Assembly: GCA_947260035.1 (NCBI GenBank) | Contig: CAMYOO010000020.1 | Span: 1 to 41,248 of the forward strand | DNA length: 41,248 bases | Source of the DNA: an uncultured delta proteobacterium | Lineage (GTDB): Bacteria; Myxococcota_A; UBA9160; JAFDET01 | Direction of reading: 5' to 3' | Shown here: in pieces, positions 1 to 41,248 of the stretch | How the letters are laid out: every line of letters begins with the position of its first letter | Numbering within the stretch: the first letter of the stretch is position 1 | The notes under the pieces: generated by a model | What the model saw: only the letters and a program-made list of their open reading frames with translations | Told to the model about the DNA's origin: nothing | Database searches by the model: none | Position numbers and translations under genes: made by a program

Positions 1-192
1 GCCCATGGCCCGCAAGCGCCGCGCCCGGTGCAAGGCGACAACTCCTCGCAGCCCCACCCGGATCGCACGCAGGCCACGCCCATGGCCCGCAAGCGCCGCC
101 CCGGGTACACGGCCACAGCTCCTCGCAGTCCCACCCGGAACGCACGCAGGCCACGCCCATGGCCCGCAAGCGCCGCCCTCGGTGCGTGGCCA
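1..192. repeat. 77-bp tandem repeat, about 2.5 copies, cut by window edge
   Basis: Two full 77-bp units (1-77 and 78-154) and a partial third (155 to about 192) each begin GCCCATGGCCCGCAAGCGCC and end in CGCACGCAGGCCAC. The first two units differ at roughly ten positions, mostly in the middle. The period is not a multiple of three, so the short ORFs called here (5-256, 28-222) cannot be one repeated protein; they share residues only because the unit is repeated. The array probably continues to the left of the window. It lies just beyond the 3' end of hpnI. No CRISPR-type repeat/spacer alternation is seen, as the units abut directly. Function unknown. Confidence 0.85.
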
Positions 193-252
193 ATCCCGTG
201 GGCTGAGCGGCGCGCGCAGTGAGCCGAAGGCGAGCGAAGAGGCTCGGCCGCC

Positions 253-1356
253 CTAGCTAGGCCGCGGACGTCCGACGAAGCCGCCCACCCAGGTGGCGAA
301 GGCGAACACGGCGGTGACGGGCAGCAGCGCCAGCTCGGTCTTGCGCACGCCGAGCAGCGCGCGGCGCTTCCACAGGCCGCGCGCCTCCGCAGCCCACCAC
401 AGGAAGGGAAACGCGAGAGCCGGCGCGCCGAAGCCGGAAAGCGCCGCCGTGACGCCGAAGGCCAGCGCCGCAACGCCGCCATGCAGGGTCACCTGGCCCA
501 CGTAGCCGGCCGGGCGCTGCTCGAACACGACGCTGTTCCAGCGCAGGTGACGGCGCATGGAGGCCCGCCAGCCGGCGTCGTCGAGCATGTGCTCCAGCAT
601 CAGCGGCACGAACTCGAGCCGGTAGCCGGCCTCCTCGACGTGGCGCGCCATCCAGTAGTCGTCGCCACAGACGTCGAGCAGCGCTTCCAGCCCGCCCGCC
701 TTCGCCAGCGCCTCGCGCCGCACCACCAGGCTGGCGCCCAGCCCGAAGTGCAGCCCCTGCACCTCCAGCGCCATGGCGACGCTGGGCAGGAAGTACGTGT
801 TGGTGATCTGTGCATCCACCCGGCTGGCGTGGCTCAGCCCCGGAACGCTCCGGTACGGGAACGTCACCAGGCCCACGTCGCCGTCCTTGAAGGGGCGCAC
901 CGCGCGCTCGATGTAGTCCGGGGGTACACGAACGTCGGCGTCGGAGAAGGCCAGGATGTCGGCGGGGACGCCCTCGGCCATCTGGATCAGATTGGCCATC
1001 TTACGGTTCAGGCCTTCCGGGCCCGGATCCACGCGAAGCTCGGTGGGCGGCTTTTCCCCGGCGCGGGACAGCGCCTGCCGCACGTCGTCGACGGCCGGAT
1101 CGTCGGCGTCGGCCACGCCCAGCACCACACGCGTCCTCGTAGGTGCGGCGGCCTGCCACAGGCTCTCCAGGCAGGGCTCCATCCAGGGCCCGCTGCCCTT
1201 GAGGGGCCGCAGGGCCGCTACCTCGCCGCTGGGCGGCACGGGCTCGGCTCCCAGCTCCGGGGCACCCAGACGCCGATCCACGGCCCGCAGCGAGAGTGCC
1301 CGGTAGGCCAGGCAGGCCAGAAGCCAGGCGCCGAGCACCATCAGGACGACATTCAT
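253..1356 (-). CDS. hpnI: HpnI-like hopanoid glycosyltransferase
   Basis: A 367-aa family 2/21-type glycosyltransferase resembling ceramide glucosyltransferase. HpnI is known to add N-acetylglucosamine to bacteriohopanetetrol at the membrane. Visible: an N-terminal membrane segment (VVLMVLGAWLLACLAY), an FSDADVRV metal-binding motif, DVCGDDYWMA (D3 region), the R..RW motif in RRHLRWNSVV, and C-terminal hydrophobic segments. The ORF track starts 30 codons upstream at GTG 1446, but ATG 1356 has GAGGGA just upstream and overlaps the hpnK stop by 4 nt (ATGA), so I chose it. It is the last gene of the di-iron protein/hpnJ/hpnK/hpnI operon. The identification rests mainly on the neighbouring hpnJ and hpnK; alone it could only be called a GT21-like transferase. 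Confidence 0.85.
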   Translation of the reverse strand: MNVVLMVLGAWLLACLAYRALSLRAVDRRLGAPELGAEPVPPSGEVAALRPLKGSGPWMEPCLESLWQAAAPTRTRVVLGVADADDPAVDDVRQALSRAGEKPPTELRVDPGPEGLNRKMANLIQMAEGVPADILAFSDADVRVPPDYIERAVRPFKDGDVGLVTFPYRSVPGLSHASRVDAQITNTYFLPSVAMALEVQGLHFGLGASLVVRREALAKAGGLEALLDVCGDDYWMARHVEEAGYRLEFVPLMLEHMLDDAGWRASMRRHLRWNSVVFEQRPAGYVGQVTLHGGVAALAFGVTAALSGFGAPALAFPFLWWAAEARGLWKRRALLGVRKTELALLPVTAVFAFATWVGGFVGRPRPS

Positions 1357-2198
1357 CGTTCCCTCACTTCCCGGTGGCCCAGATCCCGAGTGCCCGCCAG
1401 ACGGTACCCGGAAGCCTCTAGCGCCGCTCGGACGTCCGGATCGCACAAGGCCTCCAGCTCCCGGGGGCCCGCCTCGCCGGCGACATCAGGATGAGTATAG
1501 ACCTCCACCGTAATCCCGCCGAGCCGCGGCAGCAGCCTCAGCCACTCCTGGCGATCCATGCGGCCGGTGGCCCTCAAGCCCGCAATCCGGTCCGGCCCAC
1601 GCGCATCCCCGTGGGCCAGCACGCGGCGGTTGCGGCGCGCCAGCAAGGAGAAGGCCCAGGCGATGAGCTCGCCCAGGGCACCCTCGCCCCCTCGCCGCGC
1701 TACGCGCGGATCTTCTTCCACCAGGCGCACCCACGGAACCTTGTGGTCGTCCATGCAGCGCGCGATCAGATCGAAGAGGAACGGGTGCATGTGCAGGTGG
1801 TGGTGGCCGTCCACGTGATCGAAGGGCAGTCCCGTGTCGGCGTAGCGCTGGAACTGCGCGCGGATCTCGCGCTCCAGCTGGTCGCGGCGCCGGCGCCAGA
1901 AGAGGGCGTGGGCAATCCCGGTGGGCCCGGGACGCGACGCCAGGCGCCCGTCCCCGTTCACGAGATCCGGGATCGTCTCGGGCGGGCTGGCCGGGCGGGC
2001 ATCGCAGAACACCAGGTGCAGGCCGGTCGAGAGACCGGGGTTGCGGCGGGCCAGCGCCACGGCCTCGTCGAAAGCAGCGCCGGTCACCATCAGGCTGGCG
2101 CTGGTGAGGATGCCGTGGGTGTGGGCGCGAACGATGGCTTCGTTGACACTGGGACTGGCGCCGAAATCGTCGCCCGTCACGACGAGCCGGCGTGTCAC
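1353..2198 (-). CDS. hpnK: HpnK-like carbohydrate deacetylase (YdjC/ChbG family)
   Basis: A 281-aa YdjC/ChbG-type deacetylase. HpnK removes the acetyl group from N-acetylglucosaminyl hopanoid. Metal-binding signatures are visible: VTGDDFGAS at the N-terminus, DHVDGHHHLHMHP in the middle, and AHGDARG. The start is GTG 2198, whose GTGA overlaps the hpnJ stop; the 726-aa ORF in the track reads far upstream through hpnJ in another frame and is spurious beyond this point. Its stop in turn overlaps the hpnI start. The order J-K-I with 4-nt overlaps means the three enzymes are probably made in fixed ratio. Confidence 0.9.
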   Translation of the reverse strand: MTRRLVVTGDDFGASPSVNEAIVRAHTHGILTSASLMVTGAAFDEAVALARRNPGLSTGLHLVFCDARPASPPETIPDLVNGDGRLASRPGPTGIAHALFWRRRRDQLEREIRAQFQRYADTGLPFDHVDGHHHLHMHPFLFDLIARCMDDHKVPWVRLVEEDPRVARRGGEGALGELIAWAFSLLARRNRRVLAHGDARGPDRIAGLRATGRMDRQEWLRLLPRLGGITVEVYTHPDVAGEAGPRELEALCDPDVRAALEASGYRLAGTRDLGHREVRER

Positions 2199-3637
2199 GC
2201 CGATCGGTTCGCGCGCTCGTGTCTTCGCTTCGCCATGAACGAGAAGAACTCCCAGCCCTCTCGCAGGCGCCGCTTCATGACCTCGCGATCCCGCAGCATG
2301 TCGCGCACGATGCGCAGGATCGGTCCGCGTCGGAGATAGTACTCGCGGTAGAAGCGCTCCAGCTCCTCGTGGATCGTCTCGCTGTCCAGGTCGTCGTAGG
2401 AGAGGACGGCTTCCTGGATTCCCTCGCCCTGGATCAGCTCCCCTTGGCGGGCCTGGGGAAGCCAGCCGTTCTCCATCGCCTGACGGTAGAGCTCGGTTCC
2501 CGGATAGGGCGCAGCCAGAGAGACCTGAAGGCTGTAGGGATCCGCCTTCTTGGCGAAGGCCATGGTCTCCTCGATGGTCTCGCGCGTCTCGCCCGGCAGA
2601 CCGAGGATGAACGTGCCGTGGATCAGGATGCCGAGCTTGTGGCAGTTCTTCGCAAACTCGAGCGCCCCTTCCAGCTTGATGCCCTTGCGGATGTTGTTGA
2701 GGATCTGCTGGTTGCCGGACTCGAACCCCACCAGCAGCAGCCGCAGGCCGTTTTCCTTGAGGATCTTGAGCGTCTCGTAGGGGACGTTGGCCTTGGCGTT
2801 GCAGGACCAGGTGATCCCCAGCTTGCCCAGGCCGCGCGCGATCTCCTCGGCCCTGGGGCGGTCGTCGGTGAAGGTGTCGTCGTCGAAGAAGAACTCTTTC
2901 ACGTGCGGAAAGAGCCGCTTGGCGTGAGCCATCTCGGCGATCACGTTCTCCGCGCTGCGCGTGCGGTAGAGATGACCGGCAATGGTCTGGGGCCACAGGC
3001 AGAAGCTGCAGCGGCTGCGACAACCGCGGCCGGTGTAGAGCGATACGTAGGGGTGCTGCAGGTAGCCGATGAAGTAGCGCTCCACCTCCAGGTCCCGGGC
3101 GTACACGTCGGTCACCCAGGGGATGGCGTCCAGGTCGTGGATGGGCCCGCGATCCTTGTTGCGCACCAGGGTTCCGTCGGGCGCGCGCCAGACGATGCCT
3201 TCCACCTCGTCGAAGGGGCGGCCCTCGGCGATTTCCTTGACGGCGTAGTCGAACTCCCCGGTGGTGACGAAGTCCACCGCCGGCGCCGTGTGCATGGTCT
3301 CGTCGGGCAGCACCATGGTGTGCGAGCCGACCAGGCCCACGCGCAGGCGGGGATTCGCCTCCTTCATGCGGGCGGCGGTCTTGCTGTCCTGGGCCAGGGA
3401 AGGCGTGGACGTGTGCAGGATCAGAAGCTCGAACTCGGGCGCCCGCGCGACCACATCGTCGATGCTGAGGTCGTGGGGCGGCGCGTCGATGAGCACGCTG
3501 TCGGGCACCAGAGCCGCCGCCTGGGCGAGCCACGTGGGGTACCAGAAGGAGCGGATCTCCCGTCGAGCCTGGTAACGAGCCCCCGCCCCGCCGTCGAAGC
3601 CTTCGAAGGACGGGGGATTGAGAAACAGGGTCCTCAC
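2195..3637 (-). CDS. hpnJ: HpnJ-like radical SAM hopanoid enzyme
   Basis: A 480-aa radical SAM protein. HpnJ is the enzyme proposed to rearrange the glucosamine ring of glucosaminyl-BHT to the cyclitol ether. The N-terminus (RTLFLNPPSFEGFDGGAGAR) is the distinctive opening of HpnJ, followed by a B12-binding-like region. The cluster motif CRSRCSFC (CxxxCxxC, Cys206/210/213) binds the 4Fe-4S cluster, and GLPGET lies further on. The start is GTG 3637, overlapping the TGA of the ferritin-like gene by 4 nt; the track start at 3739 lies inside that gene and adds a low-complexity tail. Length fits the family. Confidence 0.92.
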   Translation of the reverse strand: MRTLFLNPPSFEGFDGGAGARYQARREIRSFWYPTWLAQAAALVPDSVLIDAPPHDLSIDDVVARAPEFELLILHTSTPSLAQDSKTAARMKEANPRLRVGLVGSHTMVLPDETMHTAPAVDFVTTGEFDYAVKEIAEGRPFDEVEGIVWRAPDGTLVRNKDRGPIHDLDAIPWVTDVYARDLEVERYFIGYLQHPYVSLYTGRGCRSRCSFCLWPQTIAGHLYRTRSAENVIAEMAHAKRLFPHVKEFFFDDDTFTDDRPRAEEIARGLGKLGITWSCNAKANVPYETLKILKENGLRLLLVGFESGNQQILNNIRKGIKLEGALEFAKNCHKLGILIHGTFILGLPGETRETIEETMAFAKKADPYSLQVSLAAPYPGTELYRQAMENGWLPQARQGELIQGEGIQEAVLSYDDLDSETIHEELERFYREYYLRRGPILRIVRDMLRDREVMKRRLREGWEFFSFMAKRRHERANRSA

Positions 3638-4428
3638 GGAGTGCCCGGTGTGGCCTCGGAAGGTACGGCGCGCGGCCGATCGGGAACGGGCATCGGGTTC
3701 TCGACCCAGGGACGGTCGAGCTCGCCCGGGCGCAGCCACTTGGCCACGAACTGGAAGTCGATGGCGATGCCCGAGAAGAAGCGAATGATCCCGGGAGCGC
3801 CCAGGATGCCCATCAGCTTGCCCATGAATGCGCGGCTCACGGCGCGGTGCGCCTTGGCCTCAGCCCGGCGCGCGCGGCGCAGCTCACTGCGCACCTCGTC
3901 GGCGTGGCCGGCCTCGGCCAGCGTGTTGAGCTCTTCCGTGGAGAAGGAGACGTGGCGGATCTCGTCTTCGTGAATCTCGCGCAGGACCTCGACCGTGGCG
4001 GGATCCGCGGCCAGGTCCGTCAGCAGCCCCTCCATCTCGGCGCAGGCGCGCTCTTCACCGGCCTTGCAGCCGACCAGGAAGCGGATCAGCTCGCTGGTAG
4101 TGAAGGGCTCCGGCTCCTCGAGCCGCTCCATGGGGATGCCCATGGCGTAGCGCCGTACGAACTGCTCGTAGTCCAGCTCGGGGGGAAGCGGCTGCGGCTT
4201 GACGCCGAGCTGCTTCTCCAGGTGGCGGCCGAAGATGCGGGCGTGGCGGTTCTCCTCGGCGAAGTGCCGGTAGATCTTCCGCGCGAGCACCGGATCGGTC
4301 ACATGCGCCGCGGCCTTGTCCAGACCCACCGCGCTGTCGGCTTCACCCACGGCGAGCGAGTTCATCAGGAACGCGCGCGCCTCGTCGTTCTCGAGGATCT
4401 TCCGGAAGAAGCTTCGTCGGCTAAGCAT
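3634..4428 (-). CDS. ferritin-like di-iron carboxylate protein, first gene of hopanoid operon
   Basis: A 264-aa, mostly helical protein carrying a complete four-helix di-iron ligand set: Glu29 (VGEADS), E59xxH62 (EENRH), Glu124/125 (AGEERA) and E155xxH158 (EDEIRH). This is the E...ExxH...E...ExxH pattern of ferritin-like oxidases and hydroxylases. A C-terminal extension of about 80 residues includes a moderately hydrophobic stretch (GILGAPGIIRFFSGIAI) that could be a membrane contact. It starts the operon and its stop overlaps the hpnJ GTG, so it is translationally coupled to hopanoid tailoring. I know no described Hpn protein of this type. A role as a hopanoid oxygenase or as redox/iron partner of HpnJ is inference. 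No clear Shine-Dalgarno precedes ATG 4428. Confidence 0.8.
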   Translation of the reverse strand: MLSRRSFFRKILENDEARAFLMNSLAVGEADSAVGLDKAAAHVTDPVLARKIYRHFAEENRHARIFGRHLEKQLGVKPQPLPPELDYEQFVRRYAMGIPMERLEEPEPFTTSELIRFLVGCKAGEERACAEMEGLLTDLAADPATVEVLREIHEDEIRHVSFSTEELNTLAEAGHADEVRSELRRARRAEAKAHRAVSRAFMGKLMGILGAPGIIRFFSGIAIDFQFVAKWLRPGELDRPWVENPMPVPDRPRAVPSEATPGTP

Positions 4429-4756
4429 GCGCTCAACTACCCCCCAACGCTTTCCCGAAGCAGGATCTTCATGGCCCCTTCAGGATGAAGGGAACCCAAA
4501 GCCCCCGCCTGCGCCGCATTCTACAAATACGAGCGCGGTTTGGCCCACTTTCTGCGCCATTTTCGCGACACCCGATTGGCCCGGTTTCGTCACGAAACGG
4601 ACGGCCCTCATGGCACCCCGATGCTCCCCTGTGGGAACTCCTCCACCCCCCGGCGAGAGGCCCGAAGTTGACGTTTGCTGCGCCAGATTCAAGCCCCAAC
4701 CCCGGGGAATCATAGACCCCAGGGGGAAAAGAGCAACAAGATCGTGGCGTTTGTGT
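4429..4756 (-). promoter_or_regulatory. 328-bp intergenic region upstream of the hopanoid operon
   Basis: No convincing gene; the ORFs called here on both strands lack homologous-looking sequence. It must contain the operon promoter reading leftward; a TAGAAT-like -10 on the minus strand lies near 4523-4528 but no good -35 was found. It also holds a 15-bp perfect palindrome (listed separately), a small inverted repeat CCTTCA-GGA-TGAAGG at about 4479-4493, and an 11-codon minus-strand ORF (4437-4472, MKILLRESVGG) ending just before the ferritin-like ATG, which is too short to judge. Confidence 0.4.
4584..4598. promoter_or_regulatory. 15-bp perfect palindrome, candidate operator
   Basis: GTTTCGT-C-ACGAAAC is an inverted repeat with 7-bp arms and one central base. 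The size and symmetry are typical of TetR-family or similar dimeric repressor sites. It lies about 155 bp upstream of the ferritin-like gene start and about 160 bp from the end of the upstream secreted-protein gene. No regulator gene is adjacent, so the link to a regulator is inference. Confidence 0.45.
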
Positions 4757-5314
4757 CTACCTTGCCGGCCGGTGAGGAGTCGCCCCGCGGCCCGCGGCCA
4801 GCCGAATCGACGCGAAGAAGCGCTCCAGCGCCGGGCGCCCGGCCTCGCTCCTGGCCCGGCCATGGAAGACGTAGAGCGTGCGGCCCAGCAGGAAGGCCTG
4901 GAGCCGGCCCTCGCCCAGGCCCTCCTCCGGGTCCCGATCCCGATACCCCACCTCCCGGCCGCTCTGGGCGTCAATCTCCACCTCCTCGAACGAGGTCTCC
5001 TGGCGATCCCCTGCGGCCAGCAGCTCTTTGCGCACGTTGCGGTAGATCCCATCGCGCGCGGCGAACCAGAGCGCCACCCGAGGCAGCCGGGTCCAGGTGA
5101 CCCAGAAGCCCACGTCCGGCGTCTCCACGATGTACTCGTGCTCCTCCACCCGGCCCGCGATCGTCCGATTCGATGACCGCTCATAGCGGGGGGTTGCGGG
5201 CAGGCGCACCGAAAAGTCCGTCTCCTGCGGCTGCAGCAGGACCCACCCCTCCCCAGCCGCAGGGGCTACCGGCGCGAGCGAGAGCAGGACCAGGGCTGTC
5301 AGGATCACCCGCAC
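4757..5314 (-). CDS. secreted protein of unknown function
   Basis: About 185 aa with an N-terminal signal peptide (RVILTALVLLSLAPVAPAAG) and a mature domain beginning WVLLQPQETDFSVRLPATP, a pattern (aromatic, DFSV, LP..P) recalling PsbP/Mog1-like or other small alpha/beta periplasmic domains. No catalytic motif is recognised. The start was chosen as GTG 5314, with GTG 5308 an in-frame alternative; the 524-aa track ORF upstream is an out-of-frame shadow of the thiolase gene. It follows the thiolase stop by 14 nt on the same strand, so it is probably cotranscribed, although a secreted protein has no obvious part in thiolase chemistry. Confidence 0.7.
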   Translation of the reverse strand: MRVILTALVLLSLAPVAPAAGEGWVLLQPQETDFSVRLPATPRYERSSNRTIAGRVEEHEYIVETPDVGFWVTWTRLPRVALWFAARDGIYRNVRKELLAAGDRQETSFEEVEIDAQSGREVGYRDRDPEEGLGEGRLQAFLLGRTLYVFHGRARSEAGRPALERFFASIRLAAGRGATPHRPAR

Positions 5315-5328
5315 TCGTGCAGCTGGGC

Positions 5329-6471
5329 TCAGGCCACCTTCTCCAGCACGTGGATGGCGCAAGCGCTGCCCAGACCGATCACGTGGGTCAGCCCGTGCTG
5401 CGCCCCCTCGACCTGGCGCTTGCCCGCCTCTCCACGCAGGTGCGTGGACACCTCGTAGATGTTGGCGATGCCCGTAGCGCCGAGCGGATGTCCCTTGGAG
5501 AGCAGCCCGCCGGAGACGTTGACCGGCACGCGGCCCCCCAGGGCGGTCTCGCCCTCGTCGATCAGGCGCCCGGCCCCACCGTCGGGGCACAGGCCCAGGT
5601 TCTCGTAGTGGAGGATCTCGGCCGTGGCGAAGCAGTCGTGGAGCTCCACCAGATCGATGTCTTCGGGGCCCACGCCGGCCATGTCGTAGGCAGCCTTGGC
5701 CGCCAGCCGGGTGCAGGTGTTCACGTCGGGCATGACCAGGTCGCGCTCCTGCCAGGGATCGCTGGTCAGCACCGACGCCTTCACGCGCACGGCGCGGCCC
5801 ATGCCCAGCTCCTTGGCCTTCTTCTCGGAGGCCAACACCGCGGCCGCCGAGCCGTCGACGTTCACCGAGCACATCAGCTTGGTGTTGGGGTAGGCGATCA
5901 TCTCGGCGTTCATGACCTGCTCGAGGGGTGTCTCGATCTGGTACATGGCCTTCGGGTTGAGCGTCGAGTGGTGGTGGTTCTTGACCGACACCTTGGCGAA
6001 CTGCTCGAAGGTCGTGCCGTACTTGCGGCTGTGCTCCATCCCGGCCTCGGCAAAGACCGCGGGCATCAGCCCGGAGCCCAGCAGCCCCTCCTTGGGAATG
6101 CCCTTGCCGCCACCGCCACCGCCCAGCAGCCCCTTGCCCATCTGCTCGACACCGACGGCCAGCACCAGGTCGTAGACTCCGGCCTTGATCGAGAGCCAGG
6201 CGTCGCGGAAGGCCGTGGCGCCGGTGGCGCAGGCGTTGGCGCAATTGACCACCGGGATCCCGGTCTGACCGATCTCCTGAAGGACGCGCTGCCCGACCAT
6301 GGCACCGGCCTGATACAAGTTGCCCGACCACATGGCCTGGATGTCCCGGATGGAGACGCCGGCGTCGTCCAAGGCCAGGTTCGCCGACTCGGCGGCGATC
6401 TGGGGAACGGTGCGCTCGGGGAAGCGCCCGAACTTGATCATGTCGGTTCCAAGGATGTAGACGTCGCTCAT
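5329..6471 (-). CDS. thiolase-fold lipid-transfer protein (SCP-x/Ltp-type)
   Basis: A 380-aa thiolase-superfamily protein. Expected active-site elements are visible: nucleophile region NACATGATA (Cys81), HDCFATAE, GHPLGATG and the C-terminal GSACAIHVL. The closest pattern is the SCP-x/nonspecific lipid-transfer thiolases, which act on branched-chain or sterol side-chain acyl-CoAs, or as aldolases with a DUF35 partner. ATG 6471 is preceded by GGGGAG. The DUF35 gene lies 11 nt upstream, the usual arrangement for thiolase/DUF35 complexes. Whether it cleaves, condenses or works as an aldolase cannot be read from sequence. Cytoplasmic. Confidence 0.88.
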   Translation of the reverse strand: MSDVYILGTDMIKFGRFPERTVPQIAAESANLALDDAGVSIRDIQAMWSGNLYQAGAMVGQRVLQEIGQTGIPVVNCANACATGATAFRDAWLSIKAGVYDLVLAVGVEQMGKGLLGGGGGGKGIPKEGLLGSGLMPAVFAEAGMEHSRKYGTTFEQFAKVSVKNHHHSTLNPKAMYQIETPLEQVMNAEMIAYPNTKLMCSVNVDGSAAAVLASEKKAKELGMGRAVRVKASVLTSDPWQERDLVMPDVNTCTRLAAKAAYDMAGVGPEDIDLVELHDCFATAEILHYENLGLCPDGGAGRLIDEGETALGGRVPVNVSGGLLSKGHPLGATGIANIYEVSTHLRGEAGKRQVEGAQHGLTHVIGLGSACAIHVLEKVA

Positions 6472-6482
6472 GTGGCGCTCCC

Positions 6483-6917
6483 CTAGGCCGCGTCAGCGGG
6501 CTGAAAGAAGTAACTGATGTAGGCGTTGCCCTCTTTGTCCTTGCGGCCCAGGGCGTCCTTGTAGACCACCTCGACGGGCATCCCGAAGCGGATCTTCTCG
6601 GGATCCGGGTCGACGCCGATCAGGTTGCCCTTCACCGTGCCGCCGCCGTCGAGATCCACGATGGCCGAGATGTAGGGCGTCTCGATCCCGGGAAACGAGC
6701 GGTGCACGATCGAGTAGACATAGAGCGTGCCGCGGTTCGAGAGGCGCACGGGCTCGAACGGGTCGCGGGCGCTGCACTTCGAGCACTGGCCCCGCTCGCC
6801 CAGGTAGATGGCGGAGCAGGCCTTGCACTTCTGGCCCTCGAGGTACGGGTCGCCTTCCGCCGGGAGCTTCAGGTAGTCGACCGCCGGGAGCGGCCCTTGG
6901 GGCGTTTCGTCAGACAT
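6483..6917 (-). CDS. DUF35 OB-fold zinc-ribbon protein
   Basis: A 144-aa DUF35-type protein with an N-terminal rubredoxin-like zinc ribbon (C31xxC34 and C45xxC48) followed by an OB-fold (TLYVYSIVHRSFPGIETPY). Such proteins form complexes with thiolase-fold partners and position acyl-CoA substrates. It is the first gene of a short operon with the thiolase; an AAGGA Shine-Dalgarno lies upstream of ATG 6917. The divergent region 6918-7059 also serves the plus-strand membrane protein. Length is typical of the family. Confidence 0.9.
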   Translation of the reverse strand: MSDETPQGPLPAVDYLKLPAEGDPYLEGQKCKACSAIYLGERGQCSKCSARDPFEPVRLSNRGTLYVYSIVHRSFPGIETPYISAIVDLDGGGTVKGNLIGVDPDPEKIRFGMPVEVVYKDALGRKDKEGNAYISYFFQPADAA

Positions 6918-7059
6918 GTCGGGGGGTTCCTTCGAGTTTCGATCCGCAAATCAACCTCGCCGAGGATGCAGGCACGCGCCAGGGCTGTCAACGGACGCCC
7001 GGATGGGTCAAGCCGGCATGCGGGGAGGCCGAAACGGTGTACACGACTCGGGGTAAGAC

Positions 7060-7752
7060 ATGAAGATCGTGGGACTTGCGGCAATGGGTTGCTTCCTCTT
7101 CATGGGGATCCTGGTGGGCACCCGGCTGCTCCTGCTGTCACGCCGAACGCGCGACCCCTTCAGCGCCGTAGCCCGGCTCCCGGCCCTGCTGGGCACCAGC
7201 CTGGGGGACGTGTTCTTCGCCATCGGCATGACGACCACCGCCGCGGGTGTCGGATTGATGTATGCGTTCACGTGGCGGGTCTTCCGGCCGAGCCAGGCCT
7301 GGGCCGGAGTCGTGGTGACGCTCGGAACCCTCGCCGCCGCGGCCCTGTGCGCGGGGCTGCAGATCTCGACCCACGGCGTCAGCGCGCTGGAAGAGGTGCT
7401 GCCTCTCGCGCGGCCCTGGACCATCGGAGTCACCCTGACCCTGGGCGGCGCCTTCGCCTGGACGGCCCTCGAGGGCCTGCTCTACCACGAGAAGCTGCTC
7501 CGCCGGCAAGCGCTCGGCTTGGCCGACCCGGTGGTCGCAAACCGCGTCTGGCTGTGGGGCATGTCGGGAGTCGGCGCCACGCTGATGCTGGTCGCCGTTT
7601 CCTGGTTCGCCTGGCGCGGCGCCCTGGTCCTGCACGACCCAATGGCGCTGCTGGCCACGGCCGGCGCGGGTCTGGCCACCGGCGTGTGCTGGTACCTGGC
7701 CTTCCTGCCGCCGGATGCCTACTTAGCCTGGATCCAGCGCCGGGCCGCCTGA
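7060..7752 (+). CDS. polytopic inner-membrane protein, unknown function
   Basis: A 230-aa protein with about six hydrophobic segments: near residues 4-26, 47-69, 82-103, 120-143, 167-189 and 197-220. No transporter or enzyme signature is recognised. Short polar loops and the positive N-terminal loop (LLLLSRRTRD) suggest the inner membrane. The start ATG 7060 lies close to a GTGTACAC palindrome and lacks a strong Shine-Dalgarno. It stands alone, convergent with the PspC-domain gene 7 bp away; the stop region contains a short GCCTGA/TCAGGC stem. Confidence 0.7.
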   Translation: MKIVGLAAMGCFLFMGILVGTRLLLLSRRTRDPFSAVARLPALLGTSLGDVFFAIGMTTTAAGVGLMYAFTWRVFRPSQAWAGVVVTLGTLAAAALCAGLQISTHGVSALEEVLPLARPWTIGVTLTLGGAFAWTALEGLLYHEKLLRRQALGLADPVVANRVWLWGMSGVGATLMLVAVSWFAWRGALVLHDPMALLATAGAGLATGVCWYLAFLPPDAYLAWIQRRAA

Positions 7753-7759
7753 AGCCCCG

Positions 7760-7963
7760 TCAGGCCCGACGCTCAGGCATCAGCACCCACAGGATCACGT
7801 AGGCCAGGATGCCGGGGAACGCCGCCGAGAGCAGCGACACCAGCACGTAGAGGATGCGTACGCTGGTCGGGCTCCAGCCCAGCCAATCGGCGATGCCCCC
7901 ACACACCCCCGCGATCATGCGGTTGTCCGTCGAACGTTGGAGTCCTTTGCGCGGCTCGGTCAC
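7760..7963 (-). CDS. PspC-domain small membrane protein
   Basis: A 67-aa protein consisting of a single PspC domain: GLQRSTDNRMIAGVCGGIAD followed by a hydrophobic segment (YVLVSLLSAAFPGILAYVILWVLM). PspC proteins are small membrane proteins linked to the phage-shock envelope-stress response. The start is GTG 7963 with AGGAGG just upstream; the 312-aa track ORF is a shadow of the acyltransferase running into this gene. It lies about 50 bp after the acyltransferase stop on the same strand, so it is possibly cotranscribed with it and the dienelactone-hydrolase-like gene. No pspA, pspB or pspF is in the window. Confidence 0.9.
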   Translation of the reverse strand: MTEPRKGLQRSTDNRMIAGVCGGIADWLGWSPTSVRILYVLVSLLSAAFPGILAYVILWVLMPERRA

Positions 7964-8013
7964 GGTCGCCTCCTTCCGCGCCGTACTACGCGCGGGCCGG
8001 GGAAACGGTTCAG

Positions 8014-8910
8014 TCAGCGGAACCAGCCCTCGCGCTCGTCGAGGCCTTCCTGGATCAGGTTCCGGATCGAGTCCTTCACCACGTCCACGCGCTCCTCGAT
8101 GGCCGCGTCCTCGTCGTTCGGGTCTCCCTCGAAGCTCAGGGGCTCGCCGAAGTGAAGCCGGAACTTCACCGGCAGGGGCACGATGGCCAGCGGGCCCAGC
8201 CACGGGAACGTCAGGGTGATGGGCAGCGCCGGTGCGCCGACCAGCTTTCCCAGCGCCTCCACCCGCGCCAGCCCGGGCGACTGCTCCTCTGCACCGACGA
8301 TGCCCACCGGCACGATGGGCGTCTGCGTCTCCATGGCCAGGCGCATGAATCCCAGCCCGAAGCGCTGGAGCTGGTAGCGCTTGCGATACGGCTTGAGGAA
8401 GCCCCGCTCGCCCTCGGGGAACACCATGATCGCCTCTTCGCGCTCCAGCAGCTGCACGCAGTTGCGCGGCGTTCCCACCACCGACCCCAGGCGGTGCATG
8501 AACACGTTGAAGAACGGAATGCGCGGCAGGTAGTACTCGCCCATGCCGCGCACCAGCCGCGGCGGCTCGTGGTCGAGGAAGAGCGACGTGCCCAGCATGG
8601 CGCCATCGAAGGCGAAGGTGTTGCCCGCGTGGTTGGCGATCAGCAACACGCGCCCCTCGGGCACGCGCTCGATCCCCGAGACCTCGCAGCGCAGCCAATG
8701 GCGGTAGATCACCGCCATGCTGAGCAGCAACGAGCGCGCGTACTCCGGATCCAGACCGAACGGGTCGAAGCCGTACTCGTTGAGCCGGTTGTGCAGCCGT
8801 CCGAGCCGGGCCTCCACATCATCGCGCAGCGTGGCCAGAGGCGCGGGCAGAGGCCAGCGCCAGCCCCGCATGCCCCGGGTCGCGCGCGGAACGAGTGCCC
8901 GGTCGCTCAT
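8014..8910 (-). CDS. PlsC-like lysophospholipid acyltransferase
   Basis: A 298-aa protein of the LPLAT/PlsC superfamily. The acceptor motif is the longer form NHAGNTFAFDG rather than the HxxxxD of classical PlsC, and the glycerophosphate-binding motif is FPEGERG. It probably transfers an acyl chain onto a lysolipid at the inner membrane; the true substrate is unknown. ATG 8910 overlaps the stop of the dienelactone-hydrolase-like gene by 4 nt (ATGA), so the two are translationally coupled. The 543-aa track ORF joins this gene to an out-of-frame upstream stretch. Confidence 0.85.
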   Translation of the reverse strand: MSDRALVPRATRGMRGWRWPLPAPLATLRDDVEARLGRLHNRLNEYGFDPFGLDPEYARSLLLSMAVIYRHWLRCEVSGIERVPEGRVLLIANHAGNTFAFDGAMLGTSLFLDHEPPRLVRGMGEYYLPRIPFFNVFMHRLGSVVGTPRNCVQLLEREEAIMVFPEGERGFLKPYRKRYQLQRFGLGFMRLAMETQTPIVPVGIVGAEEQSPGLARVEALGKLVGAPALPITLTFPWLGPLAIVPLPVKFRLHFGEPLSFEGDPNDEDAAIEERVDVVKDSIRNLIQEGLDEREGWFR

Positions 8911-9593
8911 CGCAGCTCCGCTCGGAAGAAGTTGAGGGTCAGGTTCCAGGCCTCGGCGGCAGCCGACGCGTTGTAGACATCCGGTCGCGTGTCGTTGAAG
9001 AAGGCGTGGTCGGCTTCGTCGAAGCTCCGGAACTCCGCTCGCTTGCCCGCGTCGAGAAGATCCTGCTGCAGCTTCCTCGCCGTCGCAGGGGGCACGAACT
9101 CGTCGAGCTCGGCGAAGATCCCCAGCACCGGCGCTTCCAGGCCGGAAGGATCCAGACTGATGTTGGGGTGGACGCCGTAGAAATCCGCTACCGCGCCGAT
9201 CTTGGCGTTGCGCGTGGCTGCGTACAGGGCGAGCTGCCCACCCATGCAGAAGCCGATGGCTCCGACCCGGGCCCCGTCGACGGCGTCCTGGCCCAGCAGC
9301 GCGCCGACGGCCGCATCCAGGTCGCGTGCGGCGCGCGGGATCTCGAGGTCCATCATCAGGCGGCCGGCCGCGTCCGGGTCCGATGTGGAGTCTCCGCGAT
9401 AGAGATCGGGGGCCAGCGCCACGAAGCCCTCGCGCGCGAAGCGGTCGCACACGTCCCGGATGTGGTCGACCAGGCCCCACCACTCCTGAAGCACCAGCAC
9501 ACCGGGGCCACGCCCGGAGGCCGGGGTGGACAGGTAGCCGAGCACCTCGTCCCCGTTGCTGTCGAAGCGGATCTCGCTGCCCTCGAAACTCAC
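8907..9593 (-). CDS. dienelactone hydrolase family protein
   Basis: A 228-aa alpha/beta hydrolase of the DLH type. Visible catalytic elements: cysteine nucleophile in GFCMGG, acid in AELDEFVPP, histidine in DEADHAFF, and the QEWWGL motif near the oxyanion site. These enzymes hydrolyse lactones or esters in the cytoplasm. I prefer GTG 9593, with GGGAGG nine bases upstream, over the track start at 9635, which adds an arginine-rich tail. Coupled by a 4-nt overlap to the downstream acyltransferase. Confidence 0.88.
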   Translation of the reverse strand: MSFEGSEIRFDSNGDEVLGYLSTPASGRGPGVLVLQEWWGLVDHIRDVCDRFAREGFVALAPDLYRGDSTSDPDAAGRLMMDLEIPRAARDLDAAVGALLGQDAVDGARVGAIGFCMGGQLALYAATRNAKIGAVADFYGVHPNISLDPSGLEAPVLGIFAELDEFVPPATARKLQQDLLDAGKRAEFRSFDEADHAFFNDTRPDVYNASAAAEAWNLTLNFFRAELR

Positions 9594-9722
9594 TCGCCTG
9601 CGCCTCCCGGGACTGCCCGCCCGCTGCCAGGACACAGCATATCACTGCTCTATCGACCCGAACCTACGGGCCGGAACCAGAGGGACTGTCCCGCCAGTAC
9701 CCGTGAGGCCTAGACTCGGGCC

Positions 9723-10997
9723 ATGCCTGAAGCTCCGGCGCCCGCTCCTCCGGGTGCGGTCTTGCTCCCCGGCCTTCCTCCCTCAGTGGCTGCCCTTCTG
9801 GACGCGCTCCGCAATGCGGGATTCGACGCCTTCCTGGTCGGCGGCTGCGTTCGGGACCTGCTGCGCGGCGAGGCGGTCCGCGACTTCGACGTCGCCACCA
9901 CAGCGCCGCTCGAGCGCATCCTGGCCCTGTTTCCCCGGGCGATCCCCATCGGCATGGCCCATGGGACCGTCATGGTCCCCAGCGAGCGCGGTCCCGTGGA
10001 CGTGACGACCTACCGCGGCGGCCCGCTCCTGGAGGACGACCTGGCCCACCGGGACCTGACGGTGAACGCCATGGCCTGGGACGGCCGTGCAAGCGAGCCG
10101 GTGGATCCGTTCGGCGGCCGCACGGATCTGGCCGCACGCCGCTTGCGCGCCGTGGGCAGCGCCCGCGAGAGGCTGGCCGAGGACCCCCTGCGCGCGCTGC
10201 GCGCTGCGCGTCTCTGCTCCCAGCTCGGCTTCGCCCTGGATCCCGAGCTGGAGCGAGCCATGGCGGAGACCTCGCTCGGGGGCGTCGCCCGGGAACGCCT
10301 GGGCCGCGAGCTCGACGCCCTGCTCCTGGCACCCCACGTGGCCGACGCCCTGCGCCTGCTGCGCAGGACGGGACTCGAAGCGCAGCTCGCACCCGGCGTC
10401 GGCGACGACGCTGCAGATGTGGTGGCCCGGCTGCCCGTGAATCGGGAGGTGCGTCTGGCCGGCTGGCTGCGCGGAGCGCCGGCCGAGTCCGTCCTGCTGC
10501 GGCTGCGCTTCCCGCGCGCGCTCGCCCAACACGCGACCCGGCTGCTGGCCCGCCACCCGCTGGACGAGACCCTTCCCCGCGAGCGCCCGGCGGCGCTGCG
10601 ACGCTGGCTGAACCGGATCGGCGAGCAGGACCTGGCCTGGCTGGTGGCCCTGCGCCGCAGCGAGCTGGCGGTGCGGCCCCAGACGCCCGAGGTCGAAGCG
10701 GCGCGGGCGCGCCTCGACGAGCTGGAGCAGACCACCGCGCGCCTGCGCGCCGAGGGAAGCCTCTCCCTCAACCGCGGACAGCTGGCGCTCGACGGCCAGT
10801 CGGTCATGGAGCTGCTGGGAACCGGGCCCGGCCCCCACGTGGGGCGCGCTTTGGAGCACCTGCTGGAGCAGGTGCTCCAGGATCCCGCCTGCAACACGCC
10901 CGAGCGCCTGACCGCGTTGCTGCGCGCCTGGAGCGCCGATCCGGTAACCGGCGCGAGAGGCGGGGGCGTACCCACCGGCAGGAGGGGCGAAGCATGA
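9723..10997 (+). CDS. cca: tRNA nucleotidyltransferase / poly(A) polymerase family
   Basis: A 424-aa class II nucleotidyltransferase. Signatures: LVGGCVRDLLRG, metal-binding DFDVAT, and RDLTVNAMA, followed by the helical tRNA-binding half. The likely role is adding or repairing the CCA end of tRNA; a pcnB-type poly(A) polymerase or A-adding enzyme is possible, since class II members are hard to separate by eye. The ATG has no Shine-Dalgarno but sits six bases after a -10-like TAGACT (9711-9716), suggesting a leaderless mRNA. Its stop overlaps the downstream lipoprotein gene by 4 nt. Confidence 0.88.
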   Translation: MPEAPAPAPPGAVLLPGLPPSVAALLDALRNAGFDAFLVGGCVRDLLRGEAVRDFDVATTAPLERILALFPRAIPIGMAHGTVMVPSERGPVDVTTYRGGPLLEDDLAHRDLTVNAMAWDGRASEPVDPFGGRTDLAARRLRAVGSARERLAEDPLRALRAARLCSQLGFALDPELERAMAETSLGGVARERLGRELDALLLAPHVADALRLLRRTGLEAQLAPGVGDDAADVVARLPVNREVRLAGWLRGAPAESVLLRLRFPRALAQHATRLLARHPLDETLPRERPAALRRWLNRIGEQDLAWLVALRRSELAVRPQTPEVEAARARLDELEQTTARLRAEGSLSLNRGQLALDGQSVMELLGTGPGPHVGRALEHLLEQVLQDPACNTPERLTALLRAWSADPVTGARGGGVPTGRRGEA

Positions 10998-11608
10998 GGC
11001 GGGCTGCCCTCGCGCTCGGTCACCTGGGGCTGACGCTGGCGATGCTGGCCTGCGCCACGAGCCCGCCCGATCCCGAGCGCTACCGGCTCGCCCACAGCGG
11101 CGCCCACTGGGACCGGCAGGGCGACGACCCGGTCTTCGCCAGCCTGCGTCCCCGCTACCCCGCGTACTTCGACGTGATCCTCGACCCCGCCCACACCGAG
11201 GAGCCCGACCTGCGCCCGCTGCGACGCGACCTGGAGCGCCGCCCCGTGGACCGGCGCAACTACGACGCTCTGAACGCCGTGGCCATCGGCTACTTCGAGC
11301 TGAACTACCGCGCCGCCTCCGACCCGGGCGGCTCCAACTACCTGGCAGACAACTTCCGCGCCGCCAAACTGCTGGCGATTCCCTGGCGCGCCTACAGCGA
11401 GATCGACGACGCCGCCCTGCGCGACGCGATCGTGGCGTTCTTCGAAGACGCGGGCTCGGGAGAGAAGCTCGGCACCGCGGCTACGGCACCGCGCCTGGCC
11501 AACGTGGTGGCTTCCCTGGAACCCAAGGAACCCCAGGCCGAGCGACGCGCGCGACTCCATCGCCTGGCCGAGAGCCTCAAGGCGCAGCTCCCGCCCGACC
11601 CGGATTAG
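10994..11608 (+). CDS. putative lipoprotein, unknown function
   Basis: A 204-aa protein with a lipoprotein signal: arginine-containing n-region (MRRAALALGH), hydrophobic core, and lipobox LACA with Cys near residue 20. The mature part is helical and charged, with no recognised domain. It begins at ATG 10994, overlapping the cca stop (ATGA), so it is translationally coupled to cca, an odd partner for a lipoprotein. lysA follows 34 nt downstream, but with its own -10-like element. Confidence 0.75.
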   Translation: MRRAALALGHLGLTLAMLACATSPPDPERYRLAHSGAHWDRQGDDPVFASLRPRYPAYFDVILDPAHTEEPDLRPLRRDLERRPVDRRNYDALNAVAIGYFELNYRAASDPGGSNYLADNFRAAKLLAIPWRAYSEIDDAALRDAIVAFFEDAGSGEKLGTAATAPRLANVVASLEPKEPQAERRARLHRLAESLKAQLPPDPD

Positions 11609-11642
11609 GGTCCCCGGTCCTTGTGCTACGGTCGCTCGCGCC

Positions 11643-12875
11643 ATGGATCCGCTCGATCCCGCCCTCCTCGCCGACGTCGCCGAGCAGGTGGGAACCCCCT
11701 GCTACGCGTACCACGCCGACACGATCCGACAGCGCATCCGTTCGCTGGGAGCGTTCGACGTCGTGCGCTACGCGCAGAAGGCGTCGTCCAACGTCCACCT
11801 GCTGCGGCTGCTGCGCGAGGAAGGAGCGCGGGTCGACGCGGTCTCGCTGGGCGAGATCGAGCGCGCCCTGCGCGCCGGGTTCCGCCCGGGAGGCGAGCCG
11901 GCGGAGATCGTCTACACCGCGGACCTCATCGACGAACCGACCCTGGAGCGGGTGATCGAGCTGGGGATTCCCATCAACGCCGGCTCGGCGGACATGCTGG
12001 ACCTCGTGGGCGCGGGGCAGCGGGGCCATCCGGTCTGGCTGCGCATCAACCCGGGCTTCGGCCACGGCCACAGCCGCAAGACCAATACCGGCGGCGACAG
12101 CAGCAAGCACGGCATCTGGTACGAGGGCCTGAGCGATGCATTCGACCGCATCGATGCCCACGCGCTGGAGCTGGTGGGGCTGCACATGCACATCGGTTCC
12201 GGCACCGACTTCGAGCACCTGAAGCAGGTGTGCGACGCCATGGTGACCCAGGTGCAGGCCGCGGGCCGGGACCTGCAGGCCATCTCCGGCGGCGGCGGCA
12301 TCCCCGTCCCCTACCGGGACGGCGACGAGGCCATCGACGTCGCGGAGCTGTACCGGCTCTGGGACCAGGCGCGCGCGCGCATCCGTGATCACCTGGGGCA
12401 CCCGGTGCAGCTCGAGATCGAACCCGGCCGCTACCTGGTGGCCGAGGCCGGCGTTTTGCTGGCGCGCATCCATGCGGTCAAGGAGCAGGGCAAGAATCGC
12501 TTCTGGATCGTCGATGCGGGCTTCAACGATCTGGTGCGACCGGCCATGTACGGCAGCTACCACGCCATCTCGGTGATTCGCGACGGCCGCCCGCTGCGCG
12601 GCCCGCTGCACCCGACCGCCGTGGGCGGCCCCCTGTGCGAGTCCGGCGACGTCTTCACCCAGGAAGAGGGAGGCCTGGTGACGCCGCGCTCCCTCCCCGA
12701 AGCCCGCGTGGGCGACCTGGTGGTCCTGCACGACGCCGGCGCCTACGCGGCGTCCATGGCCAGCAACTACAACACCCGGCCCCTGGCGCCGGAAGCGCTC
12801 CTCGAGGGGGACAGCTTCCGCCTGATCCGTCGCCGCCAGAGCGTGGACGAGCTGCTGGCCCTCGAAGAGGTCTAG
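11643..12875 (+). CDS. lysA: diaminopimelate decarboxylase
   Basis: A 410-aa fold-III PLP enzyme converting meso-diaminopimelate to lysine. The PLP lysine is in RYAQKASSN; HMHIGSGTD, the glycine loop SGGGGIPVPY, substrate-binding EPGRYLVAEAG, GPLCESGD with the active-site Cys, and GAYAASMASNYN are all present. It closely resembles the Escherichia coli form of LysA along its whole length (for example FDVV RYAQKA, VSLGEIERAL, GFGHGHS, NTGG, SKHGIWY), a distinct subgroup. There is no Shine-Dalgarno before ATG 11643; an extended -10 (TGCTACGGT, 11624-11632) places the start within a few bases of the ATG. Confidence 0.96.
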   Translation: MDPLDPALLADVAEQVGTPCYAYHADTIRQRIRSLGAFDVVRYAQKASSNVHLLRLLREEGARVDAVSLGEIERALRAGFRPGGEPAEIVYTADLIDEPTLERVIELGIPINAGSADMLDLVGAGQRGHPVWLRINPGFGHGHSRKTNTGGDSSKHGIWYEGLSDAFDRIDAHALELVGLHMHIGSGTDFEHLKQVCDAMVTQVQAAGRDLQAISGGGGIPVPYRDGDEAIDVAELYRLWDQARARIRDHLGHPVQLEIEPGRYLVAEAGVLLARIHAVKEQGKNRFWIVDAGFNDLVRPAMYGSYHAISVIRDGRPLRGPLHPTAVGGPLCESGDVFTQEEGGLVTPRSLPEARVGDLVVLHDAGAYAASMASNYNTRPLAPEALLEGDSFRLIRRRQSVDELLALEEV

Positions 12876-12884
12876 TCCGGGGCC

Positions 12885-13280
12885 CTACGCGTCGTCTTCG
12901 GCGCGCACGTGGACCACCAGTCCTCGAACCGCCTCGACGCGAATGCGCGTCCCCGCGCTCAGCGGCCCTACCCCGTCGCAGAGCTCCGCGCGCCAGACCT
13001 CGGCGCCGATCTGCACCCGCCCCTCCCCGCCCTCGGAGAGGCCGTCCTGGGCGACGCCCTGCGCGCCCACCAGCGCGCCGCTCCCGGTGTGGGGCGGAGA
13101 TTCCAGTGCACGTCGCGAGAGTGGATACAGGGCGACGTCCTTCACCACGAGGAGCGCCACGCCGGCCAGGGCGGCCCAGCCCGGCAGCCCCATGAAACGC
13201 CAGGCCGCGCCCAGGATCAGGGCCGCCAGGATCCAGCCCGGCAGCTGGGCCAGCCAGTAGCGCGTCGCGATGCTGCCCAT
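12885..13280 (-). CDS. NfeD-like membrane protein
   Basis: A 131-aa short-form NfeD protein: two N-terminal membrane segments (QLPGWILAALILGAAWRF and GWAALAGVALLVVKDV) and a C-terminal OB-fold (GALVGAQGVAQ ... GRVQIGAEVWRAEL ... GTRIRVEAVRGLVVHV). Short NfeD proteins usually work with stomatin-like proteins or a membrane protease; neither is present here. ATG 13280 has AGGAG upstream and lies 11 nt after the SDR stop, so it is probably the last gene of the ECH-SDR-NfeD run. Convergent with lysA, 9 bp apart. Confidence 0.85.
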   Translation of the reverse strand: MGSIATRYWLAQLPGWILAALILGAAWRFMGLPGWAALAGVALLVVKDVALYPLSRRALESPPHTGSGALVGAQGVAQDGLSEGGEGRVQIGAEVWRAELCDGVGPLSAGTRIRVEAVRGLVVHVRAEDDA

Positions 13281-13291
13281 GCGTGCTCTCC

Positions 13292-14206
13292 TCAGCGCTC
13301 CAGGCTTTCCGGCTCGCCCTCACGCCGCGCACGCTCGTCGTGGGCCTGCTTGGCCTCCAGCAACGCGGGCATCACCCGGCCCAGGTCGTCCTGGGTCCAC
13401 AGGTGGTCGGCCTGGAAGGATCGGATTACCGCCGGCTGCTGCATGATTCCCACGGTACCGCGCATTACGTTGATGACCTGGGCGTTGACCTGCTGGGCGG
13501 CCGGCGAGGCCAGCCAGGTGCACACGGGCGCGATCTGCTGCGGACCCAGCAGGGGGTCCCCGGGGTCCACGGCGTCTCCGCGACCCTCACGCAGCGGGAT
13601 CGTGAGTCGTGTGGCCGCACCGGGGGAGATGGTGTTGACCGTGCAGGCGTACTTGCCCAGCTCCAGGGCCAGCACGCGGCTGAAGCCGGCGATGCCGGCC
13701 TTGGCGGCGCCGTAGTTCGACTGCCCGAAGTTCCCGAACAGGCCGGACACCGACGAGAAGTTGAGGATGCGGCACTCGCGCCGATCCGTCTCGCGGATGT
13801 AGCGCGCGAACGGCCGCGTGCAGCAATAGTGGCCCTTGAGGTGCACCTCGATCACCGCGTCCCAGTCCCCCTCCTCCATGTTGAAGAGCGTCCGGTCTCG
13901 AAGAATCCCCGCGTTGTTGACCAGGATGTCCGCAACCCCGAAGGCGTCGAGCGCCGACCGGAGGATCCGCTGTCCCCCCTCGACCGTGGCGACCGAGTCG
14001 CCGTTGGACGCCGCTTCGCCGCCCGCGCTGCGGATCTCCTGGGCGACCTCCTCGGCCACCCCCGAGGCGCCGGTGCCGTCGGCCTCACTCCCCAGGTCGT
14101 TCACCAGCACGCTGGCGCCGTTACGTGCAAAGTCGAGTGCGATCTCCCGACCGATCCCTCGACCTGCCCCGGTCACGATCGCCACCTTGCCGTCGAGTAC
14201 GCCCAT
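13292..14206 (-). CDS. short-chain dehydrogenase/reductase
   Basis: A 304-aa classical SDR. Cofactor motif TGAGRGIG, NNAG, catalytic Ser (NFSSVSG), Tyr and Lys (YGAAKAG) are intact. The longer loop after the first strands (NDLGSEADGTGASGVAEEV) is typical of the (3R)-hydroxyacyl-CoA dehydrogenase domain of peroxisomal multifunctional enzyme type 2 and its bacterial relatives. With the enoyl-CoA hydratase upstream this suggests a hydroxyacyl-CoA step in lipid or steroid side-chain breakdown. ATG 14206 has GGGAGAAGG just upstream. The C-terminal 60 residues are a helical extension. Confidence 0.88.
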   Translation of the reverse strand: MGVLDGKVAIVTGAGRGIGREIALDFARNGASVLVNDLGSEADGTGASGVAEEVAQEIRSAGGEAASNGDSVATVEGGQRILRSALDAFGVADILVNNAGILRDRTLFNMEEGDWDAVIEVHLKGHYCCTRPFARYIRETDRRECRILNFSSVSGLFGNFGQSNYGAAKAGIAGFSRVLALELGKYACTVNTISPGAATRLTIPLREGRGDAVDPGDPLLGPQQIAPVCTWLASPAAQQVNAQVINVMRGTVGIMQQPAVIRSFQADHLWTQDDLGRVMPALLEAKQAHDERARREGEPESLER

Positions 14207-14346
14207 CCGCCTTCTCCCCTGGATCCGCCGAAGCTCATGCTAACCCGAAAGCCTGGGAGGTTCCGCCATGGGCCCGGAGCGCACGCCCTCCCGCTGAGAG
14301 CAGCGCGGCCGGCGCAATGCCCGGCGCACGAGGATCCGGTCGAAGG

Positions 14347-15123
14347 CTAGCGGGACTGCGTGCGACCGCGTTCCTGCACGAGGCTGCGGCGGGCGCCTAC
14401 GTCCTTCGCGGAGATGCCGCGCGCCGCCGCCGCGCGCCGCTCGATGCTGCGCCCCTCTGCATAGGTGGCGGCGAACCCCTCGTCGATGACGCGCTTGTAG
14501 GCCCGCATGACCTCGGGGACGCAGGACAGCATGTCCTGGGCCAGCTCGGTGCAGGCGGAAAGCAGCGCGTCCGGCTTCACGACGCGGGTGAGCAGCCCCC
14601 AGGCGCATGCCTCCTCGGCGCTCAGGAAGTTGCCGGTCAGCGAGAGCGCCTTGGCGCGCTGAATCCCCACCAGGCGCGAGAGCTTCTGGGAGAGCCCCCA
14701 GCCGGGCATGATGCCGACACGCGCATGGGTATCGGCGAAGCGCGCGTGGCTGGAGCCGATGAGCACGTCGCAGGCCAGCGCCAGCTCGAAGCCTCCGGTG
14801 ATGGCCACTCCGTTGATCCCGCCCACGATGGGCCGATCCAGCTCCTCCATGGCGCGGATCAGCTCGTAGCCGGCGTCCCCGGCGTCCTCCTCCAGCGGTG
14901 TCTCGCCGGACAGCTCCTTGAGGTCGAGCCCGGCGCAGAAGGCCCGCTCCCCGGCTCCGGTCAGGACCACGGCGCCGACCTCCTCGTCCTCGGCGATCTC
15001 CCGGAAGGCGCGTGTCAGCGCCGATCGCAGGCCCTGGGAGAGGGCATTCATGGACCGGGGGCGATTCAGGGTCAGGGTGGCGATCTGGTCGCGCTTCTCG
15101 ACGAGCAGGACGGGGTCGGACAT
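14347..15123 (-). CDS. enoyl-CoA hydratase/isomerase family (crotonase)
   Basis: A 258-aa crotonase-fold protein. The acyl-CoA oxyanion loops are visible as ERAFCAGLDLKEL and NGVAITGGFELALACD; glutamates around HARVGIMPGWG occupy the catalytic region. Start ATG 15123 has GGAGGAG upstream; the track ORF extends 117 codons into the divergent gene region without support. It is first in a minus-strand run with SDR and NfeD, although 140 bp separate it from the SDR gene, which may have its own promoter. It diverges from the histidine kinase across fewer than 100 bp. Confidence 0.88.
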   Translation of the reverse strand: MSDPVLLVEKRDQIATLTLNRPRSMNALSQGLRSALTRAFREIAEDEEVGAVVLTGAGERAFCAGLDLKELSGETPLEEDAGDAGYELIRAMEELDRPIVGGINGVAITGGFELALACDVLIGSSHARFADTHARVGIMPGWGLSQKLSRLVGIQRAKALSLTGNFLSAEEACAWGLLTRVVKPDALLSACTELAQDMLSCVPEVMRAYKRVIDEGFAATYAEGRSIERRAAAARGISAKDVGARRSLVQERGRTQSR

Positions 15124-15217
15124 GGGGGCTCCTCCGGCCCCAAACATAGGCGAGGACGGCTCTGCGACCCCCTCAACGTGACCTTCGGGACGGCCGATGT
15201 ACGCCGAGGAGGCCCTC

Positions 15218-16954
15218 GTGAACCTGCCCATCCTCATCGCCCTGCTCACGATCGTGATCGGCGCGGCCTCCGCTGCGGCAATCCTGGTCCAGGGGCCCGG
15301 CATTCGAGCCAACCAACTCGCGGGCCTGCTGCTGGCCGGCGTCGCCTGGTGGGCCGTGGGCGATGTAGTGCGGCTGCTGGCGCCCGACGCGGTGTGGGCG
15401 ACCCGGGCGGCCGCACTCTCGGCGCCGGGCTGGGTCTTCATCGGGCCCCTGACGCTGCACCTGGTCTCGGTCATGCGTGCGCCCGCCGGCGCCTGGGCAC
15501 GGCCCTTCGTGCCCTTCTCCTACGCACTTTCCGCCGTCTTCCTCGCCGCAGCCTGGCTCCAGCCCGGCTGGATGTTCGAGAAGGTGGCCCGCGAGCCGGC
15601 CGGCTGGGTCGTCTTTCCGGGGCCGGGCGTGCTGGTGGTGAAGCTGGCGACACTCGCCCATGTGATCCCGGTCGGCACCTACGCCGTGAGCCTCTTGCAG
15701 CGCTCGCCCTCGGCATCGGATCAGGCTCGTCTCAAGTGGCTGGCCGCGGGCGTGGCGTTCCCGATCATCGCGATTCCCGTCTTCAATGTGCTGCTGCCGC
15801 TGCTGGGCCAGCCCAGCGTGCGCGTGGGCAACCTGGCGCTGGCCACGTTCGGAGCCCTGGTGGCGTGGACCGCCCACCTCCACGGCACGTCCCCCCTCGG
15901 GCGCGGCGGATTCGCGCGCCAGATCGTCGATGCCCATCCCGACGGCGTCGCCGTCGTGTTTCACGCCGGCGAGATCGGCTCGGCCAGCGAAGGCCTGACG
16001 CGGCTCACGGGCCGCCCGGTCGCCCTGCTGGAAGGCCAGAGCCTGGACACCCTGCTGGAAGGGCCGCTACCCGAGCTCGGGCCCGAACCATCCACCATGG
16101 AGACGCACCTTCGCGTCGCCGACGGCACGCGCATTCCCGTCACGGTGGACACGCGTCCGCTGGCGGACCGCCGAGGTCTGGATCTGGGCTGCGTCGTCGT
16201 CATCCGAGACCTGCGCGAGGTCGCGGACCTGCGCAGCCAGCTCGTCACATCCGGGCGTCTGGCGTCCGTGGGCCAGCTGGCCGCCGGCATCGCTCACGAG
16301 ATCAACAACCCCATGGCGTTCGTTCGCACCAACCTGACCCTGCTTCGCGAGCACTGGCAGCGCATGGAGAAGGAGCCGCCGCCCGCCGAGCGAGAGCACT
16401 TGCTGTGCGAGGCCGACGAGCTCCTGGAAGAATCCCTGGAGGGCGTCGAGCGAGCCTGCGCGATCGTCCGCGACGTCAACGCCTTCTCCCACGCCGGCAC
16501 AGGGGAACGCGAGCCGGTGGAACTGGCCGAGCTGCTGGAGAACGTGCTGCGCGTGGCCTCGCCGCACCTGCATCGAGACGTCCGCGTGGTCCGGCGCTTC
16601 GGCAGCATCCCAGCCGCCGACGGCGCACCTCAGGAGCTCAAGCAGGTGTTCCTCAACTTGCTGCTCAACGCGGCCCAGGCGCTGGGTGAACAGGGCACGA
16701 TCACGATCGAAACCTTTGGAGAGTCGAACGCGGTCGTGGTGCGAGTGTGCGACGACGGCTGCGGAATCCCGGAAGCGGACCGCGAGAAGGTCTTCGATCC
16801 CTTCTTCACGACGAAGCCGGTCGGAGAAGGCACCGGCATGGGCCTCTTCATCTCCTACCAGATCGTCCGCAACCACGGCGGGGAGTTCAGCATCGAGTCG
16901 GCATCGGGCCAGGGAACCCGCGTCTCGGTCCGGCTCCCGATCCACTCCGGCTAG
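15218..16954 (+). CDS. sensor histidine kinase with N-terminal 7TM-type domain
   Basis: About 578 aa. The N-terminal ~215 residues hold about seven hydrophobic segments (histidine-kinase 7TM type), followed by a PAS-like domain (about 225-340), a dimerisation domain with the phospho-acceptor His in AHEINNPMAF, and a HATPase domain (NLLLNAAQAL N-box, CDDGCGIP, DPFFTTKP, GTGMGLF). It autophosphorylates and passes phosphate to a response regulator, which is not adjacent, so it is an orphan kinase. I prefer GTG 15218, with GGAGG five bases upstream, over ATG 15197, which lacks one. Convergent with the exporter gene, 17 bp apart. Confidence 0.9.
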   Translation: MNLPILIALLTIVIGAASAAAILVQGPGIRANQLAGLLLAGVAWWAVGDVVRLLAPDAVWATRAAALSAPGWVFIGPLTLHLVSVMRAPAGAWARPFVPFSYALSAVFLAAAWLQPGWMFEKVAREPAGWVVFPGPGVLVVKLATLAHVIPVGTYAVSLLQRSPSASDQARLKWLAAGVAFPIIAIPVFNVLLPLLGQPSVRVGNLALATFGALVAWTAHLHGTSPLGRGGFARQIVDAHPDGVAVVFHAGEIGSASEGLTRLTGRPVALLEGQSLDTLLEGPLPELGPEPSTMETHLRVADGTRIPVTVDTRPLADRRGLDLGCVVVIRDLREVADLRSQLVTSGRLASVGQLAAGIAHEINNPMAFVRTNLTLLREHWQRMEKEPPPAEREHLLCEADELLEESLEGVERACAIVRDVNAFSHAGTGEREPVELAELLENVLRVASPHLHRDVRVVRRFGSIPAADGAPQELKQVFLNLLLNAAQALGEQGTITIETFGESNAVVVRVCDDGCGIPEADREKVFDPFFTTKPVGEGTGMGLFISYQIVRNHGGEFSIESASGQGTRVSVRLPIHSG

Positions 16955-16971
16955 GGGCCCGACCCAGGTTC

Positions 16972-19719
16972 CTAGGCTTCGGCGCGGGCCTTGTTGGCCT
17001 CCATCACGCGTTCGGCCAGGATCTCGCTCAGGTTCTCGAGCACCTGGGCACCGATGCGCGGATAGCGCCGCCGCAGGCGCATCAGGTCGTCCTTGGTAAA
17101 GCGCAGCAGCCGCACGTCGGTCCGCGCCTGCACGTCCGCGGAGCGCGTGCCCGAGAAGAGCGCCACCTCTCCTACCGCGTCGCCGCGCTCCAGCCGCGCC
17201 ACCTCCTGGAGCCCCTCATCGGTGCGGAGGGAGACCGCGAGCTCTCCATCGAGGACCACATACATGTCGTCGCCGGACTCGCCGGTCTCCATGATGTTCT
17301 GGCCCTTGGTGTAGTGCCGGATGCTGGTCATCAGCGCCACGATGCGCGCCTGGGAGTTGCGCAGCCCGCTGAACAGCGGGATCGAGCTCGCCGGATCGCG
17401 CCCCAGGTCCATGGACACGATGTCCCAGAGGCTGACGATGCGCAGCTGCGACGACAGCGCGGGAGTGAGGGTCACGTCGACCAGCCAGGCCACCAGCAGG
17501 GTGAAGCAGGTCAGAGCGCCGAACTGGACCTGGGTCTGCGCTTCGCTGGTGCAGAGCACGAGGAAGCCCAAGCACAGGGCGGTGGTGGTGAAGGTGACAG
17601 GGCGACCCACGTGGCGCAGCGCTTCGATGGCGCCCTTCCGCTCGTCCGCCAGCCGCTTGGCCGAGGCGTTGAAGCGGGCGAGGAAGTGAATGGTGTCGTC
17701 CACCGCAATGCCCAGCACGATGCACGCCACCAGGCTGGTGGACGGGTTGAGGGTGATGCCCGTGAGGCCCAGCGTTCCGAAGAAGATCACCACCGGGAAT
17801 GCGTTGGGAATCAGCGCCAGCGCCCCCACCCGGAACGACGTGAACAGGATCGCGAGGATCACGTAGATCAGGAGGAACGCCATGGACAGGCTCACCGCCT
17901 GTCCCCGGGACAGCGCGTCGGTGGACTCGCTCACCAGGATCTGGTTTCCGGTGATGCGCGCGCTCAAGTGCTCGGGGAGCTCGAGGACGTGCGCTTCGAT
18001 GCGCGCGACCAGCGCGGCCACGTCGGACGAATCGACCACCTGGGACCGGACGACGATGCTGGTGGTCTGGTATCGGGAGTCCACCACCTTCTCCAGCTCC
18101 TCGTTGCCGCCGAAGAAGAGCAGCTGGCTGATCAGGCGTTTGGACTCGGGGATCTTCAAGTAGGCCGGATCGTTCTCGTGAAAGCCGCGATTGATCAGGC
18201 TGACGTAGTCCACCAGCGACGTCGTGCCGCCGATCTCGGGCTGGCTGCCGAGCCAGGCCTGGAGCTTCTCGACCTCGGCCAGGTTCACGGGCTCCTTGAA
18301 TGCGTCGCGGTAGTCGGTCTCGAGCACCACGTAGAACAGGCTCGAGCCCTCGAGCTCTTCGTTGATGGCGTGGAAGTTCACCCGAACCGGGTGATCCTCG
18401 GGAAAGACGCCAATCTGGTCCAGTCCGACCCGGATCCGGGACACGCCGAACAGTGCGACCCCGGCCAGGACCGCTGCCACCGCGATGATGGCATGACGAT
18501 TGCGCAGATCGAACGCGGCGAGCCGCGCCATCGCCTCGCCAAAGCGGTCGCGGCCCTCCTCCACCGGCGACGTCTGGGGCTCCGGAAGCAGCGCGTAGAT
18601 GGCCGCCGGAAAGGCGAGTGCGGAGACGACCGAGAACACGACGGCAAAGACGCAGAAGAGGCCGAACTCGCGCACCGCCTCCAGGGGCGAGAGGGTCAGC
18701 GACAGGAAGCCCACTGCGGTGGTCAATCCCGTCAGCAAGATTGGAAGCGCCACCTCGGCCAGGGCCAGCCGGCCGGCGTCGCCTCGGGGCGGCCCCCCTC
18801 CGGAACTGCGCTCGCGAATCAGCTCGTGGTAGGCGGATACCACGTGGATCGCGTAGGCGAAGCCCACGGTCTGCACGATCGCCGGTACCGTCAGGGTGAT
18901 GATGGTCAGCGGGCGCCCGGTGGCCGCGATCAGGCCGACGGTCCAGGCCGTGGCCAGTCCGATGGTGGTCAGCGGAACCAGGATCCCGAGGACGCTGCGG
19001 AATGCCAAGAAGGCGATCAGGCCCATGGCCAGGGCCACGAGCGGCGTGGTGCGGACAATGTCCCTTGTGCCGATCCGGACGTTTTCGGCCTTCAGCACCG
19101 CCCCACCGGCGAGCATCGTGCGCGCGCCACCCCGCTCTTCCTCGGCGATGGCTTCGATCCGCCGATCCAGATCGAGCTCCAGGAACTCCGCGTCGGTCAT
19201 CTCTTCCAGGTAGATGAAGAGGGCCGTCGCCGTCCCCCGTGAGTTCACGAGGTTCCCGGCGTAGATGGGGTTGTCGAACGCCTCGCGCCGGATCCGCTCC
19301 AGCTCCGCCGGGTCCCGAGGCACGTTGGTGATGAAGGGCGCCACCTCCAGATCGCCGCCCACGGCGCGCATGTTGATGGCGTTGGCCAGGCCGGTGACGT
19401 GGTGGACTCCGTCCAGCTCCTCGATCCGCTCGGACATCCGCTTGACGGCCGAGAGGTTGTCGTAGGTGAAGATGCCGTCGTCGTCGACGACGGCCAGGAC
19501 CAGCGTCTCGTCACTGCCGAAGAGCCGGCGGACGTACTCGTAGTACTCCCGCCCGGGGCTCTCCTTGGGAAAGAGCGCGCTCACCGAGGGGTCGAAGCCG
19601 AGCAGCAGCGATCCGCTGCGCAGGTCTACGATCTGCGCCACGGCCACGATCGTCAGCCCCAGCAGAGCCGCCAGGACTGCCAGCGCATGCCGGGTTACGA
19701 AGCCGGCGAAGCGTTCCAA
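16972..19719 (-). CDS. RND/MMPL-type exporter fused to a cyclic-nucleotide-binding domain
   Basis: A 915-aa protein. Residues 1 to about 780 form an RND/MMPL-family transporter: one membrane segment, a large periplasmic loop, several segments including GRPLTIITLTVPAIVQTVGF, a second loop, and a second block with the intramembrane motif IAVDDTIHFLARF. Such proteins export lipids or hydrophobic compounds. From about residue 795 a CRP-like cNMP-binding domain follows, with DGELAVSL and the phosphate-binding cassette VGEVALFSGTRSADV, where the conserved Glu and Arg are kept. The start is TTG 19719 with GGAGG four bases upstream. The LolA-like gene lies 22 nt upstream in the same operon. Regulation of transport by a bound nucleotide is inference. 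Confidence 0.88.
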   Translation of the reverse strand: MERFAGFVTRHALAVLAALLGLTIVAVAQIVDLRSGSLLLGFDPSVSALFPKESPGREYYEYVRRLFGSDETLVLAVVDDDGIFTYDNLSAVKRMSERIEELDGVHHVTGLANAINMRAVGGDLEVAPFITNVPRDPAELERIRREAFDNPIYAGNLVNSRGTATALFIYLEEMTDAEFLELDLDRRIEAIAEEERGGARTMLAGGAVLKAENVRIGTRDIVRTTPLVALAMGLIAFLAFRSVLGILVPLTTIGLATAWTVGLIAATGRPLTIITLTVPAIVQTVGFAYAIHVVSAYHELIRERSSGGGPPRGDAGRLALAEVALPILLTGLTTAVGFLSLTLSPLEAVREFGLFCVFAVVFSVVSALAFPAAIYALLPEPQTSPVEEGRDRFGEAMARLAAFDLRNRHAIIAVAAVLAGVALFGVSRIRVGLDQIGVFPEDHPVRVNFHAINEELEGSSLFYVVLETDYRDAFKEPVNLAEVEKLQAWLGSQPEIGGTTSLVDYVSLINRGFHENDPAYLKIPESKRLISQLLFFGGNEELEKVVDSRYQTTSIVVRSQVVDSSDVAALVARIEAHVLELPEHLSARITGNQILVSESTDALSRGQAVSLSMAFLLIYVILAILFTSFRVGALALIPNAFPVVIFFGTLGLTGITLNPSTSLVACIVLGIAVDDTIHFLARFNASAKRLADERKGAIEALRHVGRPVTFTTTALCLGFLVLCTSEAQTQVQFGALTCFTLLVAWLVDVTLTPALSSQLRIVSLWDIVSMDLGRDPASSIPLFSGLRNSQARIVALMTSIRHYTKGQNIMETGESGDDMYVVLDGELAVSLRTDEGLQEVARLERGDAVGEVALFSGTRSADVQARTDVRLLRFTKDDLMRLRRRYPRIGAQVLENLSEILAERVMEANKARAEA

Positions 19720-19741
19720 GGGACCTCCGGCCGCAGCGTCG

Positions 19742-20548
19742 CTAGAAAGACTTCCCGCCCATGCGCTCGAGCGAACGGGTGGAGAAGAGAGAGCGGCTCA
19801 CCTTGGCGTCGAAGTCGATCTCCTCGATCTCCAGCTCGGTGCGCGTCTCGTCCCGCAAGTCCTCGATCTGGAGCCGCCGCGCCACGTTGCGCTCACCGAT
19901 CCTCTCGATGCTGGACGAGTCCGCCTTCAGGCGCTTGCGGATGCGGTCACCGCGCTCGAAGAACTCGACCTTGAGCGGCGAGCAGGTCGCCTGGTCCACG
20001 TAGGTGACCATCCGCTCGTAGTTGGGCTTCTCTTCGAGCCCCTCGCGGGCGCGCGCTTCGAGCACGTAGACGGGGCGGCCGTCCACTTCGGCCGGCGCCG
20101 CCAGGGTCTCTTCGAAGTCCTCGTTGCCCAGACCCTGGAGGTTCTCGAATTCTTCGTAGCTGAAGTCGGTTCCGAACATCGAGCCCGACATCATGTGACC
20201 GGTGACGCGCTTCACGCGCTTGAGCTCGGGCAGGTACATCAGGATGTCGTTGCTGGTGCCTTTCTTCTCCAGCATCAGGATCGCGGCGCCGCGCATCTCG
20301 GGCGGGTCGGAGAGCCGGACCAGCACCTGGGAGAGCTCGTCATCCCCCTTCTTCCAGTAGATCTTGGCGCGCGTCTGGGTGACCGAGCCGATGCGATCGC
20401 GCGCCTTCATCACGATGATCTGCACACTCGACGGATCGGGCAGGTTGGCGTCCATGCAGTCATGGATCTCGTCCAGGGTGTCGAGGGCCATCGCGGCCGG
20501 CGCCGCCATGAGGCTCGCCAACGCGACCAGAAGCATCCCACGAATCAT
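19742..20548 (-). CDS. LolA-like outer-membrane lipoprotein-sorting protein
   Basis: A 268-aa periplasmic protein with signal peptide MIRGMLLVALASLMAAPAAMA. The mature part reads like the LolA/LolB-like beta-barrel family found beside RND/MMPL exporters: MLEKKGTSNDILMYLPELKRVKRV, MSGSMFGTDFSYEEF, then VEFFERGDRIRKRL. It would carry a lipid or lipoprotein cargo across the periplasm for the adjacent exporter. ATG 20548 has GGGGGA upstream and a recognisable promoter is in place, so this gene starts the two-gene operon. Confidence 0.87.
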   Translation of the reverse strand: MIRGMLLVALASLMAAPAAMALDTLDEIHDCMDANLPDPSSVQIIVMKARDRIGSVTQTRAKIYWKKGDDELSQVLVRLSDPPEMRGAAILMLEKKGTSNDILMYLPELKRVKRVTGHMMSGSMFGTDFSYEEFENLQGLGNEDFEETLAAPAEVDGRPVYVLEARAREGLEEKPNYERMVTYVDQATCSPLKVEFFERGDRIRKRLKADSSSIERIGERNVARRLQIEDLRDETRTELEIEEIDFDAKVSRSLFSTRSLERMGGKSF

Positions 20549-20584
20549 GCAGTTCCCCCGTCGTTCCGCGCCGTTACGGCGACT

Positions 20585-20611
20585 AGCATACACCGTTCGG
20601 GAAGTTGCCAA
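20585..20611 (-). promoter_or_regulatory. sigma70-like promoter of the LolA-like/exporter operon
   Basis: On the minus strand TTGGCA (20611-20606) is followed by a 15-base spacer and TATGCT (20590-20585), about 37 bases before the LolA-like ATG. A short inverted repeat CGCCG-TAA-CGGCG lies between the -10 and the start codon and could be an operator or stem. The spacer is short, so confidence is moderate. Confidence 0.5.
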
Positions 20612-20643
20612 GAGCCGATTCCGGTGGACCCGGGATCTCGGGC

Positions 20644-21798
20644 TCAGGCACCGCGGAAGCGGCGGAAGAAGCTCCGCACGTCCTCCACCAGCAGCTCCGG
20701 CTGCTCCAGGGCCGCGAAATGGCCGCCCCGCGGCATGTCGGTCCAGTGAACGATGTTGTAGGAGCGCTCCGCCCAGCGGCGCGGACAGCGGACCACCTCC
20801 GCGGGGAAAGCCGCGTGCCCCACCGGCGTCTCCAGGAAGGGCTGCGGGCCGAAGGCCTCGGAACGCCGCGTCTCGCGGTAGAGACGCCCCGAGGAGCCGC
20901 CGGTTCCGGTCAGCCAGTAGACCATCACGTTGGTGAGCAGCGCGTCGCGCGACACGGCGTTCTCGATGCGCCCTTCGCAGTCGGTCCAGGTCCGGAATTT
21001 CTCCGCGATCCAGGCCAGGAGCCCCAGCGGCGAATCGACCAGCGCATAGCCCAGGGTCTCGGGCTTCGTCGACTGGATCTGCGCGTAGCCCGATTCCTCG
21101 TTCACATAGCGCTGGAAGTCGGCCCAGCTCGCGGCCTCGGCTTCGTTCATGTCCTGCAGCGCCTGCGCGTCGGGCGGCGTTGCAAAGAGGAAGTTGAGAT
21201 GGATGCCCGCGCAGTGCTCTGGATCCTGGCGCGCGATGAACTGGCTGACGAACGAGCCCCAGTCTCCCCCCTGCGCCCCGTAGCGCGCGTAGCCCAGGCG
21301 GGCCATCAGCTCGGCAAAGGCCCGGCCGATCCGGAGCGGGTTCCAACCGCGTGACAGCAGCGGCGAAGACCAGCCGTAGCCGGGCAACGACGGGCACACC
21401 ACGTGGAAGGCGTCCGCCGCATCGCCGCCATGCGCAGCGGGGTCCGTCAGGGGACCCAGGATCTCGAGGAACTCCACGATCGACCCCGGCCAGCCGTGGC
21501 TGAGGATCAGCGGAAACGCGTCCGCCCTGGGCGAGCGCGCGTGCAGGAAGTGGATGGGCTGACCATCGATCGAGGTGCGAAAGTGATCGAAGCGGTTCAG
21601 CGCCTTCTCGTGGACGCGCCAGTCGTAGGACTCGAGCCAGGCATCGGCCAGCTCACGCAGCGCCCCCTGCTCGATGCCGTAGGCCCAGTCGGAGTCGTCC
21701 AGGGGCGCCGGCCAGCGGGCGTGCTGCAGCCTCCGCCGCAGGTCGTGCAAGTCCTCATCCGGAATCCGGATTTCGAAGGGCTCGATCGCAGCGCTCAT
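20644..21798 (-). CDS. epoxide hydrolase, EHN-domain family
   Basis: A 384-aa alpha/beta hydrolase with the N-terminal epoxide-hydrolase domain (EPFEIRIPDEDLHDLRRRL, ARWP, YDWR). Oxyanion motif HGWPGS, nucleophile Asp in GGDWGS, and the catalytic His in GGHFAALEQP are intact. It hydrolyses epoxides to diols in the cytoplasm; some family members act on juvenile-hormone-like or terpenoid epoxides, so the natural substrate is open. The start ATG 21798 marks where family similarity begins; the track ORF runs another 148 codons into the divergent intergenic region. No strong Shine-Dalgarno. Confidence 0.92.
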   Translation of the reverse strand: MSAAIEPFEIRIPDEDLHDLRRRLQHARWPAPLDDSDWAYGIEQGALRELADAWLESYDWRVHEKALNRFDHFRTSIDGQPIHFLHARSPRADAFPLILSHGWPGSIVEFLEILGPLTDPAAHGGDAADAFHVVCPSLPGYGWSSPLLSRGWNPLRIGRAFAELMARLGYARYGAQGGDWGSFVSQFIARQDPEHCAGIHLNFLFATPPDAQALQDMNEAEAASWADFQRYVNEESGYAQIQSTKPETLGYALVDSPLGLLAWIAEKFRTWTDCEGRIENAVSRDALLTNVMVYWLTGTGGSSGRLYRETRRSEAFGPQPFLETPVGHAAFPAEVVRCPRRWAERSYNIVHWTDMPRGGHFAALEQPELLVEDVRSFFRRFRGA

Positions 21799-22075
21799 AG
21801 GAACGCGCGGCCCTTCTCGCAAACGAAGCTCGCCGGACACGAGTGGATCGGGTCTTTGCACCAGGGCCGCCGGCTCCGGATCTCGCTCAGCAGTGCGTGC
21901 TTCATGCGCAACTCCGCGGCCGGCGGCCGCCGTCCGGAACCGTAATCGAGACGGGGCGCACACGCTTGCCGCCGCTGCCCAGCCCAGGCCTGGGCGCGGC
22001 GGAATGTCGCGCAGACGACACCTCGCCGTGACGATAGGCACAAGGTCGGTCCCGTGCGGGCCGCGAGGAGCGCCC

Positions 22076-22654
22076 ATGCCCGAGCCCAGCGTCAAAGGAA
22101 CACTGGTCCAGGCTGCCGTCAGCGAGCTGCGCGAGCTGGAGCAGCAAGGCAGCGTGTCCCGCGCCACACTGGAACGCGACCTCAAGCCCGACGACCTGGA
22201 GCTTCTGGATGACGACCTCCTGGTCAGCGCCTGGTACTCCATGGCCAGCTACGGCCGCATCCTCGAGGCCATCGCCGCCGCCAAGGGGCGGGACGCGGAC
22301 GGGGACTACGTCGAGGCCGGACGTCAGAGCGCACATCGCCTGGTGGAGATGGGCCTCTACCGACAGCTCGACGAGCGCACGGCGGAGCGTTGGGAGGAGC
22401 GGGTAGGCAAGCTGCTGCTCTCCGTGGCTTCGCTGCTCTGGAACTTCGGCGGCTGGGAGTGGCTCGGAATGGACGAGACGGGCTTCCGGATCCGTTTCCA
22501 GGGCGCGTCCCCGATGCCGCGCAGCTACGCGCTACGCACCCAGGGATTCGTCGAGTACCTGGCCTCGCGCGCGGCAGGCAGCCCGGTGCGGACGCAGATG
22601 CAACGAAGCGCCGACGGCAACACCCTCGACTTCCGCTGCCACAAGGCGCTCTAG
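22076..22654 (+). CDS. unknown soluble protein, about 192 aa
   Basis: I do not recognise the family with certainty. The start ATG 22076 has GAGGAG nine bases upstream; the track ORF extends 61 codons further with no support. Visible features: an opening KGTLVQAAVSELREL, then a tryptophan-rich helical middle (SAWYSMASYGRIL), and an alpha/beta tail (FVEYLASRAAGSP ... DFRCHKAL). The layout recalls small ligand-sensing domains of the V4R/heme-NO-binding type seen in deltaproteobacteria, a weak guess. No membrane segment. It precedes the DsbA-like gene by 114 bp in the same frame, separated by a TAG stop. Confidence 0.65.
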   Translation: MPEPSVKGTLVQAAVSELRELEQQGSVSRATLERDLKPDDLELLDDDLLVSAWYSMASYGRILEAIAAAKGRDADGDYVEAGRQSAHRLVEMGLYRQLDERTAERWEERVGKLLLSVASLLWNFGGWEWLGMDETGFRIRFQGASPMPRSYALRTQGFVEYLASRAAGSPVRTQMQRSADGNTLDFRCHKAL

Positions 22655-22734
22655 GCGGCGCCCAGCACCCTCGGGTCGCGGCTCGCTCGACAGCGACGAA
22701 GCGGGTCTGCTTCGCGGGGAACAGCGCCAGGGGA

Positions 22735-22760
22735 TACAATCGCCCGCCCGCACAGGGAGG
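22735..22760 (+). promoter_or_regulatory. -10 element and strong Shine-Dalgarno of the DsbA-like gene
   Basis: TACAAT (22735-22740) is a good -10 match; the -35 is weak. A transcript starting near 22747 would have a short leader containing AGGGAGG (22754-22760), eight bases before the ATC at 22769 where the protein homology begins. This arrangement supports initiation at ATC, since no ATG, GTG or TTG is in frame between the previous stop and codon 37 of the conserved domain. Confidence 0.5.
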
Positions 22761-22768
22761 CGGCCCCC

Positions 22769-23362
22769 ATCCAGATCCCCTTCTACTACGACTATGCCTG
22801 CCCCTGGGCCTACCTGGGAAGCTGCCGGGTCGAGGCCTACTTCCGCGACCTGGGCGTCGATCTGGACTTCCGCCCCGTGCGCCTGGCCGATCTGAAGGAG
22901 CCCTCGACGGGCACCGCGCCGGCCCTGGGCGAGCGCAAGAAGAAGAACTACCGCGCCGATCTGCTGCACTGGGCCGAGCTGTGCGGCGCCGAGTTTTCGC
23001 CGCGCGCCCGCGAGGCCCGCGCCGACACGCGGCTGCTGCTACAAGCCGCCCTTGTCGCCAAGGACGCCGGCCGCCTGCGCGAGTTCCACTATCCGGCGTA
23101 CCGGGCGCGCTGGGCGGAGGCCCGCGACGTATCGGATCCCGAGGTCGTATCCCAGCTGCTGGCCGGAGCGGGACTCGAGCCGGGCCCCACCCTGGAGCAG
23201 GCACGAAGCGATGCCGTGGCCGCGCGGCTGGACGCAGACACCCGCGAGGCGGTCGAGCGCGGCGTCTTCGGCGTGCCCACCGTCTTCGTGAAAGACGAGA
23301 TGTTCTGGGGCAACGATCGCTTCGAGCTGGCTCGTCACTACATCCGAAAGGCCCTCGCGTAG
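22769..23362 (+). CDS. DsbA/HCCA-isomerase-family protein, apparent ATC start
   Basis: About 197 aa of thioredoxin-fold DsbA family. The conserved N-terminal strand and active-site helix (IPFYYDYACPWAYLGS) lie upstream of the track start at GTG 22877 and must be translated for the fold to form. The motif is CPWA, so the second Cys of CxxC is Ala, which points away from disulfide exchange and toward 2-hydroxychromene-2-carboxylate isomerase-like or glutathione-dependent chemistry. The cis-Pro region GVFGVPTVFV is present. The only plausible initiation codon is ATC 22769 behind AGGGAGG. No signal peptide, so cytoplasmic. The DUF1214 gene starts 4 nt downstream. Confidence 0.82.
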   Translation: MQIPFYYDYACPWAYLGSCRVEAYFRDLGVDLDFRPVRLADLKEPSTGTAPALGERKKKNYRADLLHWAELCGAEFSPRAREARADTRLLLQAALVAKDAGRLREFHYPAYRARWAEARDVSDPEVVSQLLAGAGLEPGPTLEQARSDAVAARLDADTREAVERGVFGVPTVFVKDEMFWGNDRFELARHYIRKALA

Positions 23363-23366
23363 AACC

Positions 23367-24476
23367 ATGAGCGAAGAGACACACAACGAGGCGATTCGAC
23401 GCGTCCTGGACGGGACCACCTGGGAGGAGTTCTGCGACGGGCTCAAGGCGGCCGGCGCCGTGATCCTTTCCGAGGGTGCGCCCGATGATCCGCTCGATCG
23501 CGCCGAGGGCTGGCGCTACCTGACGCGGCTGACGCGAGGCGCGCTGGAGACCTTCGTCGAGTTCTCGGATCCGGCGGTGCCCGAGTTCCGGCGCACCGCC
23601 AGCGAGACCATCAAGATGGGCCTCGACAACCCGGACAACGTCTACCTGAACACACAGATCAAGGGGAGCTGGGACTACCGCATCCGCGGCAACCGCGGGT
23701 CGGTGCACTACCTGGGCTTCGGCTCCCAGGCCGGAAACTACGGCAGCACCGGCAGCCTGGACACCACGGGCTACCTGGAAGCCAAGGACATGGAGATCGC
23801 GCCCGACGGCAGCTTCGAGATCATCGCCAGCAGCCGCGAGCACCCGGGCAACTGGCTGCCCATGAAGCCCGAGACGCGCATGATCCAGATCCGCCAGACC
23901 CGCCTGGACCACGCCAACGAGAAGCTGGCCGAAGTGACGATCGAGCGGATCGACGCGCCCGGGCAAGCGCGGCCCGTGGATCCGGAGCGTTTGGACCGCA
24001 TGCTGATGGGCGTGGTCGCGTTCGTGCGCGGATGCTCGGGACTCTTTCACGGCTGGGCCAAGGACTTCCAGAAGCACACCAACGAGCTGCCACGCTTCGA
24101 CCCGGACACGGCCTTCGCCGCCGGCGGTGACCCCAACATCGCCTACTACCACAGCTACTGGAAGCTCGAGCCCGACGAGGCGCTGGTCATCGAAGCCGCG
24201 CCGCCGGAGTGCGACTACTGGAACTTCCAGCTCACCAATCACTGGCTCGAATCGCTGGACTACCGCAGCTTCAAGATCCACCTGAACAAGCACACCGCCG
24301 TCTACGGCGACGACGGCTCGGTGCAGGTGGTGGTGGCCCATGAGGACCCGGGCCACCCCAACTGGCTCAACACCTGCGGTCACCGTCAGGGCGGCATGTG
24401 CTGGCGCTGGATCCGCGCCAGCGAGCACCCGCAGCCCCGCACCCGGGTGGTCAAGCTGGAGAGCCTGCGTGGCTGA
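23367..24476 (+). CDS. DUF1214-domain protein
   Basis: A 369-aa protein whose C-terminal part fits DUF1214: YYHSYWKLEPDEALVIEAAPPECDYWNFQLTNHWLESLDYR, then CGHRQGGMCWRW. Such proteins recur in actinobacterial and deltaproteobacterial lipid or steroid gene clusters but their reaction is unknown. There is no signal peptide. It sits 4 nt after the DsbA-like gene and overlaps the sulfotransferase start by 8 nt, so the three form one operon, suggesting a shared substrate that ends up sulfated (inference). Confidence 0.85.
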   Translation: MSEETHNEAIRRVLDGTTWEEFCDGLKAAGAVILSEGAPDDPLDRAEGWRYLTRLTRGALETFVEFSDPAVPEFRRTASETIKMGLDNPDNVYLNTQIKGSWDYRIRGNRGSVHYLGFGSQAGNYGSTGSLDTTGYLEAKDMEIAPDGSFEIIASSREHPGNWLPMKPETRMIQIRQTRLDHANEKLAEVTIERIDAPGQARPVDPERLDRMLMGVVAFVRGCSGLFHGWAKDFQKHTNELPRFDPDTAFAAGGDPNIAYYHSYWKLEPDEALVIEAAPPECDYWNFQLTNHWLESLDYRSFKIHLNKHTAVYGDDGSVQVVVAHEDPGHPNWLNTCGHRQGGMCWRWIRASEHPQPRTRVVKLESLRG

Positions 24477-25626
24477 GGAGTTCCCGTTCCGCGTGGACGC
24501 GCTCCTGGGAGCGGCCGAGCAGGCCACCGGGCTCTCGGATTTCGGCGATCCCGACTTCCGGGAGGGCTTGAAGGTTCTCCTGGAAACCTATGAGAAGACT
24601 GCCGATTTCAACGAGAAGGGCCGCAAGCGCAACTGGCGGCGCCTGGTGCAGTTGCTCTCCACCCGGCTGCGCGTGGAGGCGGCCTTCACGCGCCATCCGG
24701 AGATCCGCGAGCGCGAGATCCGCAGCCCTGTCTACCTGACCGGACTGCCACGCACCGGAACGTCGGCGCTCTTCAACCTGCTGGGCGCGGACCCGGCCGC
24801 GCGACCGCTGCTGCTGTGGGAAGGCGTCTTCCCCGACCCCCTGGAGGACCTGCCCGAAGGCGAGCCCGACCCGCGCTACCTGGCGATCAAGCAGCAGTAC
24901 GACCGCATGCGCGAGAAGAATCCGGACTTCACCAAGATGCACTTCGCCTCGGCCGATACGCCCGAGGAATGCGTGCTGCTGCAGGCGCACGCGTTCTGCG
25001 ACGTGCAGATGGGGATCGAGGTGATGATGGAGCCCTACGCCGCGTGGTTCCAGGCGCAGGACCTGCACGCCCCCTACGCGTACTACCAGGACCTGCTCAA
25101 GCTGCTGGACTGGCAGCGACCCGGGGAGCGCTGGCTGCTCAAGTCGCCCGCGCACCTCTGGGCCGTGGACGTGCTGATCGAGCTCTTCCCCGACGCCTGC
25201 CTGATCTTCACCCACCGCAATCCGCTGCAGGCCATCGCTTCCGCCTGCAGCCTGACCGACGCGCTGATGGCCGCGCGCGAGAACCACGACCCGAAGCGGC
25301 TCGGCCCCCTGGTGCTGGAGTACTACGCGCGCTCGCTGGAGCGAGGGCTGGCGGCGCGAGAGGCCGGCGACCCGGCACGCTTCTTCGATGTCGACTACCG
25401 CGAGCTCCTGGCCGACCCCTTCGCCGCAGCCAAGCAGATCTACGACCACTTCGCGCTGCCGATGCCCGACGACGTGGAGCAGGCGCTCCGAGCACACGTG
25501 GCTGCACATCCCCAGGGCAAGCACGGCCGCCACGAGTACTCGCTGGAGGAGTTCGGCCTGGACGCCGACCGCGTGCGCACGCGGCTGGCCGCCTACATCA
25601 ACCGCTTCTCCCTGCCGGCGGACTAG
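24469..25626 (+). CDS. PAPS-dependent sulfotransferase family protein
   Basis: A 385-aa Sulfotransfer_3-type protein. The 5'-phosphosulfate-binding loop is LTGLPRTGTSALFNLL and the 3'-phosphate-binding region is FTHRNPLQAIASACSL; WLLKSPAHLW is a further family motif. It would transfer sulfate from PAPS to a hydroxyl of a small lipid or sterol-like acceptor. The start GTG 24469 overlaps the DUF1214 stop by 8 nt; the track ORF from 24340 is out of frame with that gene and not credible. The stop is duplicated by a 9-bp repeat. Confidence 0.88.
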   Translation: MAEEFPFRVDALLGAAEQATGLSDFGDPDFREGLKVLLETYEKTADFNEKGRKRNWRRLVQLLSTRLRVEAAFTRHPEIREREIRSPVYLTGLPRTGTSALFNLLGADPAARPLLLWEGVFPDPLEDLPEGEPDPRYLAIKQQYDRMREKNPDFTKMHFASADTPEECVLLQAHAFCDVQMGIEVMMEPYAAWFQAQDLHAPYAYYQDLLKLLDWQRPGERWLLKSPAHLWAVDVLIELFPDACLIFTHRNPLQAIASACSLTDALMAARENHDPKRLGPLVLEYYARSLERGLAAREAGDPARFFDVDYRELLADPFAAAKQIYDHFALPMPDDVEQALRAHVAAHPQGKHGRHEYSLEEFGLDADRVRTRLAAYINRFSLPAD

Positions 25627-25644
25627 GCGGACTAGGCGGACCAG
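25618..25644. repeat. 9-bp tandem repeat across a stop codon
   Basis: GCGGACTAG occurs twice in tandem (25618-25626, 25627-25635) followed by one variant GCGGACCAG. The unit length is a multiple of three, so the sulfotransferase has two in-frame TAG stops nine bases apart. Replication slippage is the likely origin. Confidence 0.8.
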
Positions 25645-25651
25645 GCGGGGC

Positions 25652-27934
25652 CTACGGCGCGTCCACCACGCTCATCGCCACCCGGGCCTGGTCCACGAAG
25701 ATGGGCGAGGACCAGGCGCGCTCCTGGATCGGCGCCAGGCAGTCCTCGTCCAGAGGCGTGCGCGAGTCGCCGTAGCAGGGCGTCACCGCCACCGCGTTGC
25801 CCTTCTCGTCGAAGCGCGTGCGCAGGTTGGCGCCGTTGACGGCCGGCGTCTCCTCCTGGACCGCGCGCACGTAGTAGAGCGCGTCGCGCGCCGAGGTCAC
25901 GAACTCGGGGTCCTCGAAGAGCACCACGCAGCCCGCCGGGTCCGGCTCGCAGACGAAGCGGCGCCACGGGTCCTCGATCAATGCCTCCACCGGCTCCCCC
26001 GGCTCGGCCTGGGGCCGGATACGCACCACCTCGATGGCCACGATGGGATGCCTCTGGTCCGAGGGGTGGTAGCACTGGCCCCGACACAGGTACTCCAGGC
26101 GCTCGGGCGAGAGCGCACGGGTGCTGGGCTCGGGACAGCCGTCCTGCTGGACGAAGGAGCCCACGGCCCGGACCTCGAAGCGCGGCGCTTCCGCCATCCG
26201 CACCTGGCTGCCCATGGGCACGGTCTCCGCCGGATCGTTCACCACGTCGAACCAGAGCAGGATGCGCGGGCCGCTGGTGCCGTAGATCTCGCCCCGGTCG
26301 AGCGCGTCCCACACCGCCTCACGGCTGCGCCCTTCGGAGTGCACGGCAGCCAGGCCTCCCGGGTACAGGAAGCTGCCCACGCGCTCCGTGTCTGCGCCCA
26401 GCAGGTTCACCAGCCGCACCGCCTGCTCCTGACGCTTGTAGGGCCGGTCGGGTTCCGCGTCGGGCGCGAAGCTTCTCATACGGCTGCGCCGCAGCAGCCA
26501 CTCGTAGAAGGCCGAGCGGGCGCCCGTGCTCTCGGTCATCTTGCGGCGCTCGTACTGCTTGTAGCCCGTTCCCGGCCGCGCCGAGTGGTTGTCGCTGGAG
26601 GCGATGAAGCTCCAACGGAAGCGCCGCGGGTCGCCGTCTTCGTCGGTCTCGTCGAAATTGGACAGGGCCAGGGCGTACTGGGCCGAGCCGCCGGGCCGGT
26701 AGTTCAAGGACGGCTTGAAGCAGTCGCGACACTGGTCGCAGTCCAGCCAGTCTTCCGGCGACGAGTCGGGGAACACCATGCGCGGCGCCACCCCGGACTC
26801 GGCCGCGTACTGGCGGGCCAGCACGACCAGCTCCTCGCACTCCTGCGAAGAGCGGTCGCCGCAGCGCTCGCGCATGATCTCGCCGGCGCGCCAGCAGCAG
26901 GGCAGGAAGCCGGGCGAGGGCTCCGGGCAGATCGCCTCGCCGTCGGCACCGGTCAGAGTGGCGCGCCACGGCCGGTACTCCTCCGAGTTCCCGTGGCCGG
27001 ACATGATCTCGATGATCGTCTGCACTTCGGGATCGTCCTGGGCGTTGGTTAGCTGCTTGTCCAGCCGGGTCTGGGGCGGCGAGTAGATGCCCCAGGTGGT
27101 GCCGTGGGGGATGACCAGGGCGCCCAGGTCCCACTGCGCCAGCTTGTCGAAGAGGGCTGCCGGGTCCGGCGCGTTCTCGGAGCAGTCGGCGGGCAGCGCG
27201 CGGGTGTCCACGCCCTTCGGGCACGGCGGCGTGCCCAGCAGCGTCTCCAGGTACCAGTGGAAGTCGGCGTACTCCCGCCAGCCCAGGGGATCCAGCACCT
27301 GCAGCGCGCGAACCGCGCCCACGCTCACCTCGCCGTCCTGGAACGCCTGGACCACGTCGTCGGCCAGCGAGTTGATGGGCCGCACCGGAAGCTCCGCGTC
27401 CTCGAGCCCCGGGAAGATCACGTTCTTGTGGCCCCAGTGGTTCTCGGGCGTGTCGCCCACCTGGGTCCACTCGAAGCCCGCGAAGACCGCCATGTCCGGA
27501 TCCGCATCGCTGCCGGCACGGGCCTGGCACTGGCGCAGGCTCTCCTTCTCCCAGGCCCAATGCTCGGGGGTCAGCGCCAGGGAGTGGTCCGTCAGTGCGA
27601 AGAAGTCGAGCGACGAGCAGTAGCGGGCGTAGTCGCACGCGTCCGCCGGCGGATGCGCCCCCTCCCCCGCCACGATGGGCAGCGACATGAAGAACGCGTC
27701 GATAGAGTAGGTGGTGTGCACGTGCAGGTCGCCGAACAGGACCTGCTTGGGCGCCGCCGCACGCTCCCCTCCCGCTTGAAGAGCCAGGGTCTCGCGGGCC
27801 GCATCCTGGGCGCGCTGGCCAGCGGCGACGGCCTCTGCAGGACGCGCGGGACCCTCCACGGTTCCAGGTCCGCGTTCGTCTCCTCCGCAGGCGAGGGTCA
27901 GCAAGGCCACCAACAGGGGGATCGTGCGCTTCAC
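25652..27934 (-). CDS. DUF3604 lipoprotein, PHP-like metalloenzyme
   Basis: A 760-aa DUF3604 protein. A lipoprotein signal (VKRTIPLLVALLTLACGG, Cys near residue 16) is followed by a PHP-like metal-binding opening FGDLHVHTTYSIDAF, then TDHSLALTPEHW, VIPHGTTWG, EIMSGHGNSEE and SSDNHSARPGTGY, which supply His and Asp ligands of a probable binuclear site. It is tethered in the envelope and probably a hydrolase of phosphoester or related bonds; the substrate is unknown. Unusual Cys-rich middle part (CDQCRDCF, CCWRAGEIMRERC). The start GTG 27934 overlaps the stop of the alpha/beta hydrolase by 4 nt. Confidence 0.88.
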   Translation of the reverse strand: MKRTIPLLVALLTLACGGDERGPGTVEGPARPAEAVAAGQRAQDAARETLALQAGGERAAAPKQVLFGDLHVHTTYSIDAFFMSLPIVAGEGAHPPADACDYARYCSSLDFFALTDHSLALTPEHWAWEKESLRQCQARAGSDADPDMAVFAGFEWTQVGDTPENHWGHKNVIFPGLEDAELPVRPINSLADDVVQAFQDGEVSVGAVRALQVLDPLGWREYADFHWYLETLLGTPPCPKGVDTRALPADCSENAPDPAALFDKLAQWDLGALVIPHGTTWGIYSPPQTRLDKQLTNAQDDPEVQTIIEIMSGHGNSEEYRPWRATLTGADGEAICPEPSPGFLPCCWRAGEIMRERCGDRSSQECEELVVLARQYAAESGVAPRMVFPDSSPEDWLDCDQCRDCFKPSLNYRPGGSAQYALALSNFDETDEDGDPRRFRWSFIASSDNHSARPGTGYKQYERRKMTESTGARSAFYEWLLRRSRMRSFAPDAEPDRPYKRQEQAVRLVNLLGADTERVGSFLYPGGLAAVHSEGRSREAVWDALDRGEIYGTSGPRILLWFDVVNDPAETVPMGSQVRMAEAPRFEVRAVGSFVQQDGCPEPSTRALSPERLEYLCRGQCYHPSDQRHPIVAIEVVRIRPQAEPGEPVEALIEDPWRRFVCEPDPAGCVVLFEDPEFVTSARDALYYVRAVQEETPAVNGANLRTRFDEKGNAVAVTPCYGDSRTPLDEDCLAPIQERAWSSPIFVDQARVAMSVVDAP

Positions 27935-28970
27935 GGGGTCTCCGTTTCGTCGGTTGTCGAGAAGAACTCCACCAGCAGGCCGCCGATCAGGTCCGGCTCC
28001 TCCTGGATCGCCCAGTGGGTGCCGCGCTCCAGCTCCTGCAGGCGGCCCGCGTCGAGGAAGCGCAGGCTGCGGCGCGTGAGATCGGACGGGATGTAGACAT
28101 CGCCGGGGGCCAGCAGCACCAGGGTCGGGAGGGAGATCCGACCCTCGCCGGGAAGCGGAAGCGGTTCGGTGTTCGCGCGATACCAGTCCGCCATGCTGGA
28201 CATGGCTCCCTCGCGATCCCATGCCGTGCGGAACTGATCCATCACCCGGTCGGGGAACGTGTCCGGCAGGGAGGTGGCCCGCAGGCTGTTGCTGAGGAGC
28301 TTCCAGTTGCCGACCCGGGCCGCCCACTGGGGGATCCAGGGCAGCAGGATGAACGACCGGTACCAGCTGATGCTGTCGTTCTGGCTCTGGTACCCCTCGC
28401 CCGCCCGGGGATGCGGCGTGTCCAGGACCGCGAGGCGACGCACACGCTCCGGATGCTGCAGGGCGGTCTGCCAGGCGACGCCACCGCCCCAGTCATGACC
28501 GGCCAGGAACGCGTCCTCGTAGCCCAACGCCTCGATCAGCCCGGCCACATCGGCAGCCAGCCGGTCCAAGCGGTAGGCGGACTGCTCGCCGGGCTTCTCG
28601 CTGCGGTTGTAGCCGCGCTGGTCCGGCACGATCACCCGGAAGCCGGCGCGGGCCAGCACGGCCAGGGGCCCCCGCCACGCGTACCAGAACTCCGGCGGAA
28701 GCCGGCGCGGGCCAGCACGGCCAGGGGCCCCCGCCACGCGTACCAGAACTCCGGGAATCCGTGCAGCAGCACCACCGGGGGCCCGTCCGCCGGACCGGCC
28801 AGCACCACGTGAAGCTCCACGTCGCCCACGCCCACGAAACGCCGCTCCAGCGGCAGGCGCAGCTCCTGGCGGGCGGCCTCCAGGGCGTCCCGGTCGGGCT
28901 GGTTGCCCGAGACGTGGCCCAGGCCCACCAGCAGCACCAAGACCAGGATTGCGACGGCCACACGCTTCAC
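27931..28970 (-). pseudogene. alpha/beta hydrolase frameshifted by a 59-bp duplication
   Basis: Read from GTG 28970 the product starts [17 protein letters not shown] (membrane anchor), then [30 protein letters not shown], typical of the epoxide hydrolase/dehalogenase group. A perfect 59-bp tandem duplication then throws the frame; the rest, PDQRGYNRSEKPG, nucleophile Asp in GHDWGG and His in GTHWAIQEEP, is in another frame (track ORF 27931-28737). Removing one copy leaves 981 nt, exactly 327 codons, with all motifs joined, so the intact gene coded for 326 aa. The downstream DUF3604 start overlaps its stop. It could be a real mutation, a phase-variable switch, or an assembly error. Confidence 0.88.
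28637..28754. repeat. perfect 59-bp tandem duplication
   Basis: Two identical 59-bp copies (28637-28695 and 28696-28754) beginning CGGAAGCCGGCGCGGGCC and ending ACCAGAACTCCGG. Identity is complete, so the event is recent or maintained. The length is 2 modulo 3 and shifts the reading frame of the hydrolase gene it interrupts; both copies translate to [19 protein letters not shown] in their respective frames. Confidence 0.97.
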
Positions 28971-28978
28971 GCGCCCGT

Positions 28979-28988
28979 GAGTATACTC
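28979..28988. promoter_or_regulatory. palindromic shared -10 element of a divergent promoter
   Basis: GAGTATACTC is a perfect palindrome containing TATACT on both strands (28982-28987 plus, 28985-28980 minus). The two start codons lie 24 bp apart: plus-strand ATG 28995 is seven bases after the plus -10 and minus-strand GTG 28970 nine bases after the minus -10. Neither gene has a Shine-Dalgarno in the gap, so both mRNAs would be leaderless or nearly so. -35 matches are poor. Confidence 0.55.
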
Positions 28989-28994
28989 CGCGCC

Positions 28995-29903
28995 ATGCGA
29001 TCCACGCGCCAGCTTGTGCTGTTGTTGCTGATGCTTACGACCGCGGCCTGCCGGGCCGGCGCCGGTGGCTTCCCGGAGTTGCGGGACTGCCACGACGAGG
29101 ACCTGCAGGCGGCCGTGGACCAGCTGATCTCCGCCAACGCCAACTGGCGCGCAGCCATTCACGGCCGGGAGGCCAGTGTCGTAGTGGCCGACGTGACCGA
29201 CCCGAAGAAGCCTCTGGTGGCCTGGTACAACCCGGAGCGGATGTTCTACGCGGCGAGCCTGCCCAAGATCGCGATCATCCTGGCGGTCTTCGTCGAGGTG
29301 GACGCCGGGCGCCTGGAGCTGGACGAGGAGACCCGGACCCAGCTCATCCGGACCGTCCGGGTCTCATCCAACCGGGACGCCACCGCGCTGCTGAACAAGG
29401 TGGGGATCGAGCGCGTCGCGGAGATCCTGCAGGATCCGGCCCACGGCAAGCTCTACGACCCGAACTACGGGGGCGGCCTCTGGGTCGGCAAAGCCTACTC
29501 CAAGGCCCCCGCCTGGAAGCGCGACCCGATCAACCACATCTCCCACGGCGCCTCGGCCATGGCGGCCGCCCGCTTCTACTACGGCGCCTCCACCGGGACG
29601 CTCATCGATTCAAGGCACCTCCCGCTGCTCGAGGAAATCTTCGGCACCCCCGGCGTGAACCACAAGTTCGTGCGGGGGCTCTCGGGGCGCAACCGGGAGG
29701 TCTTCCGGAAGTCCGGCACCTGGCGCACTACCCACGCCGACAGCGCCGTCGTCGTGCACCCGGACGGGGATGCGTACCTGGTGGTGGTGATCGGCGAGGG
29801 ACGCGGAGGCGACCAGGAACTCTCGAATTTCATCCGCAAGCTCGACGATCTGATGGAGTCGCGGTTCCAGGACAGGCAGGCCGTTCGCACACCGGCGCGC
29901 TAG
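28995..29903 (+). CDS. beta-lactamase-fold serine hydrolase, lipoprotein
   Basis: A 302-aa protein with the class A beta-lactamase/transpeptidase motif set: SLPK (Ser88-Lys91), SSN (124-126) and KSGTW near the C-terminus. I do not see a clear ExxLN general-base motif of true class A beta-lactamases, so it may be a penicillin-binding-like or other serine hydrolase. The N-terminus is a lipoprotein signal ([13 protein letters not shown], Cys19), placing it in the envelope. ATG 28995 sits directly after a -10 element. The PAP2 gene follows after 7 nt. Confidence 0.82.
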
Positions 29904-29910
29904 CACTCTC

Positions 29911-30801
29911 ATGAGAGTCCCGTCGATGCGCGTCGCAGTCCACATCCTGGTATCGGTCCTCGCCCTGGCGCTGCCGCCAGCGGCCCACGCCCAGACAGGC
30001 GGCTTCTGGGACCGCATGGAGGAGCGCTGGTTCGACCGGCTGCCCATCCAGATCCAGGACCCGCCGCAGCGGCCCGATGGCTTCCTGGGCTCCTGGTGGA
30101 CCAGCGGCGCCCTGGCCGCCACCTTCGCGGGCCTTCAACTGGGCGCCGACCCGCCCAGCAATCCGCACTGGAGCTCGCAGATCCTGTTCGACGAGGACGC
30201 CCGCGACGGCCTGCGCGCCGATTCGCGCTCGGACCGCGACGACGCGGGCCTGGCCAGCGACATCCTGCTGGGCGGACTGGTGGGGTGGGTGTTCCTGGCG
30301 AACACGGCGTTGGTGCGGAACTGGGACGTGCAGCAGGAGCTGTGGAAGCTCAACGTGGACGCGCTCCTCATGAACCTGACCGCCATGCGCCTGCTCAAGG
30401 TCACGGTCGGCCACGAACGCCCCTTCGTATCGGACTGCCGCATCGACCCGGACTCCCACGAAGATTGCGACGACGACGACGAGTTCAACGCGTCCTTCTT
30501 CAGCGGGCACGCCTCCACGGCCGGAACCATGGCCGGCCTCGCCTGCGCGCATCACCTGAGCGGGGGCATCTTCGGCGGCTGGAAGGATGCGGCCGTCTGC
30601 GGCGGCGCGGCCGGCGCCGCGCTAGCCAGCGGCATGCTCCGCGTGGTGAGCGACTACCACCACATGACCGACGTGATCGTGGGCTGGGCCACCGGCGTCG
30701 CCTTCGGCTACGTGATGCCACGCTGGCTCTACTACGACGGCCGGGGCCGGGCCCGCTCCCCCTGGTCGTTCCGACCGCCGGCCGCGACGGCGCCGGCCTG
30801 A
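29911..30801 (+). CDS. PAP2-family phosphatase, secreted
   Basis: A 296-aa protein with signal peptide (VHILVSVLALALPPAAHA) and the three PAP2 motifs: KVTVGHERP (Kx6RP), FFSGHAS, and RVVSDYHHMTD (Rx5Hx3D). The usual Ser before the Arg of motif 3 is Leu. An acidic insert DCDDDDE lies between motifs 1 and 2. It would dephosphorylate a lipid phosphate or pyrophosphate on the periplasmic side; few strong membrane spans are visible. ATG 29911 is seven bases after the previous stop; ATG 29926 is an alternative start. Confidence 0.85.
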   Translation: MRVPSMRVAVHILVSVLALALPPAAHAQTGGFWDRMEERWFDRLPIQIQDPPQRPDGFLGSWWTSGALAATFAGLQLGADPPSNPHWSSQILFDEDARDGLRADSRSDRDDAGLASDILLGGLVGWVFLANTALVRNWDVQQELWKLNVDALLMNLTAMRLLKVTVGHERPFVSDCRIDPDSHEDCDDDDEFNASFFSGHASTAGTMAGLACAHHLSGGIFGGWKDAAVCGGAAGAALASGMLRVVSDYHHMTDVIVGWATGVAFGYVMPRWLYYDGRGRARSPWSFRPPAATAPA

Positions 30802-30846
30802 TGCTGGTTCACCGCTTCTAGCGCGGGTGCTGGTAGAAATCGCCCG

Positions 30847-32127
30847 GTGCGCGACCCTCCCGGCCAACGCCTGGAGAAGCGGATCCCACACGTGAGCACC
30901 CTGATCAAGAACCTGGCCCTGCTGGGCTTTTCGCTGCTGGCCGGCCTGGTCCTGGCGGAGCTGGCCCTGCGCGCCTTCGTCCCCCGCTACGAGTACGCAG
31001 CCGGATCCGTGCACGAGCGGGACGCCGGGCGTCTGATCGTGCGCCGCCCGTCCAGCGCCTACACGCGGCCTCACCCCGACAGCGGCGCCCGACATCCGGT
31101 GATCCACAACAACCTGGCGCTGCGGCAGCACCGCGACGTGCCGCTGGAGAAGCCGCCGGGTGAGCTGCGCATCGGCGTATTCGGCGACTCCTTCACCGAG
31201 AACCCCCGGGTCCCCGCCCCCTACGCCTTCACCGAGGTGCTCGACTACCTGCTCAACGCCACGGGGCCGGGCTTCAACGTGCTCAACTTCGGCGTGGACG
31301 GCTACGCCACCGATCAGGCCTGGCTCTACGCCCAGAGCGCACCCGCCGCCCAGGACCTGGACGTGGTGCTCTACGTGTTCGCCGCCAACGATGTGCGGGG
31401 GCTCTACGAGAACGACCTGCTCGCGCTCGGCCCGGACGGCGCCATCGTGCGCAAGCCGCCCCCGCCGGCCGCGTGGTGGGCGCCGTGGCTCTCGCGCCTA
31501 CACCTGACCTACCTGGCCCTGGACGTGCGCAATCACATCCAGGGCGCCGGCGAAGCCCACGATCCCCTGGAGGCGCGCGTCCTCGACGAGATGCGGGATG
31601 CCCGGGACCGACGCACCCGCGACGCCACGTCGGATGCCATCGCCGGCGACTTCAAACGCGGCGAGGTCTCGGCGCACTCCGAGGCCTGGGTGGACCTGCT
31701 GCTGGCCATCGCGGGGCGCTGGCGCGACGAGGTGGAGGCGGACGACGGCCGCTTCTACGTGGTGCTGCTGCCGCGCCCCAAGGAAGGACTGACCGAGCCG
31801 CTCTTCCGGGACTTCCGGGTGATCAACCTGTGGCGCGGCTTCGAGGAGGCCGGGATCGAGCCGGAGGCGTGGCGCTTCCAGAAGGACGGTCACTGGAACG
31901 AGTTCGGAAACCAGGCCGCCGCCATCCTGATCTACGAACGCCTGGCACGCGACCTGGGCCTCCCCGCACTGGATCGCGCGACCCTGCGGCGCGCGTTGGG
32001 CACCTGGTACGCGAGCTTCGATGCCGGCTGGTCGCCGACCCGCTTCGTGGAGCCGGTGGAGGTCGATCCCCAGCGCGCCGTGGCGCTGCGCCAACGCTAC
32101 ATCCCGCTGGAGCAGGAGACGCGTTGA
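30847..32127 (+). CDS. membrane-anchored SGNH-hydrolase-like protein
   Basis: About 426 aa. An N-terminal anchor (LIKNLALLGFSLLAGLVLAELALRAF) precedes an SGNH/GDSL-like domain: block I FGDSFTEN, NFGVDGYAT, block III AANDVRG, and the catalytic D..H pair DGHWNEFGN near the C-terminus. Such anchored proteins act on envelope glycans as acetylesterases or acetyltransferases. GTG 30847 is preceded by an extended -10 (TGGTAGAAA) seven bases away, suggesting a leaderless mRNA; GTG 30892 is an alternative start just before the anchor. The sulfatase-fold gene overlaps its stop by 4 nt. Confidence 0.82.
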   Translation: MRDPPGQRLEKRIPHVSTLIKNLALLGFSLLAGLVLAELALRAFVPRYEYAAGSVHERDAGRLIVRRPSSAYTRPHPDSGARHPVIHNNLALRQHRDVPLEKPPGELRIGVFGDSFTENPRVPAPYAFTEVLDYLLNATGPGFNVLNFGVDGYATDQAWLYAQSAPAAQDLDVVLYVFAANDVRGLYENDLLALGPDGAIVRKPPPPAAWWAPWLSRLHLTYLALDVRNHIQGAGEAHDPLEARVLDEMRDARDRRTRDATSDAIAGDFKRGEVSAHSEAWVDLLLAIAGRWRDEVEADDGRFYVVLLPRPKEGLTEPLFRDFRVINLWRGFEEAGIEPEAWRFQKDGHWNEFGNQAAAILIYERLARDLGLPALDRATLRRALGTWYASFDAGWSPTRFVEPVEVDPQRAVALRQRYIPLEQETR

Positions 32128-34511
32128 GACGGCACATGCTTCGCGCGGGCGCCGTGCTCCTGTGTCTGGTCCTGGTCGCGCTGGCCGCGCTGCACCTGCA
32201 TCACCGCCGCACCCTGGGCCTGAGCGCCATCGAGGCCGCGCTGCGCGAGCGCACCGCGCACGCGCAGGAGCTGGCGCGCCGCGCCGGCGAAGCCTCTCCC
32301 GAGGCCCGGCTCGCGGCGCTGCCCCCCGGCCCCTTCAACGGACCCGGCCTGCGCCTGGAGCGCATGCTCGAGAGCGCCCAGGTGACGCCTGCCCCGTCCG
32401 AAGCGGAGCCCGTCGCGCCGGAGCGGCGTCTCTCTTTCGAGTTCGACGGCGCGGACGCCTTCCCCATGTCCTCCGGCAGCAACCGCGAACGGCTCGAGGA
32501 CGGGCTGCTTCACGTCGAGCACCGGAAAGGGGCTGCACTGGTCAGCGCCGCCGGCTTCGAGGCGGGCCCGGAGCCCCTGGCCGAGGTGGCGATCCGCATC
32601 CGTCTGGCGAAGGGCAGCGCGTTCAAGCTGGGCTGGAGTCGCCGTCGCCTGCAGGCCTGGTCCGAGGAGCCCGGCTGGGTGAGCCGCTTCGAGGTGGACG
32701 TGGTGCCCGACGGCGAGTTCCACGTCTATCGGATGGACGCGAGCCACGTCATGCGAATCCGCGAGGGCAAGCGAATCCGCACGCTCCTGCTGATCCCTTC
32801 CAACGTGGAAGGCGACCGCGTAACCATCGACTGGGTTCGGGTAGTCACCCAGCGCGCGCGCTACGCCGATCCGCCGGTGGGCCGGACGTCTCTGAGCCGC
32901 GGTGGCGAGCTGCGCACCGCGCTGCACGCGTCGGCGCCGCGCAGCCTGGCCTTCGCCGTAGGCGTTCCACAAGATGGACCGCGCCTGGATCTCGGACTGG
33001 GAATCCTGGACGCCGCGCAGCCCGTGGAGTTCCGCGTCGAGGCAGAGCAGGCGGGAACCCGGCGCGAGCTTGCGCGCCGCCGTGTGTTGGACGCCGACAC
33101 CTGGCTGGACCTGCGCATCGACCTGGCCGACTTCGCCGGAAGCGATGCCGTGCTGCACCTGCACCTGAGCGGCGAGACCGGCGCAGTCGGACTGATCGCG
33201 ACCCCACGCATCACCAGCGAGCCGAAGCAACGCCTCAACGTGCTGGTGGTGGTGGAGGACACGCTGCGTGCCGATCACCTGGGAGCGTGGGGCCACGACC
33301 GCCCAACCTCACCTCACAAGGACCGGCTGGCCCGCGAGGGCGTGGTGTTCGAGCGCGCCTACTCTCAGGCAACCAAGACGCGACCATCGGTCCCCAGCTA
33401 CCTGACTTCCCTGCTCCCCGCGGCCACCGGCGTCTGGAACTTCCACGACCGGCTCGACGCTCGCTACGTGACCCTGGCGGAGGTCCTGCAACAACAGGGC
33501 TTCGAGACGGCCTCCTTCGTGCAGAACTCCAACGCGGGCCCGGCCGCCGGCGTGCAGCAGGGCTTCGACCGCCTGCGCAGCCAACGCACCATGGAGTTCC
33601 GGCCCGACAAGATCTATCAGGGCGTGCTGCTCGATTGGATCGCGGAGCAGCGCGACCGCAACTGGCACGCCTACGTCCACGTGCTCGACCCGCACGGCCC
33701 CTACGACCCGCCCGCGCCCCACGATGCGTGGTACCGCGAGGTGCAAGGCGGCACGCCGGTGGACCGCGACCCGCGCCTCGACCCCGCCTCGGTCGAGACG
33801 CCGACACGAGCAGGCCGCCTGGCTCGCTATGACGGGGAAATCGCCAACAACGACGAGTGGTTTGGGCGCCTGCTGGAGAGACTGGATGAGCTCGAGATCG
33901 CAGACGATACGCTGATCGTGTTCTTCTCGGATCACGGAGAGCACCTGGGCGAGCACGGGATCTGGGAGCACTCGCCGCCGGGCCTGGTCCCGGTGCTCCA
34001 CGTGCCCCTGCTCTTCTGGCTACCGGCGCGGATCCCGAACGGCCTGCGCGTCGCCGAGCCCGTCTCGCTGCTGGACGTGATGCCCACGATCCTGGCGCTG
34101 GCCGGCGTCGATGCCGACCGCCTGCTTCTCCAGGGGCGCGCGGCGCTTCCGCCGGGCGGCGCGCTCGCGCCCATCGTCGTGTCCGAAGAAGCCATCGCCT
34201 ACCAGCGCAGCCGCCCCGAGCGCGTGCGCGGATCGGTCTTCGCCGGTCCCTGGCAGCTCCTCTACAGCCGGTACCAGGGTACGAAAGTGCTTCGCGTGAT
34301 GGACTTGCGCGACGGCACCGCGGCGGCCCGCTTCGCCCTGCCCTCGCTGCGCTGGGATCCGTTGCTGGAACGCAGCCTGCTCGCGCGGCTGCGCGCGCTG
34401 AAGCGCGCGAACCTGGCGCTGGGCGAAGCGATCGCCCACGCCGATCGCGAAGTCATCGAGATGGACCCGGAAGACCGCGAGCAGCTGCGCGCCCTGGGCT
34501 ACATCGAGTGA
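32124..34511 (+). CDS. sulfatase/alkaline-phosphatase-fold protein with Thr at nucleophile site
   Basis: About 795 aa. An N-terminal anchor (GAVLLCLVLVALAALHL) and ~360 residues of beta-rich extracytoplasmic sequence precede the sulfatase domain: VVEDTLRADHLGAWG (metal Asp), the nucleophile region KTRPSVPSYLTS, HVLDPHGPYDPP, and FFSDHGEHLGEHG. True sulfatases carry Cys or Ser in CxPxR; here the position is Thr as in phosphoethanolamine transferases and LtaS, so formylglycine chemistry is unlikely. The start is TTG 32124, overlapping the SGNH stop (TTGA) with GGAG five bases upstream; ATG 32136 is the fallback. Coupling to the SGNH gene suggests joint action on a surface glycan or lipid. Confidence 0.85.
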   Translation: MRRHMLRAGAVLLCLVLVALAALHLHHRRTLGLSAIEAALRERTAHAQELARRAGEASPEARLAALPPGPFNGPGLRLERMLESAQVTPAPSEAEPVAPERRLSFEFDGADAFPMSSGSNRERLEDGLLHVEHRKGAALVSAAGFEAGPEPLAEVAIRIRLAKGSAFKLGWSRRRLQAWSEEPGWVSRFEVDVVPDGEFHVYRMDASHVMRIREGKRIRTLLLIPSNVEGDRVTIDWVRVVTQRARYADPPVGRTSLSRGGELRTALHASAPRSLAFAVGVPQDGPRLDLGLGILDAAQPVEFRVEAEQAGTRRELARRRVLDADTWLDLRIDLADFAGSDAVLHLHLSGETGAVGLIATPRITSEPKQRLNVLVVVEDTLRADHLGAWGHDRPTSPHKDRLAREGVVFERAYSQATKTRPSVPSYLTSLLPAATGVWNFHDRLDARYVTLAEVLQQQGFETASFVQNSNAGPAAGVQQGFDRLRSQRTMEFRPDKIYQGVLLDWIAEQRDRNWHAYVHVLDPHGPYDPPAPHDAWYREVQGGTPVDRDPRLDPASVETPTRAGRLARYDGEIANNDEWFGRLLERLDELEIADDTLIVFFSDHGEHLGEHGIWEHSPPGLVPVLHVPLLFWLPARIPNGLRVAEPVSLLDVMPTILALAGVDADRLLLQGRAALPPGGALAPIVVSEEAIAYQRSRPERVRGSVFAGPWQLLYSRYQGTKVLRVMDLRDGTAAARFALPSLRWDPLLERSLLARLRALKRANLALGEAIAHADREVIEMDPEDREQLRALGYIE

Positions 34512-34518
34512 CGCGAGC

Positions 34519-35343
34519 TCAGGACGGGTAGCCCAGCTCCGCCAGCAGCTCGCCGGCAACGCCCTCCACCGCTGCGATCTCCTGGCTCGAAAGCCGCTCG
34601 CGCCACTTGAAGTTCTGGCTGCGCACGTCCCGCACCAGCTCGTCCAGCAGCCCCGCGGGCCAGCTCAGCCCGCAGAAGCTCGCAACCGTCTGCAACGTAT
34701 CCGCCGGCGCGTCGCAGAAATCCTCGTAGCGAATCTCCAGGCAGCGGCCGGGCCCCAGCTTCGCGGCCGCGGCCCGCGTGTGCTCGATGCACAGCCGCCA
34801 CTGAAGCGCCGCTTGCTCGGCCGGCGGCCGCTCGAGCAGCTCGCGCCAGCCGGGCGGCCGGCTGCCCCACCAGGCTCCGAGACCGTCGTGGTGCTCGCGG
34901 CGATCCAGGATCGATCGCGCCACGGCGCGCCCATCGCGAACGAGATGCACGAAGAGCGCATCGGGGAAGATCGCATCCAGCCAGCCGACACGAAGACCGT
35001 TGCGCGGGTACTTGGAGAGGAAGCGCTGCTTGCCCTGGAGCCGCACCTGGGTGGCCGCCATGCGGCGCACCCAGTCGCGAGCCGCCGGCGTCAGGTGCGC
35101 CGCCTCCAGGACGTCGTCCTGCTCGCGCGCAAAACGCCGCCAGATGCGGCTGCCTTCCACGGGGACGTCCGGGCCCCGGAACGGACGCAGCAACTGGTTG
35201 AGCGTCACCGAGGTCGGCCACTTGCGGGTCGCCTTGGAGATCCAACCCAGCTCCGGGTGACGGGCCAGCTTGCGATAGAAGACCCAGGACCCGCTGCGCG
35301 GGAGCGAGACCAGGAAGATGGGCTTGTGGACGGCGTCGGCCAT
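34519..35343 (-). CDS. PAPS-type sulfotransferase family protein
   Basis: A 274-aa sulfotransferase, shorter than the one at 24469. PAPS-binding loop FLVSLPRSGSWVFYRKL and 3'-phosphate region FVHLVRDGRAVARSIL are intact; LSKYPRNGLRVGWLDAIFP and RYEDFCDAP are typical family sequence. ATG 35343 is preferred since the family similarity begins directly after it; the track start is seven codons upstream. It converges on the sulfatase-fold gene 7 bp away and lies 29 bp after the aldo/keto reductase stop, so it may be cotranscribed with the reductase. Confidence 0.88.
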   Translation of the reverse strand: MADAVHKPIFLVSLPRSGSWVFYRKLARHPELGWISKATRKWPTSVTLNQLLRPFRGPDVPVEGSRIWRRFAREQDDVLEAAHLTPAARDWVRRMAATQVRLQGKQRFLSKYPRNGLRVGWLDAIFPDALFVHLVRDGRAVARSILDRREHHDGLGAWWGSRPPGWRELLERPPAEQAALQWRLCIEHTRAAAAKLGPGRCLEIRYEDFCDAPADTLQTVASFCGLSWPAGLLDELVRDVRSQNFKWRERLSSQEIAAVEGVAGELLAELGYPS

Positions 35344-35372
35344 GAGGCGGCGGCAGGCTAGCACCCCCGCGT

Positions 35373-36254
35373 CTAGACCGTCTCCGGAAGCCCCGGGCCG
35401 AAGAGCGGACGCATGGCGAAGCGGTCCACGTCTGCGTCCAGCCCCTCCGCATCGGGCAATTCGGCGGGCTGCCCGGCGGCTTCGAGAACCGCCGGGAGCA
35501 GGGTGGCGTCACTCGTGGTGTTGAGGAACAGGCCCGGACGCGCCAGCACGTAGTGCACGGCCCGGCGGATCGCCTGCGGATCGCGCAGCGGCTCGTACCA
35601 GCTATAGCGGGGACCCGGATCGTCTTCGGCCCAGCGGCGGCGCGCCAGGCTCTTGATCGTCTGGACCGCCACGCCGCGCTCCCGGCACACCTGGACGAGC
35701 GCCTCGAAGTCGGCGGCGTAGTCCGGCTGGGAGAGCATGGTGTGGTTGTACGGGAGCAGCACCGAGTCGAACGGGAAACGCTCGAGGCTGCGCCGGTGCA
35801 TGTCCGCGACCCGGGTGCCGTGCCCCGTCACGCCGATGAAGCGCACCAGGCCCTGCTCCCGGGCCTCGACCAGCGCCTCCAGTGCGCCGCCCGGCGCCAG
35901 TGCGCGCTCCCACCCCTCCTCGTCCACCAGGTTGTGCAGCTGGATCAGGTCCACCGAGTCCACGCCCATGCGCTCCAGCGAGCGGTGCAGGCTGTCGCGA
36001 GCGCCGGCGCGGTCGCGATCCCCCGTCTTCGTGGCCAGGAAGACGTCCCCGCGGCGCTCGCGCAGGAAGCCCTCGAGGCGCACTTCCGACTCTCCGTAGG
36101 AGGCGGCCGTGTCGATGTGGTTGATCCCGTGCTGCAGGATCAGCTCCAGCGTGGCGTCGGCCCGCTTCTGGCTCATGGCACCCAGCGCCGCCGCACCGAA
36201 CAGGATTCGCGTGCTCGTGTGCCCCGTGCTGCCGAAGGGCTCCTTGGCGATCAT
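35373..36254 (-). CDS. aldo/keto reductase
   Basis: A 293-aa AKR (beta/alpha)8 barrel. The catalytic tetrad can be traced: Asp and Tyr in DTAASYGESE, Lys in LATKTGD, His in IQLHNL. NADPH-binding elements follow (NTTSDATLLP near the C-terminus). It reduces aldehydes, ketones or sugars in the cytoplasm; the specific substrate is unknown. It starts 21 bp upstream of the point where the Na/Pi transporter gene stops on the same strand. Confidence 0.92.
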   Translation of the reverse strand: MIAKEPFGSTGHTSTRILFGAAALGAMSQKRADATLELILQHGINHIDTAASYGESEVRLEGFLRERRGDVFLATKTGDRDRAGARDSLHRSLERMGVDSVDLIQLHNLVDEEGWERALAPGGALEALVEAREQGLVRFIGVTGHGTRVADMHRRSLERFPFDSVLLPYNHTMLSQPDYAADFEALVQVCRERGVAVQTIKSLARRRWAEDDPGPRYSWYEPLRDPQAIRRAVHYVLARPGLFLNTTSDATLLPAVLEAAGQPAELPDAEGLDADVDRFAMRPLFGPGLPETV

Positions 36255-36275
36255 CTCAGGCCTCCCATGTCCGCG

Positions 36276-37967
36276 CTACGCCGCCTCGTCGAGCGGCATC
36301 TCGGGCTCCGGTTCGTCCACCGCCACGGTCTTGGCGATGCGCTTGGCGAAGTAATAGAGCCGCTGCACGGTCTCGACCAGCTGCGACTCCAGACGGTAGA
36401 GCGTGAGCCGATCCTCCCCCCCGACGGCCAGGCGGTCGGCCAGGCGCCGCTTGAGCAAGGCCACCTGATCCATGATCTCGTGCTTGCTCTCGATCACGGC
36501 CCGGGCCAGCGCCAGGTCTTCATCGGCGACCGCGCGAGACGCATCGCCGATCGCTTGACCCACACTCCGCAGGAGCCCCTGCATCATGCGCTGCGTCTCG
36601 GGGCTCACCTCCAGCCCACGGCGCTGGGTCTCGGCCACCAGGGAACCAATGTTGATGGCGATGGTGTCCCCGATGTTCTGGAGGTGATTGGCCGCGCCCA
36701 GGACCCGCTCCAGCTCCTCGGTATCGCGCGCGGTGACCTTCTTCTGAAGCACACGTCGCGCGTAGTCGACGATCGCATCGTGCAGAGTCTGCACGTCCGC
36801 CACACGCGTCTCCAGTGCCGCTCGATCCAACGGCGGCCGCTCCAGCTGGCGTTGCACTTCCCGGACCAGCTCACCCAGGTGGCCCACCTCGAAACGCATG
36901 CGGTCGATGGCCAGGGGCGGCGTCGTCAGGTAGCTGTCATCCAGGAAGCGCGGCACTCCGCGCGCCTTTGCCTCCAGCCGATCCGGCACGATCAGCCGCA
37001 CCAGGGCCGCCAGCAGACCGGTGAAGGGAAGGAAGAGCAGTGTGTTGGCGACGTTGAACGCGGTGTGGGCGTTGGCGATCTGGCGCGGCGTCTCGGCGGC
37101 CAGTCGGGCCGCGCCCGAGAGCTCCGCCTGCATGGGAGAGATGCGGCGCACGAACTCGGCCAGGTCCGGGATGAACCACACCCAGATAGCCACCCCGATC
37201 ACGTTGAAGAGGACGTGCACCGTGGCAGCCTGCACGGCCGCCCGGGGCTTGCCCAGGGCCGCCAGCAGCGCCGTTACGCAGGTCCCGATGTTCGCGCCCA
37301 AGGCCAGGGCGATGCCCGCGTCCAGGGTGATGAAGCCCTGGGACGCCAGCACGATCACGATCCCGGTGGTGGCCGACGAGCTCTGCACCAGGGCGGTGAA
37401 GAGCGCCGCGACCCCGATGGCGGTCAGCGGTGAGTCGATGCTCTTCATCGCGTCGATGAAGGGCGCGTACTCACGCAGCGGGCCCGTGGCTCCGCTCATC
37501 AGGTCCATGCCGAAGAAGATCAGCCCCAGCCCCATCAGCATGGCGCCGATCTGGGCGGTGAGCTCGCGCCGCGACGCGAACAGCATGGCGAAGCCCACGG
37601 TCAGCATGGGCAGGCCGTACTGGGTGACCTTGAACGCGACGATCTGCGCCGTCACCGTCGTGCCGACGTTGGCGCCCAGGATCACGCCCACGGACTGGGC
37701 CAGGGTCATGAGTCCTGCGGAGATGAAGCCCACCAGAAGGACCGTCGTCACCGAAGAGGACTGCACCACGGCGGTGACGAAGGCGCCGGTCAGTGCGCCG
37801 ATCACGCGGTTGCCGGTCAGCCGGCCCAGGACCTTGCGCATGCCCGATCCGGCAATGGACTTGAGCGACTCCGTGAGCTTGTCCATGCCGTAGAGAAAAA
37901 GCGCAAGGCCGCCGAACAGGCCTACGGCAACGGCTCCGACGTCGAGCGGAGGGGTGGCGGGCTCCAT
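36276..37967 (-). CDS. Na/Pi-cotransporter II family protein with PhoU-like tail
   Basis: A 563-aa phosphate transporter-like protein. The paired repeat signature is clear: TAVVQSSSVTT and TALVQSSSATT, each followed by a GANVGTTVT / GANIGTCVT motif. About eight membrane segments span residues 10-340. The C-terminal ~220 residues are helical and PhoU-like (MRFEVGHLGELVREVQRQL, LGAANHLQNIGDTI), as in bacterial YjbB-type proteins. Start ATG 37967 has TTGGAG just upstream; the track ORF begins 30 codons earlier without support. Likely function is Na-dependent phosphate movement across the inner membrane. Confidence 0.93.
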   Translation of the reverse strand: MEPATPPLDVGAVAVGLFGGLALFLYGMDKLTESLKSIAGSGMRKVLGRLTGNRVIGALTGAFVTAVVQSSSVTTVLLVGFISAGLMTLAQSVGVILGANVGTTVTAQIVAFKVTQYGLPMLTVGFAMLFASRRELTAQIGAMLMGLGLIFFGMDLMSGATGPLREYAPFIDAMKSIDSPLTAIGVAALFTALVQSSSATTGIVIVLASQGFITLDAGIALALGANIGTCVTALLAALGKPRAAVQAATVHVLFNVIGVAIWVWFIPDLAEFVRRISPMQAELSGAARLAAETPRQIANAHTAFNVANTLLFLPFTGLLAALVRLIVPDRLEAKARGVPRFLDDSYLTTPPLAIDRMRFEVGHLGELVREVQRQLERPPLDRAALETRVADVQTLHDAIVDYARRVLQKKVTARDTEELERVLGAANHLQNIGDTIAINIGSLVAETQRRGLEVSPETQRMMQGLLRSVGQAIGDASRAVADEDLALARAVIESKHEIMDQVALLKRRLADRLAVGGEDRLTLYRLESQLVETVQRLYYFAKRIAKTVAVDEPEPEMPLDEAA

Positions 37968-38154
37968 GACTTCTCCAAGGTGTAACGAGCGGTCAAGCCT
38001 ACCGGATTGCGGCCCGCCGGCAGGAGGTCGATTCCGCCTGCACTTCGAGCCGGACACGCTGCGGGATGCGCACGGAGCTGGAGCGACGCTTGGAGAGCGG
38101 CGAGGCGCGCGAGGGCGGTGTGCTCCCGCCCGGCAACCCGCCGAGGCGCAGCGC

Positions 38155-39060
38155 CTAGGGCCCTACCTCGAAGCGCGTCGGCGTCCCGGCGATCCAGACC
38201 CCCTGGTCGGGGCCGATCCGTTCGGTCTCGGGATCGACTTGGCCGTTGCGGTCCAGGTCGACGTAGATGCCGTCGTTCGTGAGATCGGCATCGTTGGCGC
38301 CCTGGTCCACGATCCAGGCGGCGTGGGGAATTCCGTTGAGGAAGACGCGGCCCTGGGCCTGGGTGCGGCTGTAGGCGCCGGCGCGGCTGTGTTCCAGCCC
38401 CTGCCGGTTCACGTACAGCCAGACGACGAAGTCGCCTTCGCCGCGCTGGCCCGGGTACAGCTCGCGCAGCGGAATCTCGATCGCGGTGGCAAACCCGCCC
38501 TTGCCCTGGTTGGGTAGCGGCTCGCCGTCATCGGTGAAGTCGCCGTTGTGATTGCGATCCAGGTAGAGCAGGCCGCCGCGGGTGCCCAGGTCGATGACGA
38601 AGGCGTAGCGACGACCGCCGCCGGGCCCGAGCTTCAGCTCCCCGAAACGCAGAACACGACCCTCCGGTGGTCGCTTCGTGGTAGCCGCGGGCGAGTTGGT
38701 CAGGGGCACGTTCTGGGTCGTGCTGCTGGCCGGGAGCTTCCAGTCCACCAGGGCGAAATCGTCGGCGAGCGACAGCCGGATCACCTGGGGCGGCGTTCCC
38801 ATCAGGTTGGCCTGGGGCCGGACCTGGGACTCAGGGGCCACGGAGGGGCCCGGGGCGGGCGACCACGGCTGCTCGGGCGGCGGCAGCGCGGCCTCGGGCA
38901 CGTGCTCGGGAGCCGATTCGACCGGCCACTGGATGCCCTCCACCAGGTTGAAGGCCAGCACCAGGAACAGCGCCCCGACCAGGGCACCGGCCAGGCGGCG
39001 CCCTCCCCCGCCCGGGGGCTCCACGGGCTGGTAGGGGCGCTGGTAGTCCGGGGCTTCCAT
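38155..39060 (-). CDS. membrane-anchored protein with Ca-binding-like loops
   Basis: A 301-aa protein of unknown family. A proline-rich cytoplasmic N-terminus, one membrane segment (AGALVGALFLVLAFNLVEGI) and a proline-rich linker precede a beta-rich extracytoplasmic domain. Two acidic loops, DRNHNGDFTDDGE and DLDRNGQVDPETE, match the DxDxNGxxD calcium-binding pattern of EF-hand or dockerin-like loops. Start ATG 39060 lacks a clear Shine-Dalgarno. It lies 66 bp after the lipoprotein gene and may be the last gene of the small envelope-protein run. Confidence 0.7.
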   Translation of the reverse strand: MEAPDYQRPYQPVEPPGGGGRRLAGALVGALFLVLAFNLVEGIQWPVESAPEHVPEAALPPPEQPWSPAPGPSVAPESQVRPQANLMGTPPQVIRLSLADDFALVDWKLPASSTTQNVPLTNSPAATTKRPPEGRVLRFGELKLGPGGGRRYAFVIDLGTRGGLLYLDRNHNGDFTDDGEPLPNQGKGGFATAIEIPLRELYPGQRGEGDFVVWLYVNRQGLEHSRAGAYSRTQAQGRVFLNGIPHAAWIVDQGANDADLTNDGIYVDLDRNGQVDPETERIGPDQGVWIAGTPTRFEVGP

Positions 39061-39126
39061 CCCCGGTGGTTCGGATGGACGTTGCCGGTTCTTGAAGGGG
39101 GACGCTCCGGGAGACCCGGCGCTCCC

Positions 39127-39636
39127 CTACTCCCACTCGACCACGGCCACTCCGTCGGGTCCGAACGAGGCGTTCAAGCGTGCGCGCTCGACCACGTGGG
39201 TCTGCCCGATGTCCTTGTAGACCGTGAGCTCGAGGGTGAAGGCCCCATCCGTCGCCAGCTTCTGGGGGCATTCGACCCGGGCTGTGCCGTATTCGTCCAG
39301 CCCGTAGGCGTTCTCGCAGCTCTGGCTGAGCCGGGGCGACGTGGTCAGCAGGCGGACCCAGAGGCGCTTGTCTTTGGTGTTGCGAAGGGTGAGCTGGAAG
39401 ATCGACGCGGGGTCCCCGCCGTCGGGCCCCGGCTCGAGGTGGACGTCCAGCACCTGCACCTTGGACTTCGCTTGCGAGTGCGCGTCGTGTCGGACTTCGA
39501 TGCGCGAGTTGCCCTTGTACAGGTCCTTGGTCTGCTGGCAGCCACAGACTCCGAGAGCGGCCACGAGCGTGGGGACGACGAGCCGGGCCAGCACAGCACT
39601 GTGGGAGCGGGACGGGCGATGCGGGTTCGAGATCAA
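39127..39636 (-). CDS. small lipoprotein, probable TTG start
   Basis: About 169 aa from TTG 39636, which has GGAGG nine bases upstream; GTG 39594 and ATG 39675 are in-frame alternatives lacking one. The signal is basic (NPHRPSRSHSAVLAR), hydrophobic (LVVPTLVAALG) and ends in a lipobox-like VCGC. The mature domain is a small beta-type fold (VQVLDVHLEPGPDGG, FQLTLRNTKDKRLWVRLL) like the YcfL family of outer-membrane lipoproteins, a tentative assignment. Its start region lies inside one copy of the duplicated leader element. Confidence 0.7.
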   Translation of the reverse strand: MISNPHRPSRSHSAVLARLVVPTLVAALGVCGCQQTKDLYKGNSRIEVRHDAHSQAKSKVQVLDVHLEPGPDGGDPASIFQLTLRNTKDKRLWVRLLTTSPRLSQSCENAYGLDEYGTARVECPQKLATDGAFTLELTVYKDIGQTHVVERARLNASFGPDGVAVVEWE

Positions 39637-39699
39637 GTTGGGGAACCTCCGGGAAGACGAGATGCAGTCTTGCATCGACCGCTGGTTTGCTCCACCGGG
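39605..39699 (-). promoter_or_regulatory. duplicated leader element, copy 1
   Basis: About 95 bp that align with 40326-40418 at roughly 75-80 percent identity by eye. Read on the minus strand it has GGAGCAAA, a GATGCA-AGAC-TGCATC hairpin, CTCGTCTTC, then GGGA-GGT-TCCC in which the GGAGG Shine-Dalgarno is paired, then TTGATCTCGAACC. It overlaps the start of the lipoprotein gene. A cis-acting RNA leader is possible; a duplicated gene start is the simpler alternative. Confidence 0.6.
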
Positions 39700-39754
39700 T
39701 CCTTCGGGGGGGGTCTGGGTGGCCGCCTGGGCCGCTCCCTCCCGCGGCTCCCGG

Positions 39755-40210
39755 TCAGCCCGCTTCGGGGGCGTCCTCGTAGTACGGCGACAGCTGTTCG
39801 AGAAGCCCGCGTGCCGTCTCCAGCTTCGTCAGGGTCGGCTCCAAGATGAGCGCACGACGCGCTCGCATGGCGATGTCGTTGCGGAGCGTCACGATGCGCT
39901 GGTACGTCGGCCGTGTCTCCTCGCGCCCCTCGCCGGCCTCCAGGCGCCGGGCGAGATGGTTGATCGAGTTCTCGATCACGCGCAGGTCGTCGAGGGCCTG
40001 GTGGCGGTTGCGGCTGGCGCGCCCCGCAGACGTCCCCTGCGGCGACTGCCGCACGGACTGGCGGACGTCCCCGGCCGCAGCGGCCAGCTCCTTCGCAAGC
40101 GCCGTGACGGCGGCCTGGTCCCATGCCTTCGGCTCGGCCCCGGCTGCCTGGGCCGTGACCAGGCCAACGGCCATCAGCGATGCGAGGGCGAGGCTCAGGG
40201 TGCGTGCCAT
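39755..40210 (-). CDS. small secreted helical protein, unknown function
   Basis: A 151-aa protein with signal peptide (MARTLSLALASLMAVGLVTAQAAGA) and a mature part of charged amphipathic helices (ALAKELAAAAGDVRQSVRQSP, DDLRVIENSINHLARRLEAG, TLTKLETARGLLEQL). No known domain is recognised; it could form a helical bundle in the periplasm. ATG 40210 has AAGGAGAT eight bases upstream. The second copy of the leader element lies about 115 bp upstream on the same strand. Confidence 0.7.
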   Translation of the reverse strand: MARTLSLALASLMAVGLVTAQAAGAEPKAWDQAAVTALAKELAAAAGDVRQSVRQSPQGTSAGRASRNRHQALDDLRVIENSINHLARRLEAGEGREETRPTYQRIVTLRNDIAMRARRALILEPTLTKLETARGLLEQLSPYYEDAPEAG

Positions 40211-40325
40211 GCTTCCATCTCCTTTGATCCGGTGCGACGCCGCCGATCCGAGATGGGCTCAAGGGCAGGGTCAGGAGCGTAGCGGGGGTCGCCTGGGGCA
40301 TCAGCGGACCAGCAGGACAGATCGG

Positions 40326-40418
40326 GATCGGGACGGACGATGCAGGTTCGAGATCAAGCCGGAAACCTCCGCGAAGACGAGCCGCAATCTCGCACCGTGC
40401 GCGGCTTTGCTCCACGGG
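40326..40418 (-). promoter_or_regulatory. duplicated leader element, copy 2, with short ORF
   Basis: Aligns with 39605-39699. Minus-strand order is the same: GGAGCAAAGCC, a weaker hairpin at the same place, CTCGTCTTC, CGGA-GGTT-TCCG enclosing GGAGG, then TTGATCTCGAACC. From TTG 40357 an 18-codon ORF (MISNLHRPSRSRSVLLVR, stop 40301) parallels the start of the lipoprotein signal in copy 1 but ends early. It lies between the 59-aa gene and the secreted protein gene at 40210. It may be a decayed gene start or a leader peptide. Confidence 0.55.
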
Positions 40419-40467
40419 CGTGCTTCCGGGCGTGCCTGGATCGCCCCAGGGGCGCTGGAGGCGGCCG

Positions 40468-40647
40468 CTAGTGCTTCAGGTCCCGCTTCACGTCCTTCTT
40501 GGCGTCCTTCTTCCCCCGCTTCACGTCGTCCTTGGCGTCTTGCAGTTGCCCCTTCATCCGATCTCCCACGTCGGCCCAGGCGGCCTGCGGGGCGAAGTCC
40601 GCCCACGCGAACACGGCGACGATCAGCGCGGCCACGATCCATCTCAC
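40468..40647 (-). CDS. 59-aa Lys-rich secreted protein, missed by the ORF track
   Basis: Starts at GTG 40647 with AGGAGG seven bases upstream. A signal-like hydrophobic stretch (WIVAALIVAVFAWADFAPQAAWA) is followed by a highly charged helix with a repeating pattern: MKGQLQDAKDDVKRGKKDAK, then KDVKRDLKH. The mature part recalls CsbD-like or LEA-type hydrophilic stress proteins but is too short to assign. At 59 codons it falls below the track cutoff. It begins the minus-strand run of small envelope proteins and faces ssrA across 342 bp. Confidence 0.7.
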   Translation of the reverse strand: MRWIVAALIVAVFAWADFAPQAAWADVGDRMKGQLQDAKDDVKRGKKDAKKDVKRDLKH

Positions 40648-40850
40648 AGCGAGTCCTCCTACGGGTGGGGAACGAGCGGCCGGTCCGCACGGGTTCGGAG
40701 CGTAGTGGATTCGGGCGAAGCTGGGCGCAAGAGACGCGCTGGAGAGCGGGTCCTCGGGGGCCCTCGTTTCCAGGGGGTTTGGAGGGAGGTTGCGGGTGCC
40801 TGGAAGGGGGTTGTCAGGGGCTTTCAGGTGCTTAGGTATTGCGGAGTTGT

Positions 40851-40874
40851 CGAATCGGGGAGGACCCCGATTCG
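40851..40874. repeat. hairpin 1 upstream of ssrA
   Basis: A perfect 10-bp stem, CGAATCGGGG and CCCCGATTCG, around an AGGA loop. It is followed by CTATAG. No T-run follows on either strand, so it is not a typical terminator. Confidence 0.75.
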
Positions 40875-40918
40875 CTATAGTTGGAGGTGTTTCGGAGGGC
40901 GGTATTGGAAGGGTGTGA

Positions 40919-40939
40919 AATCGGGCGAAGCGCCCGATT
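40919..40939. repeat. hairpin 2 upstream of ssrA
   Basis: A perfect 9-bp stem, AATCGGGCG and CGCCCGATT, around an AAG loop, followed by CCCTAT. Its right arm and flank (CCCGATTC-CTAT with one differing base) match hairpin 1, so the two are diverged copies of one element 44 bp apart. It ends 10 bp before the putative -35 of ssrA. Confidence 0.75.
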
Positions 40940-40989
40940 CCCTATCCATTTGACCGCTCTGGCGGCTGTTGCCGCGTTTCGCTGTTTCT

Positions 40990-41248
40990 GGGGGCGATCG
41001 GCTTCGACGGGTGGTCGAAGGCGGGCGCTGCGTGTCGAGGTCGTCACCCACCTCGTAAAACTGGTGGCACTGTTGGTAGTGATATCTGCCGACGCTGACT
41101 ACGCACTCGCTGCCTAGCTGAAACTAGGTCTAGCGACATCCGTCCGTGCCGTCTCCTAGCGGGTCGCGGGTGTCATCAGGAGGCTGGCCCCCGGCCGCTG
41201 GCAGGCCGCATCCGGGGGCGAGAATCAAGTCTGCCTGGGTGGTGCTTC
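40990..41248 (+). ncRNA. ssrA: tmRNA, 5' portion, truncated by window end
   Basis: The 5' end GGGGGCGATCGGCTTCGACGGG matches the conserved tmRNA start (acceptor strand and TTCGACGGG). CCTCGTAAAA upstream of the tag matches the same conserved stretch in other tmRNAs. The tag reading frame ends ADADYALAA and TAG at 41117; with resumption right after TAGTG it would read ISADADYALAA. Pseudoknot-rich sequence follows. The 3' T-arm and CCA end lie beyond the window. It rescues stalled ribosomes together with SmpB. This is one-piece order, not the permuted two-piece form. Confidence 0.93.

Follow-up and report, generated by a model that had tools for sequence, protein, structure and literature searches.

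Here we describe a DsbA-family gene, on the forward strand of a 41,248-nt stretch of DNA from an uncultured delta proteobacterium (the window, meaning the whole stretch analysed), that has ATC in the position of its start codon. On balance we consider it a functional gene whose start was probably changed from ATG to ATC by a single substitution and which would now be translated weakly from ATC, a reading that we prefer because purifying selection acts on the frame, which has no other defect. Our verdict is that the gene is normal apart from its start codon, which either changed in an ordinary single event or was misread in the assembly.

Domain, frame and integrity of the gene

The gene occupies 22769..23362 (+), comprising 197 codons and a stop, and lies within a stop-to-stop ORF at 22655-23362 (+) that is preceded in frame by a TAG at 22652-22654 (+). 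It encodes a full-length domain of the DsbA-like proteins (PF01323, DSBA domain; E 3.5e-35, a score of 122 bits where the cut-off is 25.6, covering profile positions 1-190 of 191), with the first profile position falling on residue 40 of the stop-to-stop frame, directly after ATC 22769. A sequence search against PDB returned 2imd, a 2-hydroxychromene-2-carboxylate isomerase, as the best match (2.4e-18), ranked above DsbA oxidoreductase, kappa GST and FrnE, consistent with an HCCA-isomerase/kappa-GST-like member of the DsbA family. With ATC as the start, the predicted N-terminus would be (M)QIPFYYDYACPW. The motif DYACPWAYLG contains a single Cys, the putative catalytic residue, encoded by TGC at codon 11 (22799..22801, +), where all close orthologues have TGC/TGT or TGA.

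The window copy contains no stop and no frameshift. Its nearest relative is a congener from the same genus (G001, C368; the same locus as JAFDET010000298.1) with ∼92% amino acid identity. Between the two, codons 2-36 differ by three synonymous changes and one non-synonymous change (dN/dS 0.09), and the remainder of the gene gives a dN/dS of about 0.18-0.19; these ratios of about 0.1-0.2 indicate that the frame is under purifying selection. Where a difference is non-synonymous, the window residue is in many cases one that is common in outgroups; K175 is an exception, as most relatives have Gly there.

The first canonical in-frame start in the ORF is GTG 22877, which would be the expected choice of a gene caller limited to ATG, GTG and TTG. 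Translation of a short protein from this codon is scarcely credible: the first 36 domain residues, including the catalytic Cys, would be dropped, and codons 2-36 are under purifying selection. We rejected GTG 22877..22879 (+) as the true start on the loss of the catalytic Cys and on the bases that precede it, tcgatctggacttccgcccc, which include no Shine-Dalgarno sequence. On a practical level, if the ATC is real, such a caller would truncate the window gene and remove its catalytic residue.

Four bases past the stop of the dsbA-like gene is the ATG of a DUF1214-family gene (23367..24476, +; PF06742, 1.3e-08), which follows in the same order in the congener and is probably carried on the same transcript.

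Start signals and orthologues

The original prediction held that the domain begins well before GTG 22877, that no ATG, GTG or TTG occurs in frame back to the TAG at 22652, and that AGGGAGG lies eight bases before ATC 22769 with TACAAT further up. All of this was borne out, and the stretch 22655-22768 proved to contain no ATG, GTG or TTG in any frame. An indel joining the gene to an upstream start, which had been entertained as a possibility, was rejected on the same scan, as a single indel could reach no such start within that stretch, and on the comparison with the congener, in which the two genomes differ by a plain ATG/ATC substitution.

The Shine-Dalgarno sequence (AGGGAGG, 22754..22760, +) retains GGGAGG in the congener, and the −10-like promoter box (TACAAT, 22735..22740, +) is identical there. 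Only 1.1% of window positions are preceded by GGAGG at 4-10 nt spacing, and each of the listed orthologues has an SD-like motif ahead of its start. Ten of 22 genes have a TAnnnT box 22-50 nt 5′ of the start, whereas shuffles gave a mean of 2.4 and a maximum of 7; a strict sigma-70 scan found no full promoter, which leaves any −35 element hypothetical. Folding of the leader gave no clear signal, the Shine-Dalgarno sequence being predicted as paired in both window and congener and the start codon as open in the window. Relative to the congener, the window leader has a 3-nt insertion between the Shine-Dalgarno sequence and the start, among other ordinary differences.

Alignment of orthologues at the codon, which the original prediction had proposed as a check, drew on 21 distinct sequences, taken both from members of the same order and from MAGs named as Myxococcota, Deltaproteobacteria or Proteobacteria. 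The codon aligned with ATC 22769..22771 (+) is ATG in 11 of the 21 and GTG in four, and the other six have an ATG one codon earlier; ATC, ATT or ATA was found at the aligned codon in none of them. The congener has ATG exactly where the window has ATC. Because the orthologues, the selection on codons 2-36 and the upstream signals agree, the position of the gene start at codon 22769 is well supported by sequence comparison. The gene has two attributes of genes with a non-canonical AUN start of the infC/pcnB type: it is without a canonical in-frame start by the point where its domain begins, and it combines a Shine-Dalgarno sequence with a start position consistent with that of its orthologues. 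By the same comparison, the ATC is unique to this genome and, on parsimony, derived.

The window also has ATC at 22739-22741. At the corresponding place in the congener the TACAAT box runs into an in-frame ATG (TACAATG), such that two in-frame ATGs in the congener leader both correspond to ATC in the window. We regard this double difference as probably a coincidence, because the upstream ATG of the congener is without a Shine-Dalgarno sequence and does not recur as a start in other genomes.

Reality and use of the ATC codon

The ATC is known from one MAG of 480 contigs, of which the window is contig C20. A consensus or assembly error, whereby the organism has ATG, the C at 22771 is wrong and the gene is ordinary, is the less likely explanation but one that deserves weight: the window codon is a single base away from the ATG of the congener, the state is private to a single fragmented assembly, and comparison of the two MAGs reveals isolated indels that break reading frames, which shows that base errors do occur. 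Against this, the window copy is otherwise clean, its leader carries the other ordinary differences from the congener described above, and substitution errors in MAG consensus sequences are rare per base. In our judgement the ATC at 22769 is likely to be real, a likelihood that is shared among weak translation, selected low expression and silencing of the gene.

If the base is real, an ancestral ATG would have become ATC through one G-to-C substitution at 22771 in the window lineage, with the promoter box, the Shine-Dalgarno sequence and the reading frame all retained after the change. Initiation would still take place at ATC 22769 with initiator fMet-tRNA, and its efficiency would be low as a result of discrimination against AUC by IF3. 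We infer that the C is real and that initiation at ATC is weak; the change is probably recent, leaving the gene weakly translated.

The window genome itself provides a precedent, as its infC (L086, G000:C112) starts with ATC behind AAGGAG. ATC is therefore probably usable as a start in this organism. In relatives (L071-L088), infC begins with ATA, ATT or ATC in most of those whose 5′ end was readable, suggesting that IF3 autoregulation through a rare start is probably general in the order. Elsewhere, infC starts with ATT in E. coli and ATC in Streptomyces, and the GTC start of sigR, found in 32 of 34 Streptomyces, has been shown experimentally to be repressed by IF3 (PMC5472188). In Listeria rsbW, natural changes of ATG to ATA or ATT lowered translation but did not abolish it (PMC13068326). 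Because of these precedents (infC of the same genome, infC and sigR of Streptomyces, and rsbW of Listeria), weak initiation from ATC 22769 is plausible by analogy.

The likeness to each of these systems is partial. As in infC and pcnB, a Shine-Dalgarno sequence is followed by an AUN codon and the frame offers no canonical start; however, the rare starts of infC recur across the order, whereas the ATC of the window is private and its orthologues use ATG or GTG. Streptomyces sigR likewise shows that genes besides infC can carry a non-canonical start preceded by a Shine-Dalgarno sequence, but its GTC is conserved and its repression by IF3 is experimental (PMC5472188). Listeria rsbW is the closest parallel, with a single-base change from ATG to AUN in an otherwise intact gene, but those variants arose under selection and were measured (PMC13068326), whereas the window gene is known from sequence.

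The same comparisons bear on whether the rare codon was selected for low or regulated expression dependent on IF3, in the manner of infC or sigR, a reading that we consider improbable. The retained Shine-Dalgarno sequence and promoter box, the intact gene and the use of ATC by infC of the same genome are in its favour; however, the ATC is conserved in no orthologue, unlike the GTC of sigR (32/34 Streptomyces, PMC5472188), and unlike the AUN starts of infC, which recur across the order. The conservation of a rare start among orthologues that characterises the IF3-regulated infC/sigR class was not seen among our 21, so that a conserved function of the rare codon is disfavoured. Of the authentic rare start giving low or regulated expression in the original prediction, the position stood, on the orthologues, the selection on codons 2-36 and the upstream signals, and authenticity is likely, from a single genome; regulated expression found no comparative support, as 21 of 21 orthologues, the congener among them, have ATG or GTG at or beside the codon. 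Somewhat less improbable, yet still unlikely, is a species-specific ATC start outside infC that is translated and kept low by IF3 proofreading, so that the amount of this redox protein would follow the level of IF3.

Initiation at AUC is very poor, and a real ATC might instead silence the gene, the window copy being a recent null allele in which decay is beginning. The congener copy (L046/L005, G001:C368) lacks 44 nt following codon 134 of the orthologue, a deletion that breaks the frame and suggests that the gene may be dispensable in the genus, and a gene lost only very recently would show no other sign of it. Even so, we consider silencing improbable: the window copy has neither stop nor frameshift, its differences are mostly synonymous, and the deletion in the congener is possibly an assembly artefact. 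The next gene of the congener also differs by 17 nt, opposite window position 24227, in a manner resembling a tandem duplication. Both this difference and the 44-nt deletion may be artefacts of the congener MAG, because its assembly has other odd indels relative to the window genome.

Weak translation from ATC thus remains our preferred reading, and if real it would add one more natural case of a non-canonical start codon outside infC. Against it, no convincing further change of a start from ATG to ATC was found among ∼70 conserved ATG codons in ∼165 kb aligned to the congener, a comparison with crude detection of starts that covered part of the genome; the other odd ATC or CTG cases in this alignment resembled, by eye, internal Met codons or ORFs on the wrong strand. 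An exact pattern search of viral contigs found no second copy. More broadly, claims of rare starts from single MAGs need to be tested against orthologues, a test that here fixed the position of the start and argued against a conserved function of the rare codon.

Cysteine and selenocysteine in the family

In nine of the 21 orthologues (L025, L026, L029, L032-L035, L037/L048 and L041) the codon for Cys11 is an in-frame TGA, followed by a shared invariant CGGCAGTTGCCG that folds as a small hairpin. This putative SECIS was not recognised by Rfam. Each of 21 genomes searched for tRNA-Sec gave a match above the cut-off, that of G029 being the weakest, and SelB was above the cut-off in eight of ten, including the genome of the window. 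The presence of tRNA-Sec and SelB, and of the shared hairpin after the TGA, fits a reading of this codon as selenocysteine, which would make this a Cys/Sec family with a very early Sec, at codon 11. The window gene, with TGC rather than TGA in the motif, is a Cys homologue. HCCA isomerases normally have Ser at the place equivalent to Cys11 of the window protein. A "DsbA-like protein form 2" (PF01323, DxxUP) has been catalogued as a selenoprotein (PMC13188914), and the Sec orthologues are apparently this protein, matched by description and not by sequence. The window protein shares the PF01323 domain with this form and with 2imd, and its family has the motif D-Y-A-[C/U]-P; it differs from the selenoprotein form (PMC13188914) in having Cys instead of Sec.
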